Positions 1 through 64,000 of a DNA stretch of 64,000 nucleotides are shown in pieces. The translations under genes and the position numbers were made by a program. The DNA is from Verrucomicrobiota bacterium (lineage in GTDB: Bacteria > Verrucomicrobiota > Verrucomicrobiia > Limisphaerales > UBA9464). How positions within the stretch are numbered: the first letter of the stretch is position 1; each line of letters opens with the position of its first letter. The notes below the pieces were generated by a model. It was not told the DNA's origin. It worked only from the letters and a program-made list of their open reading frames with translations, and did not search any database. Location of the stretch: positions 1 through 64,000 of the forward strand of contig CANGKZ010000005.1 of the NCBI GenBank assembly GCA_947454705.1, in the 5' to 3' direction.

Positions 1-185
1 GCCATTCCTACACGCCATTCTACCGCATCCAAACGTGCAAAAGGTCATCCGCAAACCCAATGCATCGCACAACGCGGACGCGCCCCCCTGTCGCCTCTGC
101 GACCCATTCGGTTCCGATTGAACTCACCTCAGGTCCGGACACCAATGGGTTCAACCCTTCAACTGCCGATTCTCGGCCCACCGAC

Positions 186-2741
186 CTAAATCAACGCGCA
201 CCAGCGCAACAGCCGCAGCGTCGGCTGCTTTGCGGCGCGGGAGGCGGGGAGGTCGATTTCAAATTCGAGCATCCAGTCGTTGAGCTCCTCGGCATCGACG
301 AGGATTTGTCGAACGATCCAATGGGGACTCGCGGCTTCCGGACCCGATTTGGTGATCAGCGTGTTCCGCAGGTTGCGCGCCGCGGGATCGAGCAGGAATC
401 CACGATGTCCGGCATGATACGCCTCGTCCGTGGTGCGCAATCGCTCCGGGGTCCAGGCGGTCTCTTCGGCATCGGCCGCGGTGGACAGCATGGCGAGGGC
501 TTCGTCGAACTCGCGGTTCGCGATCCATCGGAGGAAGGCGAAAATCTTGGCCCGAATCGCTGACGTGAACGCCGCGGCGTCGCGGGTGATGTCCTCGGCC
601 GCAGCCTCGGCACCGGGCGGACGCAGCTCGGTGGTCGGAGCAGTCGTTTTGAACTCCGGATTTCGCATCCGCTCCCATTCGTCGAGCAGGCTCGAATCCA
701 CCTGACGCAACATCTGGATCAGGTAGGTCTCCATGTCGCGAACCGGTTCGGTCTTGGCCGATGCGGGTACGGTTTGCGAGAGGACCTTGTACACCGAGTT
801 CAAATGCCGGAGCAGCAGGCCCTCGGTGCGGAAGAGTTCGTAGATCTTGATGTAATCGCTGAACGACCGGAACTGCTCGAACATCTCGCGCGCGATGGAT
901 TTCGGGCGGATGTTTTCATTGCCCACCCAGGGGTGTTTTTCCGACCAGGCGTTGAAGGTGTCGTAGATGAAATCCCGGCGCGGCTTCGGATGTTCCAGCT
1001 TCTCCAGCTCGGCCATCCGGTCGTCGTATTCCATGCCCTGCGCCTTGAGTTCGGCGACCTTCTCGCCCTTCAGCCGGTTGAGCTGCGCGCGCAGAATGGC
1101 GTCGGGCTCTTCGAGGATCGACTCGATGAGCGTGAGCAGGTCGAGCGGGTATTCCGGCGATGCGGGATCGAGCAGCGGAATGGTGTCGAGGAGGTAAAGT
1201 GAGAGGACCTGGTTGAGCGAGAAATCCTCGGGAAGGGTGACGTTGACGCGGAGTTTCGCGCCCTCGGGAGTCTTGGGAATGAACTCGATGATCCCGCGGT
1301 CCACGAGCGATCGGAACAACTGCCACGCGCGGGTGCGGTGTCCCTTTTTCTGCCGATCGGAATCGTGGCTGGTGGCGATCAGCTGTCGCATCACCTCGCA
1401 TCCGTCGCAGGGTCGCCCCAGGACGTTGAGCAACATGGCGTGGGTGACCTGGAATCGCGACACGAGACGCTCCGGCGGCGCGGTTTGCAGTCGGACGAAG
1501 GTGTTGCGGTCCCAGTTGATGAAGTTTTTGTCCGGCGCCTGACGCTTCACGATCTTCTTCCCGTCGCGCTTGGATTTCTCCTCCAGCTTCAGGTTTTCAA
1601 TCACGTGCTCCGGGGCCTGCGCCACGACCCATCCGACGGAGTCATAGCCCTTGCGTCCCGCGCGTCCTGCGATCTGGTGGAAATCGCGCGAATTGAGAAT
1701 GGCCACCTTCTCGCCACCGAACTTGAACAACCGGGTGAACAACACGGTGCGGATCGGCACGTTGATCCCGACGCCGAGCGTGTCGGTGCCGCAAATGACC
1801 TTGAGCAGTCCCTTCTGCGCGAGTTGTTCGACGAGGATGCGGTACTTGGGCAGGAGGCCGGCGTGGTGGACGCCGATGCCCTGTCGCAGCCATTTGCGGA
1901 GGTCGGGTCCGTGCGGGCTGTTGAAGCTGAATCCTTCGAGCGCGGTGGCGATGGCCGCGCGTTCCTCGCGGCTCGCGAGCGGGATGCTGGTGAAGCTCTG
2001 CGCGTTTTCAGCCGTTTCCGCCTGGGTGAAATGAACCACGTACACCGGGGCCTTGCCGTCGGTCACGAGGCTTTCGACGGTCTGGGCCAGCGGTGTCTCG
2101 GCGTAGGAAAATTCCAGCGGCACGGGACGCGTCTCGGATTTCACCGTGACGGAGGAGCGGCCGTTCAGCTTGGTCATCGCCTCCTCGAAGAACGCCGTCT
2201 CGCCGAGCGTGGCCGACATGAGAAGGAATCGCGCCTTGGGAAGGGTGAGCAGGGGAATCTGCCATGCCACGCCGCGGTCGCGATCCGAGTAGTAGTGGAA
2301 CTCGTCCATCACCACGTCCTGATACACGCAGCGTTCGCCATCGCGCAGGGCCACGTTGGCGAGGATCTCGGCGGTGCAGCACAGGATTGGCGCGTCGTGA
2401 TTGACGGTCGCGTCGCCGGTGCTGAGTCCCACGTTCTCCGGTCCGAATTCCCGGCACAGCGCGAGCCACTTCTCGTTCACCAGCGCCTTGATCGGACAGG
2501 TGTAAACCGAGCGGCGTCCCTGCGCGAGGGACTGAAAGTGCACCGCCGAAGCCACCAGCGATTTGCCGGAGCCGGTGGGCGTGTTGAGGATCACGTTGGA
2601 TCCCTGGAACAATTCGAGAATCGCCTCCTCCTGCGCCGGATAAAGTTCGAGGCCCTTGGCCGTGATGTAGTCCAGGAAGCCGCCGAGGAGCGCGTCGTTG
2701 CCGATGGATGCGGTGCGCGTCAGTTGGTCGTAAAGGGTCAC
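186..2741 (-). CDS. Ski2-like DEAD/DEAH-box helicase with DUF3516
   Basis: 851-residue superfamily II ATP-dependent (probably RNA) helicase. Seen: Walker A TPTGSGKS at residues 54-61, motif II DEFH at 146-149, motif III SAT at 176-178, a helicase C domain with [11 protein letters not shown] and [12 protein letters not shown], and motif [14 protein letters not shown] near residue 360. The remaining ~450 residues, helical and charged, fit the DUF3516 extension that follows this type of helicase core. Expected role is cytoplasmic RNA unwinding in processing or ribosome metabolism. It ends the era, zinc ribbon, helicase series on the minus strand. The start is the ATG at 2741. Family membership is certain; the exact substrate is not. 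Confidence 0.9.
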
Positions 2742-2825
2742 GCGGGGTGCGGGGACGGGGATCTGGGTCGGGGACCGGAGTGGATCAAAAATGGGAAACT
2801 CCGGAGGCGCCGGCTTGGGGAGGGT

Positions 2826-3023
2826 TCACTCGCGATGGGAGGAGCTGCAGGAATCGTCATCATCCGCAGCGCAGCACGCACCGGCCTCGCTGTAGCAATC
2901 GTCGCACAACACCGTGTCGCCGATTTCCCGGGCATCGAAGCGGCCGCACCGGGAACAGCTGAGCGTGAGTTTTGCAGCTTGTACCGAAGTCGATACGGCG
3001 GATTCGTGCGGCGCAGGGGACAT
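2826..3023 (-). CDS. small zinc-ribbon protein
   Basis: 65-residue protein lying between era and the helicase on the same strand, 33 bases after era and 84 before the helicase. It carries a CSRCG..(11-12 residues)..CDDCY pair, a typical four-cysteine zinc ribbon, and then a Cys/Asp-rich acidic tail (ACCAADDDDSCSS) that could hold a second metal. There is no signal peptide. The cysteine spacing and position in a gene string argue that it is real despite its size. I do not recognise a named family. A metal-binding or nucleic-acid-binding accessory role is only a guess. Confidence 0.6.
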   Translation of the reverse strand: MSPAPHESAVSTSVQAAKLTLSCSRCGRFDAREIGDTVLCDDCYSEAGACCAADDDDSCSSSHRE

Positions 3024-3056
3024 GGCGGGGCGGGCTCGGAGCGACGTGGCCGGGGA

Positions 3057-3932
3057 TCAGGTGTCCATCTTGCGATCGATGATCACATCGAGTTCCAGCG
3101 CCACCTTCTTGCCCATCAGGTCGCGGAGGCCGCGTTGGGCGGCGAGGCGGATCTGACGGATCTTGCGGGCGCCGGTGCCGATGAGCATGCGTTGGTACCG
3201 CTCGTTTGGCGTGACCACTGCGGCATTCACGTGCACCACCGGGATGCCGTCGGCGCCGGGTTTTTCCTCGATCGAGTCGAGCTCGACCTGCGTCCGGTAC
3301 GGCACTTCTTCGCCGGTGTAGAGATAGACCTTTTCGCGGATCAGTTCCGCGGCCTGGAAATCGATCGTGGTGTTGGTTTTCTGCCCGACCGGATAGAGCT
3401 CGGGTCCCTCGGGCATGCGTTCGAGCAGCACCGACGCGAGCTCCTCGGTGCCGGTGCCGGTGAGGCCCGACACTTCCACGACGGCGTCATACGTGGGAGC
3501 GAGCCGCATCCAGGCCTCGCGGAACGGGCGCTGGGGAATGTCCAGTTTGGTGAGGCAAAGAATCTTGGGCTGGGACACGCGGGCGAGCACGGCGTTGACC
3601 ATGTCGTTTTCCTCGCCGGTGTCGCGCGTGGGATCCACCACGTGCACCACCACATCGATTCCCTGAAGCGACTCCTGCGCCCGCTGATGGAGCGTGTCCA
3701 CGAGGGCGCTCTTGTGGGTCTTGAAAAATCCCGGGGTGTCCACGAACACCACCTGACCGCCGGGCCGGTGGACGACGCCGTGCACGGGATGCCGCGTGGT
3801 CTGGGGGCGCGGCGTGACGATCGACACCGGGGCGCCCACCAGGGCGTTGATCAGGGTGGACTTGCCGGCGTTGGTACGGCCGATCAAAACGGCGAGGCCG
3901 GATCGGAAAGGGGCAGGAGTGGGTTCGGACAT
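3057..3932 (-). CDS. era: GTPase Era
   Basis: Ribosome-assembly GTPase that binds the 3' end of 16S rRNA. With the ATG at 3932 (protein starts MSEPTPAPFRSG) it is 291 residues, the normal Era length; the frame stays open upstream but that stretch is not Era-like. G1 is GRTNAGKS (Thr replaces the usual Pro), G2 lies in RPQTTRHPVHG, G3 is DTPGFF and G4 is TKLD. The C-terminal third carries the KH domain, ending in the typical RGLRDLMGKKVALELDV. It is divergent from the PQQ-like gene at 4086 and heads the run with the zinc ribbon and helicase. Confidence 0.95.
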   Translation of the reverse strand: MSEPTPAPFRSGLAVLIGRTNAGKSTLINALVGAPVSIVTPRPQTTRHPVHGVVHRPGGQVVFVDTPGFFKTHKSALVDTLHQRAQESLQGIDVVVHVVDPTRDTGEENDMVNAVLARVSQPKILCLTKLDIPQRPFREAWMRLAPTYDAVVEVSGLTGTGTEELASVLLERMPEGPELYPVGQKTNTTIDFQAAELIREKVYLYTGEEVPYRTQVELDSIEEKPGADGIPVVHVNAAVVTPNERYQRMLIGTGARKIRQIRLAAQRGLRDLMGKKVALELDVIIDRKMDT

Positions 3933-4085
3933 GAACAGTGCGGTCCGCATCATCCGCGAAATCGGCGTCGAGACAAGCCGCCGATTCCCCGAGGGGCTGA
4001 CTTCCCGCAGCCGGGAAGTTGCCAAAACGCCGATTTCCCGCTTCCTTTCACGGGTCAATCACCCGTTTTCAATCCCCATACCTCC

Positions 4086-5324
4086 ATGAACTCCCCTTCG
4101 TTCGCCTGGATCGCCGGTCTGGCCCTCGCCTCAACCCTCATCGCTGCCGACTGGCCGCAGTGGCGTGGCCCCGCCCGCACCGACCATTCCCCCGACAAGG
4201 GATTGCTCAAGCAATGGCCTGAAGCCGGACCCAAGCAGGTCTGGACCTTCAAGAACGCCGGGCTGGGCTACTCGGGCTACTCGATTGTCGGCGGCAAGCT
4301 CTTCACCATGGGCCTGCGCGACGGGAAGGAGCAGCTCATCGCGGTGAACGCCGCCAACGGCGAAGAACTCTGGGCTGCCAACGCCGGCGAAAAGTATCCC
4401 AACGGCTGGGGTGATGGTCCGCGCGCCACTCCCACGGTGGATGGTAAATTCGTCTATGCGATGGGCGGACAGGGCACGCTGATCTGCGCGCAGGTCGCGG
4501 ATGGAAAAGTCGTCTGGCAGAAATCCATGCAGAGCGACCTCGGCGGCAAGCTCCAGGGCTGGGGCTACACCGAGTCGGTGCTCGTGATCGGCGACCACGT
4601 CATCTGCACCCCGGGCGGATCGCAGGGCACGCTCGCCGCGCTCAACAAGAAAACCGGCGAAGTGGTCTGGCGGACCAAGGATCTCACCGATGAGGCGCAG
4701 TATTCCTCGCCGATCGTGATCGAACACGAGGGCAAGAAGCAGGTCGTGCAGCTCGTGGGACAAAAGGTTTTCGGGGTGGATCCCATCACCGGCGCCGTTT
4801 TGTGGAAGGCTCCGTTCCCCGGACGCGTGGCGGTGATTCCGACGCCGATCGATGGCGGCAAGGGACGCATCTACGTCACCGCGGGATACGGCGTGGGATG
4901 CAAAATGATCCAGCTTGGCGCAAACAACTCGGTCGCGACCGTGTACGAGAACAACAAGGTGATGAAGAACCACCACGGCGGCGTGGTGCTCGTCGATGGC
5001 CACATCTACGGCCATTCCGACGGCAACGGCTGGGTTTGCCAGGAATTGAGCACGGGCAACGAAGTCTGGTCGTTCAAGGAATTCGGCAAGGGAGCCGTGC
5101 ACTACGCCGACGGCATGCTGTATTGCCTGAATGAGAAGTCCGGTGAAGTCGCCCTCGTGGAAGCCTCCACCAAGGGATGGAATCTGAAGAGCCGCTTCAC
5201 TCTCAGCCCGCTCTCCAAGCAGCGGAATCCGCAGGGCGGAGTCTGGCCGCATCCCGTGGTGGTCAACGGCCGCCTGTACCTGCGCGATCAGGAGATTGTT
5301 TACTGCTTCAACGTGAAGGGCTGA
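4086..5324 (+). CDS. secreted PQQ-like beta-propeller protein
   Basis: 412 residues. An N-terminal signal peptide (MNSPSFAWIAGLALASTLIAA) is followed directly by DWPQWRGPARTDHS, the hallmark opening of PQQ-like propeller proteins abundant in Verrucomicrobiota and Planctomycetota. Repeated blades of the type G..L.A.N..NGEELW, GKVVW, GEVVW and GAVLW run through the protein. It is expected in the periplasm or on the outer face. These proteins resemble BamB and quinoprotein dehydrogenases, but no dehydrogenase catalytic residues can be assigned here, so the function is open. The frame is open far upstream, but the signal peptide fixes the start at 4086. Confidence 0.85.
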   Translation: MNSPSFAWIAGLALASTLIAADWPQWRGPARTDHSPDKGLLKQWPEAGPKQVWTFKNAGLGYSGYSIVGGKLFTMGLRDGKEQLIAVNAANGEELWAANAGEKYPNGWGDGPRATPTVDGKFVYAMGGQGTLICAQVADGKVVWQKSMQSDLGGKLQGWGYTESVLVIGDHVICTPGGSQGTLAALNKKTGEVVWRTKDLTDEAQYSSPIVIEHEGKKQVVQLVGQKVFGVDPITGAVLWKAPFPGRVAVIPTPIDGGKGRIYVTAGYGVGCKMIQLGANNSVATVYENNKVMKNHHGGVVLVDGHIYGHSDGNGWVCQELSTGNEVWSFKEFGKGAVHYADGMLYCLNEKSGEVALVEASTKGWNLKSRFTLSPLSKQRNPQGGVWPHPVVVNGRLYLRDQEIVYCFNVKG

Positions 5325-5364
5325 TGGCTGTTTCCGTTGCTGCCCTACTGAACACGACAGCTGT

Positions 5365-5510
5365 AACCACAGATGGACACGGATTCACACAGATAGAGAC
5401 CAGCGATCGGTGATTCGATGGGTTTTGAACGGTTTCACCTTCTGGGTGATTCATGAAGCTCTCGGCTCCGAGCAGTTCCATCTGTGTTCATCCGTGTCTA
5501 TCTGTGGTTG
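5365..5510. repeat. 146-bp inverted-arm intergenic repeat, copy 1
   Basis: The left arm (5365-5394, starting aaccacagatggacacgg) is repeated as its reverse complement at 5480-5510, with about 85 unrelated bases between. A second element of the same design and size lies at 10321-10467. Transcription would give a long stem-loop. It fills most of the gap between the propeller gene and the pseudouridine synthase gene. Confidence 0.8.
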
Positions 5511-5564
5511 AACTCTTCATTATCGGCCGTTTTCAGTTTCAACCGGCCGGAAGCATTTTGAGGC

Positions 5565-6338
5565 ATGAAGCCGTATCGCGCCGCGTCGGCGCCGGGGGCC
5601 CCGCGGACCGGCCTGGCGCGGGCGCTTTCCAAGCTCGGATATTGTTCACGGTCGGAAGCCTGGGCGTTGATCGAGGCCGGGCGCGTGCGGCTGAACGGCC
5701 GGCTGGTTCGCAATCCGGAACAGCCGGTCCAGCTCGGACGCGACCGCATCGAGGTCGATGGCGGATCCGTCGAAGCCGCGCGTCCGATGTACGTGATGCT
5801 CAACAAGCCGCGCGGGTTGGTGACCACGCATTCCGACGAGCAGGGGCGCGACACCGTCATGCAATGCCTCGAAGGTTCGGGACTGCCGCACCTCGGTCCG
5901 GTGGGCCGCCTTGATAAAGCTAGCGAGGGGTTGCTGCTGCTCAGCAACGACAATCGCTGGGCGGTCGATCTTCTGGATCCGCGCGCCGGATGTGAGAAGG
6001 TGTACCACGTGCAGATCCATAATATTCCCACCGAGTCCGTGCTCGATCAGATGCGACGCGGCGTGGTGTCGGACGGCGAAACCTTGTCCGTGCTCGCCGT
6101 GAAGCTGTTGCGGTCGGGTGAGAAAAACGCGTGGCTGGAGGTGGTCCTGGACGAGGGCCGGAATCGGCAGATTCGCCGCATCCTCGAAGTGCTCGGGATC
6201 GAAGTGCTGCGATTAATCCGCATCTCGATCGGCCCCCTTCAACTCGGCAACCTGGCCAAGGGACAATTCCGCCACCTCACGCCGTCGGAAGTCGAATCGC
6301 TCCGCGTGCCCACCCGATCGGGGATCAAAAATGGGTGA
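5565..6338 (+). CDS. RsuA/RluB-family pseudouridine synthase
   Basis: 257 residues. An S4 RNA-binding domain at about residues 18-65 ([29 protein letters not shown]) is followed by the catalytic domain, which has the family motif [16 protein letters not shown] with the catalytic Asp and, near the end, [15 protein letters not shown]. It isomerises specific uridines in 16S or 23S rRNA; RsuA, RluB, RluE and RluF cannot be separated from sequence alone. Its stop overlaps the start of the DUF2071 gene by eight bases, so the two are probably co-translated. Confidence 0.92.
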
Positions 6339-7062
6339 CCGTTTCAGCACGCCCGTCCCGGCGTTTCCCTCGCTTCGCATGGCCTGGTGCGACCTGCTGT
6401 TCGCCCACTGGCGGGTGGACGCTGCGGTCATCCGATCACTCCTGCCCCGCACGAATCCACCGATGGAAGTGGACGAATTCGACGGCTCCGCTTGGATCGG
6501 AGTGGTTCCGTTTCGCATGGCGGAGGTCCGATGGTCGGGGCTCCCGTCGTTTCCTGGCACAGGCGAATTCCCCGAGTTGAATGTGCGGACCTACGTGCGC
6601 GGGGGAGGGCGTCCCGGGGTGTGGTTCTTCAGTCTGGATGCCGCCTCGCGTCTCGCAGTGCGTGCGGCGCGGATTGGATTTCATCTTCCCTATTTTGATG
6701 CCCGGATGCGGTGTGAGATTTCTGGAGAAGGCATCCGTTATCGGAGTGAGCGCACGCATCGGGGCGGGGGAACGGCGGTGTTCGAAGGGGAATATCGGCC
6801 CCGGGGTCCGGTGTTCCGAAGCGAGGCGGGGTCGCTTGAGCACTCGCTGACGGAACGCTACCGATTGTTTGCGGCGACTCCGCGGGGATGTCTGTTGCGC
6901 GGCGAGATCGAGCACGAGCCGTGGCCGTTGCAGCGTGCGGAAGCCAAGCTGGTTCGTTGCGAAATGACTGGCCCTCTCGGATTCGAGCTGCCCGCGCAGG
7001 AGCCGCACCTGCTTTTCGCCCGACGCATCGAAGTTCGCGCCGATCGCTTGAGACAATCCTGA
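6331..7062 (+). CDS. DUF2071 (YqjF-like) protein
   Basis: 243 residues. Family features are the opening [22 protein letters not shown], the central [16 protein letters not shown] and [10 protein letters not shown], and the late [21 protein letters not shown]2071 proteins adopt an acetoacetate-decarboxylase-like fold but have no agreed reaction. No signal peptide or membrane helix is seen. It starts eight bases inside the upstream pseudouridine synthase gene and is likely expressed with it. Confidence 0.85.
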
Positions 7063-7120
7063 CGATTTGAATCTTTGGGATGGAGAATCAGAGATCGCTT
7101 CATCTTCGAATTTCGGAGCG

Positions 7121-7588
7121 TCAGCTCCAAAAACCGAGATGCACGTTCAGCGCCTCGGGTTCGAGGGCGGGGCCTTCGACTTCCACGGTGCGGCCGGCGT
7201 GGGAGAACACCTTTCGGCAGGAGAGCGGTAGCTTGTGCGGGGAATCTCCGGTGAGGCCGTACAGACCGTCCTGCGGCAGGGCGAACACCACGCGCCCCAC
7301 CCCGCTCCAGAAGATCGCCCCGGCACACATCGGACACGGCTCCGTGCTGGTATAGAGCGTGGACGTGGCGAGGGTCGCAGCCGGGATCACCGGGCTCGCG
7401 GCCCGAATCAGATTGGTCTCCGCATGTCCGGTGGCGTCGCCTGTGGTCACCACGGTGTTCTCCGCTTCCATCAGAATTGTTCCGTTGGCATCGGCGAGGA
7501 TGGCTCCGAACGGATGGTTGCCGTGTTCGCGCGCGCGGGCCGCGACGTCGATGGCGACGCGCAGGAGACGGAGGTCGGTTTCGTTCAT
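7121..7588 (-). CDS. CMP/dCMP-type nucleoside deaminase
   Basis: 155-residue zinc-dependent cytidine-deaminase-fold enzyme (guanine deaminase/TadA-like). The HAE zinc motif (GHAETNLIR) and the PCPMCAGAI motif supply the His, Cys and Cys ligands and the catalytic Glu. The start at 7588 (MNETDLRLLR) makes an ATGA overlap with the stop of the ankyrin gene; the frame extends 16 codons upstream but without family similarity. The conserved tRNA-binding features of TadA are not obvious, so a base or nucleoside deaminase is more likely than the tRNA editing enzyme. It is last in a three-gene minus-strand cluster. Confidence 0.88.
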   Translation of the reverse strand: MNETDLRLLRVAIDVAARAREHGNHPFGAILADANGTILMEAENTVVTTGDATGHAETNLIRAASPVIPAATLATSTLYTSTEPCPMCAGAIFWSGVGRVVFALPQDGLYGLTGDSPHKLPLSCRKVFSHAGRTVEVEGPALEPEALNVHLGFWS

Positions 7589-8274
7589 CGGTTGGAGGGA
7601 GTAAGAAGAGTTCGGATCCAATCGGAGCGGGCCCAATCCAGGATGGATTTGCCTTCCGCATCCGCAAGACTCGCGGGAACGCCGTGTTCCAGAAAGGCGC
7701 GAATGATTTCCCGTTGTTCCTCAATGGAAGCCGGGGAGCCGGAGCTGCCGCGTCCGGTGTTCTGCACGGCGAGATGGAAGGCGGTGGATCCGGATTCATT
7801 CCGGAGTGCGGGATCGGCCCCGGCCTCGAGCAGGCACTTCACCGCGGCGCTGCATCGGGTGCGGACCGCGCGGTGCAGCGGAGTGGCTCCGTTGCGATCC
7901 TGCGCGTGAACCTCTGCGCCCGCCTGGATCAAAAGGTGGATGACAGCCACCTGACGCGTCGGATTCCACTCGGCGCACCTCGCTGAGCCATCGGATGCGT
8001 AGTGCAGGGGCTGGCTGCGTCGGCGATTGCCGCACGCCCGGGCATCTGCTCCGGCTTCGAGAAGACGGGCGACCAGGGTTTCGCGATAACCCACCGCAGC
8101 GAGATGGAGCGCGGTGTCGCCGCGGTACAGCCAGTGATTGAACTGCGGGTCGAGGTGATCGGCGTCGAAGATCGGGCCGCGCGCCAATTCGGGATTCCGC
8201 TTCAGGGCCGCTTCCACTTCCGACAAATCGTCGGACTTGATCGCGCGGATCAGAGAAGCGGCGTGTGCGTTCAT
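7585..8274 (-). CDS. ankyrin-repeat protein
   Basis: 229 residues with four to five ankyrin repeats, visible as DTALHLAAVGYRETLVARLLEAGAD, NGATPLHRAVRTRC..VKCLLEAGADPALRNESGSTAFHLAV and a final DAEGKSILDWAR. There is no signal peptide, so it is a cytoplasmic protein-interaction scaffold. ATGA overlaps link it to both neighbours: its start overlaps the stop of the Pro-rich gene (8271-8274) and its stop overlaps the deaminase start (7585-7588). The partner is unknown; coupling to a deaminase suggests a shared but undefined task. Confidence 0.88.
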   Translation of the reverse strand: MNAHAASLIRAIKSDDLSEVEAALKRNPELARGPIFDADHLDPQFNHWLYRGDTALHLAAVGYRETLVARLLEAGADARACGNRRRSQPLHYASDGSARCAEWNPTRQVAVIHLLIQAGAEVHAQDRNGATPLHRAVRTRCSAAVKCLLEAGADPALRNESGSTAFHLAVQNTGRGSSGSPASIEEQREIIRAFLEHGVPASLADAEGKSILDWARSDWIRTLLTPSNR

Positions 8275-8576
8275 GGAGGCGTGGGTGTGGGCGCCAACTG
8301 GAGAGGAGGTCGCACGATCCGGAGCGTGAAGTCGATCGAAGAATCCGGCACGAACACTGGCATGGGGTCCCGGAATCGGGCGTTGGGAACTAAGACGGGC
8401 ATTCGCGATTCCAGCCGGGGCGCGTCTGAGAGATTCAGGACGTGCTGTGTCGATGGAAGATTCCCGGGTGCCGGGACCGGCGTGGGAGTGCTCGTTCGCG
8501 CGACGGCGAAAGCGACAGGCAGGGCCAGGAGGATTCCGGGGGCGGATGGACCGGGAACGCGTTGAAGCGGTTTCAT
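8271..8576 (-). CDS. small Pro/Thr-rich exported or membrane protein
   Basis: 101 residues. A hydrophobic N-terminal segment (residues 9-27, SAPGILLALPVAFAVART) is followed by a proline-rich low-complexity tail ending PTPTPP, with a few hydrophobic patches between. No family is recognised. Its reality is supported by a four-base ATGA overlap with the ankyrin gene, which it would precede in an operon. Confidence 0.5.
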   Translation of the reverse strand: MKPLQRVPGPSAPGILLALPVAFAVARTSTPTPVPAPGNLPSTQHVLNLSDAPRLESRMPVLVPNARFRDPMPVFVPDSSIDFTLRIVRPPLQLAPTPTPP

Positions 8577-8646
8577 GCTGGGAGATTCAACGCGCGAGTC
8601 GGAGTTTTCTTAGCGCTTGGGGAAAGCGTTTGCCCCGGAAACGAAA

Positions 8647-8682
8647 ACCGCCCCTGGTCCGGAGGTCCGGTGCAGGGGCGGT
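8647..8682 (-). terminator. intrinsic terminator after the small cytochrome gene
   Basis: A 10-bp perfect stem, accgcccctg/caggggcggt, encloses a second small GC stem. Read on the minus strand it is followed by TTTTCG. It lies 56 bases past the stop of the cytochrome gene. Confidence 0.75.
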
Positions 8683-8737
8683 GTGTCGGTCAGCCTTGGG
8701 AACGCCTCACGGGGTGCCCAAAATTGGCACGGTCGGA

Positions 8738-9124
8738 TCAGTGTTCCTTGTCCGGCTTGTGGGCGGAGTGGCAGGCCTTGCAGTTCACCGCTTCCTTGTA
8801 CTGGTCGAGCGCACCGGGAGTGCCCTTGTCGAGCGCCTTGGAGGCGGCGATCAACGCGGTGACGCGCTTCTTCCACTCGGCCTTGTCACCCTTTTCAGGA
8901 TCGTTCAGCAGCATCGAGGGATAGTACTCGAGGAGCTTCTTGATCTCTTCCTTGGTGCCGTTGCCGTCGGAGATGTGCTTGCCGATGGAGTCCTTGCCCT
9001 TGTGCAGGGCTTTCATGACTTCCGAGGTGGTGTACTTCGGCGTCGCGGCGGCCTGGGTCACCAGGGCGGCGGTCGTGGCGCCGGCGACGAGCACGGACGC
9101 GATGAAACGAACAGATGAGTTCAT
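8738..9124 (-). CDS. small periplasmic c-type cytochrome
   Basis: 128 residues. A signal peptide (FIASVLVAGATTAALVTQAAA) precedes a helical domain with one C-terminal heme site, CKACH, giving the arrangement of the cytochrome c-prime/b562 four-helix type with heme near the end. It would be exported and carry a covalent heme c. It lies downstream of, and on the same strand as, the phosphatase-cytochrome fusion (175-base gap), which also ends in a C-terminal CxxCH, so the two may work together. The electron partner is unknown. Confidence 0.82.
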   Translation of the reverse strand: MNSSVRFIASVLVAGATTAALVTQAAATPKYTTSEVMKALHKGKDSIGKHISDGNGTKEEIKKLLEYYPSMLLNDPEKGDKAEWKKRVTALIAASKALDKGTPGALDQYKEAVNCKACHSAHKPDKEH

Positions 9125-9299
9125 GGAGTGCTTTGGAGCAGTAGAGTGCAGCCCGGATTGAAGATTGGGATCAATTAGGTGGGCTGCGTGCGCGGATTAG
9201 AAAAGCAGAGTCGCGGGTCCGGCAAGCGAAAGTTGTAGTCCGCGGTCGACGCCGGCCGTGGCCGGGCGGACCAAGCACTTGTCAGCCATCAGATTCCGC

Positions 9300-10229
9300 T
9301 CAATCGCGGAAATTCCGGTGACAGGAAGTGCACGATTTGCCCACGGCACGAAGGGATTCCGTGGCGGCGGATTCGGCGGCGGGGGTGCGGGTTTTGGCGA
9401 GGGTATCGAGCTTCGAGGTCAGCTCGAGGGCGGCTTGGTCGGCGGATTTGAGGGCTTCGGCAAAACGATCTCCCCGGGTGCTGGCCGCGCCGGTGCGTTG
9501 GGCTTCGTGCAGGAGTTCCTGGAGTTGAAGAGCGGTCGTAGCGGACTTCGGATCGCGGAATCCGCCGGGCTGCGCGGCCTTCAAGGCGGTCCAGTGTTCA
9601 TCGATGCGCACCATCACTTCGGCCAATGGGCTGACCTTGACCCGAGAGGGGAACTCGGTGCTGACGCTCGCGAGTTGTGCCGCGCTCGGGGCCTGAAAGT
9701 GGGAGGCGGCCTTGTAGAGACCGGTGTAGTTGGTCGAGGTTCCGGCGAGGCGCATCCAGCGTTCCGCGAGGGAGGCATCCCAGCCGGCGACGCCTTCACA
9801 CATCACGGCCACGGCGGCGGGACCGCGATGCTTTCCGTGGTGGCAGTGGATGTACACCAAGCCGGGCAGCGTCTGCGCGGCTTTCACGAGCTGAACCACG
9901 TTGGTGGCGGGAATGCCGTCGTAGCCAAACGGTAGGTGGACATACCGCATTCCGTGTTTTGCGGCGCGTTCCACATCGGGCGATGCGCCATCGACGCTGA
10001 GGATCACCTTCACCCCAAATCGGCTCAGCGCGGAGAAGGCTTCATCGGATTCTGGCGCGGATCCGGAGAGGAACCGCCCGGCCACGGCGTACACGTTGTC
10101 GAGCCCCGGCAGCTGCATGGGCCGGTACGGAGGCGGGGGCGCCTGCTGCGCGAGCGGTCGGAGGCAGACGACGCATCCCAGCATGGAAAGCAGTAGGAAT
10201 CGGAGAATCGCGTTGGGAATGGTGCGCAT
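9300..10229 (-). CDS. exported tyrosine-phosphatase-like domain fused to a C-terminal heme c site
   Basis: 309 residues. An N-terminal hydrophobic export segment (10-24) is followed by a dual-specificity/Siw14-like phosphatase domain at about 42-175, with the active loop HCHHGKHR (Cys129, Arg135; C-x5-R) and a candidate general acid Asp104 in FGYDGIP. A helical C-terminal part resembles a c-prime-type cytochrome and ends in CTSCH (300-304). Established: C-x5-R loops catalyse phosphoester hydrolysis and CxxCH binds heme c. Inferred: a periplasmic phosphatase whose activity or localisation is tied to heme or redox state. The gene lies upstream of a second cytochrome on the same strand. Confidence 0.85.
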   Translation of the reverse strand: MRTIPNAILRFLLLSMLGCVVCLRPLAQQAPPPPYRPMQLPGLDNVYAVAGRFLSGSAPESDEAFSALSRFGVKVILSVDGASPDVERAAKHGMRYVHLPFGYDGIPATNVVQLVKAAQTLPGLVYIHCHHGKHRGPAAVAVMCEGVAGWDASLAERWMRLAGTSTNYTGLYKAASHFQAPSAAQLASVSTEFPSRVKVSPLAEVMVRIDEHWTALKAAQPGGFRDPKSATTALQLQELLHEAQRTGAASTRGDRFAEALKSADQAALELTSKLDTLAKTRTPAAESAATESLRAVGKSCTSCHRNFRD

Positions 10230-10320
10230 GTGGGAAACCCGTGCGTTGACCTACGCACTTCGAGGCCGTCCCACAATCAGGAATTGCATGAACCAAGGAA
10301 CGGAAGTGGAAGAAGACGTT

Positions 10321-10467
10321 AACCACAGATGGACACGGATGAACACAGATGGAAATTCAAGGAACGGAAGAATCCATGAACCTCACTGGAAATTTGGTGT
10401 TTTGCTCCACGCGTCGTCATTCCCGCGGTTTTCCCTATCTGTGTTGATCTGTGTCCATCTGTGGTCA
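10321..10467. repeat. 147-bp inverted-arm intergenic repeat, copy 2
   Basis: The left arm at 10321-10350 (aaccacagatggacacgg...) is matched by a reverse-complement arm at 10437-10467. The 86-base core differs from that of copy 1 (5365-5510), so only the arms are conserved. It occupies most of the 351-base gap between the phosphatase-cytochrome gene and eno; the rest holds only the eno terminator. Confidence 0.8.
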
Positions 10468-10505
10468 AAGCGGTCGTTTTCAGATGACGAAACCCGAGTT
10501 GGCAC

Positions 10506-10538
10506 AAAAAACCCCGGAAGCCGCGTGGGCTTCCGGGG
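10506..10538 (-). terminator. intrinsic terminator of eno
   Basis: An 11-bp perfect stem (ccccggaagcc/ggcttccgggg) with a short loop, followed on the minus strand by six T residues, 43 bases after the eno stop. Confidence 0.88.
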
Positions 10539-10580
10539 AATCGTTTTAAGCTTCAACGCGCGAGGTTCGCGCGGGGTGCC

Positions 10581-11927
<1,347 letters not shown>

Positions 11928-12063
11928 TCAAGGCCCCGTCTCAACGGAATCAAGGTTGTCACCGGACCGCAGGAACTTTGAACTTCCACAGAGTTTCAGC
12001 GTCGGAGGCTCGACTTCACGGCCCCGGGCCTGCTTGGCTCTCGGTCGCAGGTCCCCAGAAATT

Positions 12064-13062
12064 ATGTCCACGTCCTCCCCGGAACTCGCCGCCCAACTGG
12101 CCGCCGCCAGCAGCCATCTCCAACAGGTCCGCACCGAGATCGCCCGGGTGATCGTCGGTCAGGGCGACCTCATCCACCGCCTGCTGGTCTCACTCGTCGC
12201 CCGCGGCCACGTGCTCCTCGAAGGCCTGCCCGGCCTGGCCAAAACCGCCAGCGTCAGCGCCCTCGCCCAGGCCACCCACTGCCAGTTTTCCCGCATCCAG
12301 TTCACGCCCGACCTGCTCCCGGGCGACATCACCGGATCGCTCATCTACGACCCGCTCAAGGGTACCTACTCCACCCGCACGGGGCCGATTTTCGCCAACC
12401 TCGTGCTGGCCGATGAAATCAACCGCGCCCCGTCCAAGGTCCAGTCCGCCCTGCTCGAAGCCATGCAGGAACGCCAGGTGACCATCGGCGATCAAACTTG
12501 GGCGCTGCCGAAACCTTTTTTGGTCCTCGCCACGCAGAACCCCATTGAACAGGAGGGCACCTATCCGCTGCCCGAGGCGCAGATGGACCGTTTCATGATG
12601 AAGGTGATCGTGGGCTACCCCTCCGCCGCGGAGGAGCTCGTGATCCTTGATCGCATGGCGTCCACCGCCCCAAGTTTGAAACTGGATGCGGTGGTCTCGC
12701 CGGAGGAGATCCTCACCTACCAGTCGCTGGTGAATCAAATCCACGTGGACCCGCTGGTGCGCGAGTACATTGTTCGCATCGTGATCGCCACCCGTGAGGC
12801 CGCTTCTGGCGCCGGGGTGGCCCCAGAATTGAAACGCCTGGTGCGCATCGGTGCGAGCCCCCGCGCGACCATCAATCTCACCCTCGCCGCCCGCGCCTGC
12901 GCGCTGCTGGAGGGACGCGACCATGTCACGCCCGACGACGTGAAGCTCATCGCGCCCGACGTGCTCCGCCACCGCATCCTGCTCACCTACGAAGCCGAGG
13001 CCGAGGAAGTCACCTCGCAGACCATCGTGCAGACCCTGCTCAGCAAGGTTCGCGTTCCCTGA
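12064..13062 (+). CDS. MoxR-family AAA+ ATPase
   Basis: 332 residues starting at the ATG at 12064. Walker A is GLPGLAKT, Walker B/sensor region is VLADEINRAPSKVQSALLEAMQERQVTIG, sensor 1 is LATQNPIEQEGTYPLPEAQMDRF and sensor 2 lies in GASPRATINLTLAARA. MoxR ATPases act as chaperones that activate partner proteins, typically the VWA-domain proteins encoded beside them, as here (DUF58, BatA, BatB). First gene of a seven-gene plus-strand operon running to 18643. Confidence 0.93.
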   Translation: MSTSSPELAAQLAAASSHLQQVRTEIARVIVGQGDLIHRLLVSLVARGHVLLEGLPGLAKTASVSALAQATHCQFSRIQFTPDLLPGDITGSLIYDPLKGTYSTRTGPIFANLVLADEINRAPSKVQSALLEAMQERQVTIGDQTWALPKPFLVLATQNPIEQEGTYPLPEAQMDRFMMKVIVGYPSAAEELVILDRMASTAPSLKLDAVVSPEEILTYQSLVNQIHVDPLVREYIVRIVIATREAASGAGVAPELKRLVRIGASPRATINLTLAARACALLEGRDHVTPDDVKLIAPDVLRHRILLTYEAEAEEVTSQTIVQTLLSKVRVP

Positions 13063-13088
13063 TTTCTGATTCCTGATTCCTTCCTCCC

Positions 13089-13556
13089 ATGACGCTCAAG
13101 AACCAGATTCGAATCGGAGTCGTGGCGGTCGGGCTCGTGCTGACCGCGGTCACCTACGTCACCCTCGAGGCCCCGTGCAAATTCGACGCCGCGAAGGTCT
13201 ATCCCGATCTGGCCAAACTGCAGGAGCCGTTCCGCAAGGTGGCCATTGATTACTACGTCGCCGAGGCCGGAGCCATCGGCGTGGCCATCACCGACGCCGG
13301 TGGAGTGGAAAAAGCATTTCTCCTTCCCGCCCCGGCCCAAAAAGGCGGCGCGTACGGCCAGATCCTGGCGGGCGTGCATTACGTGAAGGAACCGGGCGGC
13401 GTGCCTGTACCAGATCCGGAACACACCCGCCGCCGGCTCACCGACATCGTGGTGCGCTACGGCGACCGCGGGCCGGACGCCGACATGGCGCTGCTCGCGC
13501 TGCGCGGGCATCCCGTGGATAAGCTCCGCGTGTGGGTTCGCCGGAAGATGGAGTAG
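13089..13556 (+). CDS. membrane-anchored hypothetical protein of the MoxR/Bat operon
   Basis: 155 residues. One N-terminal membrane helix (residues 8-26, IRIGVVAVGLVLTAVTYVTL) is followed by an alpha/beta soluble part without cysteine pairs or recognised motifs. It begins 26 bases after moxR and precedes the DUF58 gene by 45. I do not recognise the family; the position suggests an envelope component of the MoxR system. Confidence 0.65.
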   Translation: MTLKNQIRIGVVAVGLVLTAVTYVTLEAPCKFDAAKVYPDLAKLQEPFRKVAIDYYVAEAGAIGVAITDAGGVEKAFLLPAPAQKGGAYGQILAGVHYVKEPGGVPVPDPEHTRRRLTDIVVRYGDRGPDADMALLALRGHPVDKLRVWVRRKME

Positions 13557-13601
13557 TCTCCTTTCGCGGCTGCATTTTTCTGATTTCGGAATCCGTTCTT
13601 C

Positions 13602-14510
13602 ATGCTTCCTCCCGACTATCTTCGACGACTGCGTCAGGTGGAGGTGCGTTCGCGTCTGGTGAGCGAGCAGTTGATGGGGGGCAGGTTCACCAGCGTGTTC
13701 AAGGGGCGCGGAATGGACTTCGCCGATGTGCGCGAATACGTGCCCGGGGATGATGTTCGTCGCATCGATTGGAACGTCACGGCGCGACTCCGGAAGCCGT
13801 TCATCAAACGCCACGTCGAGGAACGCGAGCTGGTGGTGATGCTGTTGATCGACGTGTCGGGGAGCGGTCATTTCGGAACGGCGGGCGGCGACACGGCGGC
13901 CGCGGCCACCAAGCGCGAGCTTGCGGCGATTCTCGCCGGGGCGCTGGCGTTCAGCGCGGTGCGCGATGGCGACCGCGTGGGCATGCTGATGTTCAGCGAC
14001 CGGGTGGAGCGCTACATCCCGCCCCGCAAGAGCCGCGCGCACGTGACCCGGCTGCTGCACGAGCTGCTGTACACCGAGCCGAAGTCCAGCGGGACCTCGA
14101 TCGATGCCGCGCTCAAGTACCTGAACAACCTGCTGCACCGGCCGGCGCTGGTGTTTCTCATTTCGGATTTTCACGATCCCAACGAAGCCCAATGGCAGCG
14201 CACGCTTCGCGCCACGCATCAGCGGCACGAAGTCGTGGCGTTGCGTCCGGTCGATCAGCGCGAGCTGGAGCTGCCGGATGTCGGCTGGGCTCTCGTGCAG
14301 GATGCCGAGACCGGCGAGGTGCTCGAAGTGGACACCTCGGATCCGGAAATCCGCGCCGCCTACGCCTCGCGCGCGGCGGCCCATTCGGCGGAACTCCTCA
14401 TGACCTTCCGGTCGGGCCGCGTGGCGGCGATGGAGGTCCGGACCGATCAACCGTGGCCCCAGCGGCTGCAACAATTCCTCGATCAGGCGGCGCGCCGCCG
14501 TGTGGCATGA
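13602..14510 (+). CDS. DUF58 protein of the MoxR/Bat operon
   Basis: 302 residues. The DUF58 signature VREYVPGDDVRRIDWNVTARLRKPFIK is at about 44-70, followed by a von Willebrand A-like fold with a metal-site-like DVSGS (LLIDVSGSGHFG). There is no membrane helix. DUF58 proteins almost always sit next to moxR; they are thought to be clients of the ATPase. Its stop overlaps the start of the next gene (ATGA, 14507-14510). Confidence 0.9.
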   Translation: MLPPDYLRRLRQVEVRSRLVSEQLMGGRFTSVFKGRGMDFADVREYVPGDDVRRIDWNVTARLRKPFIKRHVEERELVVMLLIDVSGSGHFGTAGGDTAAAATKRELAAILAGALAFSAVRDGDRVGMLMFSDRVERYIPPRKSRAHVTRLLHELLYTEPKSSGTSIDAALKYLNNLLHRPALVFLISDFHDPNEAQWQRTLRATHQRHEVVALRPVDQRELELPDVGWALVQDAETGEVLEVDTSDPEIRAAYASRAAAHSAELLMTFRSGRVAAMEVRTDQPWPQRLQQFLDQAARRRVA

Positions 14511-15034
14511 ACCGCACCAATCTCGTCGAGGACTTCACGCTGCTCGCGGTGCCGCCCTGGTGGCAGTCGCCGATCGCGATCGTGTTGATGCTCCTCGCAG
14601 CGGTCCTCGTCGCACTGCTCGTGCGCTGGGTGCTGAAGCGGATGCTCGAACGCAAGCCGACCGAACCGGGCCTGCCTCCGGTTCCCGATCTCCACGCCAG
14701 TTTTCTGGAACGCCTCGCGCGACTGCGTGCGCAACGCGCCTCGATGGATGGGTACGCGCTGGCCATCGCCACGTCCGAACTCCTGCGCGAGTATGTCGAG
14801 TGGCGCTTCCGTATTCGTATTCTGTTTCAGACCACACGGGAATTCCTCGATACCGCCGCGGTGAGCAATGCTTTGGATTCCGAACAGCGCGCGCGGTTGG
14901 GAAAGTTTTTGGAATTCTGCGACCGCGTGAAATTCGCCCGTCAGCAGGCGACTACCAGTGAAGGCGACGGATTGCTCGACGCAGCGGAGTCGATGATTCG
15001 CAGCGGACAGGCTCAACCGGGAGGGGAGTCCTGA
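14507..15034 (+). CDS. DUF4381-like single-pass membrane protein of the MoxR/Bat operon
   Basis: 175 residues. One membrane helix at about 20-42 (SPIAIVLMLLAAVLVALLVRWVL) follows a short periplasmic lead and is followed by a cytoplasmic helical domain (LRAQRASMDGYALAIATSELLREYVEWRFRI). Size, topology and position between DUF58 and BatA fit the DUF4381 group of Bat operons. It overlaps both neighbours: ATGA with the DUF58 gene and TGATG with batA. A longer open frame starts upstream, but the overlapping ATG at 14507 is the sensible start. Confidence 0.75.
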   Translation: MNRTNLVEDFTLLAVPPWWQSPIAIVLMLLAAVLVALLVRWVLKRMLERKPTEPGLPPVPDLHASFLERLARLRAQRASMDGYALAIATSELLREYVEWRFRIRILFQTTREFLDTAAVSNALDSEQRARLGKFLEFCDRVKFARQQATTSEGDGLLDAAESMIRSGQAQPGGES

Positions 15035-16008
15035 TGCTCACTCTCGCCCTCGCGCCTTCCTTCCTCGGTGGATTCGAGTTCGCCCGCCCCTGGGTGTTGC
15101 TGCTGCTGGCCGTGATTCCGTGGCTGGCCTGGCGACTGGGTCGCACCGGACCGCTGCCCGCGGTTTCGGTTCCGTCGCTGCGTGGACTCCAGGGACTCGG
15201 CGGCAAGCCGCGTCGCCACTCCGGCCGGCTTCGATTCGCGGCGGGCCTTCTTCCGCTGGCGATCGTCATCGCTGCGATTGCACGTCCCCGCATTCCGAAT
15301 GGCGACATTCCCGACCCGAGCAAGGGCATCGACATCATGCTCGCCCTCGATTATTCGCGGTCGATGGCCGAGACCGATTTCCGGCTGAACGGTCGCCGGG
15401 TAAGCCGCAAGGAGGCGCTGGTTCACGTGACCACCGACTTCGTCAAAGGACGCCCGAATGATCGAATCGGCATTGTGTGTTTCGCCCGCACTCCGTGGCT
15501 GGTGAGTCCGCTCACCCTGGACCACGCGTGGGCCATCGGAGCGATGCGCGAGGCGGAACTCGCCACCGGTACCGGCATTGGCTGGGCCATTTCCGCGAGC
15601 ACCACCTTCCTCAAGAAGAGCAGCGATCGCAGCAAGGTCATCATCCTGATCACCGACGGCGAGAACTCCGCCGGTCCGCGTCCGGGCGAGATGGCGCCGC
15701 TGGCCGTCCGCGAGAAGATCAAGGTGTACACGATCCTGATCGGACCCGAAATGGTCACGCCCTCGGCCGCGGCGAATCATGAGCTGAACAAGGTGGCGCG
15801 CATGACCGGTGGACAGTTCTTCCAGGCCAACGATGCGCACGCGCTTCAGGGAATCTATCAGCTCATCGATCAACTTGAGAAACGCGAGCTGATCCAGAAA
15901 CGGCACGTGACCTGGCAGGAGCTCTTTCCGGAATTCACTGCGGTGGCTCTCGGACTTTGGGCGTTGGAGTTTGCTGCGTTGCGGCTGCTGAGGAGGGGAT
16001 TGCCATGA
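15034..16008 (+). CDS. batA: BatA-type VWA-domain membrane protein
   Basis: 324 residues. Two N-terminal membrane helices (about 8-33 and 68-88) flank an arginine-rich loop. A VWA domain follows with an intact MIDAS (LALDYSRSMAETD, D-x-S-x-S, later IITDGENSAG), and a closing membrane segment lies at about 293-312 (TAVALGLWALEFAALRLL). Bat proteins form an inner-membrane complex, named from Bacteroides aerotolerance, with MoxR as a likely activator. It overlaps the previous stop by one base and shares ATGA with the next gene. Confidence 0.88.
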   Translation: MLTLALAPSFLGGFEFARPWVLLLLAVIPWLAWRLGRTGPLPAVSVPSLRGLQGLGGKPRRHSGRLRFAAGLLPLAIVIAAIARPRIPNGDIPDPSKGIDIMLALDYSRSMAETDFRLNGRRVSRKEALVHVTTDFVKGRPNDRIGIVCFARTPWLVSPLTLDHAWAIGAMREAELATGTGIGWAISASTTFLKKSSDRSKVIILITDGENSAGPRPGEMAPLAVREKIKVYTILIGPEMVTPSAAANHELNKVARMTGGQFFQANDAHALQGIYQLIDQLEKRELIQKRHVTWQELFPEFTAVALGLWALEFAALRLLRRGLP

Positions 16009-17051
16009 AGTTCGGACATCCCGCCTTTCTCTGGGCCGCAGCGGGCGCGCTGCCGTTGATGGCGCTCGTGCTGTTCCTTCAGGCCCGCGCACGGGCGCGT
16101 CGCGTTGCGGTGTTCGCCGGTGGCGCTGGAAAATCCTGGGCCGACCCCGGAGTGCCGCGTCGACGCGAATTCATCCAGACCGCCTCCGCCGCGCTGATTC
16201 CGTGGCTGATGCTCCTCACCCTGGCGCGTCCGATGATGTACCGGCGGGACACCGCCAGTGAGCTTCAGGGGGTCCCGTATTTGATCGCGCTCGACGCCTC
16301 GCGCTCGATGTTGGCTTCCGATGTTCGCCCGAGCCGCTGGGCCGCGGCGACCAATGCGCTCGATCAATTCCTGGAGCGAACGCGCGCCGATCGCATCGGG
16401 CTCATCACCTTCAGCGGTGTGGCGTATCTGAACGCCCCGCTCACGTTCGACACGACGGCGCTGCGCACCACGGTTCGCTATCTGGATCCCAACGTGCTCG
16501 AAGATCCGGGCAGTTCCCTCGCGGCCGCGCTGGAACGCGCATCGCGGTATTTCGTCAGCAACCGGGTGTCGCCCCGGCTCGTGATTGTGATTTCCGACGG
16601 TGAAGATCTGGCGGGGAATCCGGTGGAAATGGCGCGTCGGCTCTCGCGGTCGCAGAAGATGACAGTCTGTGCCGTCGGCGTCGGAACTCCGGCCGGCGCT
16701 CGCGTTCCGTTGAACCGCTATTATGGTGGTGTGGCTAAAAACACCTTTGGTCAGGACGTCACCTCCCGTCTGAACGAGAGCAACCTCCAGCGCCTTGCTG
16801 CGGTCACCGGCGGTCGCTATTACCGTTTGGATGAGGGAGGCACCGCCCTCGAAAAACTGCGGACGGAAGTGCTGGCTCCGATGGCCGAAGCTGCGGCCCG
16901 TGATGACATGAAAAACTACGCCGAATGGTATCCGCTCCCGCTGGGCCTCGCGGCGATCTGCCTCGCGCTCCAGGTGGCCACCCGTGCCGGCACGCGTCGC
17001 ACGGTGCGTGCGCCGAGCTCCATTCGTCCCCGTTCGGAGGTGGCCCGATGA
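16005..17051 (+). CDS. batB: BatB-type VWA-domain membrane protein
   Basis: 348 residues with the same architecture as the preceding gene: helices near 7-27 and 60-78, a VWA domain with MIDAS IALDASRSMLASDVRPSRW and VIVISDGEDLAG, and a C-terminal membrane helix (WYPLPLGLAAICLALQVA). The paired batA/batB arrangement is typical. It overlaps batA and the TPR gene by four bases each, so stoichiometric expression by translational coupling is likely. Confidence 0.87.
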   Translation: MKFGHPAFLWAAAGALPLMALVLFLQARARARRVAVFAGGAGKSWADPGVPRRREFIQTASAALIPWLMLLTLARPMMYRRDTASELQGVPYLIALDASRSMLASDVRPSRWAAATNALDQFLERTRADRIGLITFSGVAYLNAPLTFDTTALRTTVRYLDPNVLEDPGSSLAAALERASRYFVSNRVSPRLVIVISDGEDLAGNPVEMARRLSRSQKMTVCAVGVGTPAGARVPLNRYYGGVAKNTFGQDVTSRLNESNLQRLAAVTGGRYYRLDEGGTALEKLRTEVLAPMAEAAARDDMKNYAEWYPLPLGLAAICLALQVATRAGTRRTVRAPSSIRPRSEVAR

Positions 17052-18643
17052 ATCCCTTCTCCCCCAGTTCCCGCCCGTCGAATCGCGCACTGGCAGGCCT
17101 CTCGCTGTTCGTTCTGCTGGGCAGCCCTCTTCCGGCTGCTGCCTCGGCGTTTTCCCCGCCGCCCGATATTCGTCCGCTGCAGGAGCTGATGAACCAGGGC
17201 AAGGCGCAGGAAGCGGTCGATAAGCTTTCCGCGCTGCTGGAGAAGGATCCGGACAATGCGCGTTTGCTCTACGACCTCGGCGTGGCGGCGTACGCGGCCG
17301 GCAAGTTCGAAGATGCCTTGATCGCGCTGGATCGCGCGGAGCAGCTCGGCGGATCCGGGATTGCGAACAAGGTGAAGTTCCAAAAAGGAAACGCCGAGTT
17401 CCGCATCGGCTCGGCTTCGCGCACGGCCAACCTCGATGAGACCGTCGCCCGATGGAAGGAGTCGCTCCACCATTTTGCCGACGCCCTCAGGGCCTCCGAG
17501 GATCCCCAGGCGCGGCGCAATTTTGAGTTCGTTCGACGCCAGTTGCTCGACCTGCTGATGGCCGATGCGAAGCGCAACATGGAGGCGTCGAAGGATCCGG
17601 TGAATTCGCCGCTGCAGAAGATCGACAAGCTTCGCAACGCGTTTGAGAAGTTCTCCGACGCCAAGGAAATCGCCCCGTCGGATCCCGATGCAAACGCCGG
17701 TGAATCCGAGTCGCGCGACCAGCTCGCCAATGCGCTGGCCCGCGAAGGCACCCGCAAATCGCAGTCCACACGGCTCGTTTCGCCCAAGCCCACCGAGGCA
17801 CCGATTCCGCGTCCCGACTACAAGGAAATCGAGGAAGGCGTGGCCATGCTGGAGGACGCCGTCCAGCTCAAGCCCAAGGACGAAGGCTTCAAGCAGGCCC
17901 TCGAAGATGCGAAGCGACGTCTGGCCGATGCCCTCACGTTCCATGCCCGCACGCTGATGCTCCAGGAGCAGCAGATGCCGTGGCCGAATGAAAAACTCGC
18001 CGTCCTGCGCATGGCCCGCGAGCAGGTGGAGAAGGCCCTCGACAAGGTGCCCGACCACCAGCCGGCCAAGGACACGCTGGAAGCCATCAAGCAGCGCCTG
18101 GCCGACGTCATGGAAGAGCGCGCCGATGAACTGGTGCAGCAGAGCGAGCAAGCCAACCTGGAACAGCAGACGCAGGCGCTCGGTCAGTCGCTTGATTTCT
18201 ATCAGCAGGCCAGCGAGCTGAAGCCGAAGGAGGCGCGTCTCCCGCAGAAGGCCGCCGCCACGCAGGAGAAGCTGGAGAAGGCGCTTTCGAAGCTGGCCGA
18301 CAAACTCTCCCAAGACCCGCAGGGCAAGGAATCGCTCGAATCCAAGGCCGCGCGACTCGAAGGGGCCGAACAGGCGCTGGATGAACTCCAGGGGTTGAAG
18401 CCCTCGAAGGAAACCGGCGACAAGGCAGCCGAGGTGGGCAAGAAGCTCGACGAGGTGCGTCAGAAGCTTTCGGAACAGGCGCAAAAGGGACAGTCCCAGC
18501 AGCCCGGTGGGAAGCAGCCGCAGATGGCCCAGGGCGAACCGCAGAATCAAGGCGTGCCGATCGACGCCCCTCCGCGCATCAACACCCCCGCGCAAAAGGG
18601 ACGTTGGAGCTCGAAGGAAATGATGAAGAAGCAGGATTACTGA
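17048..18643 (+). CDS. TPR protein of the MoxR/Bat operon (BatC/E-like)
   Basis: 531 residues. A signal peptide (ALAGLSLFVLLGSPLPAAASA) is followed by TPR repeats (MNQGKAQEAVDKLSALLEKDPDNARLL.. and AAYAAGKFEDALIALDRAEQLG), then a long, charged, mostly helical region with coiled-coil character and a Gln/Gly/Pro-rich end. It is probably periplasmic, interacting with the VWA domains. It closes the operon; no clear terminator follows and the intergenic repeats begin at about 18680. Confidence 0.8.
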   Translation: MNPFSPSSRPSNRALAGLSLFVLLGSPLPAAASAFSPPPDIRPLQELMNQGKAQEAVDKLSALLEKDPDNARLLYDLGVAAYAAGKFEDALIALDRAEQLGGSGIANKVKFQKGNAEFRIGSASRTANLDETVARWKESLHHFADALRASEDPQARRNFEFVRRQLLDLLMADAKRNMEASKDPVNSPLQKIDKLRNAFEKFSDAKEIAPSDPDANAGESESRDQLANALAREGTRKSQSTRLVSPKPTEAPIPRPDYKEIEEGVAMLEDAVQLKPKDEGFKQALEDAKRRLADALTFHARTLMLQEQQMPWPNEKLAVLRMAREQVEKALDKVPDHQPAKDTLEAIKQRLADVMEERADELVQQSEQANLEQQTQALGQSLDFYQQASELKPKEARLPQKAAATQEKLEKALSKLADKLSQDPQGKESLESKAARLEGAEQALDELQGLKPSKETGDKAAEVGKKLDEVRQKLSEQAQKGQSQQPGGKQPQMAQGEPQNQGVPIDAPPRINTPAQKGRWSSKEMMKKQDY

Positions 18644-18705
18644 GCGGATCGCCTCGATGGCGAAAGCCGCCTCATGGGTTTGGAGTCCTGACTTCAGCCG
18701 GGAAA

Positions 18706-18895
18706 CGGCAGTTGAAGGGTTAAAAAGTTGAAGCGTTGAAGGGGGATCCGACGCTAACGCGAGGGTTTGCTCATTCGTTCGGAGTCCCGTCTTCAGACGG
18801 TTCGGGGAGGCGTGTGTGAGGTTGAAGGTGGAATGAATTCCGCCCCTTCGCTTGATTCACCGTCCAACAGCGGAGCCGCGTAAACGCGATACTCC
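18706..18895. repeat. 190-bp repeat, left copy of an inverted pair
   Basis: Bases 18706-18814 (cggcagttgaagggttaaaa...) recur as a reverse complement at 22372-22481 with only a handful of differences, and 18861-18895 recurs reversed at 22292-22326 (about 28 of 35 identical). The 45-base middle is not conserved, yet both copies span exactly 190 bases. Contains REP-like hairpins ccgtcttcagacgg (18787-18800) and cgcgtaaacgcg. Fills the 272-base gap between the Bat operon and comF. Confidence 0.8.
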
Positions 18896-18915
18896 ATACC
18901 CGGGAGGAGCGGCGA

Positions 18916-19713
18916 TCAATCCAGCGTGGCCCGCGCGACGGACCACACGCAGACGCGATCTGCTCCCAAGCGTTTCAACTGGCGCGCCACGGAATCGGCC
19001 GTCGCCCCCGTGGTCAGCACATCGTCCACCACCACCACGTTTGCACCGTCGATGCGCTCGGGCTGGGCGACCGCGGACCAGGGAAACGGATGACGCCGGT
19101 TCGAGCCCGCGCGGAACGCATGGTCCACATTCGCGGCGCGATCCCCGCGCGAGAGCGTGGTCTGCGTGTGGGTGGGTTCCGCCCGGTGGATGAGGTTGGT
19201 TCGCATCGGGATGCCTAATGCTGTCGCCAGTGGAAGCGCAAGGGCCGTGGCCTGGTTGAAACCGCGTTCCCGCTCCTTCACCGGATGCAGCGGCACCGGC
19301 ACCACCATGGACCAATTTTGGTTTACCAATTCTGGAACCGCTGCCTCGAGCAGCAGCCGACCGAGGAAGGTTTGAAACCATCGGGCGCCGGAATATTTGT
19401 AGCGATGGATGGCGTCGAGCACCGGCCCTTCGGCGAGCACGGCGGCGCGCGCGGATTCAAAGGCCAGATCGCGTTCGGAGCAGTTGCCGCAGGTGAAGGT
19501 GTGGGTGATGGCGCCGGGGAAGGGAAGTCCGCACCGGTTGCAGAATGGCGACTGGAGGTGTTGGACCCGGGCCTGGCACCGCGGACCGACGTAGCCGCAC
19601 GACGGCCCTGCAGCCTCCTCGTGGCACAACTGGCAAACCTCCGGATACACCCAACTGAGAACCGCATCCATCCAGCGCGGCGTTCGCGGCGTGAAGGAGG
19701 CGGCCGGGGTCAT
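18916..19713 (-). CDS. comF: ComF-family phosphoribosyltransferase-like protein
   Basis: 265 residues from the ATG at 19713 (MTPAASFTPRT), which makes an ATGA overlap with the stop of the CPBP gene; the frame is open upstream but that part is not ComF. An N-terminal double zinc-finger region (CQLCHEEAAGPSCGYVGPRC, CNRCGLPF, CGNCSERD) is followed by the phosphoribosyltransferase fold with the PRPP loop VVVVDDVLTTGAT. ComF proteins take part in DNA uptake and processing in competent bacteria; the DNA-entry genes are not in this window. Confidence 0.9.
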   Translation of the reverse strand: MTPAASFTPRTPRWMDAVLSWVYPEVCQLCHEEAAGPSCGYVGPRCQARVQHLQSPFCNRCGLPFPGAITHTFTCGNCSERDLAFESARAAVLAEGPVLDAIHRYKYSGARWFQTFLGRLLLEAAVPELVNQNWSMVVPVPLHPVKERERGFNQATALALPLATALGIPMRTNLIHRAEPTHTQTTLSRGDRAANVDHAFRAGSNRRHPFPWSAVAQPERIDGANVVVVDDVLTTGATADSVARQLKRLGADRVCVWSVARATLD

Positions 19714-20627
19714 GCGGCGTGATCCGGTTTTGTTTCCGGCCCGGGATTCGGAGGGGTCGAGCGGGTGGCCCCAAAAACGATCAAGGCGACCCCGATCAGA
19801 ATTCCGCAGGCGGGCCAGCCGTCGTACAACTTTGCGCTTCCCCAGAACGCGGCACCTGAGGGGCCGGGCAGGCCTCGGGTGAGGGCGCCGAATGATTTGA
19901 GCCAAAAGATCCAGCCGGCGTGCAGACCGATGCCCACGGTGAGCGATCCGGTGCGTTCACGAATCCAAGCGAGAATGCCGCCGGCAACCGCCAGTGTCAG
20001 AAATCCTGGAAACACCCGGTCCCACTGCGTGAAGCCGTGGAGCATGGCTCCGAGGGTCGTCCATCCGGTCCAGGCATCGACGAACGGCGGTGTGCCCGGT
20101 CGATCAAAGAAGTGAACCACGGAGTAAAGCACGGCGGATCCGACGACCGCGATGGCCGCCCCGTGGGCGCGCCGGAGCGCCCCGAACACCGCTCCCCGGA
20201 ACAGCAGCTCCTCGAGAATGGAGACCACCACTGCTGAGACCGCCCCGTTGATGATGTGGCGGGCCACCACCGAGGCGGTGCCTTGGGGATGCCACTCTCG
20301 GATTCCGGCAATCACCGGAACAGCGGCGGCGAGGGCCAGCGATGCGAATCCCAGGACGAGCCCGATCACCAGTCTTCGGGGCTCGCGCGTGGGGAGAATC
20401 CAGCCCAGAGCCGCGGCCGATCGGATCCCAAGCGCCCGGACCAGGGGAAACAATCCGAGGAGGGCGAGGAAGAGCAGGCAGCGGCTGACGTAGCGGTGGA
20501 ACGGTTGATGCGCGATCGAGGAATCCGGCGCGAGGTGCTGGACGGCGCGATGCACCCAAGGCGCGAGCGTGGCCGCGCCGCCAAAGACGGCCGCCAAATA
20601 CACCAGCAACGCCCGGATCGGATGCAC
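19710..20627 (-). CDS. CPBP-family intramembrane metalloprotease
   Basis: About 305 residues with seven to eight membrane segments and the CPBP (Abi/CAAX-protease) motifs: EELLFRG (EE-x3-R), a histidine in YSVVHFFD, and a second one in GIGLHAGW. The catalytic site is therefore complete. No ATG precedes the first membrane helix; the GTG at 20627 (then HPIRALLVYLAAVFGG) is the best start, though the same frame stays open through the antisense of the kinase gene. The gene is divergent from the kinase and coupled to comF. Confidence 0.8.
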   Translation of the reverse strand: MHPIRALLVYLAAVFGGAATLAPWVHRAVQHLAPDSSIAHQPFHRYVSRCLLFLALLGLFPLVRALGIRSAAALGWILPTREPRRLVIGLVLGFASLALAAAVPVIAGIREWHPQGTASVVARHIINGAVSAVVVSILEELLFRGAVFGALRRAHGAAIAVVGSAVLYSVVHFFDRPGTPPFVDAWTGWTTLGAMLHGFTQWDRVFPGFLTLAVAGGILAWIRERTGSLTVGIGLHAGWIFWLKSFGALTRGLPGPSGAAFWGSAKLYDGWPACGILIGVALIVFGATRSTPPNPGPETKPDHAA

Positions 20628-20726
20628 GGTTGGGATGCTAGTATGGAATTCGTAGCAGCGCGAGAAAACGCATTTCGCTTTCGAGTTGGAACCGCATCTG
20701 CTAGCTACCCGCGGCTTTCTCGCCAC

Positions 20727-21548
20727 ATGGTACAAACCGGTCAAAAATTGGGTCCCTACACGCTCCACGAGCTCGTCAACTCGGGGGGTATGTCGGAGAT
20801 CTGGCTCGCGACCGACGAATCGGGTCGCGCCTTCGCCGTGCGCCGGATGATCAACAACTCCACGTTTGCCTTCACTGAACGCAAGCGATTCACCACGGGG
20901 GCGGAGACGCTGAAGGCCTGTCAGGACGGCAAACTCATCATCGGCTACGTCGAGCACGGCAAGATCGGCGGCGAGTTGATCCAGGTGATGGAGTACGTCG
21001 AGGGCGAGAACCTGAAGCTGCTGATGACCTCGGGCGCTCCGGTGCTCACCGAGAACATCGCCGAGGTGCTGATCGATTTCGCCAGTGCGATGGGCGTGGT
21101 GCACGACCGCGGGTTCATGCACCTCGATATCAAACCTGAGAACGTGCTGCTCACGCGGAATGGAAGTCTCCGGTTGATTGATTTCGACCTCGCCCAGCCG
21201 ATACCCGTTCCGCCCAAGAAACTGGACAAGAATCCGGGCACGCCGGCCTACATGGCCCCGGAACAATTGCTCCGCGAGCCGGTGGATCACCGGACGGACA
21301 TCTGGGCCTGGGGAGTCAGCGCGTTCGAACTGTTGACCTTCAAAAAGCCGTTCCCGGGCGAGAACGCCGACGAGGTGCTGCGCCGTCAGCTGGACCGAAA
21401 AGATTTCGCCAAGCCGCGCGACTTGAATGGGGATATTCCGGTGGCGCTGGAAAAGATCGTGTTGCGCTGCCTGGAGCGCGACCCCGGACGCCGGTACTCC
21501 CTCACCAGCTTCCTTCTGCACGAGTTGAAGCAGGCGTTGTACGTCTGA
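20727..21548 (+). CDS. Ser/Thr protein kinase, atypical active site
   Basis: 273 residues, a bare Hanks-type kinase domain without membrane helix or extra domains. The glycine-rich loop is SGGMSEIW (19-26), the catalytic loop HLDIKPEN (132-139) is intact and the activation segment ends GTPAYMAPEQ. Two departures are visible: the strand that normally carries the invariant ATP-binding lysine reads FAVRRM (Arg39/Arg40, no Lys), and DFG is DFD (152-154). It may still phosphorylate, or act as a binding pseudokinase. It starts 99 bases from the divergent CPBP gene. Confidence 0.88.
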   Translation: MVQTGQKLGPYTLHELVNSGGMSEIWLATDESGRAFAVRRMINNSTFAFTERKRFTTGAETLKACQDGKLIIGYVEHGKIGGELIQVMEYVEGENLKLLMTSGAPVLTENIAEVLIDFASAMGVVHDRGFMHLDIKPENVLLTRNGSLRLIDFDLAQPIPVPPKKLDKNPGTPAYMAPEQLLREPVDHRTDIWAWGVSAFELLTFKKPFPGENADEVLRRQLDRKDFAKPRDLNGDIPVALEKIVLRCLERDPGRRYSLTSFLLHELKQALYV

Positions 21549-21660
21549 TTCCGCAGAGGAAGTTGATCGGTTCTGGAATTCCCCCTTGCGGGAGCGATTC
21601 CTCGAAAGTAGGGGATTCGAGTCTCAATTTTGGTTTTGGAACTTCAGCTCGATTCCCGCC

Positions 21661-22035
21661 ATGACTTCCCCGCTTTCCCGGACCCGCCTGCTCCAGAATG
21701 CGCCCACGCTTTTTGCCGCGTACCCGTTGGCGTGGCTCGCGCTCGTGTACTTGTTCGCCGCTCGGGCCCGTTTTGAATTGGGTCACTGGCCCGCGCCCTA
21801 TCGGCCGGATCCGGTCGATCTCGGGTTTGGCATCCACCACACCTCCATTCTCCTTGGGATGGTGGCGATTCCTGCGGTTACGGTGGTGTCGCTCGTTCTC
21901 ACGGTGGTCCGACGTCAAACCGTCAGCCGTCGCCGCCTCTGGGCCACGCTCGGTCTGCTAGTGGTTTCAAACGTGATCCTGGTCGCCCTGTGCCAATGGG
22001 ATCCGGGTCAGGTGTTCGAGTGGTTCGCGGATTGA
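21661..22035 (+). CDS. small membrane protein, unknown
   Basis: 124 residues with three predicted membrane helices: 17-33 (LFAAYPLAWLALVYLFA), 62-83 (HTSILLGMVAIPAVTVVSLVL) and 95-112 (ATLGLLVVSNVILVALC). No motifs or family are recognised. It begins 112 bases after the kinase gene on the same strand and is followed by 462 bases of repeats, so it could be the last gene of a kinase transcript. Confidence 0.65.
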   Translation: MTSPLSRTRLLQNAPTLFAAYPLAWLALVYLFAARARFELGHWPAPYRPDPVDLGFGIHHTSILLGMVAIPAVTVVSLVLTVVRRQTVSRRRLWATLGLLVVSNVILVALCQWDPGQVFEWFAD

Positions 22036-22121
22036 GCGCACCGGTTCCGGGCTTCGCTGGATCTCGAGGCTATGGCCCGGGTTCCCGAGTGGAGACTCTC
22101 TTTCATTCCATGATCCTGAAA

Positions 22122-22218
22122 ACGGCAGTTCGAACCCAAGATGGACGCCGATGAACGCTGATGGAGAAGGAGATAAATCGTTGGATGCGCCTCCAATTCA
22201 TTCATCTGCTGGGTGGGG
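22122..22218. repeat. ~95-bp intergenic repeat, copy 1
   Basis: Starts acggcagttcgaacccaag, includes atggacgccgatgaacgctgat and ends ctccaattcattcatctgctggg. The same element lies in reverse orientation at 32108-32199. The segment shares the A-TGGACNC-GATNAAC theme with the 146-bp dyad elements. Confidence 0.7.
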
Positions 22219-22291
22219 CTCCACGGCTTCAGCCCCGCAGTGGTTTTCTCTCGCAACGCCGGATTTAGGCGACGGGGTTCCTCACAGGTTT

Positions 22292-22481
22292 GGAGTCCCG
22301 CGTTTCCTCGGCTCTGCGGTTGGACGTAGGGCCATCGAACGGTTGGAAATCAACCGGCTGCATCCCTGGAGACACGCCTCCCCGAACCGTCTGAAGATGG
22401 GACTCCAAACGAATGAGAAAACCCTCGCGGTAGCGTCCGATTCCCCTTCAACGCTTCAACTTTTTAACCCTTCAACTGCCG
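22292..22481. repeat. 190-bp repeat, right copy of an inverted pair
   Basis: Reverse-complement partner of 18706-18895: 22372-22481 matches 18706-18814 and 22292-22326 matches 18861-18895, in mirrored order. Together with the ~95-bp repeat it accounts for nearly all of the 462-base gap at 22036-22497; I see no gene in that gap. Confidence 0.8.
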
Positions 22482-22497
22482 TCTCAAGGATGATGCC

Positions 22498-22788
22498 ATG
22501 ACCGAGTACCTGCTCCTCATCCACGGCAACGAAAACTCCCCGATTCCGGACGAGGAGTGGGCTCGTTTTTTGACCGCAGCGCATCAGAGCGGAATGTTTG
22601 CCGGCGGAAGTGAAGTGGGACGTCGGGAATTTCTGGGCAACGCCGCATCGGCGCGTTCGTCGGAACACATCGTGGGCTTCATGCGGTTTGACGCGGTGGA
22701 AAAGTCCCGCCTGCTTGATCTGCTCAAAATCCACCCCGTGGTAGTTCATGGCGGATCGGTGGAACTGTGTGAGCTTCCCCGGTCTTGA
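22498..22788 (+). CDS. YciI-like domain protein
   Basis: 96 residues of the YCII/dimeric alpha-beta-barrel type: MTEYLLLIHGNENSP...EEWARFLTAAHQSGMFAGGSEVG at the start and KIHPVVVHGGSVELCELP at the end, matching the HP...GG.vEvrP closing motif of the family. The typical GPF(A/T)E central segment is not conserved. The reaction is unknown. It is convergent with cimA and preceded by repeats, so apparently monocistronic. Confidence 0.75.
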   Translation: MTEYLLLIHGNENSPIPDEEWARFLTAAHQSGMFAGGSEVGRREFLGNAASARSSEHIVGFMRFDAVEKSRLLDLLKIHPVVVHGGSVELCELPRS

Positions 22789-22805
22789 AGGCCGGGAGCC
22801 CATCA

Positions 22806-22847
22806 GAAAAAACACCCCACGCGGCCAGCAGACTGGTCGGTGGGGTG
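22806..22847 (-). terminator. intrinsic terminator of cimA
   Basis: Stem caccccac/gtggggtg with an inner ggccag/ctggtc stem; on the minus strand it is followed by GTGTTTTTT. It lies 49 bases beyond the cimA stop. Confidence 0.85.
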
Positions 22848-22895
22848 CTGTTGAAACCGTAGAATTTGAGGCTTGGTCGTCTGTGCGGCGGCGAC

Positions 22896-24476
22896 TCATC
22901 CCTTCAGAAGCGCGAATTCCATCGAGTCCACCAGGGCCTGGAGGGACGCCGTGATGATGTTTTCGCTCACGCCGACGGTGCCCCAGTCGCGCTTGCCATC
23001 GGTGCTCTGGATCAGCACGCGCGTCTTGGCTCCGGTGCCCGCGATACCGTCCAGGATTCGCACCTTGTAGTCAGTCAGCTTCACCTTGCGCAGGATCGGG
23101 AAGGACTTCGCCAGGGCGGATCGCAGGGCTCCGTCGAGTGCATTCACCGGGCCATCGCCTTCCGCGACCGTGTGATGCACGGCGTCGCCCACGCGGATTT
23201 TCACCGTGGCCTCGCAGATGGATCGGGAGGTGTCGCCACGCATGGAGACGTGGTAGGAGTCGACGGTGAACGCCGGCTGCTTGCCGGAATCCTTCCCGGG
23301 CGAGAGGACGCTGCGGATGAGCAGCGCGAGGGAGGCTTCGGCGGCCTCGTATTCGAATCCAAGGTTTTCCTGTTCCTTCACCCGGGTGGTGATGGCCTTG
23401 GTTTCCGGCATGTCGGCGGTGAGCTTGAATCCGAGCTCGGCGGCCTTGACCAGGATGTTGGTGCGGCCGGACATGTCGCTCACCAGCACGCGGCGGTGGT
23501 TGCCGATGGCGGTGGGGTCGATGTGTTCGTAGCTCCGCGCAACGCGTTCGATGGCGTGCACGTGGATGCCGCCCTTGTGGGCAAAGGCGGTCTGTCCCAC
23601 CCAGGGCTGGCGGGGGTCGTGGCGGAAGTTGGCGATTTCGTCCACGAACTCCGAGAGTTCCTTCAGCTTGGGCAGCGACGCGGCCGGGACACCACGACGG
23701 CCGAGCTTGAAGTGGACGGTGGGGATCACGCTGATCAGATTGCAATTCCCGGTGCGTTCTCCGTAGCCGTTGATGGTTCCCTGGATGTGGTCGGCCCCGG
23801 CTTCGAGCGCGGCGATGCCGTTGGCCACGCCGAATCCACAATCGTTGTGGGTGTGGATGCCGATGCGCGCGTTCAGTTTGCCACGGGCGTGGGTGACGAT
23901 GCGGCTGATCTCGCTGGGGATGCGTCCGCCGTTGGTTTCGCAGAGGCAGATGACGTCGGCCCCTGCCTTTTCCGCCGCCTGCCAGGTGGCGAGGGCGTAC
24001 TCCGGCGCGTCTAGGAATCCGTCGAAGCTGTGTTCGGCGTCGTACACCACTGTTTTTCCGTGATCCTTCAGGTACCGGATGGTGTCGGCGATCATGGCCA
24101 GGTTCTCGTCCGGCTTGACGCGCAGGACTTCCAGTACGTGCAGGAGCCAAGTCTTGCCCACGACGGTGACCACGGGGGTCTCGGCGTCGAGCAGCATGCG
24201 GATCTGGTCGTCGTCTTCGACCGCGACGCCCTTCTTCCGGGTGAATCCGAAGGAGGCGATCTTGGCGTTTTTCCACTTTCGTCGACGGGCCTGTTGGAAG
24301 AATTCGAGATCCTTGGGATTGGATCCGGGCCATCCCCCTTCAATGTAATGCACCCCGAACTGATCCAGCTTCTCCGCAATCCGAAGCTTGTCGGTCAGGG
24401 AAAAGTTAATGCCTTCGCCCTGAGATCCGTCTCGGAGGGTGGTGTCGTAGATTTCAACCTGCTGGGTCGTTTTCAT
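22896..24476 (-). CDS. cimA: (R)-citramalate synthase
   Basis: 526 residues. It condenses pyruvate and acetyl-CoA to (R)-citramalate, the threonine-independent entry to isoleucine through 2-oxobutanoate. Visible: the DRE-TIM barrel opening IYDTTLRDGSQGEGINFS, metal-binding HTHNDCG (GIHTHNDCGFGVAN), and a C-terminal LeuA-dimer regulatory domain expected to sense isoleucine. Length and sequence fit the bacterial cimA type rather than LeuA. The start is the ATG at 24476 (MKTTQQVEIYD); six upstream codons in frame are not needed. Its leader carries an Ile-rich peptide and a terminator hairpin, described separately. Confidence 0.93.
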   Translation of the reverse strand: MKTTQQVEIYDTTLRDGSQGEGINFSLTDKLRIAEKLDQFGVHYIEGGWPGSNPKDLEFFQQARRRKWKNAKIASFGFTRKKGVAVEDDDQIRMLLDAETPVVTVVGKTWLLHVLEVLRVKPDENLAMIADTIRYLKDHGKTVVYDAEHSFDGFLDAPEYALATWQAAEKAGADVICLCETNGGRIPSEISRIVTHARGKLNARIGIHTHNDCGFGVANGIAALEAGADHIQGTINGYGERTGNCNLISVIPTVHFKLGRRGVPAASLPKLKELSEFVDEIANFRHDPRQPWVGQTAFAHKGGIHVHAIERVARSYEHIDPTAIGNHRRVLVSDMSGRTNILVKAAELGFKLTADMPETKAITTRVKEQENLGFEYEAAEASLALLIRSVLSPGKDSGKQPAFTVDSYHVSMRGDTSRSICEATVKIRVGDAVHHTVAEGDGPVNALDGALRSALAKSFPILRKVKLTDYKVRILDGIAGTGAKTRVLIQSTDGKRDWGTVGVSENIITASLQALVDSMEFALLKG

Positions 24477-24492
24477 GTGGAACTGGGGAAAC

Positions 24493-24525
24493 AAAAAACC
24501 CCGTTCCGGCCGCGGAACGGGGTTT
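24493..24525 (-). terminator. leader terminator (attenuator) in front of cimA
   Basis: Perfect 9-bp stem ccccgttcc/ggaacgggg (12 bp including the A/T base pairs) with a 6-base loop; on the minus strand it runs into six T residues. It ends only 16 bases before the cimA ATG, and no minus-strand gene lies upstream that it could end. On the plus strand it has only three T residues and no gene to serve. The position argues for attenuation. A short hairpin, gtttcc/ggaaac (24522-24535), overlaps its base and could be part of an antiterminator. Confidence 0.8.
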
Positions 24526-24539
24526 CCTTGGAAACTCGT

Positions 24540-24587
24540 TCAGCGCCGGGGACGGGAAATAATCGAAATTCGAATGCTGAAGCCCAT
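24540..24587 (-). CDS. isoleucine-rich leader peptide of cimA
   Basis: 15 codons and a TGA: MGFSIRISIISRPRR. Four of the eight residues from 4 to 11 are Ile, all encoded by ATT. The stop is 15 bases before the attenuator stem and the peptide precedes a gene for isoleucine synthesis, the classic layout of amino-acid attenuation. The ribosome site is weak (GGGAG two bases before the ATG). The role is an inference; it has not been tested. Confidence 0.6.
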   Translation of the reverse strand: MGFSIRISIISRPRR

Positions 24588-24821
24588 CGCTCCCGCGGAG
24601 TGCGGGGCGGTCGTCGGACGGACGATGGATGGGACGGAAACCATTTTGAACGCCGGGAATTCTCGGTGATTTCTGGAGCGTCTGCAATGTTCAAGTTCTT
24701 TTGCCTTCGACAGGAGGCGGCTTTCGCACCAATTTTGGGGTCATTCTGCGCCAACTTGCGGAGCGCGGAGGGAGGGGATCGGGACAGGCTTTGACGGACC
24801 CTGTTCAAGGGAAATAAGGCG

Positions 24822-24849
24822 TTGACTTTTGACTCCCTCTGCCTAGGCT
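24822..24849 (+). promoter_or_regulatory. candidate sigma-70 promoter of the FecR gene
   Basis: TTGACT (24822-24827) and TAGGCT (24844-24849), 16 bases apart, 38 bases upstream of the FecR ATG. The -35 is good; the -10 is partial. Confidence 0.4.
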
Positions 24850-24887
24850 CGCCGTGTCTGAACTCCAATTTTTCAAAAGGCTTTACC

Positions 24888-25562
24888 ATGAAGATGTTTA
24901 GCAGCTTTCCCCAGTGGGTCAGCCTCTGCGCCGTCGCCAGTCTTTCTTCGGTCGCTGCGTTTGCGGCTCCCCAGACCGGGAGTGCGAAGGTGACTGCGGT
25001 TTCCGGCAACGTGTTGCTCGATGCTGCTGCCGCCAAGGTTGGCGATGTGGCCAATCCCGGGTCCACCATTTCCACCGGACCTGAATCCAAGGCGAGCCTT
25101 TTCCTCGGTGTCAACGGACCCGACGTCAACGTGCTCGACAACAGCAAGTTGAAGATCGACGAGTTGACCTTCGACACCTCCGGTGCCGAGACCGTGATCA
25201 ATACTGCGCTCGGCCTGTCCGAGGGAACGGTTGAAGGCTTCGTCAAGAAGACCAGCAGCCAGTCCTCCTACACGGTCAAGACTCCGACCACCACGGCTGC
25301 CATCCGCGGCACCACCTACACCATCAAGGCGACCGGCGCTGTGTTGGTTTGGGAAGGCTGCGTGGACGTTGGTTTCCGTGATCCCGGATCCGCCCGCGTT
25401 TCCAACTTCAATGTGTGCGCCAACCAGATGTTCGACCCCGGCGTCCCGGGCGTCGTCGACATCCCGGCGAACACCCCCCGCCCGAGCTTGAACATTTCGG
25501 GCCAGAACAATCAGCAGCCCGTCGGTCCGAAGGCGTTCGTTTCCCCGGTCAAGGGACGCTAA
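24888..25562 (+). CDS. secreted FecR-domain protein
   Basis: 224 residues from the ATG at 24888. A signal peptide (LCAVASLSSVAAFAAP) is followed by a FecR domain: VTAVSGNVLLDAAAAKVGD, a Ser/Leu-rich beta region and the family motif YTVKTPTTTAAIRGTTY near 140-157. A low-complexity Asn/Gln/Pro tail closes it. No membrane helix remains after cleavage, so this is a periplasmic version rather than the anti-sigma type. It stands 84 bases upstream of a CHASE2-cyclase, a pairing seen in other bacteria, and a hairpin terminator separates them. Confidence 0.85.
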   Translation: MKMFSSFPQWVSLCAVASLSSVAAFAAPQTGSAKVTAVSGNVLLDAAAAKVGDVANPGSTISTGPESKASLFLGVNGPDVNVLDNSKLKIDELTFDTSGAETVINTALGLSEGTVEGFVKKTSSQSSYTVKTPTTTAAIRGTTYTIKATGAVLVWEGCVDVGFRDPGSARVSNFNVCANQMFDPGVPGVVDIPANTPRPSLNISGQNNQQPVGPKAFVSPVKGR

Positions 25563-25587
25563 TTCCTCTCCAGCTCTGCTGGTTCAA

Positions 25588-25628
25588 ACACCCAGGTCAA
25601 CTTCGGTTGCCCTGGGTTTTTTGTTTTT
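25588..25628 (+). terminator. terminator between the FecR and cyclase genes
   Basis: Stem acccagg..caac/gttg..cctgggt with a TTCG tetraloop, followed by six T residues and then further T-rich sequence. The T-tract touches the GTG at 25629, which favours the downstream ATG at 25647 as cyclase start. Confidence 0.85.
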
Positions 25629-25646
25629 GTGCCCAAGATCGCGTCA

Positions 25647-27995
25647 ATGTCGTGGAAGCGCTCGCCTTTGTGGGTGGGGCTGGTGGTTGCGGTTTTCGGG
25701 ACACTCGTGATGGCGGCATCCGGGTTTTTGGAGCGGCGATACGTGGTGCTTCAAAGCCGGGAGGGGCTTGGAAAAGATCCGATGCGGGGAAGGCGTTGGA
25801 TCGAGTGGCTCCACAAGCATGACCTCCCGTTCGGTCTTGAGCTGACGATGTTTGATTGGCGGGTGCGTCAGGCGACGGCCAAGGCTCCTCCGCTCGCCCC
25901 GGAGTTGGCGCTCGCGGTGGCCGGGGAGGAAACAGTTCAGAGTTTGCGGCTGGGCTACCCTCTGAACGAATCGATCGGTCTGCTTTTCCCGCGTCACGTC
26001 TATGGACGAATCCTGCGCGAATTGCGGGCGGAAGGTGCGGCGGCGGTGGCGTTCGACGTGTTGCTTCCGGATGATCGCCCCGATCATCCCCCGGTGGTTC
26101 AAGGAGGCACGAATCCGCCGATTTCCTCGGACGAGTTTTTCGCACGACAGATTGCCGCGCAGGGAAATGTCATCCTGGCCTCACTGTCGGATCTTCCGCC
26201 GGCCCCCCGATTCCGATCCGTTGCCCGGGCGCTGGGGGAGGTGCATTCGCCGCGCGACAAGGATGGTGCGGCACGACGGGTTCGAGCCTTTGTGGATTGT
26301 CGTTTTTATGGCACGCAGTTGTTGAATTTCGCGACCCGGCGACGGCTTGTGGTGAGTGATGGCGCTCCCGGAACCCTCCGCCTTCACGATCCTGCCGATG
26401 AAGGGGAGCTGGTGTTGCCGGTTTCCACCAACGGAATGGTTTCCCTTCCTCTGGGAGGGGCGCGGATTGCGGTTCCTGCGTTCGAGCACCGCCGCGTGTG
26501 GCACATGGGAATTGCCTTGGCCGCAGCCCGGCTGGGGTTGGATCTGGATCACCCGGAAATCCTTCCCGATCGGATCCGCTTCAAGGGACCGGAGGGGCTG
26601 ATCCGGGAGATTCCGGTCGATTCCGCCCATACCTTCCCGGTCGATTGGTCGGTCAGTTGGAGGCAGATTCCCAAGGATCGAATCATTCCGCTCGAGCAGT
26701 TGTTGAAGATCGATCTGGAACGTCAGGCGGGACGGCCTCCGGCCTCCGGGGATCGGTTCAAGGATCGATTGGTCATTTTTGGATCGGTGGTGAGTGGAAG
26801 TAATCTGTCCGATCAAGGTCCCACGCCGCTGGATCCAAGCGACTTCCTCGTAAGCACGTATGTGAATGTTGCCAATTCCATGCTGCAGGATCGGTTCGTG
26901 TGGAGGCTTCCGTTTGCGATGGAGCTTGCGGTTCAGGGAGTGCTTTCCCTGCTCGCCGCCTGGATCACCTGGCAGTTGAGGACAGTGCTGGCGTCCACGG
27001 CCATGTTGGGGCTCGCGGCCGGCTATGTGATCGTGGCCAGTTGGGCGTACGTTCAACACCGACTTTGGTTGCCGATTGCCTATCCGTTGCTGACGGGGCT
27101 GGGGGTAAACCACGCGGTGATGTTGACGTGGAGGCTCGTGTTCGAGCAGCGGGAGCGGCTGCGGGTGAAGTCGGTGTTTTCCAAGATTGTCTCCCCGGAA
27201 GTGGTGCAGGAGTTGTTGGGGGCGGAACGACTCGGTCTTGATGGATCGCGTCGGGAGATGACCGTGTTTTTTGCCGACGTGCGAGGCTTCACTGAAATGA
27301 CCGACGCCATGCAGGCCGCGGCGGAAACTCAGGCGCGGGAACAGAGTCTCTCGCAAGAGGACGCAGACGCCCTGTTCGAGAAACGCGCGGGTGAGGTGCT
27401 GGAAACCGTCAACCTGTACCTCGCCACGATTGCCGACGTGGTAAAGCTGCATCAGGGCACGCTGGATAAGTACATTGGCGATTGTGTCATGGCGTTCTGG
27501 GGAGCTCCGGGGGCGAATCCGCTCCATGCGGTTCATTGCGTTCTTGCTGCAATCGAAGCGCAGCAGGCGATCGATCAATTGAATCAACGTCGTGCGGCCA
27601 TGAACCGGGAACGCGAAGAGGCGGCTGCCGCAATTCCCGACGGGGCTCCACCCCAGTTGCTTCCGCTGCTCGCTCTAGGGACGGGGATCAACACGGGAAC
27701 AATGACCGTCGGCCTGATGGGCAGCGAGGCTCACATCCTCAACTACACGGTGTTCGGCCGCGAGGTGAACCTCGCCTCCCGGCTGGAAGGCGTTTCCGGG
27801 CGGAGTCGCATCGTGATTGGAGAAAAAACCTTCGAGCATCTGCAGTCTCATGCGCCAAAACTGGCTTTGCTTTGCAAGCCCCTTGAGCCGGTATCGGTGA
27901 AGGGATTCCGTCAGCTGGTGACTGCGTACGAAGTGGACTGGAAGAATGCAGGGGCGGGGAACGATCTTCGCTCCCTCACCCCCGGATCGAGATAG
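25647..27995 (+). CDS. CHASE2-domain adenylate cyclase
   Basis: About 782 residues. One N-terminal helix, a large extracytoplasmic CHASE2 sensor (to about residue 410), a cluster of three helices (roughly 420-490) and a cytoplasmic class III cyclase domain. Catalytic elements are present: the first metal Asp in FFADVRGFT, Lys and the second metal Asp in LDKYIGDCVMAFWG, and NYTVFGREVNLASRLEG with the transition-state Asn and Arg. The Lys/Thr pair predicts ATP as substrate, hence cAMP. The GTG at 25629 is an alternative start. The FecR protein next door may feed the sensor. Confidence 0.9.
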   Translation: MSWKRSPLWVGLVVAVFGTLVMAASGFLERRYVVLQSREGLGKDPMRGRRWIEWLHKHDLPFGLELTMFDWRVRQATAKAPPLAPELALAVAGEETVQSLRLGYPLNESIGLLFPRHVYGRILRELRAEGAAAVAFDVLLPDDRPDHPPVVQGGTNPPISSDEFFARQIAAQGNVILASLSDLPPAPRFRSVARALGEVHSPRDKDGAARRVRAFVDCRFYGTQLLNFATRRRLVVSDGAPGTLRLHDPADEGELVLPVSTNGMVSLPLGGARIAVPAFEHRRVWHMGIALAAARLGLDLDHPEILPDRIRFKGPEGLIREIPVDSAHTFPVDWSVSWRQIPKDRIIPLEQLLKIDLERQAGRPPASGDRFKDRLVIFGSVVSGSNLSDQGPTPLDPSDFLVSTYVNVANSMLQDRFVWRLPFAMELAVQGVLSLLAAWITWQLRTVLASTAMLGLAAGYVIVASWAYVQHRLWLPIAYPLLTGLGVNHAVMLTWRLVFEQRERLRVKSVFSKIVSPEVVQELLGAERLGLDGSRREMTVFFADVRGFTEMTDAMQAAAETQAREQSLSQEDADALFEKRAGEVLETVNLYLATIADVVKLHQGTLDKYIGDCVMAFWGAPGANPLHAVHCVLAAIEAQQAIDQLNQRRAAMNREREEAAAAIPDGAPPQLLPLLALGTGINTGTMTVGLMGSEAHILNYTVFGREVNLASRLEGVSGRSRIVIGEKTFEHLQSHAPKLALLCKPLEPVSVKGFRQLVTAYEVDWKNAGAGNDLRSLTPGSR

Positions 27996-28032
27996 ATCTG
28001 CCAGATCTACCGCGAGATCTGTGCCGGACGCG

Positions 28033-28833
28033 CTATCGGTTGTCGCCATCGATCAACCGGCCGAGGCCTCCGAGGAGGGATCCTTCTTCACCCGAGCGTC
28101 CGCCTTCATGGCGCGCGGCGGCGTACAGGCGATTGGCCAGGCGGCTGAGCGGGAGGGATTGAAGCCAGATACGGCCGGGTCCGCGAAGCGTGGCGAAGAA
28201 AAGTCCTTCACCGCCGAAGAGTGCTGATTTCACGCCACCCACGAATTGGATGTCGAAATCCACGCCCGGGGTGAAGGCCACGATGCAGCCTGTATCAACC
28301 CGGATGAGCTCCCCCGGGGCGAGGTCGCGACTGATCAGGGTTCCGCCGGCGTGGATGAAGGCGTGCCTATCCCCCTGGAGGCGTTCCATGATGAAGCCCT
28401 CACCGCCGAACAGGCCTGCGCCGATCTTTTTGTTGAAGGCGATTCCAACGCTCACGCCCTTCGCGGCGCAGAGGAATGCATCCTTTTGAGCGATCAATTC
28501 GCCGCCGATTTCGGCGAGGGGAATCGGGACGATTTTTCCAGGATAGGGAGCGCCGAAGGCCAGTCGGCGACGCATCGGGGTTCGGTTTTCGAACACCGTC
28601 ATGAAGAGCGATTCACCGGTCAGGAGCCGTTTTCCAGCGCTCATCAGGGCCCCCATCAATCCCTGACTCGACGCCGAGCCGTCGCCAAAGATGGCGTCCA
28701 TGACGATGCCGTCGTCCATGTACATCATGCCACCGGCTTCGGCCACGACGGCTTCGTTGGGATCGAGCGTGATTTCGACGAACTGGAGGTCGTTGCCGTA
28801 AACCGTGAAGTCGAGGTTCTGCATCGCAGGCAT
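28033..28833 (-). CDS. TIGR00266/AIM24-family protein
   Basis: 266 residues. The family pattern is clear: [25 protein letters not shown] near the start, [17 protein letters not shown] at about 67-83, [33 protein letters not shown] in the middle and [33 protein letters not shown] near the end. It is a beta-rich cytoplasmic or membrane-associated protein of unknown activity, related to yeast Aim24. It is convergent with the cyclase gene and apparently transcribed alone. Confidence 0.9.
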
Positions 28834-29016
28834 GTTATGAATGGGTTGGGATCAGGTTCTGTGTCGCGATGACTACCCGGAGCACGCACGCCGAGTTTCA
28901 GTCAACACTCCCCATCCAATCGGCAACCGACCCGCCAAGGCAAGTGGAGGGGCGCGCTGCGAATTCCAACCGAACTCGGTCCGGGTTGCTGAGGCTGCTT
29001 TCCCGAAGCGGCGAAC

Positions 29017-29673
29017 TCAGGGAACCGGTGTGACCTTGAGATCGTCGAAGCGGATCGGTGTTCCCGCGAAGGGCATGCCCCAGGCGCCGGATTTTCCGGC
29101 GGGCTGGAGCGTGGCTTCGTCGAGGGTCACAAGAGGTTGCGAGGGCTCTGCGCCGCCGCTGGGCCAGGCGCGTCCTTCAACCCGAAAGGTGCCGGACGCA
29201 TTCTTCACAATGCGAAGCCGCAGTTCAGTCCACTCGCCACTCTTCCAATCGAACGGAACACTGGCCACCGAGGCGTCGCCCTTGAGAATCTCCAGGGATT
29301 TCTTGGCCGGCGAAACCTGCAGCCGATAGCCCGAAGCTCCGTTGAGTCCGACGGCAAAGGTGGGGAATTTACGTCCCTGCTTGGTGCTGAAAATACGGGC
29401 TGAAACTTCAACGCCGCTTTGGTTCGAAGGGCCGAACAGGAAACCGAAACTTTCCAGCGGGGCTCCCGGCAGCTCGAAGAAGCGGTTACCGGCGTCTTCA
29501 CGGACCGCGAACTGACCGTCGAGCAGCAGCAGATCGTCGGGCTGCGAGCCGATTTCAGCCTTGGTGAAGTCCTGCAGGTACAACGGCGCGGCGGACGCGG
29601 TGAGGGTGAGCGCGGACGCGAAGAGTCCGAATGCGGCCAGACGAAGCGCAGGAAGGAAGGCGGAGCGGTCCAT
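29017..29673 (-). CDS. secreted concanavalin/LamG-like protein, unknown
   Basis: 218 residues. A signal peptide (LRLAAFGLFASALTLTASA) is followed by an all-beta domain, YLQDFTKAEIGSQPDDLLLLDGQFAV...FKVTP-like ends, of the jelly-roll kind found in DUF1080/LamG carbohydrate-binding or hydrolase-associated proteins. Catalytic residues cannot be named. Probably periplasmic. Divergent from ubiX, with a 103-base shared upstream region. Confidence 0.65.
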   Translation of the reverse strand: MDRSAFLPALRLAAFGLFASALTLTASAAPLYLQDFTKAEIGSQPDDLLLLDGQFAVREDAGNRFFELPGAPLESFGFLFGPSNQSGVEVSARIFSTKQGRKFPTFAVGLNGASGYRLQVSPAKKSLEILKGDASVASVPFDWKSGEWTELRLRIVKNASGTFRVEGRAWPSGGAEPSQPLVTLDEATLQPAGKSGAWGMPFAGTPIRFDDLKVTPVP

Positions 29674-29776
29674 TGAGGTAAGACGTTAGGTGGGAGATGG
29701 ACGCACGGCAACGGCGCTTCATTCGGTCGGGGTTCCTCTCACTGGCGTTCGCCCAATCTCGGGGCATAGTGCGTCC

Positions 29777-30334
29777 ATGCGACTTCTGGTGGCCATCACG
29801 GGTGCGAGTGGATCGTTGTATGCGCAGCGTCTGCTGGATCAGTTGGATCCGGCGGAACACGAGGTCCATGTGATCCTCAGTCAATACGCCTCCGCGGTGA
29901 TGTCCGAAGAGCTGCCCGGGGGATTGGTGCTTCGCGAGGGAGTGCAGCAGCACAGCCTGCGGTCCATGAATCTGCCGTTCGCCAGTGGATCGAACCCTCC
30001 CGATGCCATGGTGGTGATTCCGTGCAGCATGGGAACCTTGGGACGGATCGCGCACGGGCTGAGTTCCGACACGCTGTTGCGGTGCGCCGACGTCATGCTG
30101 AAAGAGCGCAAGCCACTGCTGTTGGTGCCGCGGGAAACGCCCTTGTCGCTCGTGCACGTGAAGAATTTCGAACTTCTGCTGCTGGCCGGGGCGCGGATTC
30201 TTCCGGCAAATCCCTCCTACTACACGCGTCCCCGGACGGTGGAGCAGGTGGTGGACACGGTGGTGGCGCGGGTGATGGATCATCTGGGAATCCCGCACAA
30301 ACTGGCCGCCCGCTGGCAGGAAGAGCCGGAGTGA
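29777..30334 (+). CDS. ubiX: flavin prenyltransferase UbiX
   Basis: 185 residues from the ATG at 29777 (MRLLVAITGASGSLYAQRLL). Converts FMN and dimethylallyl phosphate to prenyl-FMN, the cofactor of UbiD-type decarboxylases. The FMN-binding GASGSLYAQ and the PCSMGTLGRIAHGLSSDTLLRCADVMLKE and LLLVPRETPLS motifs are intact. It lies 85 bases upstream of a UbiA-type prenyltransferase gene, suggesting quinone synthesis (ubiquinone or futalosine-type menaquinone); no UbiD is in the window. Confidence 0.93.
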   Translation: MRLLVAITGASGSLYAQRLLDQLDPAEHEVHVILSQYASAVMSEELPGGLVLREGVQQHSLRSMNLPFASGSNPPDAMVVIPCSMGTLGRIAHGLSSDTLLRCADVMLKERKPLLLVPRETPLSLVHVKNFELLLLAGARILPANPSYYTRPRTVEQVVDTVVARVMDHLGIPHKLAARWQEEPE

Positions 30335-30419
30335 AGTTCGTTCCCCGAGTCGGGTGGCTCGTGACTTCGATCACTTTCTGCTCTGTGTCTCCGCGGTGTC
30401 CTGACAGAGTTCGGGCTCG

Positions 30420-31358
30420 ATGGTTTCCGTGATTTCCAAGTGGGCTTCCTTTGTGAAGTTGAGCCACACGGTGTTTGCGCTTCCGTTCGCGCTGGCGTCC
30501 ATGGCGGTGGCGGCGCGACCGAACCGGGGGTGGCCGGGCTGGGATCGTTTTTTTTGGATCCTGGTGGCGATGGTCGGCGCGCGTACCTGCGCAATGGCGT
30601 TCAATCGGATCGTGGATCGTCGATGGGATGCGCTGAATCCGCGCACCGCCCAGCGGCATCTCGTGACCGGGGAAGTCAGTCTCCCAAGCGCGTGGCTGCT
30701 TTGCGTGATTTCGGCCGGGGCGCTGGTTGGCGCGTCGTGGCAGTTGAATCCGGTCTGCTTTGCCCTCTCGCCGGTCGCGCTGTTCTTCGTGTGTTTTTAT
30801 TCGCTGACCAAACGGTTCACCGATTTCACCCACGTGTGGCTCGGGGTGGCGTTGGCGATTGCGCCGGTTGGAGCGTGGCTGGCGGTGACCGGGAAATGGG
30901 AGTGGTTCCCTGCCAATCTCGACGGAGGATGGATGCCGGCGATCCAGCGGGGACTTGTGGTTCCCAGCGTCCTCGCCGCGGCAGTCGTATTGTGGTTGGT
31001 GGGATTCGACATCATCTACGCCACCCAGGATTACGAGTTCGACCGCACCCACGGCCTGCGTTCGCTGGTGGTGCGGTGGGGACCGAAGAATGCGCTGGGG
31101 GTCGCGTTCATCTCGCACTTGTTCACCTGGGGACTGCTGGCGTTGTTTGGGTTTTTGAACGGCTTCCGCCTCGCCTATTGGATCGGGCTCGCGCTGATTC
31201 TCGGGTTGCTGGTGGCGGAACACATTCTGGCGCGCCGGCGCGACATGCGCTGGGTGAACGCCGCGTTCTTCAAGTTGAACGCCGTGATCAGCATGGTGTT
31301 TCTGGCGGTGACTCTGGTGGAGGTGGTGTTTCCCTGGTTCCGCCTCCGCTGGTACTGA
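30420..31358 (+). CDS. UbiA-family 4-hydroxybenzoate-type prenyltransferase
   Basis: 312 residues, eight to nine membrane helices. The two Asp-rich motifs are NRIVDRRWDALNPRTAQR (first third) and DIIYATQDYEFDRTHGLRS (middle), which bind the prenyl diphosphate through magnesium. It attaches the polyprenyl tail to an aromatic acid in quinone synthesis. Similarity extends to UbiA and to the menaquinone-pathway MqnP; the present sequence does not decide. The close UbiX supports a shared pathway. Confidence 0.9.
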   Translation: MVSVISKWASFVKLSHTVFALPFALASMAVAARPNRGWPGWDRFFWILVAMVGARTCAMAFNRIVDRRWDALNPRTAQRHLVTGEVSLPSAWLLCVISAGALVGASWQLNPVCFALSPVALFFVCFYSLTKRFTDFTHVWLGVALAIAPVGAWLAVTGKWEWFPANLDGGWMPAIQRGLVVPSVLAAAVVLWLVGFDIIYATQDYEFDRTHGLRSLVVRWGPKNALGVAFISHLFTWGLLALFGFLNGFRLAYWIGLALILGLLVAEHILARRRDMRWVNAAFFKLNAVISMVFLAVTLVEVVFPWFRLRWY

Positions 31359-31421
31359 TTGAAACGGAGGAAGCATCCTCCACTTGCAATTGGGGCCCGA
31401 TCGCGTCATTTAGCCCGCCTA

Positions 31422-31961
31422 ATGGAAGCACCCGAAGTCCCCATCGAGAAGGTTCACGAAGATTTGCATGAACACGCCCACGCCCACGGAAAACCCGGAT
31501 GGGCCATGGGGGTGGCGCTGAGCACGGCGCTGCTCGCGGTGCTGGCGGCGATCGCGTCGCTGCTGGCGGGCCACTACGCCAACGAGGGAATGCTGGACCA
31601 GATGAAGGCTTCCAACGAATGGAGCCGCTATCAGGCGAAGAGCGTGAAGGAGAATGTCCTGCGGTCGAAACTCGATGTGCTGACCGCGTTGGAAAAGCCG
31701 GTTGCGGCCAAAGATGAGGAAAAGCTCAAGGAGTATCGAAAGGAAGAGGACGAGATCGGTGAGAACGCCAAGAAGCTGGGCGAGAGTTCAGAACATCACA
31801 TGGAGCTCCATGCCCGGCTTGCGCGAGCCGTCACGTTGTTCCAGGTGGGTATTGGAGTGTCTGCGATCGCGGTGCTGACGGATCGCCGCATGTTCTGGTT
31901 CGGCGGAATGGTCTGCGGTGTGATCGGGACCATTTTCCTGGTCACGGCGTTCTTGCACTGA
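31422..31961 (+). CDS. DUF4337 membrane protein
   Basis: 179 residues from the ATG at 31422 (MEAPEVPIEKVHEDLHEHAHAH). A His-rich N-terminus, a first helix at about 28-46 (AMGVALSTALLAVLAAIASLLA), a long charged coiled-coil (QMKASNEWSRYQAKSVKENVL..KEYRKEEDEIGENAKKLGE) and two C-terminal helices (GIGVSAIAVL and GGMVCGVIGTIFLVTAF) fit the DUF4337 family. Function unknown. It follows the UbiA gene by 63 bases. Confidence 0.85.
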   Translation: MEAPEVPIEKVHEDLHEHAHAHGKPGWAMGVALSTALLAVLAAIASLLAGHYANEGMLDQMKASNEWSRYQAKSVKENVLRSKLDVLTALEKPVAAKDEEKLKEYRKEEDEIGENAKKLGESSEHHMELHARLARAVTLFQVGIGVSAIAVLTDRRMFWFGGMVCGVIGTIFLVTAFLH

Positions 31962-32107
31962 CCTGGAAACGGCGGTTGAAGGGTTAAAGGGGAAATCAGC
32001 CCCGCAGCGTGGCAACGCCGCCGAAACTCCAAAAACGACCAGCGAAAGCGCCATCGTTTTCAGACTGGAAGCCGGGTGTCAGAAGGTGAAAACCGCTGGT
32101 GACTCAC

Positions 32108-32199
32108 CCAGCAGGTGAATGAATTGGAGGGATATCAAGCGACTCACCTCCCTCTCCATCCGCGTTTATCTGCGTCCATCTGCGGTTCGAACTGCCGTC
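32108..32199. repeat. ~95-bp intergenic repeat, copy 2
   Basis: Reverse-complement homologue of 22122-22218: cccagcaggtgaatgaattggagg through tgcgtccatctgcggttcgaactgccg. Just upstream, at 31972-31990, a short piece of the 190-bp repeat (ggcggttgaagggttaaagg) also occurs. Confidence 0.7.
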
Positions 32200-32239
32200 C
32201 TAACGATCAACACTCTGTTTGGACTGCGCGACTGAAGCC

Positions 32240-32268
32240 AAAAAAAGAGCGGCACCTCGCGGTGCCGC
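32240..32268 (-). terminator. strong minus-strand terminator without an assigned gene
   Basis: Perfect 8-bp stem gcggcacc/ggtgccgc with a 4-base loop and seven A residues on the left, giving GCTCTTTTTTT on the minus strand. The nearest minus-strand protein gene upstream is the isomerase at 35317, behind four plus-strand genes, so it should end some other minus transcript. Confidence 0.75.
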
Positions 32269-32331
32269 CCAGTGGGGTTCAGTTTGGTTGTCCCGAAGCG
32301 AAGTGCCCGGGAAAGTCTACGAAAGAGAAAA

Positions 32332-32360
32332 CCCGGCGGCCTGTGGAACAAGCCGCCGGG
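32332..32360 (-). terminator. second hairpin of the tandem minus-strand pair
   Basis: 9-bp stem cccggcggc/gccgccggg with an 11-base loop; on the minus strand it is followed by TTTTCTCTTT. It lies 64 bases upstream (in minus-strand sense) of the stronger terminator. The two could bound or belong to a small RNA. Confidence 0.5.
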
Positions 32361-32568
32361 CCAGGTTCATGAGGTAGCTCGGCCAGCCTGTTCGCCGGGC
32401 GAGTTTGAGGTGGAAGGAGGGAGGTTTGTCCCAGCCATGATGACCGGGACGGAGGGTAACACGTCTTCCCGCGTAGCGTTGGACAGTGCTCTTTCCACGG
32501 GTACGGAGGGATGCAGGAGTGATGCCAACCGGCATTTGCAGGGGTTATGCCGCAGATTCTCCGGAGTC

Positions 32569-33378
32569 GTGCGCGAATCGGATCAGGGGTGTCTCGATTT
32601 GCTCAACTCGCTGCGCGAATCGATTCCACGCGGGGTGTGGGCGAACTCGGGGATCGAATCATACCCAGATCGCGCTCGCTCCCACGGGGCCGCGCTCGGT
32701 ATTCTGCCGCGTCGCATGAACGTGTCTGTTTCCAATGCCGAGCTCGTGGCGGAGGTCCTCCAGGATCTGCGCGAACTCGGGGTTGAGGTCACCGCTCCGG
32801 CGGCCGATTCGGTGCCTTCGACCGTGGGTTTTCCGGCGGATTTGGCCCGTGTCCAATCTTGGTCTGAATTTGAGGAACGACTGAGCCGGCATGCCCGCGA
32901 GGTTATCGTGACCCGCGACTGGCCGGTGGTGCTGCGGGCCTGGGATCTGGCTCAACAGGGCCTGTCCCGGGAGCTGGTGGCTTTGGACCAATCCTGGGAT
33001 CCGGGGGACGGACCGGGAATGGCGGAGGCAAGCTGGCGGGTCGGTCGGCGTCAGCTAAACCGGCTGAGGCCGCTGAGGGATTTGCGCGTGGTGCAAAAGT
33101 ACCTTTCCGCCATCGATGCTGGGACCGCCCGCGGATGGCATCCGATGGTGTTCGGAGTGGTGATGGCGGCCTTTGGGATTCCGCTGCGCCAGGGTCTGGT
33201 GCATTACGCGACGCAGACTGCCACCGGCTGGTGTGATGCCGTGTTGCGGATTCGTGAATGGTCCCGTGAGGAAGGGGAACTCGCGGTGGACCGCGTATGT
33301 GCTCCCTTGTCGCGAAGCATGCCGCCGCTGCCCAATTCTGAACTGTTTGTCGGACGCCACCCCGCTCCCGGTGCGTGA
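32569..33378 (+). CDS. UreF-like protein
   Basis: About 269 residues if the GTG at 32569 is used; the frame is open from 32272 and an ATG at 32716 would give 220. The layout follows UreF, the urease nickel-insertion accessory protein: an N-terminal LDLLNSLRESIPRGVWANSGIESY resembling LL.LsDS..P.GaF..S.GLE, a central helical part (SWSEFEERL..DWPVVLRAWDLAQQG..ELVALDQ..EASWRVGRRQL) and a late HPMVFGVVMAAFGIPLRQGLVHY..DAVLRIREWSREEGELAVD. No urease or other ure genes are in the window. Assignment is by pattern only and moderate. It ends 21 bases before the symporter ATG. Confidence 0.5.
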   Translation: MRESDQGCLDLLNSLRESIPRGVWANSGIESYPDRARSHGAALGILPRRMNVSVSNAELVAEVLQDLRELGVEVTAPAADSVPSTVGFPADLARVQSWSEFEERLSRHAREVIVTRDWPVVLRAWDLAQQGLSRELVALDQSWDPGDGPGMAEASWRVGRRQLNRLRPLRDLRVVQKYLSAIDAGTARGWHPMVFGVVMAAFGIPLRQGLVHYATQTATGWCDAVLRIREWSREEGELAVDRVCAPLSRSMPPLPNSELFVGRHPAPGA

Positions 33379-33399
33379 GGGGATTTGTCGTGCAATGAA

Positions 33400-34875
33400 A
33401 TGAGTCCTCTTCTCGTCCTCGGTTCGGTGGGGGTTTATTTTGTCCTGCTGCTCTCCATTGCAGCATGGACAAGTCGGAAGGCGGATTCCGCCGGATACTT
33501 TCTCGGCAACCGGAGTTCTCCGTGGATCGCAGTCGCGTTTGGCTTGATTGGGGATTCGCTTTCCGGAGTGACCTTCATTTCGGTGCCCGGACAGGTCGGC
33601 GCTTCGAGGTGTTCGTACCTGCAGGTGGTCCTGGGTTACGTGGTCGGATATGTGGTGATCGCCGAGATCCTGCTGCCGCTCTACTACCGGCTTCAACTCA
33701 CCAGCATCTACAGCTACCTCGGACAACGGTTCGGCTCCGGAGCACAGAAAACTGGGTCCGCCTTCTTTCTGCTGTCCCGCTTGCTGGGCGCGGGGGCTCG
33801 CCTGTACCTCGCAGCCACGGTGTTTCAAACGTTCGTGTTCGATGCCCTCGGAATTCCGTTCGCACTCACGGTGTCGGTGATCATTGCGCTGATCCTCGTT
33901 TACACCTTGAAGGGGGGAATCAAGACGCTGGTGTGGACGGACGCATTCCAGAGCGGGTTCCTTGTTGCCGGGGTGTTGCTGTCGATCTGGATTATCGCAC
34001 GTCGGATGTCCCTCGGCCCGGCCGGACTCGCGCAGGTGGTGTGGGAGAGTCCATTGAGCCGGGTGTTTCATTTCGAGGACTGGCGGGCGACGACCTATTT
34101 TTGGAAACAGTTTCTTTCGGGCGCCGCAATTGCGGTCGTGATGACGGGGCTGGATCAAAACGCGATGCAGAAGAATCTCAGCTGCCGTTCCCTCGCGGAA
34201 GCGCGGAAGAATCTGTATGCGTTTACCGGGGTGATGGTGCTGGTGAATGCGGCATTTCTCGCACTGGGCGTGCTGTTGTTCCGGTTTGCTGAGAGCATTC
34301 AAATGGCCATTCCGGCGAAGACCGATCAGTTGTTTCCCACGCTTGCGTTGCACCATCTGGGCGGGTTTGCCGCGATGGTGTTTGTGATCGGTTTGACGGC
34401 TGCCACGTTCAACAGCGCGGACTCGGTGCTCACGACGCTGACGACCAGTTTCTGCGTCGATTTCCTCGGATTCGGCGGCGTCTCGTCACGCTCCGCGGAG
34501 TCTGAGGTCCGGTGGCGACGCGGGGTTCACTTCGGATTCGCGGTGTTGCTGCTGGGAGTAATTCTGGCGTTTCGGCAATTCAACAGCGGCGCAGTGATCA
34601 CCCTGGTGCTGGACCTGGCCGGGTACACGTACGGACCTCTGTTGGGCCTGTTCCTCGTCGGGCTGTTCACCCGCATTCGTCCCAACGGGAACGGAATTCC
34701 GTGGGTTTGCATGATTGCCCCGTTGGTCTGCTGGCAGCTCAGTGCGAACTCGGTTCAGTGGTTCGGAGGGTATCGATTTGGATTTGAACTGCTGCTGCTG
34801 AACGGGGCATTGACGGCACTTGGGCTGTGGATGCTGAGCTGGGGCAGGGCCTCTTCCAAAACGATTTCGCTATGA
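33400..34875 (+). CDS. sodium:solute symporter (SSS family)
   Basis: 491 residues from the ATG at 33400 (a TTG at 33385 is an alternative), about 13 membrane helices. SSS-family features include GYFLGNRSSPWIAVAFGLIGDSLSGVTFISVPGQV, VVGYVVIAEILLPLYYRLQLTSIYSYLGQRFG and GAGARLYLAATVFQTF in the first half, and the late AATFNSADSVLTTLTTSFCVDFLG sodium-site region. Substrate cannot be told. It is coupled (ATGA, 34872-34875) to the globin gene and closely follows the UreF-like gene. Confidence 0.9.
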   Translation: MSPLLVLGSVGVYFVLLLSIAAWTSRKADSAGYFLGNRSSPWIAVAFGLIGDSLSGVTFISVPGQVGASRCSYLQVVLGYVVGYVVIAEILLPLYYRLQLTSIYSYLGQRFGSGAQKTGSAFFLLSRLLGAGARLYLAATVFQTFVFDALGIPFALTVSVIIALILVYTLKGGIKTLVWTDAFQSGFLVAGVLLSIWIIARRMSLGPAGLAQVVWESPLSRVFHFEDWRATTYFWKQFLSGAAIAVVMTGLDQNAMQKNLSCRSLAEARKNLYAFTGVMVLVNAAFLALGVLLFRFAESIQMAIPAKTDQLFPTLALHHLGGFAAMVFVIGLTAATFNSADSVLTTLTTSFCVDFLGFGGVSSRSAESEVRWRRGVHFGFAVLLLGVILAFRQFNSGAVITLVLDLAGYTYGPLLGLFLVGLFTRIRPNGNGIPWVCMIAPLVCWQLSANSVQWFGGYRFGFELLLLNGALTALGLWMLSWGRASSKTISL

Positions 34876-35288
34876 GCCAGACCTTGTATCAACGCATTGG
34901 GGAGCGTGCCGGGTTGGAGGCCTTGCTGGCGGAGTTCTATGCTCAGGCCCAGTTGGATCCGGTGATTGGTCCTATTTTTCAGCGTCACGTCCACGACTGG
35001 CCATCGCATCTGGCCACGGTCACGGATTTCTGGAGCACACAAACCGGCGGACCACCGCTGTATCGTGGGGGAATGGGCCGTCACATCCGCCTGGGGTTGG
35101 AAGCGCAGCACTTCGAACACTGGCTTGCACTGTGGGGGCGGGTGACTCGGGAACGGCTCGATGCAGAAAGCGCAGAGGCCCTGCTTGCGATCGCGCGGAT
35201 GGTGGCTGGGCGGCTCGCGGAAATGGCGGCCGGGGCGTATGGGGTTCGAATCGCTTCGACTCCGTCCTCAGACGCACGCAGCAGCTGA
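34872..35288 (+). CDS. group III truncated hemoglobin
   Basis: 138 residues. The two-over-two globin pattern is visible: LYQRIGERAGLEALLAEFYAQAQLDPVIGPIFQ, then DWPSHLATVTDFWSTQTGG, then the proximal-His helix GRHIRLGLEAQHFEHWLALW. The sequence fits group III. It should bind heme and O2, NO or similar ligands in the cytoplasm. Its ATG sits inside the end of the symporter gene, so the two are translationally coupled. Confidence 0.87.
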   Translation: MSQTLYQRIGERAGLEALLAEFYAQAQLDPVIGPIFQRHVHDWPSHLATVTDFWSTQTGGPPLYRGGMGRHIRLGLEAQHFEHWLALWGRVTRERLDAESAEALLAIARMVAGRLAEMAAGAYGVRIASTPSSDARSS

Positions 35289-35316
35289 TCCACAGCGTCC
35301 GTCGAGCGGGATCTGG

Positions 35317-36354
35317 TCAGCGCCGCGGTTTCGTTTCCGTCCCGGCGGGGGCGGTGATTTTCGGCGCGATTGCCGTGAGTTCGACTCCGGCATCCGTGCG
35401 GATCTTTTGCAAATACTCCGGCAAACGCCGGCTCAACTCCTCGGACATCCATTGAGCCTTGAGAACCGGTTCCACTTCCTCAAAGGAGCGCTTCTTTTCC
35501 GGAGTGCGCTCGAGCAGGCGCAACACATGGTATCCGAATTGGGTGGTGACCACGTCGCTCAATTGTCCTGGCTTCAGGCTGAAGGCGGCCGCCTCGATTT
35601 CCAAAAGCATCTGTCCCCGGGCAAACACGTACTCGCCGCGACGTGCCTTCGAGTTGGAATCCTCGCTGTGCTGGCGGATCAGGGTGCCGAAATCTTCGCC
35701 CTTTTCAGCGCGGGTTCGCAGATCTTGAGTGACCTGGAGCCTTTGCTTGCGGGTCTCCTCGGGAAGGTCCTCGCCGGTGTTCGGATTCCGGGTGGAGATC
35801 AACAACTGGGCGATCTTTACCGTTTCAGGAATGGTCCATCGCTCCGGGGTTTCATCGTAGCGCTTCCGCAGCTCTTCCGGGCTTGGTTTGAGCGTGGCCT
35901 TCAACTCCCGGTCAACCACGGTGTTCGCCAGGGTCTCCAGGAATCGGTCCTGCCGAAAGCTCGCGAGAGTGTGTCCTTCGCGGGCGAGCTGCTTCTCAAA
36001 ATCTTCCGGGCTGTTCGCCTGGTTGCGCATTCCCTCGATCAGGGCGTTCGATTCGAACTGAGCGCGTTTGCGATCGACCTCTGTGGCGCGTGATTCGCAA
36101 AGTCGCATCACCACCATCCGGTCCAGCAGCTGTGCACGGAAGGCTTCAACGGCTTCCGGGGCAGGGAGCGTGCCGGCGTTGACCATGCTGGTGCGAAGGC
36201 GTTCGTACGCGGTGTTGAGATCCTTGACCGTGATCTCCACTCCCTTGCCGCGGGCGACGACATCCGTGTCCGCCGGATCAGCCGCAGCGGCCCCGAGGGC
36301 CAAACTGCATGCGAGTGCGATCATCATCGCATTTCGAAGCGCCGAGGAATTCAT
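35317..36354 (-). CDS. SurA/parvulin-type peptidyl-prolyl isomerase
   Basis: 345 residues from the ATG at 36354 (MNSSALRNAMMIALACSLALGAAAADP, a clear signal peptide); the frame stays open upstream but without function. A SurA-like N-terminal chaperone region (about 30-180) is followed by a parvulin domain (about 190-295): VKIAQLLISTRNP...RKQRLQVTQDLRTRAEKGEDFGTLIRQHSEDSNSKARRGEYVFARGQM...FSLKPGQLSDVVTTQFGYHVLRL. The usual I-H-H of parvulins is IAQLL here. Expected in the periplasm, aiding folding of outer-membrane proteins. Confidence 0.9.
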   Translation of the reverse strand: MNSSALRNAMMIALACSLALGAAAADPADTDVVARGKGVEITVKDLNTAYERLRTSMVNAGTLPAPEAVEAFRAQLLDRMVVMRLCESRATEVDRKRAQFESNALIEGMRNQANSPEDFEKQLAREGHTLASFRQDRFLETLANTVVDRELKATLKPSPEELRKRYDETPERWTIPETVKIAQLLISTRNPNTGEDLPEETRKQRLQVTQDLRTRAEKGEDFGTLIRQHSEDSNSKARRGEYVFARGQMLLEIEAAAFSLKPGQLSDVVTTQFGYHVLRLLERTPEKKRSFEEVEPVLKAQWMSEELSRRLPEYLQKIRTDAGVELTAIAPKITAPAGTETKPRR

Positions 36355-36469
36355 GGTGGGGATACGTTGAACAAGCTTTGTGGATTGCGCAACTGGCACG
36401 AGCGAAGTGACGGCGCGCGGCCGGGCTCGGGACTTGGAATCTCGCCCCGGAGACGCTATCGAAGGAGGC

Positions 36470-36724
36470 ATGACGGATGTGGAACGATCGCTTCTCGCGA
36501 CGCTGGTGGACATGGAACAGGAAGTCGAAACCGCGGCCCGCACCTGCCGCCGGCCCGACGTGATTTCACGCGTCAATCGCTTGCGGGACCTGACGGCATC
36601 GCTCCCGCCGGATTCCGATCCGATGCTGCTCCACTGCCTTCAACGGCACAGCTGGGAGAAGGCGCGCCTGACCCTCGAGGGTCGCGGTACCGAGGTGCGG
36701 CACAGTCCCTCCAGCCCCGTTTGA
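36470..36724 (+). CDS. small helical protein upstream of mnmE
   Basis: 84 residues, mostly helical with an acidic first half (MTDVERSLLATLVDMEQEVETAARTC) and a basic end; no family recognised. A strong GAAGGAGG stands unusually close (one base) to the ATG at 36470. The stop is two bases before the mnmE GTG, so it is almost certainly co-translated with mnmE. Confidence 0.7.
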   Translation: MTDVERSLLATLVDMEQEVETAARTCRRPDVISRVNRLRDLTASLPPDSDPMLLHCLQRHSWEKARLTLEGRGTEVRHSPSSPV

Positions 36725-36726
36725 CG

Positions 36727-38094
36727 GTGTCGCATTCCGATACCATCGCGGCGATCGCCACCCCGGCGGGGGAGGGCGGGATTTCGGTGATCCGTATTTC
36801 CGGCTCCAATTCCATTGCGATCGCGGACCGCGTCTTCCGGCCGGCGGGTACCCGAATGGATGCGCTTCGTTCCGTCGGATCTCACACCGTGCATTACGGT
36901 CATGTGGTGCGCGGGGGGCGGGTGGTGGACGAGGTGCTGGCGACTGTGTTTCGCGCGCCGCGCACGTTCACCCGGGAGGACGTGGTGGAGCTTTCCTGTC
37001 ATGGCGGGCCGCGCGTGACCGCGTGGGTGCTGGAGGCGGTGCTGGAGGCCGGGGCACGGCTTGCGGCGCCGGGGGAATTTACACAACGGGCGTTTCTGAA
37101 CGGCCGCATCGATCTGTCGCAGGCGGAGGCGGTCTCGGATTTGATCCACGCGCGGACGCGTCGCGCCGCCGCGGCGGCTGCGGAGCAACTCGCGGGTGGG
37201 TTGTCGCGACGCGTGGAGCCGATTCGCGAGGAATTGATGCGCGTGCTTGCGCACCTGGAGGCCTATGTGGATTTCCCGGAGGAGGACATCCAACCCGAAA
37301 CAGGGCTGGCCCTGGTGCGGCGGCTCGAGGTGGCTGGCGAGTCTCTGCGTGCTTTGCTCAAGACGGCAGGGGAGGGCCGGATCCTGCGTCAGGGATTGCG
37401 GACGGTGATTGTGGGCCGGCCGAACGCCGGAAAGTCGTCACTGCTGAATCAGCTTCTTTCGCACGAGCGGGCCATTGTTTCCCCGATAGCCGGGACCACA
37501 CGGGACACGCTCGAGGAGGCTGTGGAGATCGGCGGGATTGCCCTCGTGTTGGTGGACACCGCCGGTTTGCGGGAGGCGGGCGATGTGTTGGAGGCGGAGG
37601 GAATTCGCCGGAGCCGCGCGGCGATGGAGGGGGCGGATCTGGTGGTGCTCGTGGTGGATGGATCCGCGCCGCTCACGGCTGAAGATGAGGCCTTGTTCGC
37701 GGAAACGGCTCCGTTCCGTCGGGTGGTGGTTTCAAACAAGAGTGATTTGCCGCAGGAGGCCCGGTTTGCGGCGGGAGTTGAACCGGTGCGGATCAGCTGT
37801 CGAACGGGAGAAGGATTGGCGGAACTTCAGGCGGCGCTTCTGGCGTCGGTCGGAATGCAACCTGGTGACGCGGAGCACGGGGGCGTGGCGGTGAACGCCC
37901 GGCATGCCGATGCGTTGCGTCGCGCCCTGATGGCATTGGAAGCGACGGTGACCGCGCTGCGCGGGAATGTTTCCCCCGATCTGGTCGCGCTGGATCTTCG
38001 GATCGCGACTTCGTGCGTGGGGGAAATCAGTGGTCGAACCTCGACCGAGGATTTGCTCGACCTGGTGTTTTCCCAGTTCTGCCTCGGGAAGTAG
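36727..38094 (+). CDS. mnmE: tRNA modification GTPase MnmE
   Basis: 455 residues, GTG start at 36727 (protein VSHSDTIAAIATPAGEGGISVIRISG). With MnmG it installs the carboxymethylaminomethyl group on wobble U34. The N-terminal formyl-THF-binding domain (about 1-118), helical domain, and inserted G domain are seen: G1 GRPNAGKSS, G2 GTTRDT, G3 DTAGL, G4 NKSD. The C-terminus is FCLGK, a variant of the usual FCIGK with the catalytic cysteine in place. Length is normal. Confidence 0.96.
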   Translation: MSHSDTIAAIATPAGEGGISVIRISGSNSIAIADRVFRPAGTRMDALRSVGSHTVHYGHVVRGGRVVDEVLATVFRAPRTFTREDVVELSCHGGPRVTAWVLEAVLEAGARLAAPGEFTQRAFLNGRIDLSQAEAVSDLIHARTRRAAAAAAEQLAGGLSRRVEPIREELMRVLAHLEAYVDFPEEDIQPETGLALVRRLEVAGESLRALLKTAGEGRILRQGLRTVIVGRPNAGKSSLLNQLLSHERAIVSPIAGTTRDTLEEAVEIGGIALVLVDTAGLREAGDVLEAEGIRRSRAAMEGADLVVLVVDGSAPLTAEDEALFAETAPFRRVVVSNKSDLPQEARFAAGVEPVRISCRTGEGLAELQAALLASVGMQPGDAEHGGVAVNARHADALRRALMALEATVTALRGNVSPDLVALDLRIATSCVGEISGRTSTEDLLDLVFSQFCLGK

Positions 38095-38138
38095 GTGAAT
38101 CAACGGCCGAGCCTTCGAGACAGGGCGGGATCCGGGCA

Positions 38139-38161
38139 CAAAAAAGCCCGCCGGAGCGGGC
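38139..38161 (-). terminator. intrinsic terminator of the ferredoxin gene
   Basis: Stem gcccgc/gcgggc with a cgga loop; on the minus strand six T residues follow. It is 25 bases beyond the ferredoxin stop and may also slow plus-strand transcripts from mnmE. Confidence 0.85.
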
Positions 38162-38185
38162 TTGTGTTGAAGTGTCGAAGTCGGA

Positions 38186-38419
38186 TCAGGTCCCGAAATC
38201 GCCGATCGCTTCCACAGGGCAGCCTTCCTTGGCTTCCTTGCAAGCGGCTTCCTCTTCGGCGCTGGTCGGCTGCTTCTTGACGTAGCTGTAGCCGCCGTCA
38301 TCCCAGCGGGCGAAATTGGTGGGGGCGGTCTCGCGGCAGAGGTCGCAGTCAATGCACTGATTGTCCACGAAGTACTTGCCGGTGACGTTCTGTTCGTAGC
38401 GGTTACCCAGGTCGGCCAT
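38186..38419 (-). CDS. single-cluster [4Fe-4S] ferredoxin
   Basis: 77 residues. NQCIDCDLCRETAPTNF supplies C-x2-C-x2-C and GCPVEAIGDFG the fourth cysteine, the pattern of a monocluster ferredoxin; a further cysteine ten residues earlier (AACKEAKEGC) may form a disulfide with none of the ligands. A soluble electron carrier; partners cannot be told. It is monocistronic, convergent with mnmE. Confidence 0.92.
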   Translation of the reverse strand: MADLGNRYEQNVTGKYFVDNQCIDCDLCRETAPTNFARWDDGGYSYVKKQPTSAEEEAACKEAKEGCPVEAIGDFGT

Positions 38420-38542
38420 ATCTAGTTCAGTTTGTCGTTAAAATGCGGGCGGATATATGGGTTCGTCTGGTTCCTGCCGCAAGTGGCATTTTCCACCCCG
38501 GAGCCAGGACCAGAATCTCTAATGTTCCTCAAACGGATGGAA

Positions 38543-39661
38543 TCAGTCGTTTCTCGGCTGCAAATCCACGATTTCTCCGGGGAGGACTTTCACATCGGAA
38601 GGGACGCTCACGAGGACTGGAAGGCCGTATTCGACGGTGCTTCCGGAGCCTCCGGTGGCCCGCTGCGGCAGGAGCTGGCTCAGGATGGGTTCCAGCTGGG
38701 TGCCCACGGCGAGCACTTTCCCAGTGCCAATGGTTCGGTGAATGGAGCGGGAGCGAACCTCGATGGGTTGGTCGAGTTTGACGTCGAGGTTCAACGGTTG
38801 ACGCAGGAAGGCGATGATCCGTTCGGACGACAGGGAGCTGACCACAAGCACCGCTTCGCCGGCGGGAACGCTTTCGCCTTCGCGGTGCAGGATGCTGCTG
38901 ACCACGCCGTCGATGGGGGCAATCAACGCCTGCGGGGTGAATTGAGCCTCGGCGAGTTCGAGGTTCTTTTCCTCCACGATCAGCGCTGCCCGGGTTGCAC
39001 TGGGCTCGCCGTTGGTGGAGATGGGGAGGACCTGGGGGCGGATTGCGGAGATGGCGGCGTCGGTTTCGTCGATGAGCTTGGATTGCGCATCAATCTGCGC
39101 GTGCACTTCGTCCACGTTGCGCTTGGCCTGGTCGAGTTGCGACTGGCTCACCAAGCCTGCTCCGGGACCGGATTGGGCGAACAGTTCCTTGGCGCGTCGG
39201 TATTCCGCTTCGACGAAAAACGATTTGCTGCGGGCCACCGCGAGATCGACGCGGTGCTGAAGCCAGCTCAGCCGCAGTTGCTCGTAGTTGATCCGGTTGT
39301 TTTCCACGCGGAGCTCGGCGACGGGCGAGGTCTTCAGGAGTTCGATGCGGGCTCGAATCACGGCCAGATTGGCATCGAGCACGCGGGCGTCGACAGGGGC
39401 GACCAGCCCCAGGATCTGGCCCTTGCGGACCCGTTCCATGGAGTGGACAGAGAGTTTGACCAGGCGGCCGGCCTGTGGAGCGCCGACGCTGGCGCGGACC
39501 GACTCCACCTCGCCAACAAGGCTGGAGGGGCCGACGTAGTTTCTCCAGCAGATGATGGTGATCAGAAGCACCACTCCGAAAACGATCGCAGGCAGCGCTC
39601 GGACGCGGAATTCGCGCCAAACGGTTCCCGGAGGGCTGGGTATGCGGGGAAGTTTTTCCAT
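38543..39661 (-). CDS. HlyD-family periplasmic adaptor
   Basis: 372 residues. One N-terminal membrane helix (23-42, LPAIVFGVVLLITIICW), a lipoyl/biotinyl-like half (GAPQAGRLVKLSVHSMERVRKGQILG), a long coiled-coil hairpin (about 90-220) and the matching second half (ALIAPIDGVVSSILHREGESVPAGEAVLVVSS) followed by a beta-barrel. Such proteins bridge an inner-membrane pump and an outer-membrane channel. The only neighbour that could be its partner is the DUF4956 gene 13 bases upstream; no ABC or RND pump lies nearby. Confidence 0.87.
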   Translation of the reverse strand: MEKLPRIPSPPGTVWREFRVRALPAIVFGVVLLITIICWRNYVGPSSLVGEVESVRASVGAPQAGRLVKLSVHSMERVRKGQILGLVAPVDARVLDANLAVIRARIELLKTSPVAELRVENNRINYEQLRLSWLQHRVDLAVARSKSFFVEAEYRRAKELFAQSGPGAGLVSQSQLDQAKRNVDEVHAQIDAQSKLIDETDAAISAIRPQVLPISTNGEPSATRAALIVEEKNLELAEAQFTPQALIAPIDGVVSSILHREGESVPAGEAVLVVSSLSSERIIAFLRQPLNLDVKLDQPIEVRSRSIHRTIGTGKVLAVGTQLEPILSQLLPQRATGGSGSTVEYGLPVLVSVPSDVKVLPGEIVDLQPRND

Positions 39662-39674
39662 CAGTCAGGCCGGA

Positions 39675-40361
39675 TTAAATTTCGGATTCGTCGTCTGCGC
39701 GCATGCTGCTGACCCGTGAAACCCCGGGGAAGGCCCGGAGCTCGGTCACAAGGTCATCCACCCGGTTGGAATCCCGAAGGAGCAGCCGGTAGCTCACATC
39801 GGTTCCCTCGTGGCCCACGCTGTTGCGCTGGCTGGCGAGCAGGAGTTGTTGGGCATGGCGATCGAGTAGATTTTGAAGGTCGGTCAGGTCTTGCGAGGGG
39901 CGGGCCCAGTGCAGATTCAGGATCAGGTCGTACCGATGCCGCGCGCCGAAGTGGGACCAATGCAGATACATCATCACGGCGGCAAACACGACCGTGGCCA
40001 GGATGCCGGTGGAGAACTTTCGGGTGCCGCAGGCCATGCCGACGGTGATCGCGGCCAGGATGTAGGTGGTGTCGAGGGTATCGCGCAGGATGTTGCGGAA
40101 GCGGACGATGGCAAACACGGCCATCAATCCGAAGGCCACCAGAAGGTTGTTGGCCATCACCATCATGACCACCGAGACGATGATGCAGAGGACGATGAGG
40201 GAATTGACGAACGATCGCGAGTAGCTCAGGCCGCTGTGGCAGGCCATGTAGGTCCAGGCGATGACATGTCCGCATAGAAACGCGAGCATCAGACCCAGCA
40301 GCATGCCGCTGAGGTCGTCGGGAGCGGTGCCGAAGTCACCGCGAAGTATCCAGGTTCCCAT
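39675..40361 (-). CDS. DUF4956 membrane protein
   Basis: 228 residues with five to six membrane helices (about 20-140) containing the family core NNLLVAFGLMAVFAIVRFRNILRDTLDTTYILAAITVGMACGT, followed by a cytoplasmic ferredoxin-like domain with SYRLLLRDSNRVDDLVTELRAFPGVSRVSSMRADDESEI. DUF4956 proteins often sit beside polyphosphate-related or spore-coat-like genes, but their activity is unknown. Pairing with an HlyD-type adaptor suggests an envelope transport or assembly unit. Confidence 0.85.
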   Translation of the reverse strand: MGTWILRGDFGTAPDDLSGMLLGLMLAFLCGHVIAWTYMACHSGLSYSRSFVNSLIVLCIIVSVVMMVMANNLLVAFGLMAVFAIVRFRNILRDTLDTTYILAAITVGMACGTRKFSTGILATVVFAAVMMYLHWSHFGARHRYDLILNLHWARPSQDLTDLQNLLDRHAQQLLLASQRNSVGHEGTDVSYRLLLRDSNRVDDLVTELRAFPGVSRVSSMRADDESEI

Positions 40362-40785
40362 GGGTCAAAGAAGCGGAGGATGGCTGTAAAATGAATGACT
40401 TGTCGAGAAATCCGGCAAGAGGCCAAGACGCCTGGATTCGATGCCTCGAAGCCCGCCAGGGCGGGGGGACGGGACGGAACGATTGGACTTGGAACGCATC
40501 TGCAGGAACGACAGTTGTGTTACGGACGTGTTACGTCAAACTTGTGCTTTGTTGGTTTTTGTCTCCAGGCCCCTGGGGTCTGAAACCCGGGATTGCGACG
40601 GAATGAGAAACTGGCTCCGGCGTAGCAACCGCGGTGCCGGTTTTGGGATGATTGCGACAAAACCTCGTTTGCCCCCGAACCCGGAGTGCATCGCGGCCTG
40701 TTGTTGCCTCCACGCAAACTGAATGATTTTGACCTTCGGGGCGTCATGGAGAACCGTGCTCGACATCTCAACCATGACTTCTGAC
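40362..40785. other. 424-base intergenic region, no gene found
   Basis: Divergent region between the DUF4956 gene and the small cytochrome gene. Short open frames here lack codon bias and family features. The only pattern I see is a tandem direct repeat, gtgttacg-gac-gtgttacg (40517-40535), with an 11-base period, compatible with a protein-binding site on one helix face. Confidence 0.5.
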
Positions 40786-41208
40786 ATGACCACCCAGCGC
40801 ATCCTTTCCCGTGTTTCGGTTCTTTCGCTCGCGGTTGCGGGCCTCGGTTTCGTGGCCTCGACGGCTTCGGCTGCCATTGACCCCGCGAAGCTTCCGCCGG
40901 CGTCCAAGACTCCCGGAGTGACCTTCGCCAAGGACATCAAGCCGATCTTCGAAAAGTCCTGCTTCAAGTGCCATGGACCGGAGAAGCAGAAGGCCAAGCT
41001 GCGTGTGGACAGCCTGGAAGCCACTCTGAAGGGTGGGGAAAACGCCCCGAATATCGTCGTGGGCGACAGTGCCAAGAGCACCCTGGTGGCGGCGGTGGCC
41101 CGTGCGGGCGATGAGGACGATTTCATGCCCCCCAAGGACAAGGGCGAACCCCTGACCAAGGAACAAGTGGGGCTGGTTCGCGCCTGGATCGATCAGGGTG
41201 CGAAGTGA
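40786..41208 (+). CDS. planctomycete-type c-type cytochrome domain protein
   Basis: 140 residues from the ATG at 40786 (an ATG at 40774 is possible). A signal peptide (VSVLSLAVAGLGFVASTASA) precedes a PSCyt1-like domain: VTFAKDIKPIFEKSCFKCHGPEKQKAKLRVDSLEATLKGG, with one heme site CFKCH, and the closing DDFMPPKDKGEPLTKEQVGLVRAWIDQG. In this phylum the domain is usually the N-terminus of large cell-surface enzymes; here it stands alone. Probably a periplasmic electron carrier. Confidence 0.9.
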   Translation: MTTQRILSRVSVLSLAVAGLGFVASTASAAIDPAKLPPASKTPGVTFAKDIKPIFEKSCFKCHGPEKQKAKLRVDSLEATLKGGENAPNIVVGDSAKSTLVAAVARAGDEDDFMPPKDKGEPLTKEQVGLVRAWIDQGAK

Positions 41209-41293
41209 TCGTGATCCATTGCGGCAGTCCGACTGCGGATTCTGACCGGGTCGATCTGCGGTGGTAGCGGTTAAATGAGAAACTGAATTCACG

Positions 41294-41332
41294 CGAGGGA
41301 TCTTGGGGAAACCCACGGTCCCTCGTTTTGTT
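41294..41332 (+). terminator. intrinsic terminator of the cytochrome gene
   Basis: Outer stem cgaggga/tccctcg, inner stem tggg/ccca with a GAAA tetraloop, then TTTTGTTT. It lies 85 bases after the cytochrome stop, immediately beside the stop of the convergent gene. Confidence 0.8.
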
Positions 41333-42229
41333 TCAGACTTCCTCGGGATCGGCTTCCGGTCCGGCTTCCGCAGCCGATTCTTCGGCAGGAGCTCCGGCGG
41401 TCAAACCGGGAAGCTCGGAAGGGAGGGCCGCGGCGATGGACGCCGTGGTGGTGGTTTCCGGCGGCATGAGGGCCACCAGGATCCGGCGAACCGGCTGCCC
41501 CTGGTAGGTGTAGCCGCAGGCGATGGTGCCCTCGATCCGACTGCCGGGAGCGGGCTCCTTGCCGTCGGGAGTCTGGTGCACCTTGGGGTCAAATTCGTCG
41601 CCGGGACGCGCCTCGTGCGCGGCCAATCCGATGCGACGAACCGTGTCCAGGCACGCGGCCCGGAATTGTCCCAGCTGTTGAACCAGCGGGGATTGACCGG
41701 TCCGGACGCCGGCGAGGAAGAGGGCGTAAATGTGGTCCTGAAGATGAACGATCACCTGCAGCGTTTCGCCTTCGGTGCGGCGCAGCTTGTCGATCTCGAG
41801 TCGCAGGGCGGCCTTTTCCTGGGCGTCGTGGCGTTGCAGGAAGTCGGAGAACGCACGCGCCTCGCCGGTCATTTTCTGGGTGACCTCCTCGGCGGTTTTG
41901 TGGGTGCGAACCGCGGTTTCCTGGATGCCCTGCCATTCGCCGGTGGCGGCGCTGATCTGATTGGCCAGGGTCACGAGGCGGTCCAATTGCTGCGCGGCCT
42001 CGGCGAGGTTGGACTGTTCCCAGAGCTTCACGGCGGATGTGTGCTCGCGCAGGAAGGGGATGATTGCCATCCAGGCCCCCAAAATAAAACACGCGGAGAC
42101 CGCGAGGATCTCCCAGCGGCTCAAGGGCCACGAGGCGGTAAAAATCAGGAACCCGGCAAGGCCCACCAACAGGACATCACCCAGGAGGAAAGGCCACTTG
42201 GTTACCCGTGGCGCTTCAGGAATCGGCAT
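41333..42229 (-). CDS. membrane-anchored GrpE-like protein
   Basis: 298 residues. Two N-terminal membrane helices (about 13-33 and 39-59) are followed by a coiled-coil region (about 65-160, e.g. AQEKAALRLEIDKLRRTEGETLQVIV) and a C-terminal part that reads like the beta domain of GrpE: AARPGDEFDP-like GDEFDPKVHQTPDG, then GSRIEGTIACGYTYQGQPVRRILVAL. GrpE is the nucleotide-exchange factor of DnaK; ordinary GrpE is soluble. An Ala/Glu-rich tail ends the protein. Possible role: a membrane-bound exchange factor or scaffold. No dnaK/dnaJ lies nearby. Confidence 0.65.
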   Translation of the reverse strand: MPIPEAPRVTKWPFLLGDVLLVGLAGFLIFTASWPLSRWEILAVSACFILGAWMAIIPFLREHTSAVKLWEQSNLAEAAQQLDRLVTLANQISAATGEWQGIQETAVRTHKTAEEVTQKMTGEARAFSDFLQRHDAQEKAALRLEIDKLRRTEGETLQVIVHLQDHIYALFLAGVRTGQSPLVQQLGQFRAACLDTVRRIGLAAHEARPGDEFDPKVHQTPDGKEPAPGSRIEGTIACGYTYQGQPVRRILVALMPPETTTTASIAAALPSELPGLTAGAPAEESAAEAGPEADPEEV

Positions 42230-42292
42230 CCGGGAACAGTGCGAAAAGTGCCGTTCGATGGGAAGGGGTTTCCCGTCTGGGACCCGTCGGCT

Positions 42293-43114
42293 CTAAGAAC
42301 TGGCGCTCGTATAATGCCGGAGGGAGTAGCGCCAGAAGGCCTCGCTCAGGCCGTACCAGAGGGCTGCCATGCCGAGCAGAAGCGCCAGTTCCCAAGGGGA
42401 TTCCAATCGCGCGGCGAGCACCTTGGTGGGCACGTTCGACACCACCAGCATCGGAAGGACAAACGTAAACACCGCCTTGAACGCGCCGCGCGGGAATGCC
42501 GCGTCGGGGAGCCGGGCGATGTTGAACAGGTTGTAGTAGCCGTAGACGATTCCCTGCGCGCGAACTGTCCAGAAGGCGATGCCCGACAGCAGAAACATCA
42601 GCGAATAATGCAGCGTGAGCCCTGCGGCGCAGAGCACCGCGAAGCCGGCGAGCTGGAGCGCGGTGGGATGAAGATGAAGCCGGTGCGCGGCGTAAACCAT
42701 CACCGCCACGGCGCAGGCGGCGTTGATGTACGCGCCGAGATCCACCTTCCGAAGCGACACCAAAAAGCGCGTGTTCACCGGCAGCAGCAGCATGAAATCG
42801 AGTCGGCCGGTGCGGATGTGTTCCGAAATGTCGGTGAGATTGGTGAGAAAAAAGGCGGTGAACAACTGCTGCAGGAAATTCGAGCATCCCACCAGCAGCA
42901 CCACTTCCCACTTGGACCATCCGGCAATGGAATCGGTGTGGGAATAAAGCACCGACATAAAGGCGAGCTGCAGCGCGAACCACAGCAATTCCACCACGAT
43001 CCAGAGGAGGAAATTCGCCTTGAACGACATCTCGCGCGTCACGCTGTTGCGCCACATCGCAGCGTAGAGCGAGAGGAGTCGGCCAAAGGTGTTGCCGGGC
43101 GGATTCGGGGTCAT
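42293..43114 (-). CDS. ABC-2-type permease (second of a pair)
   Basis: 273 residues from the ATG at 43114 (MTPNPPGNTFGRLLSLYAAMWRNSVTREMSFKANFLLWIVVELLWF), six membrane helices. The sequence fits the DUF990/ABC2_membrane_6 permeases that occur as heteromeric pairs and carry the SEHIRTGRLDFMLLLPVN element. It follows the other permease by 14 bases. Start chosen by family similarity; the frame runs 19 codons further upstream. Confidence 0.85.
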   Translation of the reverse strand: MTPNPPGNTFGRLLSLYAAMWRNSVTREMSFKANFLLWIVVELLWFALQLAFMSVLYSHTDSIAGWSKWEVVLLVGCSNFLQQLFTAFFLTNLTDISEHIRTGRLDFMLLLPVNTRFLVSLRKVDLGAYINAACAVAVMVYAAHRLHLHPTALQLAGFAVLCAAGLTLHYSLMFLLSGIAFWTVRAQGIVYGYYNLFNIARLPDAAFPRGAFKAVFTFVLPMLVVSNVPTKVLAARLESPWELALLLGMAALWYGLSEAFWRYSLRHYTSASS

Positions 43115-43128
43115 GTCCGTGGGTGGGT

Positions 43129-43935
43129 TCAGCCTCCGGCGGCGGAGTAATGGCGAATGCCGCGGGACCACATCCAGCGCGCGAGTCCGTAACCGGCCAT
43201 TACCCAGGCGGCCTGGATCATCAAACCCTGCACCAACTCTGGTCCCTGCACGCGGCCCAGGTACACCGAGATCGGGAAGTAGCAGAGATACGGATACGGC
43301 GTGAGCTTGAGTGCGGTGGCGAGGGCAGGGGGGAGAATGTCGAGCGGGAACAGGTGTCCGCTCGCAATGTACTCAAAGGCAAACTGGATGAAGATGAACG
43401 TGCTGACATCGAGCACCCAGAACGCGAGGAGCGCCATGGCATAGGCGATGAAGAACTGCAGCAGTCCGGCCATGGCCACCGAAAGCAGGAACCAAACGGC
43501 CGCCGAACCGCTGACCGGCCCCACCAGATCGGCCCGCAGGGAGATCAGGAAGATCGACACCGGGATCATGGCCACCGTGGTGTAGATCAACCGACCGGAC
43601 AAATAGAGGCTCAGCCGGTAGGTGAGGTAATCGAGCGGTTTGAGCAGGAATTGGCTGATGTTTCCGTCGCGGATGTCCGCGGCGATCTGCCAGTCGTCCT
43701 CGGCCACGGCGGTCAACGCGTCCACCACGGTCACCAACAAGTAGTAGCTGACCATGGTGGCGATGGCGTATCCACCGATCGACGCCCCTTCTCCCTTTTC
43801 CCGGTAGATGGAACGCCAGACAAACAGCGTTCCCATCAGCGGGATCAGCCCAAAGGCCGCGCGAAACAGGAAATTCGCCCGGTAAACCAGGGTGTTCTGG
43901 ATCCCGATTCCAAAGACATGGAGGTATTTTCGCAC
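43129..43935 (-). CDS. ABC-2-type permease (first of a pair)
   Basis: 268 residues, six membrane helices, same family as its neighbour: GIQNTLVYRANFLFRAAFGLIPLMGTLFVWRSIY at the start and IAADIRDGNISQFLLKPLDYLTYRLSLYL in the middle, the equivalent of the RTGRLD element. Normally an ATP-binding subunit gene comes first in such operons; here the upstream gene is a zincin, so the ATPase must be encoded elsewhere or be missing. Confidence 0.86.
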   Translation of the reverse strand: MRKYLHVFGIGIQNTLVYRANFLFRAAFGLIPLMGTLFVWRSIYREKGEGASIGGYAIATMVSYYLLVTVVDALTAVAEDDWQIAADIRDGNISQFLLKPLDYLTYRLSLYLSGRLIYTTVAMIPVSIFLISLRADLVGPVSGSAAVWFLLSVAMAGLLQFFIAYAMALLAFWVLDVSTFIFIQFAFEYIASGHLFPLDILPPALATALKLTPYPYLCYFPISVYLGRVQGPELVQGLMIQAAWVMAGYGLARWMWSRGIRHYSAAGG

Positions 43936-43988
43936 GTGCCGGAGTTAGATTGAGCGGCGTCCCTCTGTGGGGCGAGCCCTCGATTCGC

Positions 43989-44378
43989 TCACTGCAATCC
44001 GCGCTCGTCCACGCCGTCCTCATCGAGGCCCAGGGCGTGTCCCAGTTCGTGCAGAAAGGTCACGCTGACCTCCTCGACATAAGCGTCCGGATCGCCTTCG
44101 GCAAACTCCCACAGGCATTCCAGAAACAGGAAGATTTCGGGGGGATATGCACCTTGTTCCTCAACCGGGGCGCCGATGGCATCTCCGACGAACAACCCCA
44201 GCAAATCCGCATCCAGACCGTCGTCGATCATCTCCTGCGATGGCCGGGACTCGAACCTGACGCCGATTCCCTGCGTGGCCTCGCGGAGATCCTCGGGAAG
44301 TTCGGTCAGGATGGCATTGACCTCCTCCCGGGCGAGTTCGAGCAGGGTTTCCCAGGAAGCGGGGGCGTTTTCGTTCAT
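43989..44378 (-). CDS. zincin-like metallopeptidase
   Basis: 129 residues from the ATG at 44378 (MNENAPASWETLLELAREEVNAIL). The zinc motif HELGHALGLDED (HE-x2-H-x2-G) close to the C-terminus and FVGDAIGAPVEEQGAYPPEIFLFLECLWEFAEGD before it match the small Zincin_1 group (minimal metallopeptidases). No signal peptide, so it is cytoplasmic. Its natural substrate is unknown. It is divergent from atpB, with 212 bases between. Confidence 0.82.
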   Translation of the reverse strand: MNENAPASWETLLELAREEVNAILTELPEDLREATQGIGVRFESRPSQEMIDDGLDADLLGLFVGDAIGAPVEEQGAYPPEIFLFLECLWEFAEGDPDAYVEEVSVTFLHELGHALGLDEDGVDERGLQ

Positions 44379-44485
44379 GCCCTGCAAGCCTCTCCCGGCA
44401 TTTCCCGGGTGCAAAGATCCGATTGCGATCGGACCGGTGAAATCCCTCAAAATCGTCGGGGAGCAAAATTTCAGGAAAAACCTCT

Positions 44486-44501
44486 TGTGAAAAATTTCAC
44501 G
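44486..44501. promoter_or_regulatory. CRP/FNR-type palindrome upstream of the atp operon
   Basis: TGTGA-AAAATT-TCACG, nine of the ten core bases of the TGTGA-N6-TCACA consensus, 90 bases upstream of the atpB ATG. It also reads as GTGAAA-AA-TTTCAC. A similar but perfect site lies ahead of nuoB. Confidence 0.5.
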
Positions 44502-44590
44502 TACCGACAATTTTTGCGCTCCGATTTCGCAGGTACCCACCCATCCGGGGCGACCGTGTCGCGTGAGGGGTTGGGCCTGATCGTCTACAC

Positions 44591-45568
44591 ATGCGATTTT
44601 TCAGAACGCTGATTGCGGCTGCTGCCGCTGGAATGCTGTCCTTCGCCGGACTGGCGGCTGAACACGCTGCCCACGCCGCGGTGGCCCACGAGGCTGCCGG
44701 TCACGGTGCTGAGCACGCCTCCGAGGGGTTGCCCACCGCCGCGCCGGTGCTGTTCCACGTGGGCCCGCTCCCGGTTACCAACTCCATGGTGCTCACCTGG
44801 GTGGTGGCGCTGGTGCTGGTGGCCGCGGTGAAAATCGGCGTTGGCCAGGTCCAGTTGATCCCCAAGGGCGCCCAGAACTTCTGGGAATGGCTCGTTGAAG
44901 GACTCTACGAGTTCGTCGAAGGCATCATCGGAACCGAGCTGGTGAAGAAGACCTTCTGGTTCTTCTCCTCGGTGTTCATCCTGATCGTTTCCACCAACTG
45001 GTTCGGCCTTCTGCCGGGCGTTGGTACCATCGGCCGCGGTATTCCTGTGGAACCGGGCAGCCACAAGCTCTCGCACGTCACTGAGCCGATCTTCCGGGGC
45101 GCGAATGCCGACTTCAACATGACCTTCGCCATCGCGCTGGTCTTCTTCGCCTGCTGGTTGATCTGGGCGCTTCAGTTCAACGGTCTGGTGGGATTCCTGA
45201 AGCACATCTTCGCTCCCAAGGGCGGCACGACCGGGATCATGTTCGTCCTGATGGCTGTGGTCTTCTTCGCGGTCGGTCTGCTGGAAATCGTCTCGATCCT
45301 CTTCCGTCCGGTGTCGCTGAGCTTCCGTCTCTACGGCAACATTTTCGCCGGTGAAAACATGCTCGAAGCCATGACCCACCTCGGCGGTGGGGCGTTCGGC
45401 TGGCTCACCGCGCTTCCGTTTTATTTCATGGAGTTGATGGTCGGCGTCGTCCAGGCGCTGGTGTTCATGCTCCTGACCGCGGTGTTCACGCTCCTGATCT
45501 GCTCGCACGATGAAGAGCACGGGGCTGAAGGCCATGGCCACGGCCACGGGGCTGGCGGCCATCACTGA
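44591..45568 (+). CDS. atpB: ATP synthase F0 subunit a
   Basis: 325 residues, longer than the usual 240-280 because of a signal-like N-terminus with a His-rich stretch (AEHAAHAAVAHEAAGHGAEHA) and a His/Gly tail (HDEEHGAEGHGHGHGAGGHH). The core has five to six helices, with the essential arginine in SLSFRLYGNIFAGENML and a C-terminal helix LPFYFMELMVGVVQALVFMLLTAVFTLL. It forms the proton half-channels next to the c ring. First gene of atpBEFHAGDC; no atpI precedes it. Confidence 0.95.
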   Translation: MRFFRTLIAAAAAGMLSFAGLAAEHAAHAAVAHEAAGHGAEHASEGLPTAAPVLFHVGPLPVTNSMVLTWVVALVLVAAVKIGVGQVQLIPKGAQNFWEWLVEGLYEFVEGIIGTELVKKTFWFFSSVFILIVSTNWFGLLPGVGTIGRGIPVEPGSHKLSHVTEPIFRGANADFNMTFAIALVFFACWLIWALQFNGLVGFLKHIFAPKGGTTGIMFVLMAVVFFAVGLLEIVSILFRPVSLSFRLYGNIFAGENMLEAMTHLGGGAFGWLTALPFYFMELMVGVVQALVFMLLTAVFTLLICSHDEEHGAEGHGHGHGAGGHH

Positions 45569-45688
45569 GCGGCCCACGGTGGGCTGCTAACTCCGCACTT
45601 AGTAACAAAACACACTTTTACGAATTCGGGCGTCAGACGGTGGCAACGACTGCCGGGGCGCCCGTGAAACACCAACAGAAACACCGCT

Positions 45689-45898
45689 ATGATGCTCGCA
45701 GAAATCTCCGGTAATATCCACGTCGCCGCCGCCGCCTTTGCTTCGGCGCTCGCCGTGGGCTGGATCGGCAAGAGCGCTTCGGAAGCCGTCGGTCGCAATC
45801 CCGGCGCTGCCACGAAGATCCTCGTGCAGGCGATCCTGAGCACCGCCTTCGCTGAAGGCATCGTGTTCTTCGCCCTGTTCCTCTGGAACGGCAAGTGA
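45689..45898 (+). CDS. atpE: ATP synthase F0 subunit c
   Basis: 69 residues, two helices joined by the polar loop GRNPGAA (E. coli RQP equivalent). The ion-binding carboxylate is the Glu in STAFAEGIVFFALF; the sodium-type Ser/Thr after it and the helix-1 Gln are absent, so protons are the likely coupling ion. Helix 1 is Ala-rich (HVAAAAFASALAVGWIG), with alanines at some positions of the usual GxGxGxG. A small hairpin, gccc/gggc, lies just after atpB in the 120-base gap and might affect the higher expression this subunit needs. Confidence 0.95.
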   Translation: MMLAEISGNIHVAAAAFASALAVGWIGKSASEAVGRNPGAATKILVQAILSTAFAEGIVFFALFLWNGK

Positions 45899-45950
45899 TT
45901 GAACCGGCGCGGGGCCTCGGCTCCGCGCCCCAATTTTCCCGCAGCTTATC

Positions 45951-46490
45951 ATGACTCCGTTCATCCTTTTGGCGGCCGAGTCCGGCCCAGTGGACCAGAT
46001 CGCAACGACCTTCGGCGCCAACGTCCCGGCGCTGGTGGCCAACGCCATCAGCTTCCTGTTGGTCGCCTTCATTCTCAAGAAGTGGGCCATCGGTCCGATC
46101 CAGACGATGCTCGAAGAGCGTCGCCAGCGGATCACCGAAGGTCTGGCGAACGCTGAAAAGACCCGTGCTGAACTGGCCTCCGCCCAGGCCAAGGCTGCCG
46201 AGCTTCTCGCGCAGGCCGGAGCCCAGGCCAACAAGGTCGTCGAGGAAGCCCGCGCTTCCGCCGCCCGCCTGGCCGAGCAGGAACGCCAGAAGGCGGTCGC
46301 CGATGCCCAGGCCATCCTGGCCAAGGCTCGCGAAGCCGGCGACGCCGAGCTCGCCCGTCTCAAAGGCGAACTTCGCCGCGAATTTGGCAAATTGGTGGTT
46401 GCCGCCAGCGTGCGCGTGTCCGGCAAGATCCTGACGGTCGAAGACCAGCAGCGTCTGGCCGAAGAGACCCAACGCCAGCTCGCCGCCTGA
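45951..46490 (+). CDS. atpF: ATP synthase F0 subunit b
   Basis: 179 residues. One N-terminal membrane helix (ANVPALVANAISFLLVAFIL) is followed by the long, Ala/Glu/Gln/Lys-rich right-handed coiled coil of the peripheral stalk (MLEERRQRITEGLANAEKTRAELASAQAKAAELLAQ...). It links the a subunit to delta and alpha. Normal position after atpE. Confidence 0.95.
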   Translation: MTPFILLAAESGPVDQIATTFGANVPALVANAISFLLVAFILKKWAIGPIQTMLEERRQRITEGLANAEKTRAELASAQAKAAELLAQAGAQANKVVEEARASAARLAEQERQKAVADAQAILAKAREAGDAELARLKGELRREFGKLVVAASVRVSGKILTVEDQQRLAEETQRQLAA

Positions 46491-46532
46491 GTGGATCGTT
46501 GATCCGACCTGTTATCGCCCCATTCCCGAGCC

Positions 46533-46925
46533 ATGAAGATCAGCAAGCAATCCCGGCGTGACGCCAAGGCCCTCTTTAGTGCCTGCCGCGTCAACGGTGT
46601 GCTGGACGAGTCGCGCGTGCGTCAGGCGGTCACCTCCGTGATCGCCGGAAAGCCCCGCAGCTACGTTGCGACCCTCACGCACTTCCAACGTCTGGTGAAG
46701 CTGGATCTCGACCGTCGCTCGGCCTGTGTCGAGAACGCCGTGGAATCCACTCCGGCGCTCCGGGAAGCCATTCAGCAGAATCTCACCCGACGCTACGGCC
46801 CGGGTCTCAATGTGACCTTCCGGGTCAACCCCGCCCTGATCGGCGGACTCCGCATCAAAGTCGGCAGCGACGTGTTCGACGGCAGTGTGGCCGCACGACT
46901 CGCTGCGTTGGAAGAAAGCCTCTGA
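46533..46925 (+). CDS. atpH: ATP synthase F1 subunit delta, short form
   Basis: 130 residues, against about 175-180 usual. The C-terminal end is standard (ESTPALREAIQQNLTRRYGPGLNVTFRVNPALIGGLRIKVGSDVFDGSVAARLAALE), but the N-terminal six-helix bundle that caps the alpha subunits seems reduced to about 60 residues. The frame is intact from ATG to stop, so this is a shortened gene rather than a frameshift. It lies in the canonical place between atpF and atpA. Confidence 0.9.
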   Translation: MKISKQSRRDAKALFSACRVNGVLDESRVRQAVTSVIAGKPRSYVATLTHFQRLVKLDLDRRSACVENAVESTPALREAIQQNLTRRYGPGLNVTFRVNPALIGGLRIKVGSDVFDGSVAARLAALEESL

Positions 46926-47025
46926 TCCCTGATCCCAGCCTCTCCCTCCGAATCGACCCCAGTCACAGCATCCGCATCCGAACCCGCAGCAACCCATTTT
47001 CGAACGTTCAACTCCCATTGATCCG

Positions 47026-48558
<1,533 letters not shown>

Positions 48559-48606
48559 GTCGTCGCAGTCCATTGTTTCGAGTTTCGACCGCAACCCTAA
48601 ACGCCC

Positions 48607-49482
48607 ATGCCCAGCACGCGTGACATCCGCCGGCGGATCAAGTCCGTCAAAAACACGGCGCAGATCACCAAGGCGATGCAGATGGTGGCGTCGGCCAAGA
48701 TGCGCAAGGCCCAGCAGGCCGCGCTCTCCGGCCGGCCCTATGCCAATCTGATGAACGAGGTCCTGGCCGCGGCCACCGCCGGGGCCGGCGAGTTCACGCA
48801 TCCGCTCATGGAGCGCCGTGAAGTTCGCAAGCGCGCCGTCATCCTGATCAGCTCCGACAAGGGCCTGTGCGGCGGTCTCAACACGAACCTCCTCCGCGAA
48901 GCGGGACGTCTCAGCAAGGACACCGTTTACATCTGTGCCGGTCGCAAGGGCTCCCAGTGGGTGGCCCGCCTCAAGCGCGACTTGGCCGCGGAATTCGGCT
49001 ACAAGGACATTCCGGCATTCAGCGAGGCCCGCGCCATCGCCAAGTTCGCCCAGGAATTGTTCACCAGCGGCAAGGTGGATGCCGTGGACGTGCTCTACAC
49101 CAACTTCGTTTCGACGCTGGTGCAAAAGCCCGAGGTCCGGCAGCTCCTCCCGATCCAGCAGATCACCAAGCTCGAAGCCGGTGTCACCGGAGCGGGCGAG
49201 GCGGAAGCGATCGGGGAAGCCTCCCGCGAGTACGTGTTCGAGCCCGCCCCCACGGACGTGCTCGGCAACCTGCTCCCGCACTACGTGAACTATCAGGTCT
49301 TCCAGTTCCTCCAGGAATCGAAGGCTTCCGAGCAGTCAGCGCGTATGGTGGCGATGAAGAACGCCACGGACAACGCCAAGCAGCTCATCAAGGATCTTAC
49401 CCTGGAGTACAACAAACTCCGTCAGGCCAACATCACCAAGGAACTTCTCGAAATCACCAGCGCCGCGATGGCGATGGGTTGA
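48607..49482 (+). CDS. atpG: ATP synthase F1 subunit gamma
   Basis: 291 residues. The N-terminal rotor helix PSTRDIRRRIKSVKNTAQITKAMQMVASAKMRKAQQAA and the C-terminal helix SEQSARMVAMKNATDNAKQLIKDLTLEYNKLRQANITKELLEITSAAMAM are typical; the Rossmann-like middle includes ISSDKGLCGGLNTNLLRE. It is the central stalk that turns inside alpha3beta3. Confidence 0.97.
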   Translation: MPSTRDIRRRIKSVKNTAQITKAMQMVASAKMRKAQQAALSGRPYANLMNEVLAAATAGAGEFTHPLMERREVRKRAVILISSDKGLCGGLNTNLLREAGRLSKDTVYICAGRKGSQWVARLKRDLAAEFGYKDIPAFSEARAIAKFAQELFTSGKVDAVDVLYTNFVSTLVQKPEVRQLLPIQQITKLEAGVTGAGEAEAIGEASREYVFEPAPTDVLGNLLPHYVNYQVFQFLQESKASEQSARMVAMKNATDNAKQLIKDLTLEYNKLRQANITKELLEITSAAMAMG

Positions 49483-50973
<1,491 letters not shown>

Positions 50974-51062
50974 CGCGAAGGATCCCGGTTCCCCCGGTGG
51001 CACCAATTCCGGTGCGCCGGGGGAGCGGGAATCGCGGCACCCCACGCTGAATCACGAATCTC

Positions 51063-51470
51063 ATGGCGACGCTCAAACTCGAAATCGTCACGCCCGAGGC
51101 CAAGATCTACTCGGAAGACGTGGACATGGTCACCCTGCCCGGAGTCGAGGGCGAGATGGGCATCTTCCCGATGCACATTCCGCTGATGACCCAGGTGGCC
51201 GCCGGCGAGATCTGCGCCCGTCGCAACGGCCAGGATCACTACCTCGCGGTCGGGGAGGGATTCGTGGAAATCACCGGAGATCGCGTTGCGATCCTCACCG
51301 ACATGGCCATCAAGGCCGATGACATCGATGAGGCCCGCGCCGAAGAAGCCCGCAAGCGCGCCGAGGCACGTTTGGCGGAGAAGCTCTCCGAAGAGGAAAC
51401 TGTTTCGGTCCAGGCAGCCCTCCTTCACTCGCTGACTCAGCTGAATGTGAAGCGCCGGCAACGGCACTAA
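51063..51470 (+). CDS. atpC: ATP synthase F1 subunit epsilon
   Basis: 135 residues. The N-terminal beta-sandwich (LKLEIVTPEAKIYSEDVDMVTLPGVEGEMGIFPMHIPLMTQVAAGE) is followed by the two C-terminal helices (DIDEARAEEARKRAEARLAEKLSEEET...LTQLNVKRRQ) that can insert into F1 to inhibit hydrolysis. Last gene of the operon; a terminator follows at 51501. Confidence 0.96.
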   Translation: MATLKLEIVTPEAKIYSEDVDMVTLPGVEGEMGIFPMHIPLMTQVAAGEICARRNGQDHYLAVGEGFVEITGDRVAILTDMAIKADDIDEARAEEARKRAEARLAEKLSEEETVSVQAALLHSLTQLNVKRRQRH

Positions 51471-51500
51471 ACGGAGAAGATTCCAACTTCACCCACTCCA

Positions 51501-51530
51501 AAACCCCGGGAATTCCCCCGGGGTTTTTTT
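51501..51530 (+). terminator. terminator of the atp operon
   Basis: Stem ccccggg/cccgggg with a short AT loop, then seven T residues; 31 bases after the atpC stop. A-residues on its left also give a weaker terminator for the convergent histidine kinase gene. Confidence 0.9.
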
Positions 51531-51642
51531 GTTGTTTGGGTTTGAAGGGCGGCGTCGGCTTTCCGCCGCCCCGACGGGACGCGCGGCTTTTTGTCTCGAA
51601 CCCGAGGCTCAAGCCCCGGGCTATCTACAGGAAACTCGGTGC

Positions 51643-54060
51643 CTACGCCGACGGGGTTGAAGGGGCGATCACGCCGGTGGCGTTGGCGGCTTCCGCGCGT
51701 TCGATCAGGCGACGAAGATCATCGAGCCGAACCGGCTTTGCGACGAAGTCATTCATTCCGGCGGCGAAGCAATTCTGGCGGTCCTGCGGGAACACCCCGG
51801 CGGTAATGGCCGAGATATAGGATGGTTTCTTTCCGAGTTCGGATTCCTGCGCGCGGATGTGTTTGCAGGCTTCCATGCCGTCCATCAGCGGCATCTGGCA
51901 ATCGAGCAGGATCAGGTTGTAGTTCCCGTTTCGGGCTGCCTCGACCGCGGCGGCACCGGTATCGGCAAGGTCGGCGTGGTGACCCAGCACTTCGAGCATG
52001 GTGAGCAGCAACCGCTGGTTCACAATGTTGTCCTCGGCGACCAAAATGGAGGCCCCGGGACGCGTGGAACGGATCGAGCCCGCAGACTGCGATGGCTGTT
52101 CAGCCGGGTTGGGATTCCTGGATGCCGATGGGGATGCGGACTGGTACTCGGCCGGTTGACCCTGAGGCTGCGGCGTGGTGGAGCCTCGGGCGACAAGGCT
52201 TCTCACGGCACCCGTCTTGATGGGGTTTTCCACTTCTGCATCGATCGGATCCATCGATCGATCAGAAAGTCTTGGACGGATCCATCCGATGGAGGTGCCG
52301 GCGGACCGCAGTCGCTCCAACGCCATGGGATCGGGCGCGGGCTGAATGCCGTGGCCCACTAAGATCGTATCCGGCGCCATCATGCCCGAAGCGCCTGCGG
52401 CAAAGGATTCGGCCGACTCGAGGATGTCCACCTGGGCACCGGCGGAGCGCAGGTCGGCCGCGAGCGCATCGGCCACAAGCCCTCCGGGATGCACGAGCCA
52501 AACCTGACGGTTGTCGAGCGGACGATGGACCTCCTCGCTGGTCGGAGTCAGTCCGTCGTAATCGAGTTCAAACCAGAAGCTCGAACCAATTCCGGGCGTG
52601 CTGGAGCATCCGATCCGGCCGCCCATGAGTTCGATGAGCCGCCGGGAAATTGCGAGTCCGAGGCCGGTGCCCCCGAAGCGGCGTGTGGTGGATCCGTCCG
52701 CTTGTTGGAAGGGTTTGAACAGCGTGGGTAGAATCTCCGCTGGAATTCCGATCCCGGTGTCGGTGACCTGGAATCGAAGATTGTGCCGGCCCGGGGTGAC
52801 TTCCGAGCATCGAAGTTCAACGACGATTCCGCCCTGTTCAGTGAACTTGATGGCGTTGCCGATCAGGTTGATCAGGACCTGGCTGAGTCGGCCAAGGTCG
52901 CCGCTGAATCCGCCGGGCAGGGTTTGGGGGGCGACGAGGAGGAGCTCGAGGCCCTTGGCTTCGGCTGACGGTCCCCAGAGGTCGACGACGGATTCGGCGA
53001 GGGGGATGGGATCGAACGGAGAGGATTCGATGCGGAGGCGTCCGGCCTCGATGGTGGCGAAGTCGAGGATGTCATCGAGGATGTCGAGCAGCGCCTCCGC
53101 GCTCACGCGGGCGTTGCGCACGTACTCGATTTGTTCCTCGGCGAGCTGCGTCTGCATGAGCAGTTCGGTCATTCCGATGATGCCGTTCATCGGGGTTCGG
53201 ATTTCGTGGCTCATGGTGGCCAGGAACTCCGATTTGGCCCGGTTGGCCGACTGCGCTTCGGTGGCCAGTTTGCGCGCCTCCTCCGTGGCTTGTTTGAGGG
53301 CGGCGGTGCGATCCGAGACGCGGGCTTCGAGTTCATCCCGGGCCCGGAGCAGGGCGGCGTCGCGGTCCTCGACCTGCTTGAGCATTTCGTTGAATCGCTG
53401 GATGAGGGCTCCGATTTCGTCGGTGCCGCCTTGCGGGGCCCGATGCGAATAGTTCCGGCTCTCCGCGACCACGTTCATCGTGTCCACGAGCCAGAGCAGG
53501 GGACGAGTGACGGCTTGCTGCAGACGCGAGGCGAGCGAGAACGAAACCGCCATGCCGGTGATGAGCATGACGGACACGATCAGGAAGAGCCTTCCGAGCC
53601 GGGCCCTGATCTCTCCTTGGTCGGCAATCAGCAGCAGCGTTCCGTCCCGTTGGCCGCGCCCTTGAACTGCGCTGAAGAGTTGCACGCGTCCGGCGGAGAA
53701 GGTCATTCCATCCGGCCCCGGCGCGGGAGGAACGGCTATTTTCACTCCGGGACGGATGAATTGGGTGAAGATGGCCCCCTTCTTGTCGTACAGGATCGCT
53801 GCGAGGATCTCCTTTTTATTGCCAAGCGACTGGAGCGTTTCCTCGGCGTAGGAAACGGACTGCGTGAAAAAGGCGCCGTCCACGATGGCCCCGATGACCT
53901 TGGAGTCGGTCTCCAAATTTTCCTTCAGGGAATTGCGGTACTGAAAGATCTCGTAAACCGAGAAAAAAGCCCCGGTGCCCGTGAGAACGCCGAAGCAGAC
54001 GGTGCTGGTGATCACCATCAGCTTCCATCGGATCGAGAGTTTTCGAAACCAGCGTTTCAT
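51643..54060 (-). CDS. hybrid sensor histidine kinase/response regulator
   Basis: 805 residues. Helix at about 12-34, a periplasmic CHASE8-like sensor to about 155, a second helix at 157-178, HAMP (about 180-232), a coiled coil, HisKA with phospho-acceptor His285 in [11 protein letters not shown], HATPase_c ([26 protein letters not shown]), a degenerate receiver-like segment (about 510-600, no clear acceptor Asp), an unstructured Pro/Gln/Ser linker and a canonical receiver with Asp720 in [13 protein letters not shown]. The start makes an ATGA overlap with the YfiR gene, so the TonB receptor, YfiR and kinase form one operon. Confidence 0.92.
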
Positions 54061-54695
54061 CGCTTGGTGGAGTCGGCCCAGCGCACCCGCGGATTATTGC
54101 TCAGGGCTCCGGAGATTTCGAGTCCGGCGGCCCGGGCGCCAGCCAGGTTGATCTCGATGAGCGGGAAATCCCCCACCAACAGGAGGCTGACCATGCCGCC
54201 TTCCTGGCAGAAATGGTCCGTTTCACCCACGATGAGCACGCCGGTCTTCGGAAGCGCCGCAGCGGCTGCAGCGGTGGCCTTGGCATCGGAGCGGGTGATG
54301 AACACCAGCTGACAGTCGGCGAGGTCCTTCGGCGATTCCGACCGCTTGATCCGGTAGGAACGCTTGTCCACGGTTTCGTCGGCGGCAGCGTTCTCGAGTT
54401 CCTTGCCGAAGGGATCCGGACCTAGAATTCCAACCACGAACGGGGCCTTGGGGGATTTGAAGGAATCGGCAGGCCATCGGACGAACTGCGACAACTTGAT
54501 CAGCAGAGCCGCCTTCACCGAGTACTCCTTGGCGGTCAATGGGGGCGATGTCGGCGCAGCATGGGAGACCCATGCCGGGACCGTGCCCGCCAACACCACC
54601 ACGGCCAGGCACCACGACAGCCACACCGCGCCAGTCGAACGACGGAATCGTTCGCCGGACCGGCGGTGGTGGACGTTGTGGACGGAGTCGGACAT
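54057..54695 (-). CDS. YfiR/HmsC-like periplasmic protein (DUF4154)
   Basis: 212 residues. A signal segment at about 25-46 ([22 protein letters not shown]) precedes the family core: [73 protein letters not shown] and [20 protein letters not shown]-like [17 protein letters not shown]. In Pseudomonas YfiR restrains a membrane diguanylate cyclase. Here it lies between a TonB receptor and a sensor kinase, so it may relay receptor state to the kinase. Confidence 0.88.
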
Positions 54696-54707
54696 CAGGG
54701 AGGCGCC

Positions 54708-56777
54708 TCAAAAATGGTACGTCAGCTTGATGCGGAAGCTGCGCCCTTCCTGATCGATGGTTTTCTGCGCGAGATTCCCGGAGCCGGGTTCCACGTACCG
54801 GTGGTCGAAGAGGTTGTAAATCGATGCCGACACCTCCAGGCCGTTCGCCCAGTGCTGGCTGAACAGAGTGGCGTTCGCGATCCAGTAGGCACCGACGTAG
54901 GGGCCCGAAACGTTTTCGCGTCCGCCGATGTAGCGGGCTTCGAGGCCCGCGAAGAGGCGGTCTCGGTAGAGAGGGACGATGACGTTCGCGAGGATCTGAT
55001 GCCGGGGCGAATTCGAAAGCTGTTGGTGAAGGACTTCGTCGGTGGCGTTCTGCAGCGTGTAGCTGATTCGCGAAGTGATGCCGGGTTTGAAGCGGGTCTC
55101 CAGTTCGAATTCGACCCCCTTGCCGTGGGCCAGCTGGCTGTTTTCGTAAACCAGCAGGCCGTCGGCGGGATCGGTCACCAGGTTGATCAGGTCGTGGGCC
55201 CTGAAAAGGTAACCGGAGACGGATCCGCGGACGTGGCTGCCGATCTGTTGTTCGAAGACGGCTTCGTAGGTCTCGATGCGTTCGGGCTTGAGCGGGCCGC
55301 TGGGCTTCTCGGATCGGCCGCCGTCCTGATAGTAACGTTCGTAGGCGTTGGGAGCGCGGAAGGCCTCGCCGTAGAGCAGCTTGAGCGTGCTTTCCTTTAC
55401 CGGCTGCCAGACCAGTGCGGAGCGCGGAGTCGTGGCGCCACCTTCGTCGGAATAGAAATCGTGTCGAACTCCGGCGGTAAGGCTCACCGTCGGTAGAACC
55501 GTGACCTTCGCTTCAGAGTACGGTCCAATGGTCCACGAGGTCCGGTAGTCGTCGAGGTATGAGACGTAGGGATCGACGTCGAACGTGTCCTGATCCTGTC
55601 GGACATTCTCGCGCGCTTCGAATCCTCCAGACAGGGTGATTCGATCGTCCCACAGGGGAAGGCTGAGATGGGCATCCTCCGCCCACCAGACCGAGCGGCC
55701 CTCGTCGCGTTCCACGACGCGAAGAATGGAGCCGGTGCTTTGAACGCGGTCATAGACGAACGTTCCGCGGTAGGTGGTGTTGTTGTAGCTGAAGCTGGCG
55801 CGGAGCTTGAGTTCGTTCTCGAAGCTGTGGTCAAAGATTCCGCGGATGTAGCCGGCGGTGTCGATGAGCCGGTTGCGGGGATCTTCGAGGATGGAGTCGT
55901 AGGCTCCGGTAGGAAGTTGCTTGTTGCGATCGCGCCACGCGGTTTCCAGCGTGAAATCGTTCCAGGTGATCCGGCCGAACAGTTTGGCCACGCGTTCGGA
56001 ATCCTGGCTGATGGCCCTCAGTGGCGCCGCGCCTGGCGCACCCATCGATGGAAAGGTGATTTGCGACTGCCCCTCGCTGGTGAGGTAGCTGCCGGAAATG
56101 AGGTAATCGACGCCGTTCTTGAGTTTGGATCCGAGGGAGAAGCGTCCCTTCCAGCGGTCAAAGCTGCCGCCTTCGACCGAGGCTTCGGCGGTGCCGATGT
56201 CCGCGCCGCGCTTGGTGATCACGTTGATGACCCCGAACAGCGCATCGCTTCCGTACAGGGCGGATCCCGGTCCGCGGACCACTTCCACGCGTTCGATCAG
56301 GTCGAGATCGACCATGAACTCGGTACCGATGAATCCCTGTTCATACACCCCGTCGTTCAAACGCTGTCCATTGAGCAGCAGAAGGGTGCGGGAATTGTAA
56401 TCGCCCGGCCGGCTGAATCCGCGGGAACCCAGATAGTAATAGCCGTGGTCGTAGGTGACGTAGAAACCACGGATCCCCTGCAGAACGTCGGCCAGACTCC
56501 GGTGCCCGAGCTTGCGGATCTCATCGCCGCTGATGATGGAGACCGCCGCCGGGGCATCGGTCGAGGGTTCGAGTCGTTTGGAGGCCGTGGTGACGCTCTC
56601 GACCCGGATTTGCATCAGGTCGTCGAGGCTTAGACGGGAAAGATCCTTGGCAGTCGGCTCGTCGGCGGAGGCCTTCGCCGCGGCGAGGGCGATGGCAGAC
56701 AGATAGCATGCCGCGCAAAGGAATTGGTTCCATTTTTGAGGCGTTGCTGGGACGGAGCCCGGGGGAAAAGGTTTCAT
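54708..56777 (-). CDS. TonB-dependent outer-membrane receptor
   Basis: 689 residues from the ATG at 56777 (MKPFPPGSVPATPQ), with AAAGGA seven bases upstream. A signal peptide ends near KASADE; a short conserved DLSRLSLDDLMQIRVESVTTASKRLE resembles a TonB box region, then the plug (APAAVSIISGDEIRKLGHRSLADVLQGIRGFYV..RGFSRPGDYNSRTLLLLNGQRLNDGVY, VEVVRGPGSALYGSDALFGVINVITKRG) and a 22-strand barrel ending in LTYHF. The substrate is unknown. First gene of the receptor-YfiR-kinase operon. Confidence 0.93.
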   Translation of the reverse strand: MKPFPPGSVPATPQKWNQFLCAACYLSAIALAAAKASADEPTAKDLSRLSLDDLMQIRVESVTTASKRLEPSTDAPAAVSIISGDEIRKLGHRSLADVLQGIRGFYVTYDHGYYYLGSRGFSRPGDYNSRTLLLLNGQRLNDGVYEQGFIGTEFMVDLDLIERVEVVRGPGSALYGSDALFGVINVITKRGADIGTAEASVEGGSFDRWKGRFSLGSKLKNGVDYLISGSYLTSEGQSQITFPSMGAPGAAPLRAISQDSERVAKLFGRITWNDFTLETAWRDRNKQLPTGAYDSILEDPRNRLIDTAGYIRGIFDHSFENELKLRASFSYNNTTYRGTFVYDRVQSTGSILRVVERDEGRSVWWAEDAHLSLPLWDDRITLSGGFEARENVRQDQDTFDVDPYVSYLDDYRTSWTIGPYSEAKVTVLPTVSLTAGVRHDFYSDEGGATTPRSALVWQPVKESTLKLLYGEAFRAPNAYERYYQDGGRSEKPSGPLKPERIETYEAVFEQQIGSHVRGSVSGYLFRAHDLINLVTDPADGLLVYENSQLAHGKGVEFELETRFKPGITSRISYTLQNATDEVLHQQLSNSPRHQILANVIVPLYRDRLFAGLEARYIGGRENVSGPYVGAYWIANATLFSQHWANGLEVSASIYNLFDHRYVEPGSGNLAQKTIDQEGRSFRIKLTYHF

Positions 56778-56820
56778 CGAAGAGTCCTTTGTCGCAGGGC
56801 GAATGATCGCCCGGGACTCT
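56778..56820 (-). promoter_or_regulatory. two-tier hairpin covering the TonB receptor ribosome site
   Basis: Outer stem agagtcc (56781-56787)/ggactct (56814-56820) and inner stem gggcga (56797-56802)/tcgccc (56807-56812) with an ATGA loop and a 9-base one-sided bulge. On the minus strand the 3' side of the outer stem contains the GGA of the AAAGGA Shine-Dalgarno, so folding should reduce translation. No known riboswitch consensus is matched. Confidence 0.55.
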
Positions 56821-56894
56821 GCTAATTTCCTAGCACTTTGTGCGGTGCGGACCCGGGACTTGTCGGCTTCGTTCCGCCCTCCTAGCCTACGCCT

Positions 56895-57200
56895 GTGCCG
56901 GGAACCATCGAGATCACCAGTCCTGAGATTGACGTCGCCAAGGACAAGAAGTCCAAGGAGGCCGATACGCCCGGCTATCTTGTGGTCTGTTGGAACGATC
57001 CTGTGAACCTCATGCCCTACGTGACGCATGTCTTCCGCACGGTGTTCGGCTGGGATCGAACCCGGGCGGAGCGGCATATGCGGGAGGTGCACGAAAAGGG
57101 CAAAAGTGTCCTCGTGCGGGAGCAGTTCGAAAAGGCGGAGTTCTACGTACATCAGCTCCGGAAGTTCGCCCTTCACGCCACTTTGGAGACCGCGGAATGA
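56895..57200 (+). CDS. clpS: Clp protease adaptor ClpS
   Basis: 101 residues, GTG start at 56895. After a flexible acidic/basic N-terminus comes the ClpS fold: YLVVCWNDPVNLMPYVTHVFRTVFGWDRTRAERHMREVHEKGKSVL and a final EFYVHQLRKFALHATLE. The Asn-Asp pair (NDPVN) and the MPYVTHVF helix form the N-degron pocket; usual NDD reads NDP here. It hands N-end-rule substrates to ClpAP or ClpCP. It overlaps the DUF2017 gene by ATGA and is followed by aat. Confidence 0.93.
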   Translation: MPGTIEITSPEIDVAKDKKSKEADTPGYLVVCWNDPVNLMPYVTHVFRTVFGWDRTRAERHMREVHEKGKSVLVREQFEKAEFYVHQLRKFALHATLETAE

Positions 57201-57772
57201 AGCTCGTCTCGCGCGAAGCGGACCGTCTGGTGTTCAAGCTGTCCAAGCGTGAACACGAGGCGCTGATGACCACGCTGCGGCTCGCACCGCTGTTTCCGCG
57301 GGGCGAATCGCCGATTTCACGGGATTCCACCAAACTTGGCGAACAGGTCCCTTCCGCGCAGGCCGATCTCGACGAAGCGCTCGCCGATCACCGGCTGGAA
57401 CAAACCGAAGCGATCACCCGGCTCCTCACCGATCCCAAGCGATGTACCAAAATGGGGGCAGGAGCTTGGAAACTGACACTCACCGTGTCGGATGCCGACC
57501 GCTTGCTCCAGGTGTTGAATGAAATCCGCGTTGGGGCTTGGGAAAAGCTGGGCCGACCGGACTTCGAGGAAGGCTCCCGGCCCGAAGTGACCGAGGAGAA
57601 TTTCCTCTGTTTCTGGGCCTTTCAACTGACCGACGTCTTCGAGGGGCAGTTGCTCGCGGCGCTGGACGGCGAGGAGCCGGAGTCGGAATCGGAGGGTGGA
57701 ACGGAGGACGATTCGGATTCCGAATCGGATTCGGGGTCCGGTCCCAAACCGGATCCGGATGCCGGAAAGTGA
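57197..57772 (+). CDS. DUF2017 protein
   Basis: 191 residues starting at the ATG inside the clpS stop. Core MKLVSREADRLVFKLSKREHEALMTTLRLAPLFP, then WKLTLTVSDADRLLQVLNEIRVGAWEKLG and FWAFQLTDVFEGQLLAAL fit DUF2017, a family often encoded beside clpS in Actinobacteria. A long acidic, low-complexity tail (ESESEGGTEDDSDSESDSGS) ends it. Function unknown; coupling to clpS and proximity to aat (22 bases) suggest a part in N-degron handling. Confidence 0.8.
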   Translation: MKLVSREADRLVFKLSKREHEALMTTLRLAPLFPRGESPISRDSTKLGEQVPSAQADLDEALADHRLEQTEAITRLLTDPKRCTKMGAGAWKLTLTVSDADRLLQVLNEIRVGAWEKLGRPDFEEGSRPEVTEENFLCFWAFQLTDVFEGQLLAALDGEEPESESEGGTEDDSDSESDSGSGPKPDPDAGK

Positions 57773-57794
57773 CCGCAGCCCTGCGGCTTGAGCC

Positions 57795-58481
57795 ATGATC
57801 TGGCGTCTGGACAACCGCCTCGTGTTCCCGGATCCAAACTGGGCCGATCCTTCGGGAATGGTGGCGGTGGGCGGGGATCTCTCGGTTGAACGTCTCGTGG
57901 CCGCCTACCGTTCGGGCATCTTTCCCTGGACCGATGACCCGATTACCTGGTGGTCGCCAGACCCGCGGGCGATCCTCGAGTTGGATCAAATCCACGTTTC
58001 GCGAAGCCTTCAGCGAACCCTTCGGCAGAATCCGTTTCGTGTGACCTTCGATCAGGATTTTGCCGGAGTCATCACCGCCTGCGCCAGCGTTCCCCGGGAG
58101 GAGGGCAGTACCTGGATTTCGAACGCGTTTCAGCAGGCCTACCGTTCACTACACCGAGCCGGAGTGGCCCACAGCGTCGAAGTGTGGCAGGGAACAGACT
58201 TGGTGGGCGGGGTCTACGGGGTGGCGATCGGAGGCTTTTTCGCCGGGGAATCGATGTTTCACCGAGCCTCCAATGCCTCAAAAGTGGGGCTCGTTCGGCT
58301 GTTGGAGCACCTGCGGGATCGGGGATTCCAGCTGTTTGACACCCAGATGGTCACGCCCGTGACCGAATCCCTCGGCGCGATTGAGATTCCCCGGGAGGAT
58401 TACTTGGAGCGGTTGCGTCGAGCGATCGAGCTGCCGGTTTTGTTTCGCCAGCGGGCGGAGGTTGAAGGGGTGAACGGCTGA
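57795..58481 (+). CDS. aat: leucyl/phenylalanyl-tRNA-protein transferase
   Basis: 228 residues. Transfers Leu or Phe from tRNA to N-terminal Lys or Arg of proteins, creating a primary N-degron for ClpS. Signature segments: FPDPNWADPSGMVAVGGDLSVERLVAAYRSGIFPW, WWSPDPRAILELDQIHVSRSL, GVAIGGFFAGESMFHRASNASKVGLVRL and LFDTQMVTPVTESLGAIEIPREDYL. Complete and of normal length. Together with clpS it encodes both ends of the bacterial N-end-rule pathway. Confidence 0.96.
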   Translation: MIWRLDNRLVFPDPNWADPSGMVAVGGDLSVERLVAAYRSGIFPWTDDPITWWSPDPRAILELDQIHVSRSLQRTLRQNPFRVTFDQDFAGVITACASVPREEGSTWISNAFQQAYRSLHRAGVAHSVEVWQGTDLVGGVYGVAIGGFFAGESMFHRASNASKVGLVRLLEHLRDRGFQLFDTQMVTPVTESLGAIEIPREDYLERLRRAIELPVLFRQRAEVEGVNG

Positions 58482-58605
58482 AGCGTTGAAGGGGAGAGAC
58501 CGCGGAGATGCTCACGCCCCGAATGGATGTTTGGTCGCCCCTTGGTTCGACATGTATCAGAAATGAGACGTAGGCAGGGCAGGCCTCCTAGGACTCTGGG
58601 GTGAC

Positions 58606-58625
58606 TTTGTGAAATAAATCACAAA
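58606..58625. promoter_or_regulatory. perfect CRP/FNR-type palindrome upstream of nuoB
   Basis: TTTGTGA-AATAAA-TCACAAA: seven-base arms that are exact inverted repeats and contain the full TGTGA-N6-TCACA core (58608-58623). It lies 74 bases upstream of the nuoB ATG, in the 215-base gap after aat that otherwise holds only a scrap of the gttgaagggg repeat (58486-58496). Confidence 0.65.
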
Positions 58626-58696
58626 ACCGGCTTGCACCGCCCGCGCACCGATTCCAATCTCCGCCGTCCGCAGGGAAACTGCTTGTTTTCACGCCC

Positions 58697-59287
58697 ATGT
58701 CCGCGCCCGTTGCTTCGCCGACCGTTACCGAATTCGGCTACAATTCCAAAGTTGAGGGAGAGGTCATCCACACCACTGTGGATGCGGCTCTCAACTGGTT
58801 CCGCAAGAACTCCCTTTGGCCCATGCCAATGGGCCTTGCCTGTTGCGGCATCGAGCTGATGGCGGTTGGCGCCAGCCGGTTCGATATCTCGCGATTTGGC
58901 TCGGAAGTGATGCGGTTTTCCCCGCGTCAGTCCGATGTCATGATCGTCGCCGGCACGGTTACCTACAAGATGGCCCTGGCCGTTCGCCGCATTTACGAGC
59001 AGATGGCCGAGCCCAAGTGGGTGATCGCCATGGGCGCCTGCGCCTCCACCGGCGGCATGTACCGGAGCTACGCCGTGTTGCAGGGCGTGGACAATATTTT
59101 GCCCGTGGATGTGTACGTGGCCGGGTGCCCTCCGCGTCCCGAGGCGTTGCTCGACGCGTTGATGAAGCTCCAGGGCATCGTCTCGCGGGAACCGATCACC
59201 CGCACGCTGAAGAAGGACGTCGCCCCCGCCAAATACGGAAGCCTCGGCGTGGAACTGGGCGATCGCGGCGAAGTGATTCATTCCTGA
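58697..59287 (+). CDS. nuoB: NADH-quinone oxidoreductase subunit B
   Basis: 196 residues. Carries the N2 [4Fe-4S] cluster at the quinone site of complex I: ligands in [27 protein letters not shown] and [19 protein letters not shown]. First complex I gene seen here; nuoA, which usually precedes it, is absent upstream. The putative CRP-type site at 58608 lies just ahead. Confidence 0.96.
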
Positions 59288-59336
59288 GTCGATCGATATT
59301 CCATTGATTCGAACCTCCCGAACCTGATTTTCGAAC

Positions 59337-59918
59337 GTGCCCACTTCCCTTGAACTGGCCGGCCGCCTCCAGGAGGCGTTTGGCGAACTGGTCTCGGCTC
59401 CGGCGGAATTCCGCGGCGAGTTGACCCTCACCGTGCAGGATGCGGAGCGCATCACCGAAGTCTGCGCCTTCGCCAAGAAGGAGCTCGGATTCGACCTGCT
59501 GCTCGATCTGTCGGGCATGGACGAGACTCCGAACGACCCGCGCTGGGCCGTGGTGTACGAACTCTTTGGAACGGAACATCACGTTCACCTGCGCCTGAAG
59601 GTGCGGATTTCTGAGGAAAAATCGGAATTGCCGACCGTTTCCAGCGTGTGGCGCACGGCCGACTGGCATGAGCGTGAGGCCTACGACATGCTCGGCATCC
59701 GCTTCTCCGGACATCCGGATTTGCGCCGTATTTTGATGTGGGACGGCTATCCGTACTTCCCCCTTCGCAAAGATTTCCCGCTCGCCGGTAAGCCGAGCGA
59801 ACTTCCCGAAACTGCCTTCACCCGACCCGCGCCGCTGGAAGGCGGTCCGTTTGTCACGGTCGCCGGCGGCAAGGACAGCATCGTTCGCGAACCCCGCGCC
59901 CGCACCCCCGAAGCCTGA
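59337..59918 (+). CDS. nuoC: NADH-quinone oxidoreductase subunit C
   Basis: 193 residues, GTG start at 59337. The 30-kDa-subunit signature is in VWRTADWHEREAYDMLGIRFSGHPDLRRILMWDGYPYFPLRKDFPL. It is separate from NuoD rather than fused as in E. coli. Part of the peripheral arm near the quinone site. Confidence 0.95.
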   Translation: MPTSLELAGRLQEAFGELVSAPAEFRGELTLTVQDAERITEVCAFAKKELGFDLLLDLSGMDETPNDPRWAVVYELFGTEHHVHLRLKVRISEEKSELPTVSSVWRTADWHEREAYDMLGIRFSGHPDLRRILMWDGYPYFPLRKDFPLAGKPSELPETAFTRPAPLEGGPFVTVAGGKDSIVREPRARTPEA

Positions 59919-59923
59919 GACGC

Positions 59924-61225
59924 ATGGCCACACAGACCCTCGAATTTCGCGATCCCGCAGCCCGCACCGTGGCTGCCACGGCCGCTGCCGCCCCGTCCCC
60001 GACGTCGCCTGACGCCGAGCTTCAGGACCTGCACGGCGAGAAGATGGTGCTCAACATGGGCCCGTCGCATCCCTCCACGCACGGCGTGTTGCGGATCATC
60101 ATCGAGCTCGACGGCGAGACCATCACCAAGGCGATTCCCGATCTCGGTTATCTGCATCGCGGCGATGAAAAGATCGCCGAGAACATGACCTACACCCAGT
60201 TCATCCCGTACACGGATCGACTGGATTACCTCGCGCCGCTCGCCAACAACGTGGCCTACGCGCTCGCGGTGGAAAAGCTGATGGGAATCGATACCCAGCT
60301 GCCTCCCCGCTGCCAGTACATCCGCGTGATCTGCTGCGAATTGGCCCGTATTTCGGCGCATTTGCTGGGCTTGGGTGCCTTCGCGATGGACGTGGGTGCG
60401 TTGACCGTCTTCCTCCACACCTTCACGGAACGGGAGAAGATCTACAATTTGTGCGAGTCACTGACCGGGGCCCGGTTCACCACCAGCTACACGCGCATCG
60501 GCGGGCTCACCCGCGATCTGCCTCCGGGCTGGCACGGCCAGTGCCGCAAGTTCCTCGATGAAGTGGAACTCAACATCGCCGAATCCGAGACCCTTCTCAC
60601 CCGCAACCGCATCTGGGTGGACCGCACCCGGGACGTGGGCGTGATCTCGAAGGAGCTGGCGATCGACTACGGCCTTACCGGACCGAATCTGCGCGGCAGC
60701 GGGGTGGCGTACGACGTTCGCAAGGCCACGCCGTACCTCGTGTACAAGGATCTTGAGTTCGACGTCCCTGTGGGCTCGGTCGGCGATTGCTACGATCGTT
60801 ACCTCGTCCGCATGGAAGAGATGCGCCAGAGCGTGCGGATCATCCGTCAGTGCCTCGACCGCATCCCGGGCGGTGCCGACAATACCTCGCGCGAACCGAT
60901 CAACGTGCCGGACGGCAAGACCGTGCTGCCCCCGAAGAGCAAGGTGCTCTCGAGCATGGAAGAACTGATCCACCAGTTCATGATCGTCACCCAGGGCGTG
61001 AACGCGCCTCCGGGCGAAGTCTATTTCGGAGCGGAGAATCCCAAGGGCGAACTTGGGTTCTACATCAACTCGCGCGGCGGTGGTACGCCGCACCGGTTGA
61101 AGATCCGCGCCCCGTCGTTCGTGAACCTCAGCATCCTGCCCGCGCTGTTGCCGGGCCACATGATGAGCGATGTCGTGTCGATCCTCGGATCCATCGACTT
61201 CGTCATGGGTGAGTGCGACCGGTAG
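59924..61225 (+). CDS. nuoD: NADH-quinone oxidoreductase subunit D
   Basis: 433 residues. 49-kDa subunit forming most of the quinone pocket: MVLNMGPSHPSTHGVLRIIIELDGE (with the quinone His), IPDLGYLHRGDEKIAENMTY, DRLDYLAPLANNVAYALAVEKLMGI, a normal middle, and the usual ending SILGSIDFVMGECDR. It starts six bases after nuoC. Ala/Pro-rich 30-residue N-terminal extension before the conserved part. Confidence 0.97.
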   Translation: MATQTLEFRDPAARTVAATAAAAPSPTSPDAELQDLHGEKMVLNMGPSHPSTHGVLRIIIELDGETITKAIPDLGYLHRGDEKIAENMTYTQFIPYTDRLDYLAPLANNVAYALAVEKLMGIDTQLPPRCQYIRVICCELARISAHLLGLGAFAMDVGALTVFLHTFTEREKIYNLCESLTGARFTTSYTRIGGLTRDLPPGWHGQCRKFLDEVELNIAESETLLTRNRIWVDRTRDVGVISKELAIDYGLTGPNLRGSGVAYDVRKATPYLVYKDLEFDVPVGSVGDCYDRYLVRMEEMRQSVRIIRQCLDRIPGGADNTSREPINVPDGKTVLPPKSKVLSSMEELIHQFMIVTQGVNAPPGEVYFGAENPKGELGFYINSRGGGTPHRLKIRAPSFVNLSILPALLPGHMMSDVVSILGSIDFVMGECDR

Positions 61226-61243
61226 TCCTTCCGATTTTTTGCG

Positions 61244-61789
61244 ATGAGCTTTTCAGTCCCAGCCCCCTTGGAAGCCCGGCTCGATGAGCTGGTCACGCAT
61301 TATCCGGTGAAGCGGAGTGCGTCGCTGATGTTCCTGCACGCGTTGCAGGAGCACTTTGGCTACGTGTCCCGTGAAGCCGTGGAATGGACCGCCGCCAAGC
61401 TCGGTCTCCAGCCCATCAACGTGTACGAGCTCGTGACGTTCTATCCGATGTTCCGTCAGGAGCCTCTCGGCACGACGCACGTGAAGGTCTGCCGCACGCT
61501 CAGCTGCGCCCTAGCGGGCAGTGCCGCGCTCCGGGAGCAGTTCTGCAAGAAGCTCGGCCTCGACTCGCACGCGCACGCCCCGCAAACCACGCCCGACGGA
61601 AAATTTACCGTCGAGTTCGTCGAATGCCTCGCGGCGTGCGGCAGCGCCCCGGTGGTGCTGGTGAATGAGGATCTCCACGAGCGAGTGACCGCGCAGGCGG
61701 CGGAGAAGATTCTTTCTGAAGGAAGCCGTCTCGAAGGAGCGGCGAAAGGGAAAACCCCTGTAAAAGGGGCCTCTGGAGCTGCTTCCTAA
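61244..61789 (+). CDS. nuoE: NADH-quinone oxidoreductase subunit E
   Basis: 181 residues. 24-kDa subunit with the N1a [2Fe-2S] ligands in HVKVCRTLSCALAGS and VEFVECLAACGSAPVVLVN. An extra Lys/Gly/Ala tail follows. It is the last gene before the tRNA interruption; nuoF follows 132 bases later. Confidence 0.95.
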   Translation: MSFSVPAPLEARLDELVTHYPVKRSASLMFLHALQEHFGYVSREAVEWTAAKLGLQPINVYELVTFYPMFRQEPLGTTHVKVCRTLSCALAGSAALREQFCKKLGLDSHAHAPQTTPDGKFTVEFVECLAACGSAPVVLVNEDLHERVTAQAAEKILSEGSRLEGAAKGKTPVKGASGAAS

Positions 61790-61794
61790 TGAAT

Positions 61795-61868
61795 TGGCTG
61801 CCCGACATGGATTTGAACCATGACAAACAGATCCAGAGTCTGCTGTGCTACCGTTACACCATCGGGCA
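61795..61868 (-). tRNA. tRNA-Gln (anticodon CTG)
   Basis: 74 bases including an encoded CCA. Read on the minus strand: acceptor stem TGCCCGA/TCGGGCA (7 perfect pairs), discriminator G then CCA, D-arm GTGTAACGGTAGCAC, anticodon stem GCAGA/TCTGT with loop CTCTGGA (anticodon CTG, decoding CAG), and a T-arm with GGTTCAAATCC. It lies between nuoE and nuoF but on the opposite strand, five bases from the nuoE stop. Confidence 0.95.
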
Positions 61869-61921
61869 AGCCGGAAGCGGGCGAGAAACTAGTCGGGTGA
61901 ACCGTTGAGTCAAGCATTGCC

Positions 61922-63331
61922 ATGCCGGAACAGTATAAATTAATTCTTCAGCACCTCGATCAGCCTGGGTACACCCCGGACCTCGCGTGCTATCTCCGTC
62001 ACGGAGGATACGAGGCATTGAAGAAGGCGCTGGCGACCACCCCACGGGATCTTCCGGACGGCAAGAAGCTGTCCCCTCGCGAGGTCGTACGCGAGGATGT
62101 GAAGGCCTCCGGCCTCCGCGGCCGCGGCGGCGCGGGCTTCAGTGCGGGGCTCAAGTGGAGCTTCGTCGATCGCCGCAGCGGCAAGCCGATTTATCTCATC
62201 TGCAACGCCGATGAGTCCGAACCCGGCACCTTCAAGGACCGCCAGATCCTTCATAAGGACCCGCATCAGCTGATCGAAGGCATGATCATCTCGTGCTGGG
62301 CCAACGACGTGAAGCTGGCCTACATCTACATCCGCGGCGAAATGCCCAAGGCGGCACGGCTGCTGGAGCAGGCGCTGGCCGAAGCGCGGGCTGCGGGTTT
62401 CGTCGGGAAAAATATTTTGGGATCCGGCCACGACATCGAGATCCATGTGCACCGCGGCGCGGGCGCGTACATCTGCGGTGAGGAAACCGGCCTGATCGAA
62501 TCGCTCGAAGGCAAGCGCGCCTATCCGCGCATCAAGCCGCCCTATTTCCCCGCCGTGCTCGGGCTCTACATGTGCCCGACGATCGTGAACAACGTGGAGA
62601 CGCTCTGCCACGTGAAGCACATCGTGAACATGGGCGCCGCGGAATACGCGAAGCTCGGAACGCCCAACAACACCGGCACACGCATCGTCAGCCTCAGTGG
62701 CGATGTGAACCAGCCCGGCTACTACGAGATCCAGGTGGGTCGCGTGACGCTCGGCGAATTGATCTTCGACAAGAACTTCGGCGGCGGCCTCCGTCCTGGT
62801 CGTTCCCTCAAGGCGGTCATTCCCGGTGGTTCCTCCTCCAAGGTCCTGAAGGCCGGCGAGGTGTTCAAACTCAACCGCAAGGGCGCCGATGGTCAGATGA
62901 CCAAGGTGGATGTCGCCCTGCTGGACCTGCCGTACGATTTCGATTCGCTCCAAGGTGCCGGCACGATGTCTGGATCCAGCGCGATCATCGTGCTCGACGA
63001 TTCCCGCAGCATGGTCGAGACGCTGGCGAATCTTTCCGAGTTCTACGCCCACGAGAGCTGTGGTCAGTGCACCCCGTGCCGTGAAGGCGCGCTGTGGCTG
63101 GCCAAGGGCACGCATCGCCTGGCGAATGGCGAGGGACGCAAGCAGGACGCCGCCTACCTCAGCCATATCGCTCAGAACATCCAGGGCCGCACCATTTGCG
63201 CCTTCGGTGAGGCCGCGTCGTGGCCCGTGCTGAGTTTCGTGAAAAAGTTCAAGGACGAGTTCGAAGCCAAGGGCGCAGCCGACGAGGCCGCGAATGCTTC
63301 GAAGAGTCCGGCGGCATCCAAATCCCACTGA
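61922..63331 (+). CDS. nuoF: NADH-quinone oxidoreductase subunit F
   Basis: 469 residues. 51-kDa subunit: the FMN/NADH site in GLRGRGGAGFSAGLKWSF and ICNADESEPGTFKDRQI, GAGAYICGEETGLIESLEGKRAYPR, and the N3 [4Fe-4S] ligands in ESCGQCTPCREG with a last Cys in GRTICAFGEA. Entry point of NADH electrons. An Ala/Ser/Lys tail is present. Thirteen bases before nuoG. Confidence 0.96.
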   Translation: MPEQYKLILQHLDQPGYTPDLACYLRHGGYEALKKALATTPRDLPDGKKLSPREVVREDVKASGLRGRGGAGFSAGLKWSFVDRRSGKPIYLICNADESEPGTFKDRQILHKDPHQLIEGMIISCWANDVKLAYIYIRGEMPKAARLLEQALAEARAAGFVGKNILGSGHDIEIHVHRGAGAYICGEETGLIESLEGKRAYPRIKPPYFPAVLGLYMCPTIVNNVETLCHVKHIVNMGAAEYAKLGTPNNTGTRIVSLSGDVNQPGYYEIQVGRVTLGELIFDKNFGGGLRPGRSLKAVIPGGSSSKVLKAGEVFKLNRKGADGQMTKVDVALLDLPYDFDSLQGAGTMSGSSAIIVLDDSRSMVETLANLSEFYAHESCGQCTPCREGALWLAKGTHRLANGEGRKQDAAYLSHIAQNIQGRTICAFGEAASWPVLSFVKKFKDEFEAKGAADEAANASKSPAASKSH

Positions 63332-63344
63332 TTTTTATTTCGCA

Positions 63345-64000
63345 ATGTCCGCCCCAGTGACACCCCCCGCGACCGCAGCCACCCAGGCCGCTCCGCCCCC
63401 GCCGGAGACCGTGACCGTCAAGGTCAACGGCAAGACCGTGCAGGTGCCCAAGACCATGCCCAACTGGCAGGGCAAACCGGAGGCCACGACCATGCTCCAG
63501 GCCGCGCGCTGCGCGGGCGTGGACATTCCCCACTACTGCTATCACGACAAGCTGCCGGTTGCCGGCAATTGCCGTATGTGCTTGGTGGAATTCGGCACGC
63601 CGATGATCGGACCGGACCGCAAGCCGGTGCTGAACGAAGACGGCTCGCCCAAGATCGCCCGCTCGGTCCTGCCCTACGAACCGGGCACGCCCCGCGGCGC
63701 CATCGCCTGCGCCACGCCGATCTCCCCGGGCATGGAGATCTATGCCGATTCCCCCGCCACCAAGCAGATGCGCGAGGCGGTGCTCGAATCGCTCCTGATC
63801 AATCACCCGCTCGACTGCCCGATCTGCGACCAGGCCGGCGAATGCAAGCTGCAGGAATACTCCGTGCAGCACGGCCAGGCAGAGAGCCGCTTCGTCGAAG
63901 CCAAGGTTCACAAGCCCAAGGCCGTGGATCTCGGACCGCGCATCATCCTCGACGACGAGCGCTGCGTCCTCTGCACCCGCTGCATCCGATTCACCAAGGA
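63345..64000 (+). CDS. nuoG: NADH-quinone oxidoreductase subunit G, 5' part
   Basis: At least 218 residues, open to the window end. After a Pro/Ala-rich lead comes a ferredoxin-like [2Fe-2S] domain (DIPHYCYHDKLPVAGNCRMCLVE ... IACATPISPGM), then the H-x3-C-x2-C-x5-C cluster region (HPLDCPICDQAGECKLQ) and the beginning of the 4Fe4S region CVLCTRCIRF. Truncated only by the window; the molybdopterin-like part lies beyond 64000. Confidence 0.93.
   Translation, partial: MSAPVTPPATAATQAAPPPPETVTVKVNGKTVQVPKTMPNWQGKPEATTMLQAARCAGVDIPHYCYHDKLPVAGNCRMCLVEFGTPMIGPDRKPVLNEDGSPKIARSVLPYEPGTPRGAIACATPISPGMEIYADSPATKQMREAVLESLLINHPLDCPICDQAGECKLQEYSVQHGQAESRFVEAKVHKPKAVDLGPRIILDDERCVLCTRCIRFTK

Follow-up and report, generated by a model that had tools for sequence, protein, structure and literature searches.

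A predicted exported protein combining a TpbA-like phosphatase domain with a class II cytochrome c domain in Planctomycetota and Verrucomicrobiota

The gene at positions 9300..10229 of the window (the whole stretch of DNA that was analysed, 64,000 nucleotides long) raises the question whether a cysteine phosphatase and a covalently attached heme have been combined in one exported chain, and whether the one acts upon the other. A sequence-only reading of this DNA had placed both sites in a single chain, which is borne out by the translation of the open reading frame and by conservation: Cys129 and Arg135 are the C and the R of HCHHGKHR (residues 128-135), and CTSCH occupies residues 300-304, near the C-terminus. 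The chain of 309 amino acids begins with a predicted export signal, continues with a TpbA-like dual-specificity-phosphatase (DSP) domain, and closes with a class II cytochrome domain. We regard this architecture and fold, an exported DSP-fold domain followed by a class II cytochrome, as very probably correct. The features of the gene are the following:

9300..10229, (-), gene of the fused protein, 309 aa, with an ATG start and a stop codon within these coordinates (open reading frame, translation, and homologues)
10146..10229, (-), predicted N-terminal export signal, residues 1-28, boundary approximate (hydrophobic N-terminus)
9696..10103, (-), DSP/PTP-fold phosphatase domain, about residues 43-178 (profile, sequence, and structure searches)
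9990..9992, (-), Asp80 in an SVDG motif, near-invariant in the fused clade (98 of 99 rows and 19 of 20 divergent rows; Arg in 34 of 39 unfused rows)
9918..9920, (-), Asp104, aligned with Asp105 of TpbA, the proposed general acid (Asp in 90 of 99 rows and only 6 of 20 divergent rows)
9825..9848, (-), P-loop HCHHGKHR, residues 128-135, with Cys129 as predicted nucleophile and Arg135 (translation and 99-row alignment)
9822..9824, (-), Gly136, a Thr in most unfused relatives (Ser in 62 and Gly in 37 of 99 fused rows; Thr in 33 of 39 unfused rows)
9303..9638, (-), class II c-type cytochrome domain, about residues 198-309 (Pfam, profile, and structural matches)
9612..9614, (-), Met206, predicted distal (sixth) heme ligand (99 of 99 rows and 20 of 20 divergent rows)
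9318..9332, (-), CTSCH motif for the attachment of heme c, residues 300-304 (both Cys and the His kept in 99 of 99 rows; CxxCH in 22 of 22 further fused proteins, L138-L159)

Conservation was judged over 99 aligned full-length rows, consisting of the window protein and 98 relatives (98 distinct sequences in all, since L002 and L031 are identical). These relatives were drawn from the genomes of relatives and from a scan of GTDB contigs with six patterns, among which YIHCHHGK, so that HCHHGK was favoured; the restriction to full-length alignments also favours CxxCH. Ten of the 108 loci with BLAST hits had been dropped, being incomplete (L004, L023, L029, and L053), containing the phosphatase part only (L024, L025, L027, L028, and L030), or starting one residue past the filter (L016); L026 gave no BLASTP match. 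A further set of 20 rows, free of the peptide-pattern bias, comprised the lowest-scoring of 95 full-length matches from an independent profile survey of Planctomycetota (the divergent rows). Cys129, Arg135, Cys300, Cys303, and His304 were kept in all 99 rows and in all 20 divergent rows, so that the pairing of HCHHGKHR and CTSCH is not due to chance. In G032, a full-length relative, a TGA occurs within the aligned stretch, and the open frame begins after this TGA (L013).

An AlphaFold2 model of residues 29-309, made with 77 sequences, had a pLDDT of 96.4 and a pTM of 0.89. TpbA was the best solved relative of the first half of the chain by sequence (2.5e-6, and 8.1e-9 with the family profile), and it was also the top structural match of the predicted phosphatase domain (VIA-align Z 17.5, rmsd 3.0, 155 aligned residues, 21% identity), with 1.3e-6 in Foldseek and a TM-score by target length of 0.74, placing the domain in the PTP/DSP fold as far as the predicted structure goes. 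Further structural matches were VHZ, SsoPTP, Siw14, PFA-DSP1, and DUF442 (3gxh, Z 15.3). With TpbA as the top match, the model does not point to a fold in which the C-x5-R loop would be something other than a phosphatase site, an outcome that the earlier reading had named as telling against it. C-x5-R was present in all 99 rows and all 20 divergent rows, preceded by His in 99 and 19 of them, respectively. In Pfam, the window protein matched PTP-SAK below the curated cut-off (E 8.8e-4), and 77 members of the family matched Tc-R-P (62), PTP-SAK (55), and BLH_phosphatase (24) at E <= 0.01; no match to the Tc-R-P family (PF22785) was found in the window's own genome. TpbA (PA3885), a DSP of Pseudomonas aeruginosa, shares with the window protein the DSP fold, the HC-x5-R loop, and Asp105, which aligns with Asp104, whereas it has no heme domain and carries a Thr after its loop. 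This loop is 131-HCKHGNNR-138, with Cys132 as nucleophile and Asp105 as proposed general acid, as given in the accessible part of PMC4409338.

A hydrophobic N-terminal stretch was found in 96 of the 98 relatives and a lipobox-like motif in 40 of them, both by crude pattern tests, and because the N-termini are hydrophobic the fused protein is probably exported. The heme would then be attached outside the cytoplasmic membrane by a CcsA/ResB system. The own genome of the window has matches to CcsA (PF01578) at two places and to ResB (PF05140) at one, over a short stretch; contig C64 of this genome carries one CcsA match and the ResB match.

The C-terminal helical segment of the sequence-only reading is helical and ends in CTSCH, as stated, and can be refined to a complete class II (cytochrome c'/c556/b562-type) domain, about residues 198-309, in which four helices form a bundle and the last of them carries the CxxCH. 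The C-terminal piece alone reached 26.7 bits for Pfam Cytochrom_C_2 (cut-off 26.5), the whole protein staying under this cut-off with 24 bits, and at E <= 0.01 the family was matched by 59 of 77 members, 18 falling short. Profile searches of the PDB with the heme domain gave matches to cytochromes c', b562, and c-556. When modelled alone (pLDDT 95.2), the domain gave a Z of 14.2-14.3 against the anammox Kusta0087/0088 complex (100 residues at an rmsd of 1.6-1.8) and of about 13-14 against cytochrome c', values that VIA-align notes to be near chance level for helical bundles (Z 13-14) and that are equalled by the designed bundle 8tn1 (Z 14.0); Foldseek with the heme domain alone gave nothing below 0.001, the best value being 0.07. 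As Z-scores of helical bundles lie near chance, the cytochrome assignment rests on the CxxCH, the profile matches, and the conservation of Met and Arg together. Only Met206, Cys300, Cys303, and His304 were invariant in this domain, and Arg308 nearly so. The four-helix bundle, the C-terminal CxxCH, and the Arg four residues past its His are shared with the class II cytochromes c (cytochrome c', c-556, and cb562), which stand alone in the solved structures, whereas the domain of the window protein sits behind a phosphatase. Kusta0087 and Kusta0088 of Kuenenia stuttgartiensis (PDB 6r6m and 6r6o), which are among the best structural matches and are also of planctomycete origin, differ by a low identity (9%) and by a matched chain of about 110 residues without phosphatase domain. 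Paralogues of the heme domain were not found elsewhere in the own genome at E <= 0.01. A single exported chain that holds both a phosphatase fold and a domain for c-type heme, as the earlier reading had it, thus agrees with the fold, profile, and homologue searches, as a prediction from sequence and model.

Low-spin class II cytochromes carry a Met on helix 1. As Met206 is invariant, a six-coordinate heme ligated by His304 and Met206 is suggested, which would make it an electron-transfer or redox-sensing centre and not a gas-binding one. An HMM alignment to cytochrome b562 paired Met7 of the latter chain with about residue 209, which is one turn of the helix away from Met206, so that the assignment of Met206 as ligand rests on its invariance. 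A c-type heme motif was likewise gained by an extracytoplasmic non-cytochrome domain in the sCache_heme (DUF3365) sensors, as described in the accessible part of a preprint (PMC12889525), where the motif is inserted in a Cache fold, in contrast to the whole cytochrome found here behind the phosphatase.

The phosphatase loop had been called intact, which is right only in part, since the active site deviates from what is usual in DSPs: the C-x5-R is present, but no Thr follows the P-loop Arg, the candidate general acid is not universal, and Asp80, His98, and Tyr103 come in addition. His98, Tyr103, His128-Cys-His-His-Gly, and Arg135 were found in all 99 rows, and His134 in 97. In the divergent rows, position 130 was His (10), Phe (9), or Glu (1), His134 was kept in 18, position 136 was Gly (18), Ser (1), or Ala (1), and the residue aligned with the general acid of TpbA was not Asp in 14. 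The loop of the fused clade is thus mostly HC[HF]HG.HR, followed by Ser or Gly, and Thr at position 136 occurred in none of the 119 fused rows. The unfused relatives (39 rows, a chosen subset of the unfused matches from the searches of relatives, phylum, and Planctomycetota) mostly have HCxHGxDRT, with Asp134 in 34 and Thr136 in 33 rows. Gly136 was present in all 24 rows (23 distinct, the window included) among the 99 that were taken as Verrucomicrobiota by kinship or title. In short, the fused clade has a rebuilt active site. The absence of a Ser or Thr directly after the P-loop Arg in the window protein does not exclude it from the wider superfamily, since it is absent from PRLs too.

A role of Cys144 as redox partner of Cys129 was weighed but not retained, as this residue lies 15 residues further on, in the following helix, and is present in 68 of 99 rows and in 1 of 20 divergent rows. 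Related loops occurred without CxxCH in the fetched frame, namely HCHAGRHR (L160), HCKNGKHR (L161), and, in an incomplete sequence, HCHHGKHR (L162), indicating that the loop type is not strictly tied to the heme. In L162, the loop is followed by an in-frame apparent second PTP-like repeat. The fused member L140 has an altered P-loop, TCETGRDR, and has kept the Met and the CxxCH of the heme domain.

The best explanation of the whole, for which we consider the chances evenly balanced, is that of an exported cysteine phosphatase whose second domain serves as its redox partner, with a heme-set site and a slow turnover. Cys129 and Arg135 would belong to the oxyanion-binding loop of the TpbA-like DSP domain, behind which the class II c-type cytochrome domain would be docked in a fixed arrangement, as the pTM of 0.89 suggests. 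The phosphatase site would take its state from the redox state of the heme, which might either maintain the Cys thiolate in reduced form or act allosterically across the interface; a functional coupling of heme and phosphatase, which the sequence-only reading had suggested as a redox-gated or electron-coupled activity, is, taken by itself, a claim that could fall either way. The substrate would most likely be a phosphorylated periplasmic or envelope protein. The phosphocysteine intermediate would be expected to break down slowly, with a low or switch-like turnover, because the Ser or Thr after the P-loop Arg is Gly here. In PRLs, as far as the accessible part of PMC12192612 reports, Ala in place of this Ser or Thr lets phosphocysteine last for more than 1 hour, and for weeks if the Asp is lost too, whereas the change of Ala to Ser speeds its breakdown more than 15-fold. 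Since the same two losses prolong the phosphocysteine of human PRLs, a slow turnover can be predicted by analogy for the fused clade, with a slow breakdown in the window protein (Gly136, Asp104 kept) and probably a still slower one in distant members. Going further, the phosphatase fold might have been turned into a heme-coupled cysteine enzyme, in which the rebuilt P-loop would carry a long-lived Cys intermediate, bound to phosphorus or sulfur, that is formed or released by exchanging electrons with the cytochrome or under its gating, a speculation to which we give a low probability. If true, this would be an extracytoplasmic, redox-driven switch that is found widely in Planctomycetota and also in some Verrucomicrobiota.

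PRL (PTP4A) phosphatases are eukaryotic and are not known to carry heme. The window protein may nevertheless resemble them in function, as a pseudophosphatase with a long-lived phosphocysteine that serves as a binding or sensing module instead of turning over a substrate, the heme reporting the redox state and changing partner binding. Such a role is rather improbable, and it draws on the P-loop Arg being followed by Ser, Gly, or Ala, and never by Thr, in all 119 fused rows, on the general-acid position, which is not Asp in 14 of the 20 divergent members and thereby also weakens the reading as a plain phosphatase, and on the DSP fold without Ser or Thr at this place that PRLs share, with the long lifetimes quoted above from the accessible part of PMC12192612. 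It is opposed by the Ser at this position in 62 of 99 rows, which should restore breakdown, and by Asp104, kept in the window protein and in 90 of 99 rows.

Alternatively, the rebuilt active site could carry out cysteine redox or sulfur chemistry on persulfide or thiosulfate, as in the DUF442/Blh sulfurtransferases, and pass electrons to the fused heme, an electron carrier that suits redox chemistry better than hydrolysis. The DUF442/Blh domains belong to the same PTP superfamily, with a profile-level similarity; the Blh sulfurtransferase/dioxygenase model was matched by 41 of 77 members and TIGR01244 by 9 of 77 (at E <= 1e-3, an E threshold and not the model cut-offs), and the DUF442 structure 3gxh came up at Z 15.3. 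The loop, however, is C-x5-R as in phosphatases, whereas the alignment shows the P-loop of DUF442 3gxg to be shorter by one residue, and the 3gxg structure is without heme domain. Moreover, TpbA is closest in both sequence and structure, and the window protein had no NCBIfam match at E <= 1e-3 (Blh, E 0.0084), its score for NF040641, a model that covers the whole bifunctional enzyme, being 15 bits against a cut-off of 625. Sulfur chemistry is unlikely on this balance.

TpbA, itself exported, works without heme, so that a heme domain is not needed for an exported DSP. The protein could also be an ordinary exported phosphatase with an independent cytochrome that serves as a local electron carrier or anchor; each domain has separate relatives, and a direct sign of coupling was not found. 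Yet the high pTM suggests a fixed docking, and the proteins of the fused clade share a distinct active-site pattern and have lost neither domain, making independence of the domains a quite doubtful alternative to the preferred two-domain phosphatase with its own redox partner.

The retention of both domains is apparent from the distribution of the fusion, a search for which had been recommended as a check and was positive. Among 58 genomes of relatives, the own genome included, matches were obtained in 28, of which 5 covered the phosphatase part only; the fused form was present in the other 23, at full length in 21 and truncated by a contig end in 2. The scan of GTDB contigs confirmed 176 relatives; of the best 80 of these 176, which by their titles were mostly Planctomycetota, plus Verrucomicrobiota and one Abditibacteriales record, 79 reach at least query residue 307, the remaining one being truncated by the end of its contig. 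Of 294 Planctomycetota genomes in an even sample, 154 gave some match. The upper tier of this survey (E <= 1.8e-39) comprised 98 places in 97 genomes, and 95 of these places (94 genomes) reach at least profile position 280 of 284, while the other 3 run into contig ends, indicating that the domains stayed together. In the next tier (E >= 2.7e-37), the matches listed end at or before position 155, except for a C-terminal fragment (G396) that complements a cut gene. Of 194 genomes taken as a sample of the phylum of the window, 40 matched, and the 39 besides the window's own end at or before profile position 185, without cytochrome. The fusion is thus not absent from all relatives, contrary to the outcome that would have spoken for an error. 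Furthermore, the same join occurs on complete replicons of cultured strains, namely the chromosome of Adhaeretor mobilis and a plasmid of Aquisphaera giovannonii. An artefact of assembly or gene calling that joined two genes is therefore ruled out, with next to no probability left, by the single open frame, by the same join in 98 other aligned loci (97 distinct), and by these complete replicons.

In a tree of the phosphatase domain (116 rows, 141 columns), the 77 fused rows (the window protein, 56 of the 98 relatives, and the 20 divergent rows) were all on one side of one branch, whose SH-aLRT support of 94 is just under the 95 mark of the tool; the tree was built rapidly, and many of its forks are open and several of its branches long. 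The fused or unfused state required one change on it, compared with a shuffled mean of 33. Because it is found again in many Planctomycetes and Verrucomicrobia, the fusion is, as judged by comparison of genomes, real and selected. One copy, under the title of a Chitinophaga pinensis metagenome-assembled genome (L102), is 95.5% identical to the Planctomycetaceae record L099 and has probably been mislabelled in binning or naming.

Where redox control of cysteine phosphatases is discussed, what is usually meant is that the catalytic Cys is oxidised directly. A covalent heme in the same chain, present in about one-third of the sampled Planctomycetota genomes (97 of 294), would be a dedicated electron port or sensor, and in such a two-domain system coupling is measurable by spectroscopy. 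A description of a phosphatase–heme c fusion was not found in the literature searched, which was covered mostly by title and start of abstract, with subscription journals largely outside coverage, and nothing came up in the literature on Siw14 with GKHR. The annotations of two plasmid-borne copies read 'dual specificity protein phosphatase' and 'hypothetical protein', heme being unmentioned, so that genes of this kind gain a name and a test. The architecture is a widespread one made from two known kinds, and its unusual active site makes a redox-linked or slow-turnover role testable.

The sequence-only reading had also noticed that another small cytochrome with a C-terminal CxxCH follows on the same strand, and this was found as an open reading frame with CKACH:

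8738..9124, (-), small protein, predicted to be exported, 128 aa, with CKACH near its C-terminus, downstream of the fused gene (open reading frame; no Pfam family over cut-off)

Its homologues lie beside L002/L031 (identical), L003, and L004, i.e., three distinct loci of the same genus, with more than 80% identity, and were not found within flanks of about 1.5 kb at L008 and L010, the other two loci of this genus. Apart from these, tblastn gave three other rows at E <= 1, all weak (0.088 to 0.77), the flanks being short. As it is seen in only part of the genus, the small cytochrome is not part of a conserved unit, and it was rejected as a conserved partner, occurring beside three distinct homologues only, all of the same genus. 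Its hhalign comparison with the fused heme domain gave a weak match (probability 46%, E 2.1e-4, 65 columns). Similarly, clustering of the neighbouring open reading frames (E 1e-8, 81 loci, flanks up to 5 kb and shorter at contig ends) revealed no neighbour judged real in more than 7 of the 81 loci among the 25 clusters listed, the larger clusters being, by eye, the fused family itself and apparent antisense shadow frames. A conserved operon was accordingly rejected for these loci, and the lack of a recurrent partner gene counts against the preferred explanation. On plasmid pPL62-1 of Planctomyces sp. SH-PL62 (L185, NZ_CP011274.1, 7854-16043), the fused gene has a DUF3365 (heme-Cache type) gene and a cytochrome c oxidase/SCO cluster in its vicinity. 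In the window itself, a MoxR-type AAA ATPase gene (AAA_3) is present at 12100-13062 (+), followed by open reading frames that by eye resemble a DUF58/Bat-type cluster.
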